Source: Bryoerythrophyllum caledonicum
Taxonomy: Eukaryota > Streptophyta > Bryopsida > Pottiales > Pottiaceae
Assembly (NCBI GenBank): GCA_963971425.1
Contig: OZ020515.1
Span: 15,640,291 to 15,704,290 of the forward strand
Length of the DNA stretch: 64,000 nucleotides
Direction of reading: 5' to 3'
Part shown: positions 1 to 64,000 of the stretch, in pieces
Position numbering within the stretch: position 1 is the stretch's first letter
How the letters are laid out: each line of letters begins with the position of its first letter
The notes under the pieces: model-generated
Databases searched by the model: none
The model's input: only the letters and a program-made list of their open reading frames with translations
What the model was told of the DNA's origin: nothing
Position numbers and translations under genes: made by a program

Positions 1-540
1 TAATTGTCAATGTTCTTGTTGCCTATCCATTTTTCAGTGTTAGAAAACAACAAGGACTATAGTGATTGACGAGATAAACCAAGATCTTCAGTCTTTAAAG
101 AAGTCAGCGTGAATAGATCATTTGATTGTTCCATGACTAAGTTAATGGTCACATAATATAAATTAGAAATATGGAACTATTTCCTCTTCTCTGAGAGTAG
201 ACATTGATTGAGAAGATACACTCTAGTATCCTTTGCAATATGATATCGTTGTTTCAAGCAATGTAGATTTGACAGTGTTATTTCAAGTTTTTTGTATATG
301 GGCAATTGGAGCCAAATTCTAAGAATTGATCATAAAAATCCAATACGAAGTCCATCTAGTTTGCACCTCATTACCAGAAGAAGAAGAAGAACTTCAGTCC
401 CTCACCTCATTAAGAAGATTGAATGTTAACTCTTCTAAAATGTATTAAATTTTTTTTAGGTGTTTCATTCGACCAAAGAAATATTCTTCCTCTTTATTTC
501 TAATTATATTAAAATCTTAGAGATAAATTGGCCCTTATCA
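1..540. other. AT-rich spacer, no gene seen
   Basis: AT-rich sequence with a short run of AAG-type triplets near position 380. No open frame with recognisable protein features was found on either strand. It lies on the outer side of the low-coordinate LTR of the gypsy relic, so it may belong to the locus into which that element inserted, but no sequence link to the trihelix fragment on the other side was found. Confidence 0.5.
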
Positions 541-545
541 TGAAT

Positions 546-1110
546 GTCACATAAAGAAAGATTGATAACCACAACAGATCAAGAGTCCTAATCAACATCA
601 AATAAACAAAAAACATACACTAAAACAAGTATACGTAAAACACTCTCAAATAATAACTAATGAATCACAAGAATAGTCAAGTGTCTCACACTCCACAAAC
701 GAAGAATCAATGAGTGCAAGAAATATAAGAGAATGGATAGCCTTAACTTATGATAAACAATCATTTATAACCAAAGGAAATCACTAAACACTCTCTAACT
801 CAGTTACAAACTTGACTTGACAAAGATGCCAAGTCAAGGACATGTGCGGCGCTATACGCACACACACAATCCTAAGTGGATGAAGATCATTCACGGATGA
901 ATGTGGTGCGCCGCCGTACGTCTCTAAACTCGTAGATTAGTAACAAACTTATCTACACTAAAACACTACGATACGTTGAGGCCCTCGACGCTACGCCCCG
1001 TGACAGTTGTCGTGTAAAGAAAGATCAAAGCCACAACAAATTGAGAGTCCTAACCAACATCAAATAAACAAAAAACATACACTTTAACAAGTATATGTAG
1101 TACATCCTCA
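546..1110. repeat. Direct repeat pair flanking the 3' LTR
   Basis: A segment of about 100 bp at 546-645 recurs at 1014-1110 with few differences; both contain taaagaaagat, agagtcctaa and catcaaataaacaaaaaaca. The copies sit on either side of the LTR body and have no match beside the other LTR. They may reflect an internal duplication or a second insertion, and they blur the LTR boundary. Confidence 0.6.
645..1005 (-). repeat. 3' LTR of the gypsy relic
   Basis: It matches 8565-8928 in the same orientation over about 360 bp, including the shared block around 845-900 (gcggcgctatacgcacacac) and the end reading TGTCAC on the minus strand. The low-coordinate edge is approximate because a separate repeat (546-645) abuts it. 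In minus orientation this is the downstream LTR. Confidence 0.75.
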
Positions 1111-1426
1111 AGTGCCCCCCTAGCGGATAAACAAATCCTCTATCCAACTAGGACCAAACAACACTAACAAGACTAAGCGCCATGGTGACGTGGCTGCAAC
1201 AACTGTACGCATGCAATCAAAGATGTCGCTCGTCGCCGAATCAATAAGCATATGAAAAGGTAACAAAGAGAGGATAGGTTGGGTGCGATGTGACTCCATC
1301 TTTAATTGCCTTAGGCAACTTTGTTGCCAATTCCTTGGTCAATCTTCATGTTGCCTATCCCTAAATCAAATCCAAGAATTCCAACTGGATGGCAACGCAC
1401 CACACAATGACAAGTCTACGAGGAAA

Positions 1427-1894
1427 TCAAGCAATTCCATTGGGTGAAACGTGGCTCGAAGGCCTCTGACAACGAGGGCAAGTCCAATCTCCGGACGGTA
1501 GAGTAGAAAGAGGTGGCGTCAAGCAAGCCATTTGCCAACCATGCTGCCAATGATTACAAAGCAACATGGTAGCCGCGCCCTTCTTCTCATCACACACAAA
1601 ACATGAAAGGCCATGTGGCACGACGGCCGACTCTGGATGAACGGAGGCATCAATAGATAAAAGACAAGGAGTACAATTTTTAGAGTGCTCCCGACACTCT
1701 CGGCCATCCTTGCCTTCCAGCAACAAGATGACACTGGGCAACACATCCTTCATGCAAAGAATAGTACGCCCTACCTTAACATCCAAATGTCGTAGACGCC
1801 TCACACTATAAATAAACGTAATCCCTTGTGAAAAAATGTGGTAGGTGCGGTTGGTATGCATCACTATAAATACGAGCGTACCGTAACGTGTCAC
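1427..1894 (-). pseudogene. PHD-like zinc finger segment of the gypsy relic
   Basis: A minus-strand open stretch of 155 residues carries, near its C-terminus, a Cys-rich block of PHD-finger type: CFVC, a following Cys, His residues, then TPPLSTLPSGDWTCPRC, the usual PHD ending with a Trp two residues before the final Cys pair. It lies just downstream of the integrase remains, so it was probably the C-terminal or accessory domain of the same polyprotein. PHD fingers bind histone H3 tails, so a role in choosing insertion sites is possible. It is part of a broken element. Confidence 0.6.
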
Positions 1895-2264
1895 GATGCT
1901 AAGCGATGGATAAGTTTTCTACAGCCATAGGCATGGCCTGCTTCAAGAACTCTACTCGATCTTGTCAACACAAGGCCCACAGCTTTGGATCGTCCAAATC
2001 CACAACCAAAGCCTATTTTTCCAGAATGGAATTCAGTAAAATTGGCTCACGCCTACACAACAATTGATACGGACTAAAAGCAGCTAGTGAAGCATGCCGG
2101 CTAAATCGGTCCTCCAGGGCAATCCATGGTATCATCAAATCCCAATCACGGTGGTCAACCTAAAGTAATCCATACTTCCGTAGGCCTCGCTTCACGGTCC
2201 AAACCACACGCTCCACCAAACGACCCGCTTCCGGGTGATCTTGAGAAGTGATAAGGTGGTCAAT

Positions 2265-2771
2265 CTAAACTTTGGTACACAAAGCTTTGAAAGCGCCCAC
2301 AAACATACGCCCCTGGTCAGATAGAATCTGAGCTAGGACTCCAAATCGAGCCAAAATCCGGTTGAGGAATGCCATGGCCGCCAACTCTGAAGAATTCTGT
2401 GGACAAGCCACGAATTCAATCCATTTGCTGAAATGCTCCACCATCACCAAGACATACTTTGCTCTGCGTAGAGTCACGGCAAGTGGACCAACAAAGTCCA
2501 AAGACCACCAGTATCATAGCTCCATAATGGGCAAAGGCTGCAATTGCAATGATAAGGTATTGAAGCTGGATCTAACCCAATTACATACTTCACACGGAGA
2601 AACATATGTGGCGACTTGCTGATACATGCCAATCCACCAATACTGGGTGCGCAACAACAAATGAGTCCGTTGCACACCAAAATATCCTAGGTCTTTGTGA
2701 ACTTGGTGTACCAATAAAATCATGTGATCTGGCTTGGAAACCATGAACCTAGCTTCATCTAGCCACACCAA
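2265..2771 (-). pseudogene. Integrase remains (zinc finger and catalytic core)
   Basis: Two neighbouring minus-strand stretches show integrase features. The upstream one (2514-2771) has a His-His/Cys-Cys finger, with YFGVQRTHLLLRTQYWW followed by CEVCNW. The next (2265-2501) opens with MDFVGPLAVT and has SDQGRMFVGAFKALC, typical of the Ty3/gypsy integrase core. The order and spacing fit a pol polyprotein read on the minus strand. It is part of the fossil element and not functional as it stands. Confidence 0.8.
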
Positions 2772-2807
2772 GAATAGAAGGTTGTTCTCCCAATGGAACC
2801 TTGCTAT

Positions 2808-3122
2808 TCAGTGCTTAATTCGATCACGCTCCATAGCAAAAAGAGCTGGGGGAAGTGTTTTATGTTGTAGCTTGTACAAGACTGGACCGTCTTCCCACAC
2901 ATCGCTAACAACTTGAGCCAGGTCCGGTTCCTCATCCGTTGCCAAATTAGGCAATATCGATGCGGAGCCAGACATCAAGGTGAGATAAGCCGCTGCATGC
3001 CACCCCGACACTTATTCTCTGTCACAGTTTCCATGCCATCTAGCACCAGTCAAATCCTCCTCCGAAGGACTTCGATTGCGAGATAGACCATCCACATCCA
3101 AGTTCATGATGTCGGCCCAATG
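2808..3122 (-). pseudogene. RNase H end and linker of gypsy pol
   Basis: The minus strand shows the end of the RNase H domain, with the gypsy-type motif DVDGLSRN followed by an acidic linker, and leads towards the integrase block. The stretch is cut at its upstream side by the Tc1 transposon, whose TA target duplication lies at 3123-3124. Related gypsy sequence is seen on the far side of the transposon. Confidence 0.7.
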
Positions 3123-3124
3123 TA

Positions 3125-4074
3125 CAGTGGGGTGACATTCAAATTGGCGTTTGGGCAATTCCAGGGATGGTGTCCCACACTGCTGCCAACTTTGACGCCC
3201 TCTACAGGGCTCAAAAATTGTTCTTTTATCCTGAAATTTTGGGAACAACATCACCTCTATGTTAAAAACATGCATACCAAATTTCAAGTCCAGAGGACTT
3301 ATAATACAAAAGATATTAAAAATTAACCACCATGGGGTAGCTGTGAGAAAAGTTTCTCAACCGCCAACTTTGACACCATCCCAAGGATTGAGGAAATTTT
3401 TTTTGCCCATGGAATTTTTGGAGTGAGAACACCTATATGTTGATTACATGTGTGGAAATTTTCAAGTCCAAAAAATGCACCAAAAAATCACATCCCAAAT
3501 CTACCAACATGTGTAATTGTGAGAAAAAAAAGGGAAAAACCATTTTACTACTTCCAACTTTGACACCCTCCCTAGGATTGAGGGTTTGTTATTTCAACAT
3601 GAAATTTTTGACACATGGTAACCTTTATGTTGATAACATGTGGGAAAATTTTCAAGGCCAAAAAATGTATTCAAAAGAAGATATTCAAAATCTACTAACA
3701 TGGGGGTTAGTTGTGAGAAAAGTTTCACAGCTGCCCACTTTGACACCCTCCCAAGAATTCAAAAAAAATTATTTGTCCATGAAATTTTGGGTATGAAGTC
3801 ACCTTCACGTCAAATACAAGTGTGGAAAATTTCAAAATCCAAAAGATTTACACAAAAAAACATATACCAAGTCTACCAACATGTATTGTTGTGACAAACA
3901 AAGGGGAAAGTTTACCACTACTTCCAACTTCAACACCCTTCCTAGGATTGAGTTTTTGTTGATACATAATGAAATTTTGGCCACAAGATCATCTCTATAT
4001 TGGTAACATATGAGATAGATTTCAAAGCCAAAAGATGTATATACAAAAAAAAAATTATTCTATATCTACCAATG
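3125..4074 (+). repeat. Left TIR of the Tc1-type element, five direct repeats
   Basis: It pairs with 5888-6835 in reverse complement. Internal units start at about 3180, 3362, 3551, 3731 and 3921, each with ccaactttgacacc near its start and a later match to tgtgagaaaagttt or a variant. Tandem direct repeats inside each inverted repeat recall the IR/DR layout of some Tc1 elements, where such repeats bind transposase, but with five units instead of two. The open frames here are non-coding artefacts of the repeat. Confidence 0.9.
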
Positions 4075-4479
4075 TTTGTAACAATGAGAAACTATATTGA
4101 AGGGGCATATTGAGAATGTCAAATTATCTTTGACACCTCGTACTCTTCATTGATTTTATTCATGTGACTAAGCTACCAAACATAAATGCATCTTGAAAAG
4201 ATCAATGAAATCTACATGTAGAATTGCAGAGTTGTTTTGTGTAGAAGAATCCACTTGTCATAAGGTTTGGTGTACATTATGCACGTATGACGAGTTTTCT
4301 CCTCCAAATATCTGTTGAGCACTATGTAAAGGAAATGTTGTGTGTATTTTGTCATGTGATTTGTAATAGAGTGAATGTTGAGATGGTATTGAGAGTGAAT
4401 GTTGAGATGATATTGAGTGGACATATTAGATATGGGCTGAGTGTTGTTGACTGATTGAGTAGACAAATCACATATGGGC

Positions 4480-4730
4480 TAATCCATTGAGTGGGCATAT
4501 CACATATGGGCTGATCCATTGAGTGGGCATATCACATATGGGCTGATTTATTGAGTGGATATATTTTTTTTTTGGTTGAGTGTTGTTGACTAGTTTACTG
4601 AGTGTTGACGAATCACATGTGGCATGAGTATGTCCAAGAGTATTTTTTGGTTCACTCAATTGATGCACATGCCATGGTTATCATCTAATGCACATGCCAT
4701 GGTTATCACCTAATGCACATGCCAATGTGA
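4480..4730 (+). repeat. Minisatellites upstream of the Tc1 transposase
   Basis: Roughly 32-bp units containing catatcacatatgggctgat repeat three to four times at 4440-4560. A shorter unit containing tgcacatgccatggttatca repeats at 4665-4715. Both lie between the left TIR and the transposase start, where a promoter would be expected. Confidence 0.75.
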
Positions 4731-4889
4731 CTGTTATGTTGTTGATTGATTTATTTAGTGCACATGCCATAAGCTGAGTCCTTTGTGTTTACTGAATTAT
4801 ATAATCCAATTGCCATAGGTTGAGTGTTATATTGATTACTTATTGAAGAGCATTTAGTATTGTATCAACATCATAAAAAATAGTCTACA

Positions 4890-5897
4890 ATGGCAGTTTC
4901 AGATGAAATCCGTGCTCGCATTACAGGTTTGAGTGAGGGAGGAAATACAGGAGTTCAAATTGCAGCCATTATCGGAGTTTCTGTTAGAACAGTTCAGAGG
5001 TTAGTAAAAACGTTTAAAGAAGATGGAACTTATAAGCGCAAACCTTGCGGTGGAAGTCACGCTAAAAAACTTAGTGAGAGAGATGTGAATAATATTGTGC
5101 ATTATGCAAAAACTCATCGTCGTTCCTCGGTCTCAGAGATTACTAATATGTGCCGTACTCAAGTGTGTAGACGTACTATTCAAAGGGTATTACATAAAAG
5201 TGGTATTTTTAGTCGAATTGCAGTCAAAAAACCTTTCTTGACATCCCATCACATGTCTCAACGGTTAGCTTTTGCTCAGAAGTACCATGGATGGAGTCCA
5301 AAAGAGTGGGAGCGTATTGTTTAGACAGATGAATCTACTTTTGAGATTGGAAAAAGTTTTCGGCAAATTCATGTTTGGAGAAGTGCATATGAGCGTTATT
5401 CATCAAGTTGTATAGTTCCTACTTTTAAAAGTGGACAGACATCTTTGATGATTTGGGGTGCATTTGCTAGAGGACAAAAGTCACAACTTGTCTTTATGCC
5501 AAAAACTCAACGTTCTGCTAAAGATTTTGTTGAAGTGGTCTACGATGGCGAATTGATTCATTTCTTGAGTAGACTTCCAGAAGGAGTGCTAATGAAAGAT
5601 GGTGCACCTGTTCATCATAGCAAAACATGTGAAGAATGGAGACAAACCCACCAACTCAAAAAGCTCAATTGGCCTGCAAACTCTCCCGATCTCAATCCAA
5701 TCGAGAATGTCTGGAGGATGCTAAAAGATGTTGTCCAACATGGCAAGGAATGCCCTAGAAACTTAGAAGTGATGAAGGTAGTTCTTGAAAAAGAGTGGAA
5801 TTTGGTTAGTGGTACAAAGCTCCTTCAACTATGTCATTCTATGCCCTCAAGGTTACAAGCGGTGATTGATGCTAATGGAGGACATACACGTTGGTAG
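4890..5897 (+). pseudogene. Tc1-type DD34E transposase, one internal stop
   Basis: One frame of 335 codons encodes a Tc1-family transposase, which cuts and pastes the element by binding its TIRs. The N-terminal third is a bipartite helix-turn-helix region (AAIIGVSVRTVQRLVKTF, then a basic KRKPCGGSHAKKL linker similar in place to the GRPR hook). The catalytic core shows TDESTF (first Asp), MKDGAPVHHS (second Asp) and SPDLNPIENVW (Glu). There are 34 residues between the second Asp and the Glu, hence DD34E, a Tc1 spacing rather than the DD39D of typical plant mariners. A TAG at 5322-5324, just before TDESTF, is the only break seen. The length matches the family (about 340 residues). The start was chosen as the first ATG ahead of the HTH. 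Confidence 0.92.
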
Positions 5898-6835
5898 ATA
5901 TGGAATAATTTTTTTTGTATATACATCTTTTGGCTTTGAAATCTATCTCATATGTTACCAATATAGAGATGATCTTGTGGCCAAAATTTCATTATGTATC
6001 AACAAAAACTCAATCCTAGGAAGGGTGTTGAAGTTGGAAGTAGTGGTAAACTTTCCCCTTTGTTTGTCACAACAATACATGTTGGTAGACTTGGTATATG
6101 TTTTTTTGTGTAAATCTTTTGGATTTTGAAATTTTCCACACTTGTATTTGACGTGAAGGTGACTTCATACCCAAAATTTCATGGACAAATAATTTTTTTT
6201 GAATTCTTGGGAGGGTGTCAAAGTGGGCAGCTGTGAAACTTTTCTCACAACTAACCCCCATGTTAGTAGATTTTGAATATCTTCTTTTGAATACATTTTT
6301 TGGCCTTGAAAATTTTCCCACATGTTATCAACATAAAGGTTACCATGTGTCAAAAATTTCATGTTGAAATAACAAACCCTCAATCCTAGGGAGGGTGTCA
6401 AAGTTGGAAGTAGTAAAATGGTTTTTCCCTTTTTTTCTCACAATTACACATGTTGGTAGATTTGGGATGTGATTTTTTGGTGCATTTTTTGGACTTGAAA
6501 ATTTCCACACATGTAATCAACATATAGGTGTTCTCACTCCAAAAATTCCATGGGCAAAAAAAATTTCCTCAATCCTTGGGATGGTGTCAAAGTTGGCGGT
6601 TGAGAAACTTTTCTCACAGCTACCCCATGGTGGTTAATTTTTAATATCTTTTGTATTATAAGTCCTCTGGACTTGAAATTTGGTATGCATGTTTTTAACA
6701 TAGAGGTGATGTTGTTCCCAAAATTTCAGGGTAAAAGAACAATTTTTGAGCCCTGTAGAGGGCGTCAAAGTTGGCAGCAGTGTGGGACACCATCCCTGGA
6801 ATTGCCCAAACGCCAATTTGAATGTCACGCTACTG
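5888..6835 (-). repeat. Right TIR of the Tc1-type element
   Basis: This is the reverse complement of 3125-4074, with the same five-unit substructure. Differences are few and mainly single bases, for example at the outermost tip where the left arm reads CAGTGGGGTG and the right arm CAGTAGCGTG. The high identity suggests recent insertion, or arm-to-arm homogenisation. Confidence 0.9.
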
Positions 6836-6837
6836 TA

Positions 6838-7440
6838 CAACCTCAAAGTCATGCTCTTAAAGCAACAAAGCCAACTTGACAAGCCTGCCAATAGCACATC
6901 AACGTGGGAAATGCCCTCCAAGTGAAACCAACGTGGTTCACCACCGCCAATGGTGGCTTGTCATCCTTGATAACCTCCGTGAAAACGAGGTGGTCGTCCA
7001 AGATGTCATTGATCTCACGGTGCACGAGCCGTTGCTCTAGAGGAAGTGCACAAGTGAGCGTCGTCGATGATGCCATCTTGGTCTAAATTCAACGTGGCCG
7101 ATGGGCGTTAGAGCCCAACGCCGTGGCATCAACAAATGTGGGGGGCCAAGAAGGTGATGGATGTATGCCCCATCCTTACGCACCTTCGTTCATGTATTCC
7201 CCAATGGATGTACATTCTCAAAAAGTACCTCGGTGGCATCGATTGGTGGATAGTCCACCACTCAATGAGCTTGAGCAAATCTGCAAAGAGACTTGACCGT
7301 GGATCATCCAAGCCACATTCACTCTCTGCCCGTGAATGGCCTTGGCAAGGCCATCCGGCAATCACGAATTTACGTGACCTGATGGACGCAAATCATCCTC
7401 AGTTTAATATTGACTTTAAGTATTGACTATAAACAACAAC
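6838..7440 (-). pseudogene. RT/RNase H remains of the gypsy element
   Basis: On the far side of the Tc1 element the minus strand carries decayed coding sequence. The part next to the insertion fits the RNase H region of Ty3/gypsy pol; further upstream the similarity fades. The TA pair at 6836-6837 duplicates 3123-3124. The stretch up to about 7440 has open frames on both strands, but only the minus strand makes sense in context. Broken; parts beyond RNase H are not assigned with certainty. Confidence 0.5.
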
Positions 7441-8564
7441 TACCCCAGGACCTATCTACGGGTACTATCTAAATAGTAAGGGTATGAACGGGCAACCCGC
7501 ACCTGCAAAACCACCAATCTTTGAGGTTCACTGGTCATCACCTCCGGTTAGCACAGGTCCAACCACAATCCCTACATAAAAAAGTCTTGCCGGCCATAAA
7601 TCCGACTTCCTCCCTACAATATCTTATCACAATTTAGGACAACATGAAATGGGGCTACCGACAAACACCGGCAACAAGCCCGCAACACGAGGGAGGTACC
7701 CCACAAGAATCTAGAAATCAGAACCGGATCTTCTCCCCCTACAACATAAAAGCCTTAAATGAAAATGACAAAAGCCATTGGCACACGCGTGCAGTGAATG
7801 GTCACTAGTCGCAAAACCTGCAATAATACAAGGAAAACACCAAAAGGTGTCCTTGAGTCTAAATCTAAGGAAGTAGCGAGCTAATGCGGTCGCGGCGTTT
7901 ACAAACTCAAGCCCCCCAATGAAAATCAAACATTGGGTGACAAACACGCTCAACACCAATTAAATACCAAAGTCGGATTGACGGTGAAATTCCCTAAATA
8001 TAGGCGCAAATTTCACTCAAAATTGAGTTAAATTTCCCTAGTTACATACCTCCGAAGCTTAGACACTAATCTTTTTTTTAACAACCCACAAAAATGTGGT
8101 TTTGAAAAAAAAATTCCTTTAAAATTTTTCCTTTCTCCACAGTAGAAACCCCTGTGAAGAGCTCAAATCCAAAGTCAGAATTCACCAAAAAAAAATATTT
8201 TGGAAGATATCAACTCACAGTTAAATACTTTTGCTCAAACTACAATTTCATCCACTATAGATGAAAATTGCCCGTAGTAGATGAATTTTCAAAAACGGTT
8301 GAAGTTTGACCACGGATGAAATTATGCCCTGGATGATAACTGCGCAGTGGATGAAAAATCGCAGATTCAGGTCCAGCAATTGTTCTTCTTCTTCCAATTC
8401 TTGCGCCGCTCACATCTTGCTCAAAAATTGTCTGATTCCGGCGCCGTTTGTTGCGTTGGTTCCACCTTGACGCGCTCTACAACATCAGTGTGAGCACCTA
8501 GAAATTTTCCAAACTCACCCAAGCTCAAATTCTAGAACTAAAGAGAAGAATGTGGGAGGATCTT
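7441..8564 (-). other. Internal non-coding remainder of the gypsy relic
   Basis: About 1.1 kb lies between recognisable pol remains and the upstream LTR, where leader, gag and protease would be expected. No gag or protease motif (zinc knuckle, DTG/DSG) was recognised. It is probably too decayed or rearranged to read. Confidence 0.4.
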
Positions 8565-8928
8565 TGTCAAGTGAATAATCAATAAATCACAAGAGTAGTC
8601 AAGCGTCTCACACTCCACATAAGGGGAACCAACAAGTGCAAGTAGTATAAGAGAATGCACAACCTTTCCTAGTGATAAACAATCACTTACAAGTAAAGGT
8701 ATTCACTAAACACTCTCTAACTCACTCACAAAGCTTGACTTAACAAAGACATCAAGTCGAGGATGTGTGCGGCGCTATACGCACACACACAATCCTAAGT
8801 GGATGGAAATCATCCATGGATGAATGCGATACGCCGCCGTACGTCTCTAAATCCGTAAATTAGTAACAAACTAATCTATGCTTAAACAATACGATACAAA
8901 GAGGCCCTTGACGCCACGTCCTGTGACA
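8565..8928 (-). repeat. 5' LTR of the gypsy relic
   Basis: This is the partner of the repeat at 645-1005. On the minus strand it starts TGTCAC at 8928 and shares the tacgcacacacacaatccta block. Its outer edge cuts directly into the trihelix coding sequence, and the adjoining bases 8929-8933 (atgag) are the candidate 5-bp target duplication. A 4-of-5 match (atgaa) lies at 540-544, which is suggestive only. Confidence 0.75.
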
Positions 8929-9330
8929 ATGAGACACACCATTGATTGTTGCAGTACGACCAAAAATATTATCAAAAACTTCATACCATGATGTCCAAGT
9001 GGACGCTGAAGCTCTAGTCTCTTGTTGCTTCACCTTCTCTTCTTGGTACGTTGATTTCATCTTTTTTGACTTGTCACGTGTCTCTTGCCAAGTTCTTTGA
9101 GGCTCCTCTAGAAACTGTGTGTTCAAGTGGTTCGCAAATGACTCCCAATTCACTTTCTTGAAGGGCTTGCGATTGTACTCCCACTATTTTTCCTTACACA
9201 AGTCCACAAGAAACCTCACAGTCCCCTCTGTCCATTCCCTCTTTAAATTTGAAATACCACAAGTCCCTTGAGAACTATCACCTCCTTCATCACGCATTAA
9301 AGTTATCAAACCCCCCGTTAAAACTTCCAT
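8929..9330 (-). pseudogene. Trihelix/Myb-SANT-like DNA-binding fragment, cut by the LTR
   Basis: Read on the minus strand from the ATG at 9330, the frame gives a short acidic lead, EWTEGTVRFLVDLCKEK, one in-frame TAG, then WEYNRKPFKKVNWESFANHL and ASTWTSWYEVFDNIFGRTA plus TINGVSH. The three spaced Trp/aromatic helices and the ending W-x2-V/F-D-N-I-F-x2-T-A-x-I-N-G-V fit the Myb/SANT-like trihelix domain. This domain is found in plant transcription factors and in the second protein of PIF/Harbinger transposons; the latter is the more likely source here. Coding stops exactly where the gypsy LTR begins (8928), so the gene was broken by that insertion. The continuation was not found at the other end of the LTR element. 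Confidence 0.7.
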
Positions 9331-10664
9331 AATATTACCCAAAAAATCAAAACCCTGACACATTTAAGGGAAGCTAGAAACAAGCTCTGTGGAGAGAGAC
9401 AAAAAGAGACGGTGTCTTGGAGAAAGAGAAAAGGAGAGAGACGAGTAGACTTGCGTGGTGACTTTCGAATAGGTATAATTTGGGGCTTGGCTGATTAACC
9501 ATTCGGTAAAAACGTGACGTAAACAATTTGTGAGGTCTGAGGTCGCACGAAATATTAGCTCTTGGCCATGAGGGCTACCCAAAGCAAATCTACGTTTCTG
9601 CGCCCTCATTAACGACGTCGCACGTTCTTTGTTTGCCTCATGTGGGCGGGCCTAACATCAAGTAGCACTTGTACCTAGCTTCAAAACACAACAAACTAGA
9701 AAAGTACCACTTGTACCTAGGTCCAAAACGCAACAACAAGAAAAGGTAGCTGGTAACGGGGAGAATTTGAGGTGGCGTTAGCTATAATACAATGTTTTCC
9801 AACCACCTCCATGTGGTCATTTCCTCTTTTCATCATAGAAACCGAAAAACTTTTTGCTCATATCTTTGTCAAATCTCACCTCGATTCTATGATTCAACTA
9901 AATCTGTGATGATTTCACTTGGCTAGCATTCAACTGCACTTAGCTCCCTCCACAACAACTTACCAAAATTTACCATCGTCTATGGCGTCCACCCCTCATA
10001 TCTACCATTAGAATAGATAGCCCCCTATACAACAACATATAGCCTCTTCTAATAAATGTTGTTGTAAAGGGAGTTGATTGTAGCTGCAGATTCTTCCCTA
10101 GAGAAGATGAAAAGATAAGGGCCCTCTATCTGAGATGACCCTAAACTACTCGGGTGATAGTGTGAGATACCAAGGGTGGGGGTTTGATCCCTAAATGTAA
10201 AATCTTTTCTCACTTGACGGGACTACCGCAAGTTGCCAATATAGCAACTCGTGTGTGCCAAAAGAAAAAGAAAAAGGAAAAAAAAGACAAAGGCCTCAGT
10301 TGAGACAACAGAACTCTTGACTCCAACAAATCACCCCTTCTCCTTGCACTCAAGAACTGAATCTCGGAAATAACTAAATTATGCTTGAGGTTCGCCTCCA
10401 TGAGCAAGGACGCGGTTTCTCCAGCTACTCTGTGTGTTATGCTCTCACTCCCCAAATGAAGAAGGAGAAGAAGAAGCAACCACACCTCACCAGGCTCCTG
10501 GAGTGTCATAACTCCTGCCAGCATCATCTGATCCCTCAATCATATAGTTCAAGCCACCCTCCCTTCCTTTCCCCCACAAGCTCCCTCTCTTGCATGCCCA
10601 CACTCTCTCCAGAAGGCAGTAGACTTGTTCTCTTACACTCTATTCACGCCGGTGTTCTTCTTAC
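9331..10664. other. Spacer between trihelix fragment and membrane-protein gene
   Basis: The stretch holds a purine/pyrimidine-biased tract (9380-9445, pyrimidine-rich on the minus strand), possibly a 5' leader of the trihelix gene. An imperfect direct repeat contains cacttgtacctag (about 9667 and 9709). A pyrimidine-rich stretch at 10550-10610 resembles the Y-patch/leader of a plant promoter for the gene that follows. No further coding sequence was recognised. Confidence 0.45.
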
Positions 10665-12498
10665 ATGCAATATTCTACCAGGTTGAGCTTCAGCAGCCAA
10701 GGTGCAAGTTTTCGCACATGGTGGGATTCATGCGAGCCCGGGGAGCAGCTTGAGTTCATTCGCAGGTACTAGTTTTCCCATCACTTGGAGGTTCTGTGAA
10801 AGTGTGGGTTTGGTTTTTGTGTGTTTAGGGTGAGGTGGTTTTGGCTAACTGGGATATTGGATCGGTTTGTTTTGTCTGCAGTGAACTAAGATAGGTCGTT
10901 TTATTTCTTTTTTGCTGCTTGTTTTGAGCTACTTCAGCGAACCGTGACGAGGAGATGTATGAGCAGAATATTATCATTTTCCTGTTTTGTCTACCTTTAT
11001 TGCTGTAATATTTCAATGAAAGCAGTAGAGGGACAGAGATGGAGATCAATTCGTTGCTTTGGCAGCGATTTTGTACTTGCCACATGAGAGTGTCCAGTGA
11101 TGTTTAGGGTTCCCTGAACTACCAATAGCGATATTCGCTAAGTGGCTGTGAGTTTGATCAAGCGTCACTAGTTGACACTATCAACAGCTTTGATGGTAGT
11201 AAAATTTGCAGTGTGTTTGCAACTCACAGCCAAACTCCCAGTTCTTGCAACCCTCTACAGACTCACGATACCGTCTGTCCAAGGTTGGTCAAACCCCTTT
11301 TCCTAATGTGGACTATTTTGTTTTGTTTTTGGTGCATGATTCCTGCTTCACATTATAGTTTTGCAGGTAACACCACGGAATTGCCTCCCATGAACGTCCT
11401 TGATTCCCATGCCACATCAGGATGTGTCCAGCACATCACATTCTGCGCGGTCAAGAAGCGTTCTCGTCCAGTGCACAGACAGGTGCAGGGCCAGTGGTGA
11501 GAGTAGCGCTCGCGGAGCCCAGCGCGGACCAGCCAGGTGCCAAGGACGGCCGCGGCGGAGTGGTGGCCGGCATTGTGGTGGGATCTGTGGTCGGAGGAGT
11601 CGTCCTCATCGTCCTCATCGGCTTGCTCATCCGCTGCCTCTGCCAACGCAGAAAAGTCTCCACTGATCAAACCGAGCCTGGAAAGCCAACTCCTCAGTCA
11701 GGTACTCAAATTGGCCATTGACTTTGTCAGTAGGGAACTAGAACCCTTATCATTGTTATGGAAGATGATTTTTTTGGTCTAGCAGTCTACCCATCCTTCC
11801 AGTCTTTTAAAATCTTCATTTTAGCAAGCTCAATGCTGATCTAGTTGTTAGTGAATTCAAGAAGATATATATCCTCTCTCTTTACAACTCTTTCCCCACT
11901 CGAGATAGTTCAGTTGAAGAGCTGGGTGTGCAATTCTTAACAAGTATGGCAGAACTTGGTGGTTCTAACTCAAGTCAAAGTAGTTGTAGCTCCATCTTTG
12001 AAGGATGAATTCACATGAGATACTACCCGCCTTTCTCTCCTTCAACCCCATTTTACATGAATGTAGATTTGCTGTCAATATAAGAAGGATGAGGTCTCTT
12101 ATAGAAGCTTCACAAATCCCTCGAATGTCTAGTAACTACCGTCTCTTCTCTCAAAACTCAGGTCAAACGCTCTGAACTCTCAGTACTTTTACAACAACTC
12201 TAACATCAACTCATGAATTGTGCGGAACCTTTCTCTCTGATCAGGACCGAAGTGGAGCTGTTTCGGCAAGCGAGGCGGGAGCAGGGGACAGAGGGTGCCG
12301 GTGCCCGTGTTCGGGTCGGACAAGCAGGACCCGGACGAAGTCTCCGACACGTCGTTCGTGCTGCCGGAGCTGGGCGGGCCCAGCCCGCACAACAAGTTCG
12401 ACGGCATGGAGTGGGTGGACATCAAGGGCCTAGACGACGACCACCTCCAGGATATTAGCACGGACCTCCGCAAGTACTCGCAGGGCCAACGCCGATAA
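10665..12498 (+). CDS. Probable four-exon gene, small single-pass membrane protein
   Basis: A phase-consistent model has exons 10665-10765, 11212-11283, 11421-11701 and 12245-12498 (phases 2, 2, 1), giving about 235 residues. The first exons encode a short Cys-containing region (FRTWWDSCEPGEQLEFIR, then SSCNPLQTHDTVCP). Exon 3 has a Gly/Val-rich transmembrane segment (VVAGIVVGSVVGGVVLIVLI) followed by a basic CQRRK stop-transfer. Exon 4 encodes an acidic tail ending SQGQRR with DTSFVLPELGGPSPHNKFDG. The layout suggests a plasma-membrane or endomembrane protein with a cytosolic tail. I do not recognise the family. Exons 3 and 4 are clearly richer in GC than the surroundings, as expected for real coding sequence. 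Weak points are the first ATG and the exon-3 acceptor: a stronger-looking acceptor at 11366 would bring an immediate stop. Confidence 0.5.
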
Positions 12499-12977
12499 TC
12501 CGCCATTCTTTTCCGCTACATATGTAATTTCTCAAGATTTTTTCCATTAGAAATTTCTTCATCCTTTTGTTACAATTTTTTTCACCTTCATTTATTATAT
12601 CCTCGTTATTTTTCCACCTTTGCCCATGTGTTAATTGTTCTTCCGTTTTCCCTCTTTTATAAATCTCCAATCCTCCCTTGCATTCTGTTATACATTCTCC
12701 CTTTTTTTTTTGTTTCTTAATTCGTTAGATTTTTTTGTCCCCCCTTTTGGTTTATGATTTAGGAAATAAATAAATAAATAAAATTACTTTTTAGAATTTA
12801 AAGCTCATAATTTAGTTAATTAACATAGTGAAGATTTATCAAGTTCCATGGCTTCCCACATGCATAGTTTTCAATTTATTATTCATTGATGTTATGATGA
12901 CGTCCGTACCCGTTCACTACTTTGCTGAATCTCGGACATTCATCTACACTAGTATATTGGCTCTTTGTCTCTAACAA
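12499..12977 (+). other. AT-rich 3' flank of the membrane-protein gene
   Basis: T-rich sequence after the stop codon, then a short AAAT microsatellite at about 12763-12781 and several possible poly(A) signals. It probably holds the 3' UTR and spacer. No gene seen. Confidence 0.45.
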
Positions 12978-13735
12978 GGATACCTTTAATCCCTAAATTT
13001 CCTTGACAATTTCTCACCATTAACACTTAAAAACTATTAGATTCTAGTGTAGTGAATAAGGAAGGACACTAAAACATGTATTTCTATTGTTGACAGTATG
13101 ATCTCATTTAAGGCTTTTTAATTTACATACTCACAAAATTTTAAGTACTTTGACGGATAGAAAGATTATTGTATTTGAATTGCTGAAAATGGTTAATTTT
13201 CTTCCTTGCGTTCAATGAATCAACCGACTTTGACATCAATTAGTATCAAGTTTTTGCACTACTCAAAGTCTAAATTCATTACCATCATGACAAACATGAT
13301 CTTAGTTCTTTATACACCCATTTTTAAAGGTAGAACAGGGGTATTGCATATTCCAAAAAAGTTGTGCGAGGAGTAGATGTTCAAAAATTGACCTTTCACG
13401 TTTGAATTGTTTGTAAATTTTATATGTTTTAATACGATAATCCAAACCGTCAAATAGAAGGTTTACACTACATCTTGTAATAGAAAAAATAAAATGTAGA
13501 AAAGATTTTTAAAAATTAGTTCTAATATTGGAGTAGAGGAAGTTTTTCTAGTACCTTCTCCGAAAATGTGTGATAATATGAGAAAATGTTTGACTTGGAT
13601 TAAAATGTTATTTTTCACTAAAAACAAGAATTGTTTTTTAACAATATGAAAGGAGATAATATTACTTGCTAATTTTGAAAATCTCACGTGGAAAAGACTA
13701 TCCTAGCAAAAGTTTTTGGAGTTGCCCAACATGTC
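12978..13735 (-). repeat. TTAACCCCTAA-type repeat, truncated copy in minus orientation
   Basis: Reverse-complement match to 17259-18204: it shares the stretches corresponding to acttcaaacactataatct and tgagattttcaatactagca. It lacks the first 200 bp of the full copies. Coding potential is nil, so it is a non-autonomous element. Confidence 0.75.
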
Positions 13736-14647
13736 AGCATTGTGAGTGAGGGTTTCAGAAGTCGAGCCACTTGTGTTATGAGTGGGACGTAGGGTGTAGG
13801 GTTTGAGCATGCCACCGTCGGAAGGTTTCTATCAATTTGCATCTTTGTTGATATCTGCATCTTTGGTTTTAGGGTTTAAGGTTTAACGTTGACCATACCA
13901 GCGTTGTGAATATCTGGGTCCGTTTCTAGTATAGAAGTTTAGAAGAGGAAGAGTCACTGTTTGCAATCACAATGTTTATGGTTTTGAGCATGCCACCGTC
14001 GTGAATTTTGTGAGCAGGTATTGTCAGTTTCCATTTTGCATCACTTTGTTGGTATCTGAGTTGTTTTCTAGTAACATAGTTGGGTTATGTTCAATTTGCA
14101 CTGTGTTGTTGGTATCAGTAAAGAGTCACCTGCATTGTGAGTGTGTTGGACGGTTTAGGGGTTAAGGTTTAGCCGGATTCTTGTTACTTCAATGACGTCT
14201 TGAGAACAACTTGTTTTACAAATTGATTTAGAAAGATAGTGATTTGCAGAGACATCATTGACGCTGAACACCTAAACAAGTGCAGGTAACTTCACTTTGT
14301 CAGAGAACAAACGTCCTCTTGGTACTTCACAATACACACAGGGTATTTCTAAATCAACCTTTACACGGCTAATGTAAAATTTCAACTGGGGAACATAAAA
14401 TGCACAAAACGAATTCTCAGTTTGTGAGATGCTTCCAGAAAAATTGAATCTGAAGCGCCTTAGAAGCCTGTAATTGTAGAAGAGGAAAATAGAAGTGGAT
14501 CAGGAGAACTTCATGCAACTTGAGGTTCATTAACATGTAAAAAAACACTTCAGCCTCTTTTGTCTTTGTGCTCCTCATCCTCACTATGAGAATCTGCAAG
14601 AGATGATATTACAGGTCTTAACAGTACAGGTTACCTTATTAATCTTC
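13736..14647. other. Spacer with degenerate repeated phrases
   Basis: The phrase tttgagcatgccaccgtcg occurs at about 13803 and 13984, each followed by similar text about 30-60 bases later (tttgcatc..ttgttg), so this is a decayed direct duplication of about 180 bp. No gene seen. Confidence 0.45.
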
Positions 14648-14886
14648 TTAACCCTTAAACGACAAATCTTTCTATAGAAATTTTATAGAATCTTTGAATT
14701 TTAACACCCATATTTAGCTACCACTTACATTCAAATTATATCACATGATTTTTATTATACATTCAAAGAATTTTGAAAAAGAAAAATCATTAAAATGAAT
14801 ATCCATCATTAGAAAATCATGGTCAAAGTGAGTTGAAAAATGAAAAAACCAAGCCCGTCGAGTTGGCTCTGACGTTTAAGGGTTAA
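14648..14886. mobile_element. 239-bp MITE with TTAACCCTTAAACG TIRs
   Basis: It begins TTAACCCTTAAACG and ends with the reverse complement CGTTTAAGGGTTAA. The interior is AT-rich with no coding capacity. The ends resemble, but are not the same as, those of the larger TTAACCCCTAA family, so it may be a related short derivative. The TTAA at each tip may be the target duplication. Confidence 0.7.
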
Positions 14887-15550
14887 TCTTCATAGAGGAT
14901 GGGTAATGTAGTAACTTTCTAGAGAACAAGGGGACCTTATTTTCTAAAATTGAGAATGAGCACCCTTCTCTACTCATAGTAAAATTTCCATTCCCCAACC
15001 ATTCTCAATGTTTGAAGATTTAGATCGCGGTGAATAATGGCAAAAAGTTCCTACGTTCCTTCAGCGCATTAAATTCACAGGTAACCTCTTTGAATTTTGG
15101 AAAGGTGCAAGGAATGCAGGGAACCAGAAATGAATGATGACTGCTGAAGAAGGCTCTCCTTATTGACCTTGGTCGAGTTGCACCAAACCTCTACGTCGGG
15201 TGGGTCCATTTTTCTGGCCCTGCATGTTTTAGGACTCTAGAGGCTTTTTTTGGAAATTTTTAAGACCCTCGGTGGCCCCCCTATTGATCAAATAGGGGCC
15301 CTCTCCAACACGAAAATAGGGGCCGGTTTTGTCCCTACCCTCCCCCACCCTTCCAAGCCTGAGGCTTGGTGCAACGCTCGACCAGGGTATTTAGGCAAAT
15401 TCGCTGAAGAGATGGAATTACCAGAGCAAACATCGAATTAGATATTTTGCCACGGTCTGCAATCTGTCTCATCATCATATGTCAAATCAACACCCACCAG
15501 TATATGTGTAGCACTTGCAAAGTCGTCAACGAGTCAAAAAGGTAGTAATA
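14887..15550. other. Spacer with a GC-rich block
   Basis: A GC-rich block at 15265-15375, with aataggggcc-type repeats in opposite orientations, resembles 36520-36620 (cggcccctatttc and a later ttttaccccacccttcc). It is probably a small dispersed repeat. No gene seen; a 63-codon open stretch here has no protein-like features. Confidence 0.4.
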
Positions 15551-16050
15551 TAAGGTAAACCCCCCATAACCGTCAAGTTAAGCAGTTTGCATATATGGAG
15601 AGCTTAGATAATAATTTAATTATTTTTCAGTGATAGCCAATAGAATTACACTTTCAACCCAAGTGATTTCATATTTTTTGGATGTAATGTAAATTAGTAA
15701 TGAATTTCCAAAGTCACATGTGAAGAAAGTTGGATCAGCGTCAGTAGGTGGGGGCCATGACCCTCCCACAAATGGCCTAAAACTACCAACAAAAATAGTG
15801 GAAACCGGGTATTACTCACCTAAAACCTAAATTTGGAAATTTGGAATATCCATTCATGCCATGATGCAAATTTCACCCTTCTTTTCATTTATTACTAAAA
15901 CCACCAGCTTTGAAACCAACTTCCGCTACCCATACCTTTTGCTACCGGCGCTATATTAGGAAGTTGATTACATGTGCAATTATTGGCGGTTTCTAGTGAA
16001 AAACTAACTGTTAATCATGAAATATTGTCGGTTTTAAACGTGACTACCTT
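15551..16050 (-). repeat. Dispersed repeat, inverted partner of 39831-40359
   Basis: It starts taaggtaaaccccccataac and matches the end of 39831-40359 in reverse complement over about 250 bp at good identity (shared aataatttaattatttttca and gggggccatgaccctcccac), then more loosely. The two copies lie 24 kb apart in opposite orientation. No coding sequence. Confidence 0.75.
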
Positions 16051-16496
16051 ACAAGCCCTTCCACCGTAACCTTGTCCAAATACTGCAGCGATTCAACACT
16101 GTCAAATAATAACCAACCAACTTTCAGAAATACACATCCTTCTGAAAGAGTTTCGAACAACAATTCCCTTGGAATGACAAACAAACACTACATTGGTGGA
16201 GAAAATATTATTTACTAAAAACTTCTGTAACTTTTCAACAACAATCCTTTCACTCCTTGAACTTTTCCATCAATATTCTTTCTAATAATGTTTATACAAT
16301 AAATATGTATCATTGTTGTGCATAAATAATCAAGTTTTGTTAAGGAGGATCCATATCATGCCCAAAGATCGACTACCGTCAATCAAATGGATTTTTTGAA
16401 ACTCCATTCTTAAGCGCAATGCCTTATCTAATGCCCTATTTTGGCAACTGATTTGGGTGTACTAATGAAAAGAATGTGGGTTTTGATGAAAGCTGA
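16051..16496. other. AT-rich spacer
   Basis: No gene or clear repeat recognised. Confidence 0.4.
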
Positions 16497-17130
16497 GGGG
16501 CGGTTTACACTACGGACGAAGAACTCGTCCCATGACCCTCTAAAATCTGTGGTTGGCTCCATCAGCTCATCCCAGGATGACTTGGGTTTACACTATGAGG
16601 AAAAAAGAAAAGTGACCAAAGGAGTTGAGGTCCTCAAAAGGCCTAGAAATAGGCCTAATGGATAATGTTGAAGGGTCCCCCGGATTTAGCGGTGAGAGAG
16701 GCTAAAAGGGTTCTCTCATTGTTGAAACGAGGAGACCATGGGCCTGAAATGCCGTTTTATTATTTTTAAACTTTTTTTTTAAAAAATTTGTTTTTTTGTT
16801 TTTTTTTGTTGGTTTTCTTGAGGGGGCCCAACATCATTGTAGATACAATGGCGGCCACCCTTTTTGTCTTTTCGGCTTGTTTTATTTTCTTTGTTATTTT
16901 AGGCAATACTGCTCTTTTTAGGCATTCATTAAAAAAATCAGCACACCCACTTTTTAGTACATGGTCAACCCTCCCGGTCAAAGTTCAGTTTACACTTAGT
17001 GAGAGGCCCAAGGGCCTTAAAAATTACATTTTTATGAAGTGTGACCATGGAAGTGTGACCATGAAGTGTGACCATGGAATTAATCCATTTTCCTTGGTCA
17101 CGGCTATTGCTCTGTAGTGTAAACCGCCCC
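16497..17130. mobile_element. 634-bp non-autonomous element, GGGGCGGTTTACACTAC TIRs
   Basis: The left end GGGGCGGTTTACACTAC (16497) pairs perfectly with the right end GTAGTGTAAACCGCCCC (to 17130). The flanking TGA on each side (16494-16496, 17131-17133) could be a 3-bp target duplication, compatible with a Harbinger-like element (TNA), but the superfamily is not settled. The interior has poly-T tracts and a short tandem repeat (gtgtgaccatg, 17039-17075). No transposase. Confidence 0.75.
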
Positions 17131-17258
17131 TGAATCAGAGACCAAATCATTAAAAAAATGAAATTCAATATTTTTAAACGCCTTAATCAAGATGCTCAAA
17201 ATGACACTTTACACCTAGAGTAGCATTTTGGATAGGTTTTTATGATGCTGGTTTGGAA

Positions 17259-18204
17259 TAACCCCTAAATTTCCAAGAGTCCCCTTGGGAGACTCTAGAA
17301 TCTTCGGGCACGTTCCTGTGGTGTCAATTTATAACATTTTTCTTTGAAATTTTTACTGAAGATGGACACTACCAAAAGCTTTGTGTGAGTCCAATTTTTT
17401 CCCCAATCCAACATTTAATGAAAAAGTTATAGGGTTTTGAAGTTCAAATGGGGAGAGCGGGCACGTCAGGCAACTCCAAAAACTATTGCTAGTACACTCT
17501 ATTGAATGTGAGATTTTCAATACTAGCAAATAATAATATTTCCTTCCATATTGTCAAAAAAATCTCTTGTCTATAGTGAAAAAAAAGCATATAATCCAAG
17601 TCAAACATTTTCACACATAGTCACACATTGTCGGGCAAGGTACCAAAAAACTTCTTCTTTTCCACATTAAACTTAGAGATCTTCTTTTTTTAATTTTTAT
17701 TTTCCATAGCATTATGTGGTGTGAACCTTTGCATTGACCATTCAAATTCTCATTCTAAAACAAATCAAGTTCACAAAAAAATATAACATGAATTGACATT
17801 ATTTTGAACCTCCACTACTTGCACAATTTCTTAGAATATACTACACGCCACCTCTACCTCTAAAAGTTGGTGCAAAAAGAACTAGTAGCATTCTTAACAT
17901 GATGGAAATGAATTTAGACCTTTTGTAGTGCAAATATTTGACACCAAGTGAAGTCAAAGTTTGCTAATCCACCAAACCAAGGGAAGAAAATGAACCTTTT
18001 TTCTACTTCAAACACTATAATCTTACAATCTGTGCGGTCAAAGTTTATGAAATTTTGTGAGTATGTTTATTTGTAAGTTTTTATTGAGATCCTACAGTTA
18101 AAATTAGAAATAAAAGTTTTACGTTTCTTCCTTACTCATTGCACTAAAACTAGCAGTTTTGAAGTGTTTTTGGTGCAAAATTGTCAAAGAAATTTAGGGG
18201 TTAA
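17259..18204 (+). repeat. Full-length TTAACCCCTAA-type repeat (946 bp)
   Basis: It starts TAACCCCTAAATTTCC and ends with aaatttaggggtta, an inverted pair of ends. Internal conserved stretches include ttatgaaattttgtgagtat and gtgcggtcaaa, shared with the copies at 21541, 24690, 34996 and 38921. No open frame of note, so it is a non-autonomous DNA element, superfamily unknown. Confidence 0.8.
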
Positions 18205-20277
18205 AAAGAAAGTATGGTTTTGTTCATGAAGAGATAACTCAATACTCAGGAATGCTATCTTGTGAGCGGTGAGCGGTGAGCAACGAGCCGCGAGCACAAA
18301 ATTCATGACAATATTTTGAATTGATTTTTTTATGGAATTGAAAGGAACACCTATAGCCGTGGATATAGGTGCACTATTTTTACAAAATTAAGAAAAAAAA
18401 ATTAGGCGGACGAGAAAATTTGGATTTCCCATTGCATTGGAATTTCTTAAATTTGAAAGGGGCACCTATGGCTATGGGTTTATATTTAGACTATTTGGAC
18501 AAATTTCAAAACAAAATGTAGAAGGACAAGAGCTTGGGACATGGGTGCCTATTGACTTTCTTGTACGAAGGGGTTGTATGTGTTGGGTGGGGGAGGAAAT
18601 CCATAATTATTAGAATTGAAAATAGGAGAAACAAGGAATTTTATATTAATGTTGGAAATCCTTTACCGCAAATATCCTACAACATAGGTAAGTTATCCTA
18701 GGATAATTTGGGAAGGCATAGTAGACATAGCTGTAGTTGTAGCTCTTTACACCCCTGTCACTTCTGTTCACAATTTTGGCTTGTTTGGTTTACAAGGAAC
18801 ATTAGAGATCATTTTTTAATTGAATGGCCTCCAATATCCCTAGTCCTTACGCCACTCAGATGGAAGAGGTGTTTGATACCACAACGCCAAATCATCAACA
18901 AACCACGAATCTGTAGAATCATCGTAGAGGCGGTACAATGTGAGATCGTTCTACTTCTCAATCATTGTGTCCAAATTGTCCAGCTCTGCGATCGGTATTG
19001 TTTCCAAAAGGTGACTAATGAGATCGGCATCAAATGGTCAACAATTATGAATCCATTGGTTGCGGCAAAGTGGATGTTGGATTTGGAAAAACTCTTGTGT
19101 GAGTTGTTGTACCATCATCCAACGTTGCTACCTATGGGACTTATCTTTATTCTCTTCACGACATCCTATCTCTAATTTCCATATTTAAGCCAATTGAAGC
19201 GATGCACTAACGGCAATGCAATCTACAAGAGTTTAGATCCGCTTCAATGCCATCCTATTCCGCATTGCCTGTAAAATGTGAAGATTAAATCTAAGAGGAC
19301 CGTTGCGCCTCCCATTAAGTGGAAAAAAGTACGTCTTCCAGATCACATCTAAGAGAAGGCCTTCATCCGCATACTCGTGGAAGTCCCCGAGAATCAAAAG
19401 AGGCGGTGTCCACAGACGATGTCTCGGCCATCTTGTATCTAGAATTTGCCTCTATGATTCACCGCATAAATACAATCAAAATCACAAACTTGTAAGAGAG
19501 GTAAGGGATGTGGAAAACAAAATAAATGACTCAATATACCAAGCTAAAATCAACGCCAACTCTTGCTTCCTTGTTGTTCCTTCAACCTCAACTGAACGAT
19601 GACCGGCAAATGTACTTTTTTAAAACACTCTCAATGACTCATAATGTAAACCGTTGTAAAAGATATCCTTTCCACAAATCTCTAGATAATCTCCGTAATG
19701 GCATGAGTGTCGTTAGGCATCTGTCTTAAAATTGGACAGTGGTAAATTTAAATAAGAAGCTATAGTGTTTTGAGGTTGGAAAGAGTTTTGTGGTTGGAAA
19801 GTTTAAGGGTGACTAATTTAAGGGAAGCATTTTTAACCATGAAAATTGCTATTTCAATTTATGGTAATTGAAATTTGGAGTTTCATGGTAGTGAATGGAG
19901 ATGTCATAAGGACATTAAAAAGTTATTAAATTTATTAACTTCTTTACTATTTGTGATGTTGTAATTGTATACGTAATGTTAAAAATTGTTAATCATTTAC
20001 ATCCATCTGTCAGCTTTAAAGTAAGAAAATTCAATTTATTAACTATAGTATAGGCGTCCGTGAAAATGGAAGGGATATTCAAATGGAAAGGAAGGTCTGG
20101 AGGCAATTGCAATTGTGGAAACCAAAAATCCAAAGCCTCATAAAAAACCAACACAAAAATCAAAATAGAAGAACCACAATTCTCCTTGAGTTAGTTTATC
20201 GTCCCTGCCTTTGTGGATAAACAGCTTTCCACTACCTGAACCACTATCATTTGAGTGAGTATTATCCTTCTCCGCCT
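18205..20277. other. Spacer with coding-like but unassigned blocks
   Basis: A short GAGCGGT tandem lies at 18265-18280. The 18700-19740 part has higher GC than its surroundings and a 155-codon open stretch (18708-19175, plus) with no recognisable motif. It could be remains of a gene or transposon, but I cannot assign a strand or family. Confidence 0.35.
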
Positions 20278-20544
20278 CTACGTCAATAAAATCTCCGTTC
20301 CCGAGCCTGGTCTAGCGGTTGGTGGACGATGTTGAGGTGACAGCCACATTGCGAGTGCAAGAACAACAACCTCAGCATACTCAGGCAAGATGTGCGGCTC
20401 CTCCGAACTGACAAACTTGCTTGCAAAGCAAGCCAACACTCCAGCCCGAGGTGTTGATGGAGAAGCCATCAACGACATCAAGAACCGCATGTAAATAATT
20501 TTGATTAGCAATGCGACTTGATAGAATACGATGATAGAAATCAA
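20278..20544 (-). pseudogene. Unrecognised coding-like fragment
   Basis: The minus strand has an 88-codon open stretch whose later part has protein-like composition (VLACFASKFVSSEEPHILPE followed by YAEVVVLALAMWLSP). The segment is GC-richer than the flanking AT-rich DNA. No start, neighbours or motifs identify it. It may be a gene fragment carried by a transposon, or chance. Confidence 0.3.
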
Positions 20545-21199
20545 TCAATGTTGATTTGACAGAAATCAATCAATACAAACAGTAATTATTTATCTAGATG
20601 ATGTTTTCAAAATTAATTAAAATGTCAATTAGAAAACTATAACCATTTGTGCATAATAGAGGCTAAAGAAGGAGTTCCTAGGATTATTCATACGATAACA
20701 ATTCGCATTACTAAGTTGGGTTGGAGGCATAAATAGGGTTACATTAATACAATTTTCTTTAAAATGCCGCATGCAAATATGACATTTTCACAGATGTTGC
20801 ATTTTAGGCTATGGACACTATCACATGTAAAGTAGAAAGCACCCATAATTACAAGCTTTTGAATTTTCACACATGTGCAAGACTTGTGCAACAAGCTTAT
20901 CTCTACTATAATAGTGGAAAGACGGTCTCAAACAACCAACAACTACAAACACGCAATTAAGCAATTATGCACTTAGCCAAGTGCACTGGTTGTTGGTAGA
21001 AAGCCGCAAGTTATTTGCTCATAAATTTTTTAAAAATCAAAATTTGGCAAAAGTTTAGTATGTTTTTTGTCACAAAATTTTGGTGTTTGTCGTGTCAAAC
21101 ATTGGCATCTTCATGTTCATATCAGTAATATATTTTTTACATTCGCTACCTTTTTTTAGAAAATATATGATTTCTAATCTAGTTTGCAAATCCTGCTAC
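20545..21199. other. AT-rich spacer
   Basis: No gene seen. A short phrase at about 20937-20985 (acacgcaattaagcaattat, then gccaagtgca) has an inverted counterpart at about 25966-26000, so a small dispersed repeat may be present. Confidence 0.35.
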
Positions 21200-21209
21200 A
21201 AAATTATAA

Positions 21210-21335
21210 TCATGTGTCACACATTGTCACACATTTTCACACATTGTCACACATTTTCACACATTGTCACACATGTATGTGGTACACATTTTCACACATT
21301 TTCACACATTGTCACACATAGTCACACATTGTACA
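21210..21335 (+). repeat. Decanucleotide tandem array (CACACATTKT)
   Basis: About twelve imperfect 10-bp units of the types tcacacattg and tcacacattt. The same motif occurs two or three times inside the dispersed TTAACCCCTAA-type repeats (for example near 17612-17632 and 21572-21597), so the array looks like an expansion of that internal sequence. Confidence 0.85.
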
Positions 21336-21489
21336 TAAATTATACCACCCACCGAACGATAGACACATCTCAAACTGCATTATACTAACGTACTTGCCAC
21401 CTAAATTGCGTGCATGCTCTAATATACTATATAACTCCAGGGCTCAGAGCTCATCTTCTGGCGCAACGACTCCCTCCACGTGTCCAATG

Positions 21490-22145
21490 GCTTCCAATAT
21501 TAACAACCATGAAATAGCATATCAATCCAAGTCAGTTATTTGGTGAAATAGCATATCAATCCAAGTCAATTATTTTCACACATTGTCACACATTTTCGGC
21601 CAACATACCAAAAAAACCTCTACCTTCCCACATAAAACTTTGAGATCTTCGTATGATTCACTTTTGATTTTTCCTACAGCATTATGTGATGTAAAAATTC
21701 TTATTGACCATTTGGATTCTCATTTAAAACAATATCGAGTTCCCCAAAAAATATAACATGAATTGAGAATTTTTGAACCTCCACTCATTGCACAATTTTT
21801 TTGAATATGCTACACTCATTGTCTACCTCTAAGAATTAGTATATAGCAAACTAACATCATGCTTAACATTATGGTAATTAATTGAGACCCTTTAAAATGC
21901 AAAAATTGGACACCAATACACATCAAAGTCTGCTGATCTTGAAAACGCAGGGATGAAAATGAGCCTTTTCTCAACTTCAAACATTATAATCTTTCAATCC
22001 GTGCGGTCAAACTTTATGAAATTTTGTGAGTATATTACTTAATAAGTCTTTATTGAGATCCTACGGTTAAAACTACAAAAAAACTTCATTTTTTCATCCA
22101 AGCTAATTGCACTAAAACAAGCATTTTTAACGAGTTTTGGTTGAA
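21490..22145 (+). repeat. TTAACCCCTAA-type repeat, 5'-truncated copy
   Basis: It matches the second part of 17259-18204 (aacattataatctttcaatc, gtgcggtcaaactttatgaa). It begins with a local duplication of gcatatcaatccaagtca (about 21518 and 21549) and ends before the 3' terminus seen in full copies. Confidence 0.7.
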
Positions 22146-22578
22146 ATATTCTCTACACCATTTTTGTACTATGGTACTTTGGGTATCAATAGCGAGGGGA
22201 TCATAAGCAGGGTATGAGTTCCTGGGTACCACCATCCGGTTTTCAATATAGGTATTGGATCATGGTATCAATTAGGGTTTGAAAATTAGGGTTTTCGTTT
22301 AGAGGGTATCATTGGGTAGTGCTAGGAGGGGTGTGCGCGCGCACACCCCTGGCAGTTGTTGTGAGGGAGGCTGTGAGTTTGAGAGAGGGTTTGGAGGAGG
22401 GAGAGGCTTGTGAGGGCGGAGGGTGAGGAGAGAAGAGTTGTGAGGGAGAGGAATGGAGGGGAGGTGTGAGGGAGAGAGGTTGTGGGTGGCTAGGGTTTGG
22501 AAGAGTGTAAGAAATGGCAAATTAGAGAGTAGCACTGTGCCTGCCCTGCGCCGTGCCCCGCCCTTGCTGCGCCTACCC

Positions 22579-22778
22579 NNNNNNNNNNNNNNNNNNNNNN
22601 NNNNNNNNNNNNNNNNNNNNNNNNNNNNNNNNNNNNNNNNNNNNNNNNNNNNNNNNNNNNNNNNNNNNNNNNNNNNNNNNNNNNNNNNNNNNNNNNNNNN
22701 NNNNNNNNNNNNNNNNNNNNNNNNNNNNNNNNNNNNNNNNNNNNNNNNNNNNNNNNNNNNNNNNNNNNNNNNNNNNNN
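22579..22778. other. Assembly gap of exactly 200 N
   Basis: A run of exactly 200 N, so a placeholder of fixed length rather than a measured gap. It lies at the edge of tandem-repeat DNA, which explains the assembly failure. Open frames crossing it are artefacts. Confidence 0.98.
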
Positions 22779-23105
22779 GGTTTCGTAGGGAGTCGCAGGA
22801 ACAGTACTCGCAGGTACTCACAGTACGTCGACAGGTTTCGCAGGGAGTCGCAGGAACAGTACTCGCAGGAACAATACTCGCAGGGAGTTGACAGTACTCG
22901 CAGAACGTCGACAGGTTTCGCAGGGAGTCGACAGTACTCGCAGAACGTCAACAACATCGCAGAATGTTATCAACATCGCATAACATCATCACGGAGTCGC
23001 AGAACGTTGTCAGCGTCGAAGACCGCTCGCGGAGTTGCCGCAGAACGTCGATCACGGAGTCATACCCCTTCGGTATTGCAGAACTGTGATCACGGAGTCG
23101 CCGTA
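22779..23105 (+). repeat. Degenerate CGCAG-type tandem repeat
   Basis: Repeated short phrases such as gtcgcaggaacagtactcgc, agtcgacagtactcgcagaa and cggagtcgcagaacg, built on a unit with TCGCAG every 10-20 bases. The array decays towards its right end at about 23105. Its left part probably continues into the gap. Confidence 0.75.
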
Positions 23106-23450
23106 TCACTTTGCTAGCATCATCCTCTCGCTCGTCAGTTCCTTTTAAGACACTGACATCGATTTGCGATAACCTTCTTCTTTCCACGGCAGCAAACCGA
23201 CTCCCAGAACCCGCGATGCTTCTTGTATTGGGGCTAATCAAATCCGTAGAGAGCGATCCGGTGAGACACGCACCCGGTGCCCACATACTCCGGCCCCTAC
23301 AGCCCGTCGTCCTAGGCATGCATGTTCACGTCAAAGAAGACCGTGTTATGATTCGCGTACTGGTAGTTGGGGTCAACTAGCGCAGCGCTGCGGAAACTGG
23401 ATATGGTCGGTGGAGGAGCAGCAACAGCTGGGGGTGTGCGCGCGCACACC

Positions 23451-24689
23451 TCTAGTCTACGTGTACTCCATGGCCGTCACGCGAAATCCATGGCAACGGC
23501 GGCTAGGGTTTGGTAGTGGCGGCTAGGGTTTCAGATAGTGCGCTAATGTGCTACACTCATGATTTAGAGCCATTTTATGAGCTACTCTTTTGACTTCAGT
23601 TTTGTGTGGTTTTTGTGTCAGTATTTCAGTAGCCCTCTCTAGTTGTTGACTGCTATCTTGTGAATGTTGAACTTTTGTTGAATGTGCAATTTAAAACAAA
23701 CTCAAGTTCATGTCCTTATTTGTGTGTACCAGTATTGGTACTGCTCTCTATTGTAACTCTAACTGAACTTCAATCATCATGAATCTAATCCTGAAGTTTC
23801 TTGATATGCAGAACAGAAACAAAGTTAGAAGCTTATCAAATTCGCAAAAATCTCCTCGATATGCAAATTTCCTCCAATCTATACAGTATACAAAGTTGAC
23901 AGAAATAAGTGAATGAAGTAAAAATGCACATGGCCTTAAGGTTTAGATTGCAAGAGATTGACCTTAGAAACTGGGAAGAGAAATGACCTTTAGATTTGCA
24001 TGAGACTGACCTTAGAAATTGGGAAGAGAAATGACCTTTAGATTTGCATAGAAACCTTATATCCATGTTGGAACCTTGTGCCTCAAGTATACTAGTCAAA
24101 ATTTGACTTTTGAACATTGGGCCTTTTGCTTTGTTTCTCCTTATGCTTAAACTTTTTATATATTATATTAAAATTTTGGGCTATATGTAATACGAAGATA
24201 CTTAGGAGTTTTCATCGTATAGTTTACCATATAAATTTTATGCATGTGTTGTAGGTAAAATGGGAAGGGTTGAAAAACATGGTCAACAACAACAACAGAA
24301 TGGTGATTTAATGTTGAACGCCATCAAGCATCAGTGCGTATACCGCTAACACCTGCAACGTATTTTAAGGTAAACATTTATTTTTATACAAGTTTAAGAT
24401 TGATTGTTGATTGATCTTCTATACAATGTTGCTTGTAGAATAACCTTTATGTGGATGTATAAATCCTTTCTTTTATTGGCAATTGTAACAAGTTCCAATG
24501 GTGTCAGTAATAGCAAGTGGACAACATGGTTCATTTTCTTCCCTAGATTTAGTGGATTCCCTTTGTTTCAGTTCAGTTGGATTCAAAAGATTGCATCACA
24601 CATGATCTAGATTCATTATCATCAGGTCAGAAATGGTATAAGTTGCATTTTTCACCAATGTTTAGGGATGTAGAAGTGGTGTAGCATAT
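23451..24689. other. Spacer with a 54-bp tandem duplication
   Basis: Two adjacent copies of a 54-bp unit (aagagaaatgacctttagat) lie at about 23948-24056. The rest is AT-rich without a recognisable gene. Confidence 0.5.
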
Positions 24690-25157
24690 TTAACCCCTAA
24701 AGGATCAAGTGTGAAAAAAGGGCTTTTTGAAAGTTCGGTCAGGTTCCTATGGTGTCAATTTCCAACATTTCTCTTTGAAAATTTTACTATAGAAAGGCAT
24801 TACCAAGACTTTAGTAGGAAAACAATTTTTCACCTAAATTAGACATTTGATCAAAAAGTTTTAGGGTTTTGAATTTCAAATGAAGCTGGTTAGTCGAGCA
24901 CGTCTAAAACCTTTTGCTAGGACACTTTGTTGAATGTGAGATTTTCAGTACTTGCAAGTAATATTATTTCCCTTAATGTTGTCAAATAAGTTCTTGTCTT
25001 TAGTGAAAAATAGCATACCAACCCAGGTCAAACATTTTCACACATTGTCAGTCAATGTTGGGCAAGGTACCAAAAAAACTTCTTGTTTTCCAAATAATAC
25101 CTAGATATCTTTTTATTTTTCACTTTTTATTTTTTCCACAACAATATGTGGTGTAAA
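24690..25157 (+). repeat. TTAACCCCTAA-type repeat, first half only
   Basis: It starts TTAACCCCTAAAGG and follows the 17259 copy through aacattttcacacattgtca to the aatatgtggtgtaaacct stretch, then stops abruptly at 25157, where unrelated sequence begins. Confidence 0.75.
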
Positions 25158-25170
25158 CCTGACCGCTTGC

Positions 25171-25431
25171 ATGGATTCATTCTGGGAGCCATCTGGGGAG
25201 AGCCATAGTTGGGTAGAGAAAGATGCATGCATTTTTTCATGGGTAGCTTCATCGGAAAGAACCATGTCCGGGGCCAACGGGTGGAAAAAGCGCAATGTAT
25301 TTGGAGTGCAGGTTGAAAGCAGGATTCGCATTCTTCAATCAACAAAGGCTCCCATACAACAATATATTGCAATGCAAACCGAAGCTATCGATGACGACCA
25401 TTTGGAAGCAGCCCTAAATTCTATGGAGTAG
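25171..25431 (+). pseudogene. Coding-like fragment, unrecognised
   Basis: An 86-codon open stretch ends with a plausible protein C-terminus (RIRILQSTKAPIQQYIAMQT, then an acidic DDDHLEAALNSME) and a TAG. Its boundary coincides with the abrupt end of the repeat at 25157. The C-terminal style recalls the ends of Myb/SANT-like transposon proteins, but no domain is complete. Probably the last exon of a decayed mobile-element gene. Confidence 0.35.
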
Positions 25432-28400
25432 ATAGTGTGCCTCTATGAGAGTATACTAGTTGTGTATAGTAATTGATATAGGTGTATGTGTAAGAGTAGT
25501 ATATTCTAAAGGTGATATACGACGTTATGTCATTAATCCTATAGAGTAAAGGTATTTTTACTATTGGTGCTAAGTCCATTTGTAGAAGCATCTACATTTA
25601 GTTTCCACCACTGTATGCATTATGTACTACGTAGAATATATTTTAATCAATTGCCAACCCTTGCATAAAGTATGTTTTTTTGTGATTACGCCTATTTGTA
25701 TACTACAATATTTCAAATCTATCTTTGAAATATTGTGAAACTATATTAAATACACATTTATCTAGTATTAATGAGGGGCCACCAAAAATTAGTTGAAAAT
25801 GCCAAAAAATCGCTTCCAATATTAACAACCATGATTATACGTAATATTGTTGCAGAAGCTCAATTTTTTTTCCTTTGGAAAACATTTTTTTCTTTGAATT
25901 TTTTTTTTTTTGCAATTTTGCCACTTTTGTTCGCAATGGCCGCCGTTGTACCCAAGTGCACTTTTAAATGGCCAAGTGCATAATTGCTTAATTGCATGTT
26001 TACGTTAGCTAGTGATAGTTACATTAAGTGTAGGCTGTTAATTATCAGAAGAAGAACGCCGGTCCCCGGAGGGGGCCCAGCGTGAATGAAGTGTCTATTC
26101 ATTCCACTCCTAAGACCATGCCCATGTTAATTACCACTACTAATTGATATATTCATTGGTCGTCCCATACCATCTTTGCACAATGGATTGTTTTATTGAA
26201 CTTGGGTCCTTGTCTTTCCTCTCTCTTTTCTAATTGTGTACCATCGTTGCACAATGGATTGTTTTATTGTAGGGTCCTTGTCTTTCTTCTCCTTTTTCTA
26301 ATTTGTTCTTCTAATATTGCGTTTCAAACCTTGGTTTAATTCATAAGTATTGTTATGCTTAATATAATTGTGAGATGTTCTTGTATTTCATATTTCTTTA
26401 AAAGGCAGTTGATAGAATATTGATGATCCATTTAACTTATAGGGATGAAACCTAACATGAAATGCATCCTTATCCAAGATGCATTGTACTAAAACCTAAT
26501 ATTTTTACTTTACAAAGATGAAGAAGAGAAACGTTAGCCTTGTTGTAAGTAGTCTGGAATAAAGAGTTTGTTGAGGTAGTACAATAGTACCATTTAGGCC
26601 ACGAAGACCTAGATAGCATCTATTATTCTTATTGCTCCTTCTTGGAGGTAGACTTTATGTAACCAAACAAAAGTAAATTGTAGGTACACAAGTGCATATT
26701 TTCTTGTATTTCTATTATCAAGCCATGAACTCAAATATATATTGATTGACATAGGTGTGCCCCATACTATCGGTCCATGCTCTGAACCTTCTAGATTTAT
26801 TTTGTGCAATTTTGTGATGTACAATGGCTTGACATTGTTAATGAGAATCACTGCTAGGAAATTTACTATTCTTAACAACCAACAAGGTGTGCTTATCGAC
26901 TGAGAGCTAACAATATTGTGACATTTTGTAACATTGCATTGTAATGACTAATGCAATAAACACCATATTTATTATATTGGGAGAATTCCAAGACTTTGAA
27001 GATATATACCCTTCAAAATATCGATTTTAATAGACATTTGCATGTGCAAAACAAATAGACAATGCACCCAAAATACTATATTTCATTGCAAGGAGGGACC
27101 AAATAAGTCAAATGTTACATAAATTGGTAACGGGAATAAAAGAATATTTCTTTAATCCAAGCTTTATATAAAACTTCATGAAAAAAATTTCTCAATACTC
27201 ATTTACTCCTAGGAAAAACACAATCATATTGTTGCTAATAAAATTGTCTAGGGAGTTCCTCCATAAGCCTCTATACGCAACTTCAAAAAAGCCCTTTCAC
27301 ATTGACGAGTCCACGTTGCCCCATTCTCTTGCATCAATGGACTATTTAGAAGATGCAACAAACCCCGCCTACGCACCTCATCAACGTTTGATTTCGACAA
27401 CAAGAGGCGGCGAATAGGATCCAAAGGAGACAATTTGTTTCCAGCAATATTCTCTGAGAGAATGCGAGGGTGTAGACGTTTTGCCGAGGATTCCTGCACA
27501 ACAAGTGTCACATACAATCCAAACAAATACACTTTTTAGGTCAAATAGTGCTACATGGCACACATAAATTCAATAACATTATGGTACAACCAAGTGCACT
27601 TTAGGTTAAATGGAGCTAAAATGCTCAAGGATACATTCATGAAGCACATGTACGATCTAGCCAAATATAAATTAGCTAGAATGACGCTAAATTGTATGAG
27701 TGCAATTTTGCTCGACATCGATCTAAATTGACTAGGCAAAAAATGACTCAACAGTGCATTAAGGAGATGAGAAAATAAACGCACCATCAACGAGCGTGAG
27801 TAAGAACCGTCCTTCAAATCGTCATATAGAATGCGCTTTGCAGGAGTACAATTCTCCGGATTTAAACTCGGAGACTTGGAAATTGAACGAGGCCAAAGTG
27901 GCGAAGGGGAGTTGACCCTATCAGAAATTGGCTTCCAAACGATTTAGCTTTCAATAACTTCCTCGTCCATTTCCATTGTCAAATAATCCATAGTTGACGA
28001 AGTTGTTACAGCAAAATGGAATAAAAGCCCTTTACTTGGAAGGGAAAGAGCATATTCCTCCGGATCCAGCAACAAATCGACCAACGCCCGACAATCATAG
28101 TCCCTTAGAATTTGAACAAAAAGTGACATCCACACATCCTCAGAACAATGGATAATAAATCAAATCATTCAAAACGGTTGCAAATTCCATCAACAACATA
28201 ATTTCAATCCGCAAAAGAAAAACAAAGTGATGAAACATCTCCACATGTATTAAATTATTTTTTATTAACATGATGCATAAAGAATGATACAACAATCATT
28301 ACAAAACTGAGTTGCAGTCAATTGATACAGCTTAGGATAGTTGCGATCTAAATCATAATAGAGATTCAAGTGTTCCCAACAGCATTATCGGTGGAGATTC

Positions 28401-29199
28401 ATAGAGGCTTCAATTGCGTTCTAGAAAACCGTAAATTGATCACATGTCTTCTAATCATTATAGAACACGTCCCGAGTCCCGACCTTAGGGATTTTTGGAC
28501 CGATATTGCGCTAGACCGCCCCCAATAGATGAAGGTTAGAGAGATATGGGGTGAAAGTCTACTAATGTGGTATATTTATAGTGTCACAAATCTTTTTGGA
28601 AAGAGTCACAAACCTTCTATTGTTGCATAGTGCAAATATGGGACCAATCTTAAAATTCTATTGATAGAGTGTGATAGTTGTCTTGATTTGAAGTACAAGA
28701 ACCTAAAAAATGTTGAGTTTTGATCTACGGTTTGGCCAATATAGGTATATCTTTCATCAGTACATCCCTGTCACAAGTATATGACATTTACCAAATATAC
28801 TTATTTTGAGAGTTCTAAGAAGCTAAATACTTCAAAAAAATTGGAACACATTCACGCCACAATGTGTTCATATATTATAATTGATAATTCTAGATTGGAA
28901 ACTTATTTTCACTTTTATTGCTAAAAGACACGATATTTCTTCAAGGCTCCTAAAATAGGGATCAATGTTGATTCTTGCTTTGATTTCTTATCCAAGTAGA
29001 TACATCATGCTTAGATCCATCTTGAAACATACTTTTTTCTTAAGATTTTTTTTTTCATTCATTTGGGCCAAATCAAGTTTTTTTTTCCCCAAAAAGTATA
29101 CTTTGAGGTATTATTTTTTTGCCCAAAAGTGAGAAACCCTAGCTGACTTCTACCCGATAGAATACAAATGTAAGTACATGATCCATGCCACTACACTAA
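25432..29199. other. Long AT-rich spacer; weak coding-like block at 27.2-28.1 kb
   Basis: Mostly AT-rich. A duplicated phrase containing gcacaatggattgttttatt lies at 26178 and 26249. The minus strand at 27248-28135 has several short open stretches of protein-like composition (for example RALVDLLLDPEEYALSLPSK) in more than one frame, possibly a decayed gene, but no family could be named. Confidence 0.35.
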
Positions 29200-30270
29200 G
29201 GGTTGCTTCACACTTGGTGGCCAAGTCGAGTGGCCGTCGATTTCCACCAATGAGATTGCTAGAATGGCCAAAGTCCGGACTTTGGGCCTTCACACTCAAT
29301 GTGCCCAAACTCCAAAGGTCGTCGTCCTACATGGCAACACTTTTGGGTTGTTTTGGCGCCAAAGCGACGGCCTCTCGAGCAAAACTTGGGTCACCCATTT
29401 TAGTGGACCCATACAACAATCGAGAGTCCGTCGAAATTTTTAATATAATAATCAAAAATTGACAAGATCTAGACCGTTAGATGAACGAGGCCGAATTTTT
29501 CGGGTTGATTTATTTGGCTGATTCTTTTGGGCTGATTTGTATTGGCTGATTCTTTCGGGCTGATTTTTTTGGCGTAATGATATGGGGTTTGGACTTTGGA
29601 CTTGGCCTTTCGGGCTTCACACTATGACCGGCCAAACCTTCAATCTATGTATTATATGTATTTTTTTGGCAAAAAAGTTTGGCCTCTCGCCATAGTTTGG
29701 CCACTCAGGGCCGCTTCACACTATGCCCAAGTTGAGAGGCCGATCGTCAGAATGAGTGGCCAAACTATGGCGAGAGGCCAAACTTTTTTGCCAAAAAAAT
29801 ACATTAAAGAATATAGATTGAAGGTTTGGTTGGTCGTGGTGTGAAGCCCCAACGGCCAAGTCCAAAGTCCAAACCCCATATCATTACGCCAAAAAAAATC
29901 AGCCAAAAAAATTCAGTCCAAAAACCAGCCAAAAAATCAGCTAAAAAAAATCAACCATAAAAAATCAGCCCAAAAATTCGGTCTCTTTCATCTAATGGTC
30001 TAGATCTTGTCAGTTTTTTATTATATTAATAAAAAAAATCGACGGACTCTCGATTGTAGTTTGGGTCCACTAAAATGGGTGACTCAAGTTTTGCTCGAGA
30101 GGCCGTCGCTTTGGTGCCAAAACAACCCAAAAGTGTTGCCATGTAGGACGACGGCCTTTGGAGTTTGGGCACAAGTGTGAAGGTCCAAACTCCAGACTTT
30201 GGCCATTCTAGCAATCTCATTGGTGGAAATCGACGGCCTCTCAACTTGGCCACCAAGTGTGAAGCAGCCC
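29200..30270. mobile_element. Foldback element, arms of ~510 bp
   Basis: The left end GGGTTGCTTCACACTTGGTG (29200) is mirrored at the right end (to 30270). The inverted similarity continues for about 510 bp per arm, including forms of ttttgggttgttttggcgcc and atatggggtttggactttgg. The centre (about 29708-29755) is short, so the whole is a nearly complete palindrome. No transposase; it resembles foldback or MITE-derived palindromes. Confidence 0.85.
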
Positions 30271-30318
30271 TCATTCTGACGGACAGTCACTCGACTTGGG
30301 CATAGTGTGAAGTGGCCC
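29708..30318. mobile_element. Second TIR pair overlapping the foldback element
   Basis: GGGCCGCTTCACACTATGCC at 29708 pairs with the right end at 30318, whose reverse complement reads GGGCCACTTCACACTATGCC. This 611-bp unit covers the right arm of the foldback element and extends 48 bp beyond it. The tips of the two units are themselves alike (GGGYYGCTTCACACT), so this may be one member of the family inserted at the centre or end of another. Confidence 0.7.
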
Positions 30319-30530
30319 TAAATGAAATTTTTTGTGTAGTCTTTTCAATCTTGCAAGTTGAAGGCAAGAACGAGGGCACTTTATAAAAGTCTCCATATAG
30401 AGTGGACCTTTATATTTAGAGGGATTTAGAGAAAGTTTAAAGTGTCAAATGATGTTGGTGGAGGAGCCCTTTCCTAGATCTCTATCTCTCTATAGTGCAT
30501 GAGGGCCCGATCAAGGGAATTGATGCCAAT

Positions 30531-30712
30531 GATCTAAGACCATAATGCAGGGGGTGGACATGCAAAATGACCTCCTTTCACATTTAAAAAACTCTAGTAT
30601 GTCGATGATATCCAAGAAGTATCTGGGAAGTAGCTTGTCATTGGATCTGAGTCCTGTGCATAAATGTCCATCTAAGACCATAATGCAGGGGGTGACATGC
30701 AAAATATAGTCA
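30531..30712 (+). repeat. Direct duplication of ~40 bp
   Basis: The phrase around atctaagaccataatgcagg plus the following ggg-tgacatgcaaaat occurs at about 30531 and 30672. The rest of the surrounding 600 bp shows nothing further. Confidence 0.7.
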
Positions 30713-32850
30713 TATTTCCACATTTTCCTCATAAAGAAATCTATCGTCCACCTTTCCAACTTGCCGACTTGCCGGCTTCACATAAACACCTTGCCAAGGC
30801 TTAGAACATCCCCTACTGCGCCCTCAACATCTCCCTCAATGGAAGGTTTCCAGTTCGCGTTCAGTTTGTAGCTCCCTGTTGCAAGTTGTCAGGTCAGTAT
30901 TCCTTGAAAACACCATTAATTAGTATTAAAGGTATTCCAAAGTAAATCGCACCGGTTTCGTTCCCAAAGAGACCTATTGTTTCTTCTAGAATATACTATT
31001 AAAACTAAACCTACCAAACACTCCTCCATCGGTTATTCTTTCTATTCATTCCTTTACTAAAAATCCGGATCCCTTTGGATTCCAGTTTTCTTTCAATAGA
31101 TTCCAGAACTAAACTTCTAGATACCTTAAGATGGAGTTTTATTTATATTTTTTCCTCCTCAGAGAGTCTTCTAGACTTTTTAAACGAGAGGCCGGAAGGC
31201 CACTAGTCTTGTAAATTAAAGTGGCCGGACGCCCCACTCTTCCTACCGTCCCGTGACTTATAGTGGCTAGGTACCCACTCTTCCTACTTCTCTAACTGGT
31301 AGACAAATGTTGTTGTTAGACTTATACCGTGACATCATCCGAATGGATGTCCAGATGCGGTCACATAGAGATAAATCCGGTCTACAATGACACTCCGTAA
31401 GTTATTGTCTTAGTTCTTCTAAGTAAGTTTCACAAGTCTCATAGAGAGCTCCTTCTAGACATACGCATGAGGCTTTTTCCCAATCGTGGGGGTAAACTCC
31501 GGCCTCAACCGGAATTCGGGTTCACACAGAACCTTTGTGCCCTAGAGACTACCAAACTCTCCTTTGCAATACGTCCCTTCTCCTCTCGGCTACTTCTGGA
31601 ACCTGGAGAGTACCAGGCCTTCCCATGAACTCATCTCCAACTCTCCCGGGCGCTCTCTTGTTTCAAGTCCCAACCGGCTATCTCTAATACAACCTCTTCA
31701 ATGAAACTTATCAAGAAAGAACAACAACACAATACTCACCACAATGGATCCGTCCCTTGCAAAAATTCCTCGATACCTCAATGATATCAAGAAGGATGAC
31801 ATATATAAAGAAATCGCAAGCTTCAGTGAGGAAAACAAGATGATGAGTTTTTAAAACTCGTCCATTAAATACAAGCTAAGCTCCTAATTTTAGTCCTACC
31901 TTATCCGCGAGAAATGTGGAAAGTCTAATCCTGACGGCCAAAAAGTCCAAGAACTCCACTTCTGGAAGTTTGATAATTCCTAGGACTCTTATCTTGAAGT
32001 ATCGATAATTTCAAAAAAGTTGATGTTTCCAAGGAAAGTTGATGTTCCCAAGGAAAGTCGATGATTCCAAAGAAAGTTCTGGAATTTTCCAGTTAGAGAT
32101 CCGGACTCACAGTCTTCCGATTCTAAGGTATTTACAAAAAGATCCTTAGTCCTTTGGTTTGTAGCTAGGTGCAAATCTGAGCCCCATCGTGAATCGCTAC
32201 TAAGTCCAAGAGACCAAGAATTCCTAAAACTAATTCTACTATGACTACGGTGTCTTCTAGACATTCTTATTTATAGTGCTCATACGCCTTGGGGATTCGT
32301 CCATTACCCCTTTCCCCGCGTCCGTCTTCTCCGGAGTTGATTCCGGATCCTTGCCCATCAATTCGGAAGTTGGTGCCGGAGATTCAACCGTTGGTGGCAC
32401 CATCTTCGCGGTCTCCTCTCATGAATAGGTCTACTTTCCCAGCGGGTCCCGGAAACTAGGAGTCTCCTCCGCCACAGTCTGGAAAGTAGGGAGGTCGACT
32501 TCTGGAGGATGGTGGAGGGGGAACTGAAGGCAGTCAGAAGGCATGAGGGGTCTCTTGTAAGAGTCCTGCCGGAAGTGTGTTCTTCCAGGTCTTGAGCGTC
32601 TCCGTGTTGGGAAGGGGGAAGTTATTCCAGCTCATCGGAGAAGCGACGTCCGGAGTTCCCAAAACCTTCTTCTGCTTTTTGATCTCTCCGGAGTAGCCCT
32701 CCATGGACTGGCTATGTCCGGCGAGGAACTGAGGTTGATCGGTGTGGCGGGTACCTCTAGTTCTTCCGGCGCCATGTTGTTGACCAAGACCTGCATCAGG
32801 TCCTAGGTCTTCTCCATCTTCCGGCCATGATCAATGAGGAACCGGATGAT

Positions 32851-33261
32851 CTAACCTCGGTTTTGTTTGTCCTCCTTTTCGAGCCACTCGTTAAAGAGGA
32901 TGCTCCGATTGACCGTGTCAACCGGAAAACTCAGCGCCGTTCGGACTTTCGCCAGTGCATGTGTTGATGCGTTGGCCTTGTCCTCCGCTTCCTTCCGGGC
33001 GACTTGTGCCTCTGTCAATGCCGTTTCCGCCACTTTCAGCTGTCGCTGGAGTTTTGCGCGTTCTTGGATCAGGGGGATTTGTTGTTCCTCCAAAACGCTA
33101 AGCCGAATCTCCTTGTATCTGAGGTCCTTCATCCGAGGGAGGATGTCCTTCAACTCCTCCACTTTCAACTCTTGGAGGATCTCCTTCAACAGATCCATGA
33201 TGTCCGCGTTGAATTGATTGAGAAGCGCGGCCCGCCATGCTGCATGTTGTAACAGCTCCAT
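32851..33261 (-). pseudogene. Coiled-coil ORF of the 30.9-34.7 kb block
   Basis: An open stretch of 136 residues on the minus strand is rich in Leu, Glu, Lys and Ala with heptad-like spacing (ILQELKVEELKDILPRMKDL, then a helical segment with LQRQLKVAETALTEAQVARK). It is predicted to be mostly alpha-helical coiled coil. It follows the conserved-looking ORFs at 33507-34118 in the same direction and probably belongs to the same original protein. Function unknown; it is part of a broken element. Confidence 0.5.
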
Positions 33262-33506
33262 GACATCCTCAGCCGGATGTCTGGTGAGTTCCGGAGTTCC
33301 AAGCGGAGGAACTTGGCTCCGTAGGATAGACGGTCCGGCCGGTTCCGGATCGGTTTAATCCTTTTCTAGTTGGCTAGAGCGAACTGGTTCCGGTTCCGCC
33401 TCCGGCTGAACTAATTGGATCCTCTTGCCAGTCCGCGTGCTGCCGATCGTAGGGGGTCCGGAGTGTTGGACTCCTTTTCCGAGTCCGTCTTTGGTCTGCC
33501 GTACTT

Positions 33507-34118
33507 CTAAATACTCAGAAGCTCCTTATAGGCATCATGCTCTGCTGGGGCTAGCACCTCGTTGTGCGCGTAGAGGTGGACCACGTAGGAGGGAAGAAGC
33601 GCTCTGACCTTCTTCACCTTCAAGAGGTTTTTTACCAATCGGTCGATCAAGTTGCTCATCAAAGCAGCCAAATCCATCGTGATCTTCTGTCTCATTGACC
33701 CAAGGAAGGTGGTGGCCCTCTTGGACACGATCCGCCTCGACTTCTCCGGATGGAAAATAGGGTTTAGAAACCTTAATACCACCTGGGCGTGCGGGTTGCA
33801 TAGAACTGCGGTATTGAGTCCATCCTTCGTGTCTGCGTACTTGGTGAACTCGCTCAAGAAGTCGTCCCTTCATTCCGCCACCTTCACTACTCTATCACTG
33901 AAGCCGTAGGTCTTCTTCCATTCCGGTGCTCCTCATCGCTCTGGATGTGCCTGGATGCTACCGTCAAATTGGTTGTCCGGAGTTCTGATCAACTCCGTCA
34001 CCATGTTCTCATCCTTTACTCTCCACGCCACATCTAAGAGGCCGTGGCACCCCATGATTCCGAGATAGTGCTCGAGAATCCGGAGAACCCTCTTGTCCGT
34101 TGGGTTGGCCGGAACCAC
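33507..34118 (-). pseudogene. Unrecognised element protein remains (two ORF stretches)
   Basis: Two minus-strand open stretches (33933-34118 and 33507-33857) have strongly protein-like sequence: VLRILEHYLGIMGCHGLLDV and DENMVTELIRTPDNQFDGSI in the first; VVLRFLNPIFHPEKSRRIVS and VRALLPSYVVHLYAHNEVLA in the second. The style recalls the helical proteins often labelled putative plant transposon protein, or gag-like proteins, but no named domain can be assigned. Broken. Confidence 0.45.
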
Positions 34119-34391
34119 CTTCTGAATTGGCGGAACTATGGTAGTAGTCTTTGCTTCTATCCTGCCCTTGATCTTCCTGGTGGTCTGATTTTCTACTCCG
34201 CTTATGGTCTACGAAATCCTAACTTCATAGTCTCTTCGGTCACCGTTGCACGCACTATCCTCACACAAGCTCTCATTCTACCAGATACACTTCCGGACTA
34301 TTGACAACAAAGTAGACGGAAGGCAGGGAAGAAGAGGGAGAGCTACAAATGACTAAGAGAGAACGGGTGGCACCCTCCTTCCGTGGTCCCC

Positions 34392-34398
34392 TTTTATA
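34392..34398 (-). promoter_or_regulatory. TATA box for the 30.9-34.7 kb block
   Basis: The minus strand reads CTATAAAAGGGGACC, a near-consensus plant TATA box, about 100 bp upstream of the first coding-like sequence and followed by a pyrimidine-rich leader (ctctccctcttcttccctgc). Position and orientation fit transcription of the ORF block. Confidence 0.6.
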
Positions 34399-34995
34399 GT
34401 TGCGTCGAAGTCCGTCCGGCTGTCGGACTGAATTGGGCTTATGATGACGGTTCCGGATTCCGGTCTCAACCAAATGTCCAGTCTCGACCGGATTTTGGTC
34501 TCGTCCGGAAGTCCCGATTCGTACTCTAGTAGTACCGTTTAAGGATTCCGCTTTGGACCTAGAGTTCTTATCCTTTAATTCTATTGGTTTATGCTATTCT
34601 AGATTGCCCTATCCACTAAGTCTATATAATTTATTTATTTTTGTCGGATTTTTAGGTTTATTCCAAAACCTTGTGGGAACGAATTCCCACACTCCCCACC
34701 AACACCCTCACATGCCAATAATTTCTAGTGCTCCCTTCAAATTTGGCGTCCACACACCATAAAGGGCCATATTTCCAATGTGCTCCTTCTTGCCTTAAAC
34801 TATTCATCATGTCACTGTTCACTTATCATGGCATTCCAAAAGTGGTCCACATCATCATGTGATGTACGCGGCAGAGGGGAGGGCAGAGTTTGATGGTGAA
34901 CTCCTTTGGCGCCGTCCCTCAACACATTCCAATTTACTAATTTTATTTTCTAATTTTATGCCCCAGTTCAAGACGACCAAAGTGTTGGGTTGCTC

Positions 34996-36074
34996 TTAAC
35001 CCCTAAGAGCCCAAGTGTACTTGGTGCGTACGTTTTGGATTTTGGGCATGTACCTTTGAATGGAAAAAATACTCCGATTCTTATGAAAATCTTACACTGC
35101 AATGTCCTTGATGAAATCTATATGGGGAATTTTTCAAATATGATTTTGGACTTTTCATTCAAAAGTTATTAGCCATCAAAGGTCAAAATGGGGAATCTGG
35201 ACTATAGGGGCAGCCATGTCAACCAATGAAATTTGAGGAGAAAAATGGGGCAGAATTTTGGGACAGAAAGTGCGAGGAAAGGAGTCCAAGTAGAAAAAGC
35301 TTTGAAAATTATTAAAAGTGATATTAAAAATAATTTTTAAAAAAGCAAACAACTAGTTGTCAGCTGGCTTGCCAGCGTCCTGCGTCAGAAGCGGGCATGC
35401 CAAAAATAAAAAATAAAAAAATAAAAAATTCCGTCTAGCTGTGAGGTGGTCAATAGCGGGACAAATTGGCCACCCAATTGCAAGCACGGCCCTTTCCCAT
35501 AATGCTTTATTTATTCCATATATTCATGAAAATTATGGATTTTACTAATTTTAGTCGTTTCTTTTTCCAAAATTAGTGAAAAAATAAATTGAAAATTTCC
35601 ACCATTGGGATTCTTAAATGCAACAACTTGTATGAAACAAACAATTTCATATCACTTATGTAGTAATTGTCATCATTCTGTACCCCCTTTCACTAAAGTA
35701 TATATTTCTACATCTATTACCCCTTGAATTGACCTCAAATTTTGCGCACAAATAGATAACAACATATAAGTCATATTGGTAAGAGATTTGATCACATTTC
35801 AATGTAAAAACTAGAAGATATGCCTAGTCAAAGGAGGTTGACCTTGTCGGGCAAGGGGGGAAAAATATTTTTCTTTGCACTTCAAACGCTATAATCTTCA
35901 CATCCGTGCGGTGGGTTGCAACCAAATTTATATTGTAAGTTCATATATATGTCTATTTTAAGATTGTACGTATAAAAGTCTAAGACTTTAATGTTAGATT
36001 TTGTTGCCACTTGTTGATGATGGCAGTTTCGGAGTGTCTGTTGAGGGAAAAATGTCTGGGCTTTTAGAGGTTAA
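34996..36074 (+). repeat. TTAACCCCTAAGAGCCCAAG repeat, 1079-bp subfamily
   Basis: It starts TTAACCCCTAAGAGCCCAAG and ends gggcttttagaggttaa, inverted ends. It shares with the other copies the opening tttggattttgggcatgtac, and later cactttaaa-type and ccgtgcggtgg phrases, but differs in the middle. No coding sequence. Confidence 0.8.
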
Positions 36075-38370
36075 CCGCCATTAGTTTCCACCATGTGCTC
36101 AATTTGAGCTTCGCCACAACCGCACATGCTCATAAACCTCATGGCGTAACAGAGGGAGTCATGGCGTGTGCCCGCTTTCTGCATCCCAGGACCTCGTCAA
36201 GGCTACGAAAGCCGAATGGTCCAGGATTCAAGAACCAATATTAACCGGCACCCTAGCCATTTCCGACAACTAGATTCCATAACACGTTTCATTAGTGCGA
36301 GCAGAAAAGGACGAGATGATGAGTGGAGGGCACACCTTGGTGTAAGGTGCAAAGCTCTAGGCTGACTACGAGGTGTCGTTTGCAATGAGGGTCCGGCTCC
36401 TAGCTACGGAGGGGATCTCATTATTGTGGTTGCTTGAGCCATTTCGGGGACGTGGGCCCTCGTCTTAGTGGCACCCTGTCATTTTAGGGCTTCAAAGGAT
36501 TTTCTAAGAACTTTTTTTTTGGTAAATTTGGGGCCTGCAGCCTCAAATCATACCGGCCCCTATTTCTAGTACGTAGGTCCCCATCCAAAAATAAAATAGA
36601 GGCCACGTTTTACCCCACCCTTCCTCCAATGGCTCGAGCAACCAAATTGTTGTCAGGTGCGACGTCACCTGCTTGGCTTTTGTGATGTTTGTTGGTTTTT
36701 TTTTTGTTTTGTTGGGATCTAGTATATACTGTATTACTGTTGTCTCTCGGCCTTCAGTCGTGGTGTCAAGGTGTCCGCCTTCCCCACTGTCAGTGGCACC
36801 AAGTAGTTGACGGAGCAGTTCTGTGGATGGGTGGTAGTAGTTGAGCTTGGACTTGTTCTACGAGGTGTGATTTAATAATAACTTGCACCTGCCGCCAGGG
36901 ATAGCACGGCCAGCTATGGACCTTGATTAATTGTAGGTACAGTTCTCAGATTCTAGACTGATATAAAAAATCACTACCATTGCCTCATACTGGCCCAACT
37001 TCCAAGCTTCAGTCTTAGGATTTTGATAGCCGTAGTGCAGTCTGCATCGTACATTTAGCTCATACGAGATCTCTTCCAGTGAAATGTGTGGGAAGAACTC
37101 TAACAAAGTTGAAATCATGCTAGTTCGGGATTGGTGAATGAATTTTATGTAAGGCCGGTAACCAGTGATTCTCTTGAAAGACTGAGTTCAAAAAGATCAT
37201 ATGAGTTTATAGGACTCCTGTTTGGTACCTAAGTAACTTCAATGAAAAAATGGGAGAGATTGGACAAGCGCAGGGATTTGAAAACATCTACAAAAGGTGC
37301 CAGTTTACAGCAGTCTGACTGTAGGTCTTCATGAATTATGGTTTGAGCTTTAAACCGACGTTTGCTGGATGATAATCCAATAACAATCATGGTATAGAAG
37401 TCGAGATCTACTTTCTCCTTCCTCGAGATCCACTTTTCTATCCAAGTTTTACTGCAACCGGTGAGTTTATTTCTAGTCAAGAATTTTGAATTTGGATCTG
37501 AACCACGCCTATGTTACTTGTTGGTTGCTCCATGCGAGTATGGCATGGCATCTTCAATCCCCGTATTGGTAAATTTTGGGAAATTTCTGGGAAAATTTGA
37601 GTTTACTTTGATTTTTTTTTGGAAGAAAAAGTAAAGAAAATTCATATCAAATTCAATGTATGCTGAAAAAAATTTGAAAAATTCACCAAAGGTGTACATT
37701 GTAGGGACAAAACTTGTGGTGCAAATGAAAATTCCATGTTCAGCTAAATTAAAAAAATTGGTTATAACTAATAGGCCCAAAGTTTGAATTGCAGTATCTT
37801 ATCCAACTTTAAGTATTTTTCAAAATTTCAAACTGGAATGGAAACTAAACTTTATAAACCTCATCTCATTTGTTGAAATCAAAATTAAAAAATATCATTT
37901 CAATGGCTCAAATTTAGATTTAGAGCTAAAGCGAGAAGTTTCCAAAATACACTACATTGAGATCCACGTCACAAACTTTTTCTTTCTTAGATATAACACT
38001 AGCAATTGGCGCTTGCTTTGCAACTAATTAGTCCAACCATTTTAATGTAGTTTTTATATTACAAACTATACAAAAAAGGTAATATGATCACTACGCCGTT
38101 GACTGTGCAATGAACTGTGCAATTGACTACAACATTTATATAGTTCACTGCACGGTTGACTGCGTGATTGATCGTTGCTCGGTTCATTACGTAGATTATG
38201 ATTTTAGTAGTATGACGATTACCTCAATGAAGCAAGTTTCATCAACATCTAATACTTACACATTTAATGAAGTCAACAACAAATTAAAATGGATGAAAAA
38301 TGACCATTTTTAGCAATAGTCATCCTCAAAATGTCATCCAAGCAACCATTTTTTTGGTTGCTCTGGCATA
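36075..38370. other. Spacer, no gene recognised
   Basis: GC-richer at 36100-36930, including a block similar to 15265-15375, then AT-rich. A short imperfect palindrome around 38093-38165 contains gttgactgtgcaatgaactg and its near-complement. Open stretches at 36927-37780 (minus) lack recognisable motifs. Confidence 0.4.
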
Positions 38371-38373
38371 TAA

Positions 38374-38924
38374 GGGTTAAACATCATTCGGGAACCGGTT
38401 ATACATGCACATATTTTGCTATGTTGAATACATAGAGTGTATCAAAGTTTAGCACGACTTACACCTTTGGAATGAAGATTCTTCAACCAATACCTTTCAT
38501 TTGGGCATCATTTCAATATTTGAAGCTTATCATGTTTAAATACTAGACCATATATGTAGAGTATTACACCATACATGTAGAGTATTGTGGCAACTAGTTG
38601 GTTGTTATGATGTTTAAGGGTTAACACTTTAACAACAAGCGAGGTCAAAAGTGGTCGTTTTTAGTGGCACAATTATAGATTTTTTGTAGTTGAAGGATTA
38701 ACACTTATACGTTAGTTGGGAACCATATATAAAAGCAAGTATTTTACTTTGTAGGATATATAAAATGTATTAAAGTTTAGCAAGACTTACAAATCTAGAT
38801 TGAAGATTCTTCAACTAACATCTTATATTTGGAGGTCATTTCAATATCTGATCATTATCATCTTCAAATTTGACACCATACATATAGAATATTGTGGCCA
38901 CTAGTGGAACCTTGTGATGTTTAA
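38374..38924. repeat. Two tandem-like copies of a ~240-bp repeat
   Basis: 38374-38622 and 38690-38920 are similar over most of their length (shared tcaaagtttagcacgactta versus ttaaagtttagcaagactta, and gaagattcttcaac). The copies are bounded by ggttaa/ttaaccc-type tips and a TGATGTTTAA end. It is probably a MITE family related by its tips to the TTAACCC elements. Confidence 0.65.
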
Positions 38925-39814
38925 CTCCTAAGAGCCCAAGTGTATGTGGGGCTTATGTTTTGGATTTTGGGCAGGTTCCTACAATTTGAACTCTAATACT
39001 AGATTTTCCCTGATAATAGCCTCAAGGATATATTTTTATTTTTATTTTTGGATTCATGGTTTGAAAGTTAGTACCACTCAGAGTTGAAAATGGGGACTCT
39101 GGGTAGCTCCAAAATTTTGCTAGAAGTCTCTTTTGACATTGAGATTTTCCATTCATGTAGAGAATATTACGTTCTTTGAAAATGTAAAAAAAAAACATAT
39201 TAGTGTGAAAAAACATTTTATCACATTTTTACATATTTTGGGCAAGTGGGGAAAAAACTTCATCTTTTAAAAATAAAACCTAGAGATCTTTGTATTTTTC
39301 ACTTTTCATTTTTTCTACAACAATATGTGGTGAAAACCTTCTTATTGACCATTTAGATTATCATTCTAAAACACATTGAATTCTCAAAAAAAAATTGTGA
39401 ATTGACAATTTTTGAACCTCCACTCCTTGCACACTTGTTTTGAATATGCTACACCCCTGCTCTACCTCTAAAAATTGTTGTATAAGAAACTAACACCATG
39501 CTCAACACAATGGCAAAAGATTTAGACCTTGTGTAGTGCAAAAATTTAATACCAAGTGAAGTCAAAGTCTATTGATCCACTCAACGTAGGGAAGAAAATG
39601 AACCATTTTCTTGACTTCAAACACAATAATCTCTCAATCCGTGCCATCAAAGTGTATGAAATATTGTGAGTATGTTACTTAGTAAGTCTTTATGGAGATC
39701 CTACGATCAAAAGGATAAATATGAGGTTTTATTTCCTTTCCTTACTCATTGCACTAGAATCAACAATTTTGAAGTGATTATGGTGTGGAATTGTCACGGG
39801 CTTTTAGGGGTTAA
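38921..39814 (+). repeat. TTAACCCCTAA-type repeat, 894-bp full copy
   Basis: It starts TTAACTCCTAAGAGCCCAAG and ends gggcttttaggggttaa. It contains the family core (ctaaaacacattgaattctc, atgaaatattgtgagtatgt). Ends are inverted; no coding sequence. Confidence 0.8.
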
Positions 39815-39830
39815 GGGTTAAAGCACCCCA

Positions 39831-40359
39831 TTGAGCTCTGTCGGAAACCCATTTTTATAGGGTAAGCCACCCTAAAACCGCCAATATCCCATGGCCGACA
39901 GCTACTTTTTCACTAAAAACCGCCACTACATGCTTATGTAACCAACTCTCTATTTTTAATGGTGGGAGTAAAGGCAAGGGTGGCATGAATTGGATGCACA
40001 GTTGGTGGTTTTAGGGGAATGGGATCTTCTAGACTTATTGTACATGTAAGAGTGGAGAAAATGGAATATTTCTAGAATTAGTTTAAGGTTGACTCATTGC
40101 CGGTTTTTGGTTGTTATGCATGTGGTTTTAGGCCATTTGTGGAAGGGTCATGGCCCCCACCTACTGACGCTCACCCAACTTTCTTCACATGTGCCTTTGA
40201 AAATTCATAACTAATTCATAACACATCCGAAAAATATGAAATCACTTGGGTTGAAATTGTAATTCTATTGGCTATCACTGAAAAATAATTTAATTATTAT
40301 CTAGATTCTCTATATATGCAAAGTGCTTAACTTGATGGTTATGGGGGGGTTTACCTTAG
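39831..40359 (+). repeat. Dispersed repeat, partner of 15551-16050
   Basis: Reverse-complement match to 15551-16050, best at 40120-40359 (aaaaataatttaattattat, ggggtttacctta at the end). It directly follows the repeat that ends at 39814. Confidence 0.75.
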
Positions 40360-41159
40360 TGAAGGTTCATGTTAGTGACTATGGAGCACTAAAGGTGATA
40401 TTCCAGCACTCTGCAGTTTGTTTTAGGAATTGTTTTTGCAAATTTGGGTTCTACAACCCGTGTATGATCTCAAACCCCTCCCGCAGAACATAGGACCAAT
40501 ATCCTTCAAGATGGAAGCGTTCTGCTTCCCGGCCCAACTAGGGTGCTGCTCGGAGTTTTGCAGTAAAACTCAATGAGGATACTCTGACGACTCTCATCAT
40601 TTTCTCTAATTTCTTTTTTCTCTATATACTAGAATTTTCTTGAAAGTCTGAGTTTTAAAGGGTGGCTACCTTGAGTCAGCCAAAAAGACCCGGTGCAACA
40701 TCATTTAAAGACTTTATGTCTTTATCTATTCACCAAAGCAGGGTGAGATGCTAATACGGCAATATTTGCAAGGTGAAAATTCTCACCCTCCATATTTTAT
40801 GGGCCACGCGCATGGAACAAGCTAATGCAACCAAATTAGTAATTTGGAGTCACCAATGCCACCTTGCATCTTTGTTTGGACGGTGACTGTGCCTAGATGA
40901 TTAACCCTGTAGCATGTTGGTTGGCTGACAAAGGACCATAATTTATGGAATAAACCCCAAAATTAACCAAACCACCATGTTTCTAAAAAACAAGTGGACT
41001 TTCATGTGTACAACCCCTAACAGCGTTTTGGGGTGACACTCAGGGTTTAAACCTTGAGTACTTTCAGGAAAACTCTACAGTACTATCTTTTTCTTGTAGC
41101 CCACTTGGTGTCAAACGAGACTCCGCAGTTGAAAGATATTAATACGGAATCGAGTAATT
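40360..41159. other. Spacer on the outer side of the Mutator-like element
   Basis: No gene seen. The last bases run into the 9-bp target duplication and continue on the other side at 50903, so before the insertion this was distal upstream sequence of the bHLH gene. Confidence 0.5.
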
Positions 41160-41168
41160 GCTAGGTCC

Positions 41169-41940
41169 CCCGGTCACTACAGTCAATCCGGGTTTGCGGT
41201 GTTAGGGCCAAGTTTTAGGCCTGACACCGCGAAGAGCGGCCTTTCTCCCCAAGCGCCTTTTCGCCTCCATGCGCCCTTCTTCCCACAATAACGTCCACTT
41301 TTGCCCACATTTTTTTCGCGCTACTCGTATCCCTTATCGGCATTCTCGTCGATAGCCCCTTCTCCTCCCACTTTCTTCAGATCACCGAAAGCCCCTTCTC
41401 GCCCCGACACGTGTCCTCCAGAATGACCCGTCCTTCTCGGCGGCTGCCGACGCGAAGTGTCATCCACATCGTGTCCGTTTGGCGCTGTCTTTCGCACGAT
41501 CTATTGTGCCGTGTAGTACCCTGCTAGAAGGGGAGTGCTTGTCTCCGCGTGAATGGAGTTCCTCGATCTCAATCTCCCCATATAGGACAGGCCGAATGGA
41601 AATTCTGGCGAGACGGCGCCACCAACCGTTGCCGATAACGGGGCAGCAGGGAGGAAATGGTGGCGACAAGGGAGAAAGAAACCGGCTGGCGTGCATGAGA
41701 AGGGGGTGGAGGACCTTGATGCCGCGTTCCGGGAAGGCCCGCATGCAGACTACCTGAAGAAACATGGTCACAAGGTTCTTCGGATGCACGATTCATTACA
41801 GAACCCTCCTCCAGGAATTTTGACATGAAAATGTCTTGGGTGGAACATGGAGGCCGAGAATGATATGAGGTTCGTAGAGGATCCGCAATCATCGAAGAGG
41901 AAGGAGTCCAAGCTTATCGCCTACATTCCCTGGGATAGGG
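41169..41940 (+). repeat. Left TIR of the MULE, carries a start exon
   Basis: It pairs with 50248-50893, interrupted by one ~130-bp length difference near 41790-41900. It contains promoter-like GC-rich sequence and the start of an open frame, MEFLDLNLP, at 41553 reading inwards. Confidence 0.9.
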
Positions 41941-44483
41941 TCTTGGATTTTGTGGAGGGTGAGCAGTCTGGCCGAAAGGATGTAGAGACTACCTTTGTCC
42001 GCGACAAGAACGACCCCACAAATGTCGGCGAGAAGACGCACTATCGGTGGAACTGCAACATCGAGTAACAACGGTAAGTGAATCTCGACCTCTGATATCA
42101 TGATATGCACGGTAGATCTGCTTATCGGCTGTGCCATAATATCTCTTCAGTACTGCACGTATCTCTAATGGTCATAGGATATAAGCAGATGGCGTTGTCA
42201 ATACGGTCCCGAAGACAACATGGACAAGATCCAGGCTATCACGCCCGAAATGACACCAACGCCATCGAAATACAATCACAAAGGGAAACAACTTACTTCC
42301 AACGCTGGCCAGAAAGGCCCTCGTGCCACCGATGCGAAGGAGGGGGGGTCTATGAAAGTGGGCTGCTAATGTCGATTCTATGTAAAGAGGTACTATTTTC
42401 TCCCATATATCGCCGAGATAGGGTACTTTTGCTCGAAACATGTCGACACACAGGGCCTCATCGTCTACGATAAGGACAATGTACAGAGGGGAAAGCTCCG
42501 CTTTTGGAAGTACATGTCGGAGGAAGTAAGGCTTTGGGTTCTTAGGCAATTTGAAGAGCAAGTTCCGATGGCAGCTATAATACAGAAGCACCAAAAGCTG
42601 GTACTGAACGCACGCGATGAGGGCACTCTTATGCCTTCTCGGGATTGTTTCCTGAGCATGGAGGACATCCGCAACACATGCGGAGTCCGTGCGTAGGAAC
42701 TATACAAGAAACACAACAACGACGCTGATAGTGTGAGAATGAGGATAAGAGAAAACCGAGGTACGGTTTTTTACTACCAAGACCCGGGCATTAAGGTTGA
42801 CGAAGTATTGAATGCCGATAACGTACCCTTCATAATTGGGATTCAAACCCCATTTCAGACGCACATGATGCTGAAATACAGTCACGAAAACATTATTGCT
42901 ATAGACAGGACATTTGCAACGAACAACAAAAAGGAACACATACCTATACCGTGGTCCATGTAGGGTCCGTCTAGAAATTAGGAGCACTCACTCCCATACC
43001 GCTTAATTTCTTGCTTGCATGTCCAGTATCCGCTCTTCACGATGATGGTAATCGACGAGTGGAGGAACGGGGTTCCAGTGGCTTTCGTGATCACTGCGAA
43101 ATCCAAACAAACAGATCTCGTGCCTTCGATGCGCGCTCTAAAGCAGAAATTGGTGCAGATAAGGACGGACTGGAAACCCACTGCCTTTGTACTTGACGAC
43201 GCCGATAATGAGATCAACTCTCTTCGGTAAGCGATTTAGTATTCTTACGTTATCGGGTGACGGGCCTTCGGCGAGTTGTACTTATCGGCACCTTGGGTTA
43301 TTGCAGGGAGGTTTGGCCGCACTCGCATCTATTTCTATGTCTCTGGCATGTTCGTCGAGCGTGGCAGAAGAATGCATGTGCTAAGTTGAAAGACATGGAG
43401 ACGAGGGCCGGAGCCTTGCGAATTGTGGGCTCACTTATGTACGTATCGGAGATACCAAGTGACTTCCAAGACCCTTCGACGAGAACTCCCGGCGATAAGG
43501 TGTGGAATTTGGTAGAATGGGTGCAGTACGTCTACGGCAAAGCTAAGGCTCTCTTGCCAACTGCTGATGCATACTAGAAGTACTTCGACAAAGAATGGCT
43601 CCCGAAAATCAAAATGTGGATTGTGGGAGACCGGAAAATCCCCCATGCTGGCCAGGACACCACTACAGCTATCGAATCATACCATTCTAACATGAAAGCA
43701 GTGCTCCGGCAATCCAAAAGGAAGCTTATCGGCCGAAGGATGGACTGGCTTATTTATGAGCTCACTGGAAATGTCATCGAGAAGTATGATTATAGTCACT
43801 GGTGTAAGCTGAACGATTTTATAAAGAATAAGAGGAAGCGGCAGATCATGGTCGATGCAATCAACCAAGCAAATACAATTCCCGATAATGTGGTCACCTT
43901 ACCCAAGTGGTCGGGAGGTCCTGCATACGTTAAATCCTCGAATAGGAGACACCTTACGTATGCGATATACAATCCATGCACCGAATAGGCCATCTGCCAA
44001 TGTGTTCATTCCCAGAAAGGTAACATCTGTAAGCACCAGGTTAAGGTCCTGAAAATGACAAGACCTAACCTGGCGGAGGGAAAAATTGCTAGATATCTGG
44101 ACTCCCTTCGTGGCACAATCCAAGGTGGAATGACGAATCTCCTCCGCCAAGACAATGGTCGACACCCGAATACCGAGGGCTTCCCCGATAATGGTGTCCC
44201 CTCCGATATAAAAACCGGAGATATAATCCCAGTGTCTTCCAACCTTCGAGAATTAGGCGAGACATGGGTATGCGACTTTGATCGTATGCATGAGCTTGTC
44301 CTGAAGCTACTCGACAAGGCTTATCGGCAACCGTTGCTGGCAAGGCACTTGGATGCAGCTTTGCGCAACACCGATGCCACCTTCCTAAGGTTGGAGGCTG
44401 AAATCGAAGCCTCAAGGTTGGAGGCTGAAATTCGGGTGAGGTTTGTTCCAGCTAACAAAAGACTAACTCAAAAAACGACTTAG
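41553..44483 (+). pseudogene. MULE transposase gene, a few stops
   Basis: A plus-strand coding series starts in the left TIR and runs through several exons. The DDE core is clear: IIAIDRTF (first Asp), AFVLDDADNEINSL (second Asp), LFLCLWHVRRAWQ (the C/H motif typical of MULEs) and TTAIESYHSNMK (Glu). It is followed by a SWIM-type zinc finger, ICQC..GNICKH, around 43987-44030. Introns are likely at about 42075-42149 and 43228-43308, and one ending at 43030, before YPLFTMMVIDEWRNGVPVAF. In-frame stops occur after CGVRA (42694), at TADAY (43576) and after NPCTE (43986), so this copy is probably inactive. The transposase would bind the TIRs and cut the element out. Confidence 0.88.
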
Positions 44484-44866
44484 GTTATCGGCTCCGATGT
44501 GGTTGAGTATAAAGGGCAAAGGATTTTAGCTGCTAATCTGCGCCGATAACCATTAGTAATATTATCGATGGAATACTGCCGATAAGATGCTCTTAGATTA
44601 AGTTCCATGCATCCCCAGAAATTTCCAGTGAAGTGATATTTCTTTAGTTATGAAGTTAAAACTCAACATTCAATATAATTGGCAAAGACTGGATTTTAAG
44701 TTCCGCTTACAAAGTTACAGGCCTCAAGTGGGTCTCAAATTCCGGTTATGTTCGCTATCGAAAAATTTGTCATTTACAATGAATGAAATGTACAACATCG
44801 GCATCCTATTAATCTGTACAAATTCCTGGAGTCTGTCGGCTGTGTACAGCACCCCCCCCTTATCGC
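44484..44866. other. Convergent 3' region between the two MULE genes
   Basis: About 380 bp between the end of the transposase frame and the end of the protease gene. It has several CGATAA/TTATCG hexamers (for example 44488, 44545, 44566, 44578) and AT-rich stretches suitable for poly(A) signals of both convergent transcripts. Confidence 0.55.
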
Positions 44867-45970
44867 CTACTTCTTTGTCTTGGTGGTGCCCTTCGATTTT
44901 CTCGGTATTTTTGGGCTTTTTGGCGCTATTGCCTTCTTCCGCCTTCCTCGAGTCACTGGTGGGTTTGTGAGCACGTTGAAGCCATGAAGTTCACGTTTCT
45001 CCACTGTCTCCGAAATATCGAGAACTGTGACTTCCTTCTTCTTCGCCGTCTCTGTACCGGTTTCCACAAAAACTACGTCCGGACTTCCGCTTCCGAACTC
45101 CACCGTATCATGTCCACATAGATTAAGAGCATCGTGGAACGGAAGCGGTGCGACAATCTCCGTGTACAGCGCTTGCATGAACCATCGGTACGCCTTCTTC
45201 CCGTCCTAGTCCAAATAATTTGTCCCCATTGTCACGGTCTTCTCCTCCGGCTCTTTGCGCCCACCACATGCGATAAGGTACTGTCAGAAGGTCAAGCCTG
45301 CCATGAAACCACACTCCCAGCTTTCTCGCTGATTAGGCAGAGGCAACCTTATCGGCTCTCGACTTTGCCATTCTCGCCAACTTTTGGATCCGACCTTCAC
45401 GCCTTTCGCATTTGTCCATCCCATGTGCACAAGGAAGATAAAGTTGTCCACTTCTCGACCCTTGTGCGTACCTTTCGCTGGGTCCAGGTGATACGTTCGC
45501 CTTTGCTCTAGGATGAAAACGCTCCAGTGACCCTTATCGTAGTAAGGGACGATAACGATATTGGGCGTTTTGCTGGTCGTACAAAACGAGCGGCTGAGAA
45601 AGCTCACGATGTCATCCCAGTCCTTCTCAGAGTCCGCCAGATAGCATTGCAACGTCGCCGATAACCAGTTGTGCGTATGATGATACTGGATTCGAACATG
45701 CTCCTTCGCACGGTAGTCGACATGCCTAAAGAGGAAATCCAGAAATGTGCCTTCCATTTCCCGCTTGTCCTTTAGCACGCAATGCCAGTCCTGTAGTGCA
45801 ATCGAGACATCTACGTCTTGCTGAAGGTCTCGACCAAAAAGCCTCATACCTCCAGTCAGGTCCTTCGGGTGAATAAAACGAGGCTTGCAATTCAGAAGGA
45901 ATGGGATGTTAGACAACAGGTGCCGATATACAACACGTGCCGGAGAACACGATAACATAGACGACGACAC
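44867..45970 (-). pseudogene. C48 (Ulp1/SUMO-protease-like) domain
   Basis: The catalytic residues are visible in order: His in YYDKGHWSVFILEQ, Asp in TYHLDPAKG, and Gln and Cys in NQRESWECGFMAGL, with an aromatic-rich start (HTHNWLSATLQCYLADSEKD). This is the His-Asp-Gln-Cys set of peptidase family C48, which removes SUMO-type modifiers. Stops after MAGLTF (45284) and after TNYLD (about 45206) precede a basic C-terminal tail (NPPVTRGRRKKAIAPKSPKI). The domain itself is complete. Confidence 0.85.
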
Positions 45971-47158
45971 TCACCTGAGTTTTAGATCCTCCACAATAAT
46001 ACCGAGGTTCTTCTCTATCGTGGATGCGTCATGCTCCTCGGCTTCGTAGCAGAGCGAGGGCTCTTTCTCCCACGACACACAGTCTGACGTATATACTCCG
46101 CGGTTCTCCTCCAACATGCACGTATACGCCGCCTTCTGTCCTTCCCTTCTGTTGTGAACACGCTCTTCGAGTCCAGGATAAACCCAAATACTGGTCAATT
46201 GCGATTCCTGTGCTTCCTTGATAAAGCGCAATGCCAGTCTGATCTCCTTGGGGTCCATCTCCTTTGGAGCAGGGCTATCGGGTTCTGGCGGAGGAGCAGG
46301 CTTAACGGGTTCTGGCGTAGGAGCATGGTTATCGGGCTCTAGCGGAGGGGCATGGTTATCGGGCTCAGAAATCAGAGCAGGGCTATCAGGATCTGGCAGA
46401 GGAGAAGGGCTATCAGGATCTGGCAAAGGAGCAGGCTTAACGGGTTTTGGCAGACTCGCATGGTTATGGGGCTCTGGCGGGCTAGCAGGGTTATCGGGCC
46501 CTGGTGGAGAAGCGTAATCGGACTCTGAAGAGGGAGGATTCTCGGGGATTGAATGAATTTCAAAGGGTGCCACGTAAGGCTTCTCTGGAACAATTAGGGG
46601 ACTGTCAGTAGAGTCTAGGTTTTCAATACCTTGACTCGACAGAGGAAACGATAGATGGTGGGGTTTCATGCCGGGTTCTGTCTCCTCCGTACCCCCAAAC
46701 ACAACATGATGACAAAGGGTCTCGAATTGAGATAGCCCCACCGGCGACTGTGAAGACTCCGCAATGCCGAGGGTAGGGTCATTCATTGCTTGTGTCCACA
46801 AAAACTCCATGTGAGATGGGTTATCGGCGAGACGGCCCGGTGACTTCACCGCTGTAGTAGCAGGCTCTTCATGGAGGCTATCGGAAACACCTCCTCGACG
46901 TATTTCATCGCTAGGCCCCTCTTGTGCTTCCTCTGTAATTTCGTCCAGCGACTTATCAGAGAATCCTTCGTCGTCGTTACTCCTCGGGTACCAATTTTGG
47001 ACGCAGAATTCATTTGAGGTTCCCTCGTCCATGTGAAGAAGGACATCTGCACCCTCAAGGTCCCTTGTTCGGATAGATGTCTCTCGCCGTATTTCGTCCA
47101 CGGAAGTCCCTGGATGCCCTTCTCGTCGACCCCACTCCGTCTTCACCAGACGTGACAC
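45971..47158 (-). pseudogene. Pro-rich repeat part (PEPDxPAP)
   Basis: A 395-residue open exon; residues 215-305 hold about ten copies of a 10-residue Pro-rich repeat of the PEPDSPAP/PEPVKPAP type (46250-46510), likely a flexible linker. Upstream it is acidic; downstream comes a helical segment (RLALRFIKEAQESQLTSIWV) leading to the protease. Confidence 0.7.
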
Positions 47159-47310
47159 AACGTTCTAGCAATCTGCCTCTGCAAGTTCCCTTTCGCGTGC
47201 CCCGGTAGAATGTATAGTGCCTGCACAAGGGTTATCGTTTAGTCACAGGAAATAACGAAGATACCAAGAATGAGGAAGCGTAGCAGTTAGATGAATGACG
47301 GGGTTATTGG

Positions 47311-48481
47311 CTAAATCTTATGTGGAACAAAGCCTGCATACATGAAGTCCAGATCCTTCCTCGCCAAACAGTTCTCGTCCAGGGTATCCCAATGTTTGTA
47401 GGTACCCTTATCGGTAGCACACCACTGACGAATAAACTCCTCTAGGTGACTCCTTGCCGTATCCACGACAGTGCGAGCATGGACATTTGCAATGAAGCGT
47501 AACACCGAATCTCGTCCGCCGTGCTTATTGTCGCGGAGCCACGAGAACACCTGCAATATGGGGAGATACTGTTCGGATGCGTTCCTTCCGAAGAGGAAGG
47601 GACTCAGGACTTCGTACATTTGAGACGGCCCATCCCAAGTTGTCTCTGGACCGTCCACGTACACTGCAATGCTGGCAGGCCCGGGGATTACGCTAGGGTT
47701 GCACATATTCCGCCCCCTGAAAAATAACGGAGTCACGTCAGCCGATAAGGGACGATAAGAGACGATAAGAGATGATAAGGGACGAGAAGAGACGATAAGG
47801 GACAAGTCTGTGGCGAGAAGGAAAAACTTACACCCGAAAGAGCCTGTTGCAAACGAAGTAACACTTCAATAGCATAGCTGGAGCCGGTGACGGGACACTC
47901 TCGATTCTGATCCGCGCTAGACGGTGCACGACCTCTCGAGCCTCGTCAATGTTGTGCGTCCATGGCGGTGGGTGCAGCAATGGTCGAAGAATATCATTCA
48001 TCGCGCAATACCCGAAGAGGTTGTTGAAGTCCCATCGAATAGCCTCTCTCTCCACCGCCCTTTCGGCATCAAATTTACGAATCTCGACCTCGACTAGTTT
48101 CTCCCTTAACCGCTTTGTGCTCTCCACATCGGCTTTCATCCTAGCTACAAACTCGACGCACTCCTTCTTGTGCGTCATGTATGCCCACATTCCTATCAGT
48201 GCCTCTTTCCAAACCTCTTGCGCAGTACCGCCGTCGGGATTCTTTGCCAGATTGCAAACGGTTGTCAGCTGTGGAAGCGAAACCTCGTTATCGGCGAAGC
48301 CGACCCCTTCGGAAATGCAGGCATCGAGAGCCTGGTGGCCTCCAGACTCCACCATACACAAGACGTAATTCAACAGCTCATCTTCGGAATTTAAACTGTC
48401 CATTGTGATACTGTCGAGCAGACCATGCTTGTGGAGTAGGTACAACGGCGTTATCGGTACCTTCCTTTTGGGGGAGAGCAC
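47311..48481 (-). pseudogene. Middle helical part with one intron
   Basis: Helical sequence with charged segments (MKADVESTKRLREKLVEVEI) up to NRLFR, then an intron of about 120 bp (47840-47718) that contains a tandem array of GACGATAAG-type units (47747-47810), then an exon opening GRNMCNPSVIPGPASIAVYV. No named domain recognised. Confidence 0.6.
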
Positions 48482-48514
48482 CCTCCGAAGCGGGTAAAGG
48501 TGCTCAGCGTCCTT

Positions 48515-49804
48515 CTACGCGTGCCGTATCATTTCGGCCCTCTCCAACTCCAAATCTTGCTCCCTGCTACGTTTGGCCGGCAGAATGAGGCGCTTATCCG
48601 GATTCGCACCTTCATGAGAGCCTACCCGAAGTATCGTGGCCAATGTCAACGGCTGTCGAAATTCGCCCGAGGTTATCGGCGGGCCAATGTCAGAGTCGGA
48701 GGGTCTCTCGGCAATACTCGTCTCTCTCAACCACTGTAAAGACGACGGGGCTCGAGGCCTTCTTGTCATATCGGTCTCTTCCACAGACATTCCCGTAAGC
48801 CTTTTCGCCATTGCTGGGGGATTGAGAGCTTTTGTCTTCTTTGTGGACTCTTAAAATCTTGCCTTCTTCGTGGCCTCTTTAGCTTTTGCCACCTTCTTCT
48901 TTGGTACAGCTTGCTTCGTAGGCTCGGTCTTCCATGGCACGATGGAGGAATTGCTCTTGAGCGCCGGCGCGAGTGCGGGCTTTCGGACCCTGGATATCGG
49001 GTTCTCGGCGCCGGAATTCTTGGAGGCATCATCTCCGGACCGAAGACCGTCCTTCTCGCCGAAAACAGCCAGAGTGCCTACGTTATCGGCCTCATGATCT
49101 GTGTTGTGATCTCCTCCCGACTCTGCCGACGAAGAAGTATCGTCACTGGACTCCACTTTCGGGGGCAGAGGTCTTTTCCAAGAAGGCATAGCGGTACGCT
49201 TCTGTAGACGGCCCTCCTCTGCCGCCTGTGCCACCCTCTTGCCGCGCTTAATTGGGACTCGACTGATCGATTCCTCCTCATTATCAGCAGCCTTCCAAGG
49301 CCTCCTCTTCGTGGCTATCGGTTCTATGGTGCCAAAAAGCTCAATGGCTTCTTCCTCCGATCCACAATCCCGAAATCGTGCCACAAAGTTTGCCACATCC
49401 CTGACGTCCAAATTGGGATACGACGGCATCTTCATGCCCACCTTCCCCTTTCCTTTGCACAATACATGGTTGCGGTGGAGGTTGAACCTCTGCTTCTGGT
49501 GCATCGTGTTGCAATGTATGCACAGTATTTGCTTGGGGCCGGTTTGTCCAGCCGGTACGATGGGCGAGTCCGGTCCATGCAGCTCCAAGATAAGGGCCCT
49601 CGCCTCCATCGCCTCCCACCTGTCGCGCCAAATGTGGTCCTTCTCAATGACAAATAGCTGCTCGATCCTCCCCGTTTTCTCGTTGTAGGTGGATGGAATC
49701 CCTTTCCTGTTCTCCACCGGGATCTCATCAAATAGTGCCTTGCAGAAACACCCAGTCCGCTTCGGCATTTTTACGGTCCTGCGAGGGAGGACATTGCCGA
49801 ACAT
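48515..49804 (-). pseudogene. N-terminal part: CxxC/HxxxH finger and basic region
   Basis: The first long exon has MPKRTGCFCKALFDEIP and then a possible zinc finger (CIHCNTMHQKQRFNLHRNHV, continuing LC) near residues 95-120. A Ser/Asp-rich acidic tract (SSDDTSSSAESGGDHNTDHE) and Lys-rich clusters (VPKKKVAKAKEATKKARF) that look like nuclear localisation signals follow. One in-frame TAA (48851-48853) and one stop at 48515 interrupt the frame. This may be the DNA-binding part of the protease-bearing protein. Confidence 0.65.
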
Positions 49805-50247
49805 GAAACCTTATCGCCCGAAACGATTATCGGGAACTCTAAAACTCTGAAACCCTAGACCTGGACGCTTTGCAAAATTTCCTATATCTTTGCAAAGAGC
49901 TTACTTTGCAACGCCCCACATTTCAATGGAATGAAAGGACAGTGAACTTACCAAAAATAAATGGAAAGAAAGAATGACAGAGAACTTACCGAAATGGAAT
50001 GAAATAGAAAGAAAGAGGGGCAAGGAACTTACCGAAAAGATCAGTCCGCGATTTCAAGGTTTTGAAGCAGGGATCGCTGACGCAGAGCTTGAACTTCCTG
50101 GATATGTCTCTAGACGGCAAAAAACACAGTTCGAAAGTGCGGGAAATGGTGCCGCCACAGAAAACTTTGGCATGACTGTATTAGGGTTTCACCTTGATGG
50201 TGATGATGAACGCCTAACCTACCCTAAACCGACTAGCCTCCTCCTTC

Positions 50248-50893
50248 TATCCCTGAAAATGTTGGCGATCAGCTTGGATTGCTTCCTCTTCGAATCGCGC
50301 ATCCGAAGAACCTTGTCACCGTGTTTCTTCAGGTAGTCTGCATGCGGGCCAATCCTAAACGCGGCATCAAGGTCCTCCACCCCCTTCTCATGCACGCCAG
50401 CCGGTTTCTTTCTCCCTTGACGCCTCCATGTTTTCCTTGATGCCCCATTATCGATAATGGTTGGTAGCGCCGTCTCGCTAGAATTCCCATCAGACCTATC
50501 TTGTATGGGGAGATTGAGATCGAGGAACTCCATTCACGCGTAGACAGGCACTCCCCTTCTCGCACAATGATGGTGCGAAAGACGGCGCCGTACGAAACGA
50601 TGTGGATGGCACTTCGCAGCCGCCGAGAAGGATGGGTTATTTTGGAGGACATGTGTCAGGGCGAGAAAGGGCTTTCGGTGATCCGAAGAAGGTGGGGGGA
50701 GAAGGGGCTATCGGCAAGAATGCCGATAAGAGATACGGGCAGCGCGAAAAAAATGTGGGCGAAGTGGACGTTATCGTGGGAAGAAGGGCGCCTGGATGCG
50801 AAAAGGCGCTTGGGGAGAAGGGCCGCTCTTCGCGGTGTCATGCCTAAAACCGGGCCCTGACACCGCGAACCCGGATTGACAGTAGTGACCGGG
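50248..50893 (-). repeat. Right TIR of the MULE, carries a start exon
   Basis: Reverse-complement partner of the left TIR. It contains the same inward-reading start (MEFLDLNLP at 50533, minus strand) and the conserved KKPAGVHEKGVEDLDAAF stretch. Outer part ends GTAGTGACCGGG. Confidence 0.9.
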
Positions 50894-50902
50894 GCTAGGT
50901 CC

Positions 50903-51848
50903 GCTAGATACTTTTTGGAAGTATAATGGTTATCTTCCCTGCATCTCACTTACATTTGTTTATATAAATACCAGGAAGTTTCCCTTGAAGCATCCACTGA
51001 AACACCCTGTAAAATGAGATCTGAGAATGAACATAGGTCAGCTCGAGGTGAAGCTCCGGGTAATGTGCAAGGAATTACCCTCTCCCAACTCCCAAATAAA
51101 CCACGATTTATTTGGGCCAAAGAATATTCAGTACTCTGTCGGTATTGAGCATTCTAGAAACCGATAAGTTATAGACACATTAGTAGGTGGTGGTGATAGA
51201 GTCGAGGGCGCTTGACGAGGGTGAATAGTGATGTGGCATGGGTTTCCCTCTGTATGGTGTAAGTCATGGCCCAGATTGAACCTCAAAGCTCTCCCTGTCT
51301 CTCCTCTTAAGACCTCCCCACCTTCTAGTTTAGTGTTGAACCTCCACCCGGGTTCAATCTTAGCAACCGAGTTAACTGGAAGTATTGACTGAGGATACTG
51401 TTACCATGGCGTCATATCCGTCGCTTTATTCTTGGATCAGCGATTGACACGGTAGTCTAGACTTCTGCGTACATACAAAGCTGCGAGGGGTTCGTTGGTT
51501 TCGCTTAGCACCTGGATTGCATGAGGGAGTCGAAGTCAGAGCGAGAGTCCGAATTTAGAAATGTAACCACGCCAGACGTTTGCGCACCTTCACCTTCCAG
51601 TAGAGCTTCTCCGCACAGCTGCAAATATGACGCGCTCAGGTGCTTTGTTTTGAGGACTCTGTAGCTTCTCCAATTTGCAGCCTTGACTCGTCCTTAGAAC
51701 TCTGTCTCAAGTTCTGTATCACGTGCAAGTAGGGCATGCACTCTACCTCTGCTATAGAGAGGGTGCCAGAGATCATGTGGGCTAGATTGTGACCTTGATT
51801 GACAAGAATCAGGTACAATTACAGGTCTAAGAACTTAGGCAAGACGCC
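50903..51848 (+). promoter_or_regulatory. Upstream region of the bHLH gene
   Basis: 946 bp between the MULE target duplication and the start codon. It probably holds the core promoter and a 5' UTR with several upstream ATGs. It has no convincing TATA box near the expected site; TATAAATA at 50960-50967 is the best candidate but is far upstream. A long 5' UTR, possibly with an intron, is plausible. Confidence 0.45.
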
Positions 51849-54441
51849 ATGTCCTCTGGTTTTAGAACAGATATGGAACTAGCTGACGGAGCTCTTGATG
51901 GTTGTGAATTCTCCCACCAGGTTCCCGAGAACGAGGTCTCCAAGGCTTCCATCAGGGACTTCATCTCGGCATCCATCGCGCCCTACATCACAGGTGCCAC
52001 GACGGCGCCCGAATCCTACCCATTGCTGCAGGAGTTGCTAGGCGTACCCTCCACAGCAGCCCAGCTCTTGGCGGACCAGGAGCAGGACACCGCCATTCTG
52101 ACGGACATAACCAGCCAAGCGGCCATTTATGGAGAGGAAGAGCTCGGATTCGGCAACACAGGGAGGCGGGACATCGAGCCATACTACCCCTGGACCATGT
52201 CAAGCTCACACTCCGTGAGTGCAGATCACTACCCGAGGTTTGGCGATTCCGACTTTCCGACGTTTGATGTCAGTACCTTCGGCCTCGGTGGAACTTCCAT
52301 TCCAGTGCTACAGGAGCCTTTTCAGAACCAGGAGATTCCGGAGTGGCCACCATCGACTTCCTTCAACCCTCATGGTTCGAGGAAAGACAGAGAAATCCTC
52401 GTGGACCTGAAGCAGACGTTGACCTTTTCGTTGCCCACTTCTCAGAGTTTGTTGCAACTAGAGTATCTAGAGAAACTAAGGGGACACCCCACTGTTCAGG
52501 ATCGTTCTCAACTTCTGCTACCATCTACTGGAACTGTAAGCTCGGGATTCCAAACTTCATCACCAACTAGGAATTCTGCATGGTTGCCGTTTCAACCCAA
52601 TAGACATAGCCAATTGTTGCCTCGAAGCTTCAAGAGACCGGCTATGATTTACAAGTGGGTCACGGCTTTAGCGCCTCGGATGAGAGAGAGAGATGGTGGT
52701 TTGAGTGGTCCAGCAGGAGCCTTGAGCTTTGATCCCAGGAGTCCCAATAGCAGGATGTTAGATCAACAAGCAGCCGTGATTCATAAGCATGCGGAGCGGA
52801 GGCGGAGGTCTAACATGAACAATAAGCTGCGCACCTTGATCTCCATCGTTCCTACTATTGAGAAGGTATGCATTTGAACCGAAGGTAGCATTCTTGATCT
52901 CCTGGGTTATTTTAGTTTTTTTTCTATACTGTTTGGAGAGGAAAAGATTGAGGATGTTCAGATTCAGAGTGGTTGTTGTCAAATTTTACATGTTCGTGCA
53001 CTTATGCTTTCCCTCCTCCAACAGCTTTCCAAGTAATATTCAGGAGTAATTGTTTAGGATTTCTGAATGAATTGGTGATATGTAGACAAAGTTCAGTGTT
53101 AGAGTAATTACGTTGATTATCTCTATTCTTTTAAGAATTAGGTTGTTGAGAATTAATGAATATTTAACCAAAGCTGGGAAAAATGATCATTTGTGGATTA
53201 ATTAGAAAACTTAAATTTTGAATTCTTATTGGCGGCTAGTGGACGCCTTTGCCTCATTTGCAACTTTCAAATGGCCATAACTCACTCAAATTATGTCCAA
53301 ATCCAACGTATGAGGTGTTTTTTGACATCTATATTTTCCTTAGATGTCAAAAAACACCTCATATGCCGAATTCAGATAGTATATGAGTGAGTTATGCTCT
53401 CCAGAAGATTGCTGATAATATACTTTGACAGCTCTATGTGGACCACCAACTTTTTTTTTGAACTTTTTTTCTTCCACATTTAGTTAAATATTTGTTATTT
53501 CATTTCACAACCAAATATTGAGAAATTGAACATATCAAATAACTTCAAGATATGCTCTATTTATGTGAGGTTCTAGTATAAATTAAGGTGGAGATTGTTT
53601 TTTATACCTTGTGTTAAATGAATCTTTGCAGAAAGACAAGATTTCAGTACTTACAAGCACCATTGACTACATTCGACAACTATCTTCACGCATATCAAGC
53701 TTTGAAAAGAAAAAAACAACAACACCAAGTATAGTAGCAACGACATCAAGAAAGGAAGAAGATGCATTGGTCATGAATATGGACTCTACTTTAGTTGTCT
53801 CTTCCACTGGAGGGGGCCCTAGTGTGGTGGTGGACTCCTCGGATGGCAAAACATGGTTGATCAAAGTAGAGGCTAATTACCACTCATGGTCATTAGTCCA
53901 CATATTAAACGTGTTTCACAAGCTTGAATTTGAGGTTATTTCTATGGATTATTGGACCAAGAATGGACAATTTCAAGCTCATGTCTCCATAAAGGTATGG
54001 CAACTCACTCTGGCAACTCATTGTACACTTGCCATTAAATTGGAATTTATTATTGATAAATATGTAGTTAAAGCCTTATTTCTTTTGTTTTTGTTTTAGA
54101 TGCTAACTTGCATGAGCTTGGTTGCAGCATTCGGAGAAATCCAATACAAGTAGCAGTGACCTTAAAGAGACTCTCTCTAGAGTTCTAGAATCAGGTAATA
54201 ACTTGCTCACTAACTCCAACTAGTTAGCTATAAAGGGGGTGAAATTCACCAAAGATTGTATAATAGGTGCATTTAAAAAAATTAAAAATTAAGAATGATT
54301 GTGGTAATTTTTGGATACATCAAAATTATTGTAAATTGTTCATTATTGCTTCTTTCTTTCTTAGAATGCAAGCCAAAAGATTACAATTCTTTACCTTTGC
54401 CAAGTGATTGCAATACACCAAGAGTCATGTTGCAAAACTAG
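51849..54441 (+). CDS. bHLH transcription factor with ACT-like domain, 4 exons
   Basis: Exons 51849-52865, 53632-53994, 54128-54194 and 54365-54441 join in phase (0, 0, 1) with GT/AG borders and give 507 residues ending MLQN. Residues 1-300 are acidic and Ser/Pro-rich, probably an activation region. The bHLH domain is about residues 308-362: the basic part HKHAERRRR has His-5, Glu-9 and Arg-13 (residues 312, 316, 320), the set expected for E-box/G-box binding. Helix 1 is MNNKLRTLISIVP and helix 2 KDKISVLTSTIDYIRQL. Residues 411-460 (KTWLIKVEANYHSWSLVHIL onwards) fit the ACT-like dimer domain found in several plant bHLH groups. Intron 1 falls in the HLH loop. It should act as a nuclear dimer; the target pathway and subgroup cannot be told from this sequence. 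No damage seen. Confidence 0.9.
53275..53396. repeat. Inverted repeat (hairpin) in bHLH intron 1
   Basis: Arms 53275-53330 and 53342-53396 with an 11-base loop. The inner part is perfect or nearly so (gaggtgttttttgacatct against agatgtcaaaaaacacctc) and the outer part pairs around cataactcac. It could be a small MITE or a miRNA-precursor-like foldback. The RNA would form a stem of more than 40 pairs. Confidence 0.85.
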
Positions 54442-56762
54442 GTTAAAATCAACTTATATTGTGAGGTTTTGATGGAAATATAAAGCAAGGTGAGAGCACA
54501 TTGCGATTGGCTCAAATGTATTATATAGAAAAGCATCACCAACAAGGCATATTTAAAATGCCAAAAAAGTCTAGATGTATTCTCTCAAACCATCTATGTT
54601 GTAACATATGTTTTCACATTGTTTTTAGAATTTGTAATATGTTTGTCATTGACGACTATTCTTCTTTGTCATTGAGGTTAGGTGTAACTAAATCACATGA
54701 TGTGGCTCGATCAACAATGTAGCTCCGGGACCTTTTGAAAGTAGAGCCCAACATCTTAATTTAACAAGATCGATAAAAACTCATATAGGATTCTTTGAGT
54801 TGTGATATTCATTTGAAATTTTCAACCCAAATAAGAACATCAATACTCTTAAATATGCGGCAAACTACTCCAACTTGTAAAAGGTTCCGCTTTGGGCAAC
54901 TACCAACTAAACTCACCAAGTATTTTTAGAAGAATAAATATTTACACAAAACAATGTGAAAACATACATTGTCACAATATTGTGAACACCATTGACTTGT
55001 TTTAGTTTTAGGTGCAAATTCTAAGTCACCATCTATTTGTTTCACCCTCTCATGAAAACCTCCAAGTTGTGTGAAGTAGGCATCCCTTAATTAGATGATG
55101 TTTCAACTTTCAAATAGGACAATATCTAGAAGCGTTGGTCATTAGGTAGCTCAGATAATCAAGTCCGCATATGAATCTCTCACTACCACAATGAAGGGTC
55201 TTTGTAAAGTCTTCAATCAATGTTTTGCCCGTGATTTTTTACCTTTCAACGCCGCACAATTTGTGGAGCGGTGCTGCACATGCCCAATTTGGACATGTCC
55301 GACGACAAATGGTTAAAGAGAGCTCTAACTTTAATGCGGTATTATGTACAAAACCACAAACAAAACATTGTTCAAGACATCGCTTAGATTCCCTCATTCT
55401 AGTAGTGGCTTGTACAAAGCAAAAGAATGTAGCAGGGCACATGACCTGTAAAGCAGAAACACTTGATTTGTTATGAAAAGAAGCTCTCTTATCGCAGATG
55501 AAGGCTTGGCTAACTCTAAACACTCCGAAGCTTATCAATTTCATACTTGGGCACGAGACACAGAATCATTAGTTGGTTCCTCACTGCGTGTGCATAATAG
55601 AGACTTGCTGCACTCACATCGTTTTGATCAGAGTTCGAATACGTTGGTGACCTCGTGCATGCACGACCAAGTGCCATTACTTATAGCGTTCCCAAACAAG
55701 TTGCCAGAATAGTGGACATTCCGTTGATTAGTCTGCCACCATCGAATTGTAGTATTATCTTTTGAAAAAGTAGGGATCGAATATTTCACATGCAACTGGT
55801 AGTTCGAGACAAGTGTCGCCCTTCACTCGCACATGAAGTGGAAAAGGATCCTTTCCTGTCTTTTGTGAGTAGATTTGATTCACCCACTTCTAAAATACTT
55901 CTAAAATGCTTGAAATAGGGACGAGCCATAAGGTTGCTAGTGGTGACATTTTTTCATTTGCAAAAGCTATAAGCAAAATTGCAACTAGAGGTTTGCAAAG
56001 TTGCTACTTATTGGGAATCATGGACTTCCTTTGGAGGCAGATGGAACTTTGGTTTTTGTCTCATTGCTTAGTCAGATTGGTTGATCTACAAACTAACCAA
56101 GTTGATAACATCACACTTGTTAATAGAACACCTTGATATTGTCATCCAAAATCTCAGAACCGATTTTTTTTAGTGTAAAATTCTCTTATTAGTATTGATA
56201 ATGTCACTATTTTTTTTTCAAAATCCATTTGTAACTATGACATTATCAAAATTGGATTTTTAAATATAAAAACACAAAAATTAAAAATTAAATTAAAATT
56301 GAAAAATTAAAACTTGTGAATGCGTTGTCAGACGCAGGCACTGTTGGGGGCAAACATTGCCTATTGCACGCTGCCTGCTCCAATTCCCTGCCCCCCATCA
56401 CCATCTTTCCTATCACCATTCCCTGCCCCCCATTGCCATTCTCCGCCCCCCATAGCCATGAGAATTTGCCTCTCATCGCTGCAAGAGCAAACATAAAGTT
56501 TCTCTACTACACCTCACAGAACCCTGCCTCTCCACATTGCATCACCTTCTTCACCTTAGAAATGCCTTGGCAATGCTAGAATTAGGCGTTAGTTGCTTCT
56601 CTCACTACTACTCTTCAGTTTTGTGTTTGGTTCAAAAGGTATGGTTGTTGTAAATGTTCTCTAGTAATTTGTTTTTTGTGAAATTCACCTCAATTTTTGT
56701 GAGAATTTCTTGGATTTTTATGTTAACTTGGTGAAATGGTTTAGCAGAAGGAGGTGTTTTCA
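54442..56762. other. Spacer between bHLH gene and Tigger copy 1
   Basis: AT-rich with a GC-richer block at 55225-55700 that has open stretches on both strands but no motif. A palindrome around 56198-56250 (tgataatgtcacta and its complement) resembles sequence at 59105-59180 and may mark the outer part of the Tigger element that follows. Confidence 0.4.
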
Positions 56763-58708
56763 ATGGCAAGTAATTCCACACGTAAGCGTCAACGTGTGGA
56801 TTTACCTGCCTCTGACAAGAAGAAAATTTGTGAAGTTTACAGAGTTCAACCATTTTTTAAGCATGAAGAACTTGCGCAATACATGGTGAGTCAACATGGA
56901 TTGAAGCTTGTCGATCACACTACAATTTCTTAGATTTTAGGTGCAAAGGAGAAGTGGCTCAATGTAGAGACAAGTGTGCGTGAAGGCACTCTGCGGCGTG
57001 CTCGAGACCGTCACGGGAAATGGCCGCAACTTGAGAAGGCCTTGGTGTTATGGTTTGAACAAGTGGCAGCACGGAGATGAGTGGTTACAAATTATGTGCT
57101 CATGCGTAAGGCTGATGAGTTGAGAGAATCATTTGGCATTTCTGACTTCGACTTTAAGATTTTGCATAGGTGGTTGCAAAACTTTAAAGTGCGGCATGGA
57201 ATTGCATGTCATTAATTCCATGGCAAAGCTGGAGATGCGGATGCAGCTGGAGTGGTACTGACTATAGCAAAGATGCCCTCAATTTTGAAAAATAATGATC
57301 CCGAGGATATCTTCAATTTTGATGAGACAAGTTTGTACTACAGAAACACCGTATTATCTATTTTGGGAGATTTCCAATCTCCCAATTTAATGACAGTTTA
57401 GATCGACTCGACCTAAACTATATTTTTTCAAAATCATGGAAGTTTTCTATTATAACAAATATGGTGTTCAGAGCTCCTCTTTGCAAGACATTGAATATTG
57501 GAAAAGTTAAAGGAAGTAAGAAGAAGGACCGTATTGCTTTGGAGCTTTGTACTAGGATCTTGGACAAGGAGCGGTTGAAGATTGTTTTTATTCACAAGCC
57601 AATGCGTCCAAGGTGTTTTCCTTGTCAATTTGATTCAAACAGTGTTGTGTGCAATTACTCTAATAATACAGCATGGATGAACAGTGATATTTTCACTTCT
57701 TAGGTAAAGGGTGAAAATCGGAGGATGGCGTAGAAGGGAAGGAAGATCTGCATTACTATGGATAATGCATGAAGCCACGATATTCATGGGGAGGTTAAGA
57801 AAGTCATTGATGGTTTTAATGCATTTGTGCTTTCCCATATTATTATCTTGTTTCTTCCTCCCAATGTCACTTCTATTGTTCAACCTTTAGATCAGGGGGT
57901 GATTACTGCTTTTAAGATGTGCTACAAGTAAAAACTTGTTAGTTGGACATTGCAGCAATTTGATAGAGGTTTGATTGAGGATTTAGGGAAATTAAATGTT
58001 AATCTTTATGAAGCTATGCTAAAGTGTGTAGCAGCATGGGATGAGTTAGATAAGTAGACTATCAGGAATTGCTGGAGAAAATCTGCTATACTACCTACAG
58101 ACTGGAATGCAGATATTCAAAACCCTAATGAACGCATGAAGATGGGGATGGAAGAGGCGGTTTTAGAGTTGGAAACTCCTACTGGAGTGTTAAACCTGGG
58201 CTCTGACGTTAATGGCAAATTGTTGGAGAAACTTTGTCCGATAGAATATGTCAATATGGAAGGACAAGATGAATTTGAGGTGGAATACTATACTCAACAA
58301 CTTATTCAATTGGTACAAAATGAACAAGAAGTCTTAAGTGATGTAATGGAAGAAGATATTGTTGATGAGATTAGTGATGTTGAGCCTAGAGTTGTAAAAT
58401 TGGATGATGCACAAATGTGTGCAAAAGATGTTTTAAATTTTATGGCTAGTCAAGGTTCTAAATTTTTTAATACTGGAAAGTTGTTAGCTGTGGAAAGAAT
58501 CCACGTCAAACTCATTTACATTGGAGTTGCACATTTAAAATCAACATCAAAAAAGCAATGTGACATTAGAGGTTTTTTAGTGTCTAGTGAGAGGTCTTCA
58601 TTTGACCTCAATGAATCATTATTATGCTTTTATTTGTTATTTAAGCATTTTCATTTTTCTCTATTTCAAATCATCCAAGTCTCTTATTTGTTACTCAAGC
58701 TTTTTTAA
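56763..58708 (+). pseudogene. Tigger/pogo transposase, degraded copy 1
   Basis: The plus strand encodes a broken pogo-type transposase (CENP-B-like helix-turn-helix plus DDE_1 core). From the ATG at 56763 come a basic lead (STRKRQRVDLP), the HTH (DKKKICEVYRVQPFFKHEEL), then the second HTH with RRARDRHGKWPQLEKALVLW. Catalytic Asp residues lie in IFNFDETSLYYRN (about 57320), CITMDNA (57760) and SIVQPLDQGVITAF (57890). The C-terminal acidic tail (58136-58590) is the longest open part. Several in-frame stops (for example after TTIS and in SH after MDNA) and frame changes show it is dead. A 118-bp piece at 57351-57468 with GT..AG borders may be an intron. Inverted tips could not be fixed with confidence. 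Confidence 0.8.
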
Positions 58709-59495
58709 TTGTTTTATTTTTGTAAGCCATTGAGTTATTCCTTGTATATGTCATTGCTAGTAGTTATTGTTAGTAGCCAATGCTGGTCATGTGATGTGTT
58801 CAATGTTGAGATGATCATGTGATAAATTACGACTACTATTTCACATTGTTGGATTGAACTCTAGTAGCATGCCATAAATCAAGATCATCATCTTTAGTCA
58901 TGAGTTGGTACATAATCTAGTCATTCTTTGGTCATGGTATTTACTTTGCTACAGTGTTCTTGGTCATGTCATTTGAGTTTTTGTGAGTGATGGTGATTGA
59001 TCCGGTTGCAAAATCTTGCATGTGAGACATTGTATTTATATTGTTATTTTATGTTTTTTAATAAATAAAAATTGCATTTTTTTTATAATACCTCATTCTA
59101 CCTCGAATGTGATATTTTCAAAATTGTCACACCTTGATAATATCACACTTTTGGTGAAACGGAGGGTGTGATATTATAAAGGTTAGCCTGTCTTACATTA
59201 TGACTTGTGTCTTCCGGTATAAGTGACCACTTTTTTGTTATTTATTAGGGCAAAAATGCGAAGAGCATGACAAGCACTAGTACTGTAGCATGATCATGGG
59301 TCAGGAAGATTCTGCCTTCAATGGACCGGTCAAGCATTGCCAACAACTACTTTGTGATCATATGATTCATCTCTGTATTTGCATGCATGCATGCACAGTT
59401 CATATGATGGTGCCCATAAAAAGTGCACAAACTTTACGACAAGTATATGATTCCTTCACTGTAGGCTTTAGGACCAAGCTTATCAAATACTTGTA
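58709..59495. other. Spacer between the two Tigger elements
   Basis: AT-rich. 59090-59190 has gtgatatt/aatatcac phrases in both orientations, possibly the right end of Tigger copy 1 (compare 56130-56260). No gene seen. Confidence 0.4.
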
Positions 59496-59862
59496 CAGTC
59501 TACCCTCTTTAAATAACACTTATTTAAAGCATAACACTTACTGTATCGAGGTATAACACATATGGAAAATAACACTTATAAATTTTGGAAAAATAAATTA
59601 TAACACATATCGAGAATAACACTTATAAGCCATGAGAAATAAATTTATAACATTTATCGAGGTATCAAACTTATAATACTTAAAAAATGAATGAATAATA
59701 CATATGAAAAGTCACATTTCTAAGACTTCAAACATGGATTAAAAAAATTTATAATACTTTAAAAATGAATGTGTAACAAATATTAAAAATCACAAGTTCT
59801 CTAAGACTTCAAATATAGTTTTAGAACTTTTATAATACTTAGAAAATAATTGCATGCAAATA

Positions 59863-62109
59863 TCAAAGATTCAATTTGTAAGATGTCAAACATAGATTCA
59901 AAACTTTTATAAAACTAAATAACGAAAGTACAAAAAAATATGAATAATAAATCAACCACGTTGATTCAAAATAAGAATCTATTGTGGTTTGCCGAGATTC
60001 TTTCATGCGCCAATTGCAAATTTTCTTTTGTAGATCTTGTAAATTCTTCACATCCGAATGAACATTCTTCGATCGTTGTTGCAAGAAACTCTTCAAAGTC
60101 TCAAGGCAACGCTCTGCATCATTAAACCCTATCACATCTTCAACATCTATTGTATCCTCATCTAAATCACAATCTTGATCTTCAGAGGGCAGATAGTCTA
60201 AAATATCCTCATCAGTGGGTTGATAAGGATGATTCAAATCAAATTCGAGCTCAAAATTGATGAACTCATGAGCCTCCATAGTATCATCTTCTTCAGTCTC
60301 AAATGATAACAATGTTAATCGCTCAAGCAAGGCTGCCACTTCAGCAACCTCTGTCAGACGGCTAACTTCTTCTCCCTGATTCACTACAACATTGGAAAAA
60401 ATACCCATATGGCTCCAACAATTCTTAATTGTTTGAGCTATAACCCCAAAACGCCATGCTCTTTCAACCATAATCACTGCTTGATACACATCAATTTTGA
60501 ATTCTTTTTCTAACATTACACATTCTAATTGATGCTCTATCACTGATTTCCTGTAATGAGCCTTAAAAGAGGCTATAATGCCTGCATCCATAGGTTGAAA
60601 ACGACTTGTTGTATTTGGAGGCAAAAATAAAAGTTTTGTCACCCTCAACTGTGAAGCTACAGTTGGCAATTAATGACCAGAGAAATTATCAACAAGGAGA
60701 ATTACCTTCTCTCTTCCTGCCAAAACCATCTTTCTTTCAAAATCCATAATAAATTGTTCAAAGATCGTTGTTGTCATCCATGCCTTCTTATTTGCAAACC
60801 ACGTAATGCCCAAGTTTTCTGGATTTAAAATATGCCTTGAAGTAAATGCTCGTGGTTTCAAATACTGATTTATAACTAATGGAGGAAGACAAATGCTTCT
60901 ATCCCCATTTGCAGTCAAAGCCACCATAATGCGCTCTTTTAGTTTTTTTTTCCCAGACACTCGTTTTATAGCTAGAGTTCGATTAGGCTCTAATCTGTAA
61001 AAAAGACCAGTCTCATCCATATTAAAAACATCTTTAATGTCGTATGTAGATACTATAGCCTTGATATGCTCCATCTTCTGCAAAACCGCTGGCGAAGTAT
61101 GCGCTGAAGCATCTTCTCCACAACGAACATAACCTTTGATCTGAAATCTCCTCTTAAATTTCTCTACCCACCCATTCGAAAACTGAAGTTCCTTCTCACT
61201 TTCATCTCTCGGTAATAATGCATAGAATCTCTTTGCCGAAGCTATCACAAGATCATCCGATAATGCAACACCATTCTCTTGCATTCTCATAAACCAATTG
61301 TAAGTCACCGTCTCTACTTCTGGACATTGTACCTTCCTCATACGCTTGGAAGTACCCATATCATCCATACCAATAGAAGTCACCAATATCTTCCGTTTCA
61401 ACAATCTACCAATCGTGACTTGAGAAGCAATATTGTTGAACTTGATATTCGCCCACTCACATAATGCTTTGTTGGTAATTTTTTGACCCGAAGCCAATAT
61501 CTCTTCACGATAAGAAATGATCTCCTGTTGTTCATGTAATGTAAATTCACGGTCCTTGCCCGTGGCAACCCTTGGCGGACGCCCAATGCTAGACACCAGT
61601 AAACTCATATTTAATTGAACCCCCCACTCCCTATCCCGAACCCCCTCCACTCCTTGTCTCAACCCCCCTACTCCTTCTCCCGAACCCCCCCTCCATGTCC
61701 CTCTTCCGACTCCCCACCCTAAACCGACTCCCCTCCCTATCCCTCTCTCGACTCCCCTCCCACGACAACCAGACCCCCGACTCCCCGACTCTGACCTGAC
61801 GTCCCCGACTCCGACCTGACGCCCCGACTCCAACCTGACGACCCCGACTGAGACTGACCGGACCCCCTGACTGGACTCCGACTCGACTCCGACTACCCCC
61901 CACTCCGACTGCCCTAACCCCCTCGACTCCGACTGCCCTAACCCCGTGACTCGACTTTGACTGCTCTGTCCCGACTCCCTGACTCCTAACTTCCTCTCCC
62001 GACTCCAATCCCAACTCCCCAAATCCGACTCCCCACTACAGGACAACTCCAAATTCTCCCAAAAACCTCTAAACTCTCTCTCCCAAACCCCCTCCAATGT
62101 TAAAAACAT
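59863..62109 (-). pseudogene. Tigger/pogo transposase copy 2, one stop
   Basis: A single minus-strand frame of about 748 codons with one TAA (60670-60672), right after LLVDNFSGH. The conserved protein starts near MSLLVSSIGRPPRVA (61608): CENP-B-type HTH (EFTLHEQQEIISYREEILAS), second HTH (WVEKFKRRFQIKGYV), then the DDE_1 core with DVFNMDETGLFYR (first Asp), VILLVDNFSGH (second) and RFQPMDAGIIASF (third), and an acidic tail (QPTDEDILDYLPSEDQDCDL). The frame stays open 167 codons further upstream through low-complexity Ser/Gly/Arg/Glu sequence, which may be leader rather than protein. The transposase would act on the CAGT tips in the nucleus. Confidence 0.9.
61625..62010 (-). repeat. Low-complexity GACTCC/CCGAC tract
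   Basis: The plus strand is a dense series of ccccgactccgacctgac-type units. On the minus strand it is open in more than one frame and reads as Ser-Glu-Gly-Arg-Val repeats. It lies between the right TIR region and the HTH of the Tigger transposase. Confidence 0.8.
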
Positions 62110-62431
62110 TCAATGACATTCAATCAAAGAGACCCTAAACACCGTATTCACTCCATTTTTCAATAGAAAATGCAACAAGTTAAGTACAAAAGTTATGGGA
62201 TTATAGATAAAAGTGTGTAAATAAATATGGCCTCCATGTATTAGATATATAATGTCATTTTTCTCAAAAATAACACTTATCGAGGTGAAATTAACAAAGG
62301 AGGGAGTGGAGAATGTGTTAACACTTAACACATAACACTTAGTAGTGTTAATTTTTTGGGAGCGAGATTTTTCATAACATTTATTGAGGAATAACACTTA
62401 TCGAGGTATCATTTAAAGAGGGTAGACTGTA

Positions 62432-63452
62432 CTCAGAGGATTGAATGTATGTATTCTTATATAAATAATAAATATACTATACAAGTACATGTTGTGCTCC
62501 AATTGTTGCTGACGATGCATTTGTTGCTGACCCTTTCCTTTGCAGGCTTCTCTCTCGGGGGGTTCACTCCCTCTAATTTTTTGTATACACGTGCAACAAT
62601 GCCCTATTTAGAGGGGGGCTATTTACCTTGGAAAGTTCATTAAAAGGCATGGTATTTTTTTGAAGTAAAGGTAAATGTTGGAAATTAAAAGCACCATATT
62701 GGTATTTATAATTTTTCCAAAGGAGCATTTTAAAATGGGGTATTTTATTTATACGTATTTTTGCTCACCTCCCATATTTTGTTTTACCACATTTTTGACT
62801 TGAACTTGTCTTATTGATGTTTTCTCCCTTTTTATTCCTTGAACTCTTAATATGATTCCTACTCCCTTGCTTGCACATCATTTTTTTTTTGGTTCTTTTA
62901 GTCTCATTTTTTTCCTTCTATCCCGTGTTCTTGAATAGACTTGAATGTTTTCCATGTCATTCTAACTTGAGTCTACTAATCACCCTTTCTACCCCTTATT
63001 TAATAAACTATTTTACATCTACCAATTTCCTAAAACTCCAGTTTATTTGCTATGCTATATTATTTATAATGATGTTTCACAATTATATGATAGTGTATAT
63101 TCTATATAATTTTTTTCCAAAATTTACGGAAGGTGAATATAATTGACCCTATTTTTTATCACATGTGGTTCCTACGATTTTTGCCAGTGAACCCCCCGAG
63201 GCTTCTCTTTGCTTCACTCAATCATGTGTTGGGGAAATTTTGGAATACTTCAAGTACAAATCAATACATGTATTTGTGTTTGGAATGTAGATGCTTGTAT
63301 TCCATACTTGATAACCTTACATGGGACATTGTTATCAACTTTATTTATTCTACTAATTTATATGAGTTTCTTGTAGGTATCACGTAGGTTTGAAGAGGCC
63401 AGGTATTGATTTAATATAACAGGGTCTCTCTTGAGTGTCATAAGGGTATTGT
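62432..63452. other. AT-rich spacer
   Basis: No gene or clear repeat recognised; a 91-codon open stretch at 62871-63146 is AT-rich and hydrophobic, without protein-like features. Confidence 0.4.
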
Positions 63453-64000
63453 CACTTAATCCCTAAGAGCATCTCCACCAGGGCACATGGCCCCGATAGA
63501 TTTTTGCCCATATACCATGGTTTTTGGTCAGACGAGTTGCACCGCAGGCGGCACCCCGTAGTCCCGGTTCGTTATTCACCCACTTGCAGGTCTCCTAAAG
63601 GGGAAACCGAGGTCTTTTCCCATGCCTACGCTATCTTTGCCCGTCCTAGCTCGCTTGTCTTGTTCCGCCACGTGGGGCGATAATATTTTACTTTGATGCA
63701 ACCTTTCGCAAGTGTCTCATTCCCCAGCTCCTCGTGAATCATGCCCCACTTGCAACTTTTTGCGGTGCAAGCAATTCACAATATTGGCACGCCGGCCCCG
63801 CTCCTGAAAAGAATCTCCTGATTTGCCGTGGAGATTTTCCCGTCAAGGGTGGAGATGCTCTAAGAGCCCAAGGCATTTTATCGCAAGAAACACTCCAAAA
63901 CTGCCACTATCAACAAGTGGAAAGAAAATATAATTTTGGAGTATAAAGTTGGACTTCTAACCATAAGATCTTAAAATAGACCTCTATATGAACTTGCCAT
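63453..64000 (+). repeat. TTAACCCCTAAGAGCCCAAG-type repeat, start only
   Basis: cttaatccctaa at 63455-63466 followed, after the MITE, by taagagcccaaggcatttta at 63861 reconstitutes the start of the family seen at 34996 and 38921. The window ends before the other tip. Confidence 0.65.
63467..63860. mobile_element. Tourist-like MITE (394 bp) with TAA duplication
   Basis: It begins GAGCATCTCCACC and ends with the reverse complement GGTGGAGATGCTC. TAA flanks both sides (63464-63466, 63861-63863), the target duplication of PIF/Harbinger elements. GAGCATCTCCA tips are well known among plant MITEs. The interior is GC-rich without coding capacity. It sits inside the start of a TTAACCCCTAA-type repeat. 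Confidence 0.88.

What the first reader, a model, noticed from the sequence alone, without database searches (positions are those of the whole stretch)
3125..6835. Tc1-type DD34E transposon in a plant, with giant repeat-built TIRs
The transposase motifs give a DD34E spacing, a Tc1 hallmark, whereas known plant mariners are mostly DD39D. The TIRs are about 950 bp, each made of five ~185-bp direct repeats, compared with two binding sites in ordinary IR/DR Tc1 elements. TA flanks and CAGT tips confirm the ends. It lies inside a plant-type gypsy relic, so contamination is unlikely. This could be an undescribed plant Tc1 lineage, perhaps gained horizontally.
Basis: partly seen in the sequence, partly recalled or inferred. 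Interest (0 to 1): 0.8.

Follow-up and report, generated by a model that had tools for sequence, protein, structure and literature searches.

The report
Moss Tc1 transposon with giant arms
This is a recently multiplied cut-and-paste jumping gene of the Tc1 type in what is most likely a moss, a kind already reported from mosses, but with unusually long ends built from five repeated blocks, whose two copies within each element appear to keep copying each other.

Summary
Window 3125-6835 is a complete Tc1-type DD34E element with a TA duplication, inverted arms of about 950 bp and five 178-190-bp repeats per arm. It is one of many: 138 of 150 scored N-terminal transposase matches in the same genome are at least 90% identical, and all 20 further copies read carry long arms on both sides. 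The host is most likely a moss (LEAFY gene). Plant DD34E elements, moss ones included, were published in 2014 and a fungal origin for them was suggested in 2020, so 'undescribed plant Tc1 lineage' fails as a category claim. New here: (1) arms about 29 times longer than those of the published moss elements (33 bp), with a conserved 16-bp core every 178-190 bp and a probable inverted copy at the tip; (2) homogenisation between the arms of each element (own arms differ at 3.9 sites, arms of different copies at 13); (3) insertion into TGTACA (288 of 324 exact tips), which each insertion recreates at both edges; 11 head-to-head junctions; (4) a sister family with three repeats, 590-bp arms and CAAT tips. 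Best reading: a cut-and-paste Tc1 element whose arms evolve together by gene conversion. Horizontal origin could not be tested.

The parts
3125..6835 (+). complete Tc1-type element, 3711 bp (family 1)
   Evidence: 20 further copies of the same build
3123..3124 (.). TA target duplication, left (inside TGTA)
   Evidence: empty site
6836..6837 (.). TA target duplication, right (inside TACA)
   Evidence: empty site
3125..4075 (+). left terminal inverted arm, five repeats
5888..6835 (-). right terminal inverted arm, five repeats; its inner end overlaps the last codons of the transposase frame
3131..3153 (-). probable tip copy of the core in inverted orientation (GGTG....TCAAA-TTGGC)
   Evidence: (on copy L052): alignment of the tip to reverse-complemented repeats, shuffled-tip p 0.026 or less for 6 of 8 repeats and 0.07 for 2; the repeats are not independent of each other
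3186..3201 (+). core CCAACTTTGACRCCCT, repeat 1 (putative transposase site)
   Evidence: sequence; core defined
3364..3379 (+). core, repeat 2
   Evidence: sequence
3554..3569 (+). core, repeat 3
   Evidence: sequence
3734..3749 (+). core, repeat 4
   Evidence: sequence
3924..3939 (+). core, repeat 5
   Evidence: sequence
6759..6774 (-). core, right arm repeat 1
   Evidence: read off the sequence
6581..6596 (-). core, right arm repeat 2
   Evidence: read off the sequence
6392..6407 (-). core, right arm repeat 3
   Evidence: read off the sequence
6212..6227 (-). core, right arm repeat 4
   Evidence: read off the sequence
6022..6037 (-). core, right arm repeat 5
   Evidence: read off the sequence
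4368..4724 (+). internal short tandem repeats (24-, 32- and 25-bp units) between left arm and gene
4890..5897 (+). DD34E transposase frame, 335 codons plus stop, one internal stop (TAG 5325-5327) in this copy

Best explanation
A cut-and-paste Tc1-like (DD34E) DNA transposon that multiplied recently in a moss genome. Shown: structure, TA duplication inside TGTACA, many near-identical copies, mostly open transposase frames among those examined, private mutations that look neutral, and arms of one element that resemble each other far more than arms of different elements. Inferred: the transposase (two helix-turn-helix domains) binds the tip and the conserved core of each repeat, so each arm is an array of sites instead of the usual two or three; the two arms of an element are repeatedly homogenised by gene conversion, which keeps both arms equally built and lets a gain or loss of repeats in one arm pass to the other. 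Insertion into TGTACA recreates TGTACA at both junctions (TGTA-CAGT and ACTG-TACA), so later elements can land exactly at the edge of earlier ones.
For: Transposase: HTH_Tnp_Tc3_2 and DDE_3; Sleeping Beauty catalytic domain E 1e-27 and a Tc3 transposase chain E 2.8e-5 with the family profile. Copies: 138 of 150 scored matches at 90-100% identity over the N-terminal 144 residues. Open frames: 15 of 19 frames of 1005 nt; the window's is one of the four broken ones, and L055 and L056, not of that length, were left out. Target: TGTA on the left of 20 of 21 copies, TACA on the right of 20 of 20 (L047, whose right end that script misplaced, also has it); genome-wide 288 of 324 exact tips. Arms: over columns 1-950 of 20 copies (19 fetched plus the window; L047 dropped), own left-right 3.90 differences, left-left 12.75, right-right 13.19, left-right of different copies 13.00; 0 of 10000 permutations as low; 36 of 40 arms nearest to their own partner, ties counted. 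Private changes: 67 in both arms of one copy against 7 shared by two arms of different copies. Star model: about 3.2 homogenisations per site since the copies split. Core: best 16-column block of 8 repeats from two families, 1 of 2000 column permutations as good. Private substitutions 82 nonsynonymous, 6 to stop, 27 synonymous, ratio 0.90. Arms of both families are built alike on both sides. Head-to-head junctions: 11, about 2-4.5 expected.
Against: No binding, expression or mobility data. The 20 copies were picked by me from the best hits, not at random, which favours young and open copies. The expected deficit of conversion near the arm ends is weak (Fisher p 0.039, zone limits chosen after seeing the data). 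The excess of head-to-head junctions rests on a TGTACA density from about 97 kb and an assumed 89% TG share for the sister family. The conversion rate assumes a star-like history. Arm homogenisation was tested in family 1 only. The core could be conserved by repeat homogenisation rather than by binding, and the column permutation does not allow for that. Some copies have lost a catalytic residue (L045).
Confidence: 0.8

Rival explanations
1. The inner repeats are passengers: a satellite-like block that got into the arms and was copied to both sides by conversion, with only the tip needed for transposition, as in the short-armed moss elements.
For: Published moss elements have 33-bp arms and multiplied well (PMC4054914). 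Repeats are 60-78% alike within an arm. The sister family has three instead of five repeats and more exact tips (754 against 324).
Against: One 16-bp block is conserved through all 8 repeats examined of two families while the rest drifts, it recurs at 178-190-bp steps in both families, and the tip seems to carry it in inverted form.
Confidence: 0.35
2. Arm identity is set during transposition, for example by mismatch repair when the two arms pair with each other in an excised single-strand or hairpin form, not by conversion in the chromosome.
For: Long inverted arms can pair. Both-arm changes are private to each copy, which fits repair in the lineage of each copy.
Against: One-arm changes are relatively commoner near both ends of the arms (20 of 53 against 13 of 67), which fits chromosomal conversion needing matched flanks better; weak evidence. 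Long TIRs attracting conversion has been proposed for Galileo (PMC3573991, passages) and inferred for a Wolbachia insertion sequence (PMC3004938, passages).
Confidence: 0.15
3. The arm similarity is an assembly or polishing artefact.
For: The sequencing method of this unnamed assembly is unknown; inverted repeats of about 1 kb can be mis-polished.
Against: 53 one-arm private changes are preserved beside the 67 both-arm ones, and polishing towards a pool would make arms alike across copies, not within one copy.
Confidence: 0.07
4. A young horizontal gift from fungi (or another non-plant) into this moss lineage, which would explain the burst. This concerns origin and can be true together with the best explanation.
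For: Suggested for PpTc1 and PpTc2 in P. patens on a tree (PMC7466625, section 16). Family 1 is young here (arms differ by about 1.4% between copies).
Against: Untested here. A second family with 82-83% identical transposase and a shared arm plan implies some history of the lineage, inside this host or elsewhere.
Confidence: 0.3

Closest known systems
PpTc1 and PpTc2, Tc1-like elements of the moss Physcomitrium patens (PMC4054914; PMC7466625)
   Same: DD34E, CAGT tips, TA duplication, transposase of about 338 aa with two HTH domains, moss host, recent burst with many similar copies
   Different: 1,584 and 1,709 bp long with 33-bp TIRs, against 3.65-3.76 kb in most copies and about 950-bp arms here; no repeat-built arms described in the parts read. 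Sequences could not be compared because no tool holds them
IR/DR Tc1-like elements (Sleeping Beauty, recalled; Bari1 and Bari3 with three direct repeats, PMC4120734 passages)
   Same: Tc1 transposase with inverted ends carrying repeated (putative) binding sites
   Different: two or three sites per end there; five diverged repeats of 178-190 bp per end here, and the probable tip copy of the core is inverted
Galileo (Drosophila, P superfamily; PMC3573991 passages) and Foldback-type elements
   Same: long, internally repetitive TIRs whose length changes; recombination and conversion of long TIRs proposed
   Different: unrelated transposase; here the likeness of the two arms of one element is measured across 20 copies
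TCp3.2, a Tc1-like element with TIRs of about 756 bp found in a granulovirus (recalled from memory; no call shows it)
   Same: Tc1-like with very long TIRs
   Different: recalled only; repeat build not known to me and host differs

Membership tests
Tc1-like (DD34E) family | D-D-E triad with 34 residues between second D and E | tested here: met
   counted on the translation; D147, D237, E272 of alignment A1. Triad kept in 18 of 19 family-1 frames (L045 has N for the first D); in A1 the sister copy L058 has K for the E
Tc1-like (DD34E) family | bipartite HTH DNA-binding domain plus DDE domain related to Tc1-type transposases | tested here: met
Tc1-like (DD34E) family | TA target duplication | tested here: met
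   20 of 20 copies with both ends placed by the script; empty site of the window copy
Tc1-like (DD34E) family | CAGT tips | tested here: met
   both ends CAGT in 17 of 21 copies; L040, L041, L043 and L055 have a single-base change at one end (L047). The sister family ends in CAAT
PpTc1 / PpTc2 | about 1.6-1.7 kb with 33-bp TIRs | tested here: not met
   3.65-3.76 kb in 19 of 21 copies, arms about 950 bp, against the published figures
PpTc1 / PpTc2 | transposase sequence in the same clade | not testable with these tools
   PpTc sequences are not held; no plant or fungal protein collection
IR/DR Tc1 elements | two or three direct-repeat sites per end | tested here: not met
   five repeats per arm; three in the sister family, so the sister falls at the edge of the range
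IR/DR Tc1 elements | repeats bound by the transposase | not testable with these tools
   only conservation of a 16-bp core
PlantMar (DD39D plant mariners) | D as third catalytic residue after 39 residues | tested here: not met
   E after 34 residues

The most novel reading that the evidence does not exclude
Mosses host a previously undescribed Tc1 branch in which each end is an array of nucleosome-spaced (178-190 bp) transposase sites, the two arms are kept alike by gene conversion hundreds of times faster per site than mutation (about 470 times under a simple star model), and each insertion recreates its own TGTACA target at both edges, so that the elements seed chains of insertions. Nucleosome spacing is speculation from the step length alone.
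Probability: 0.25. Interest if true: 0.6.

Novelty: new variant of a known kind. Interest (0 to 1): 0.42.

Why it matters
It turns a scattered idea (long inverted ends of transposons attract gene conversion) into a measurable case: well over a hundred young copies, each with two arms that can be compared with each other and with other copies. With the published moss elements it shows that Tc1 ends in mosses range from 33 bp to about 950 bp, which bears on how many transposase sites a Tc1 end can use. For annotation it warns that arm identity cannot be read as the age of such an element.

Tried and rejected
A search for relatives in viral and prokaryote contigs found none (63 and 35 pattern matches, none confirmed). 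A tree against fungal, animal and plant transposases was not possible: no such proteins are held. Naming the host failed: a table of 16 moss species has one of similar size, Sphagnum divinum at 439 Mb, but with N50 17.5 Mb, whereas contigs here reach 20-65 Mb. No paper was found for TGTACA with target site and Tc1 (0 papers), or for Tc1 with moss and the phrase long terminal inverted repeats (0 papers); these are word searches of open papers only. Contamination was rejected because listed copies lie on 13 of contigs C1-C15. Chains by active targeting were rejected as unneeded: reuse of the recreated TGTACA would give about 2-4.5 of the 11 junctions seen, and the rest of the excess is too uncertain to build on. 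The empty-site alignment worked for L062 only; L063 lay on the other strand and was not turned, so its alignment is meaningless. Structure prediction was not run.

Full report
Observation. The element lies at 3125-6835, exactly as reported. The left flank reads ..AATGTA and the right flank TACAAC... The arms run 3125-4075 and 5888-6835 and are 99.2% alike over 951 columns. Five direct repeats start 178, 190, 180 and 190 bp apart in the left arm. The 335-codon frame 4890-5897 has a helix-turn-helix part (HTH_Tnp_Tc3_2, E 2.1e-16) and a DDE_3 part (E 2.8e-15), 34 residues between second D and E, and one stop in this copy. The catalytic part matches Sleeping Beauty SB100X (E 3.2e-21; E 1e-27 with a profile of seven copies), and a Tc3 transposase chain matches the N-terminal part (E 2.8e-5).

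Host. The genome that holds the window has 437,360,962 bases in 894 contigs. Of the five solved LEAFY-like chains matched by one exon of its best LEAFY gene, the closest is 4bhk (FLORICAULA/LEAFY HOMOLOG 1; that it is from Physcomitrium patens is recalled) with 242 bits against 174 for the next, 101 of 107 residues identical by my count of the printed alignment (another exon gives the same order). So the host is most likely a moss. That it is not P. patens is inferred from contigs of 20-65 Mb, which do not fit that species' many smaller chromosomes (recalled).

Copies. Of 150 scored matches to the N-terminal 144 residues (2,925 first-look candidates), 138, the window included, are 90-100% identical and 12 are 83-84%. 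I read 20 further copies, chosen by me, so not a random sample. All 20 have long arms on both sides. In L047 the right arm has an internal deletion of about 160 bp; the script therefore placed its right end wrongly, although an intact tip with TGTACA is there, and L047 was dropped from the arm counts. Lengths are 3653-3763 bp in 19 of 21 copies; L051 is 5322 bp, with about 1.6 kb of extra DNA between left arm and gene, and L047 is the other exception. Of 19 frames of 1005 nt, 15 are open; the window, L044, L048 and L053 hold stops; L055 and L056 have other lengths and were left out. Private substitutions in the 19 are 82 nonsynonymous, 6 to stop and 27 synonymous, a ratio of 0.90 per site, as expected for decay without selection after a burst.

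Target. In 20 of 21 copies the left flank is TGTA (L042 has AGTA), and in 20 of 20 the right flank is TACA. Genome-wide, 324 exact tips TACAGTAGGGTGACATTC exist, and 288 of them are preceded by TG. The window's own tips carry changes and are not among them. Of 40 matches to the joined flanks of the window copy, 38 span the join, that is, are empty sites in related retrotransposon copies at 84-88% identity; the one alignment usefully viewed reads ATGTACAACC (L062). Because the element starts with CA and ends with TG, insertion into TGTACA leaves a TGTACA at each edge. Eleven exact head-to-head junctions of two related tips exist: 9 join a CAGT tip to a CAAT tip, one joins two CAGT tips, one two CAAT tips. 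The two tips differ by one transition, so single tips may be misassigned. From the TGTACA density in about 97 kb I expect 2.0-4.5, so reuse of recreated sites explains part of them, and any further attraction is unproven.

Arms evolve together. In 20 copies (19 fetched plus the window), columns 1-950 of the arms differ at 3.90 places within an element, but at 12.75 (left-left), 13.19 (right-right) and 13.00 (left-right) between elements; none of 10,000 permutations of partners reached the observed value, and 36 of 40 arms are nearest to their own partner, ties counted. Private changes sit in both arms of one copy 67 times, against 7 shared by two arms of different copies; one-arm private changes number 53 in columns 1-950. 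Left and right differ consistently (frequency difference 0.35 or more) only at columns 952-960, the inner edge. Without exchange, own arms should differ as much as arms of different copies. A simple star model gives about 3.2 homogenisations per site since the copies split, some 470 times the mutation rate. Both-arm changes are relatively rarer in the outer 100 columns at either side (13 of 67 against 20 of 53 one-arm changes; Fisher p 0.039, limits chosen afterwards). The sister family was not tested for this.

Repeat plan and sister family. The sister (L058, L059, L060; transposase 82-83% identical) is about 2.78 kb in the two copies measured, has arms of about 590 bp with three repeats and tips CAATAGGGTGAC, and has 754 exact tips. 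Repeats 1, 2 and 5 of the window family (copy L052) match repeats 1, 2 and 3 of the sister (L058) best (84%, 86% and 83%), so a two-repeat block was lost or gained in both arms alike. The best conserved 16 columns over the eight repeats read CCAACTTTGACACCCT in most (mean conservation 0.96 against 0.70 overall; 1 of 2000 column permutations as good), at arm positions 62, 240, 430, 610 and 800 in one family and 62, 240 and 430 in the other. The tip resembles this core in reverse.

What is known. Liu and Yang 2014 (PMC4054914; parts 1-3 of 5 of the text read) described DD34E Tc1-like elements in P. patens with CAGT tips, TA duplications and 33-bp TIRs, and Tc1-like sequences, mostly fragments, in nine flowering plants. 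PMC7466625 (passages and section 16) placed the moss ones near fungal elements and suggested transfer. Bari elements carry three repeats per end (PMC4120734, passages). Galileo authors proposed that long TIRs attract recombination and conversion (PMC3573991, passages), and TIR exchange with conversion was inferred for a Wolbachia insertion sequence (PMC3004938, passages). A survey of 5,158 elements describes the DD39D PlantMar family and notes none of it in bryophytes (PMC7325037, passages). I found no report of a plant Tc1 element with arms like these in ten word searches of an open-access library; most listed papers were seen as listings only.

Judgement. The element is a genuine and well-preserved Tc1 family of a known kind in a known kind of host. 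Its arms are the interesting part, and the within-element homogenisation is the best supported new fact. The horizontal-transfer claim remains open. The checks before this submission corrected counts and one misread end; they did not change any odds.

Noticed in passing
L058 1295-4075, L059 1295-4074 and 754 exact tips genome-wide: Sister Tc1 family whose tips read CAAT instead of the usual CAGT, with more exact tips than the family in the window.
   Followed up: partly
L041, L043 and L055, flank right of the element: Directly behind the TA lie further CA-starting sequences (CAGTGGGGTACAG.. in L041; CAATACC.. in L043, CAATATC.. in L055); in L043 and L055 sequence 71-73% like the arm follows about 55 bp further on, suggesting at least a third related family sharing the target.
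   Followed up: no
L035 (contig C821) against L036 and L037 (C590, C894): Two different plastid-type rbcL genes (464 of 482 residues identical between L035 and L037) with differing accD neighbours: perhaps a second bryophyte's plastid in the assembly, or an old transferred copy.
   Followed up: partly
L051 (G000:C12:8380840-8389240): A family-1 copy carrying about 1.6 kb of extra DNA between left arm and gene.
   Followed up: no
window 2975-3124 and 6838-6959: The element sits in a decayed repeat, by its reading frames a gypsy-like retrotransposon, present in many copies; 40 best-scored matches were returned from 1,140 candidates.
   Followed up: partly
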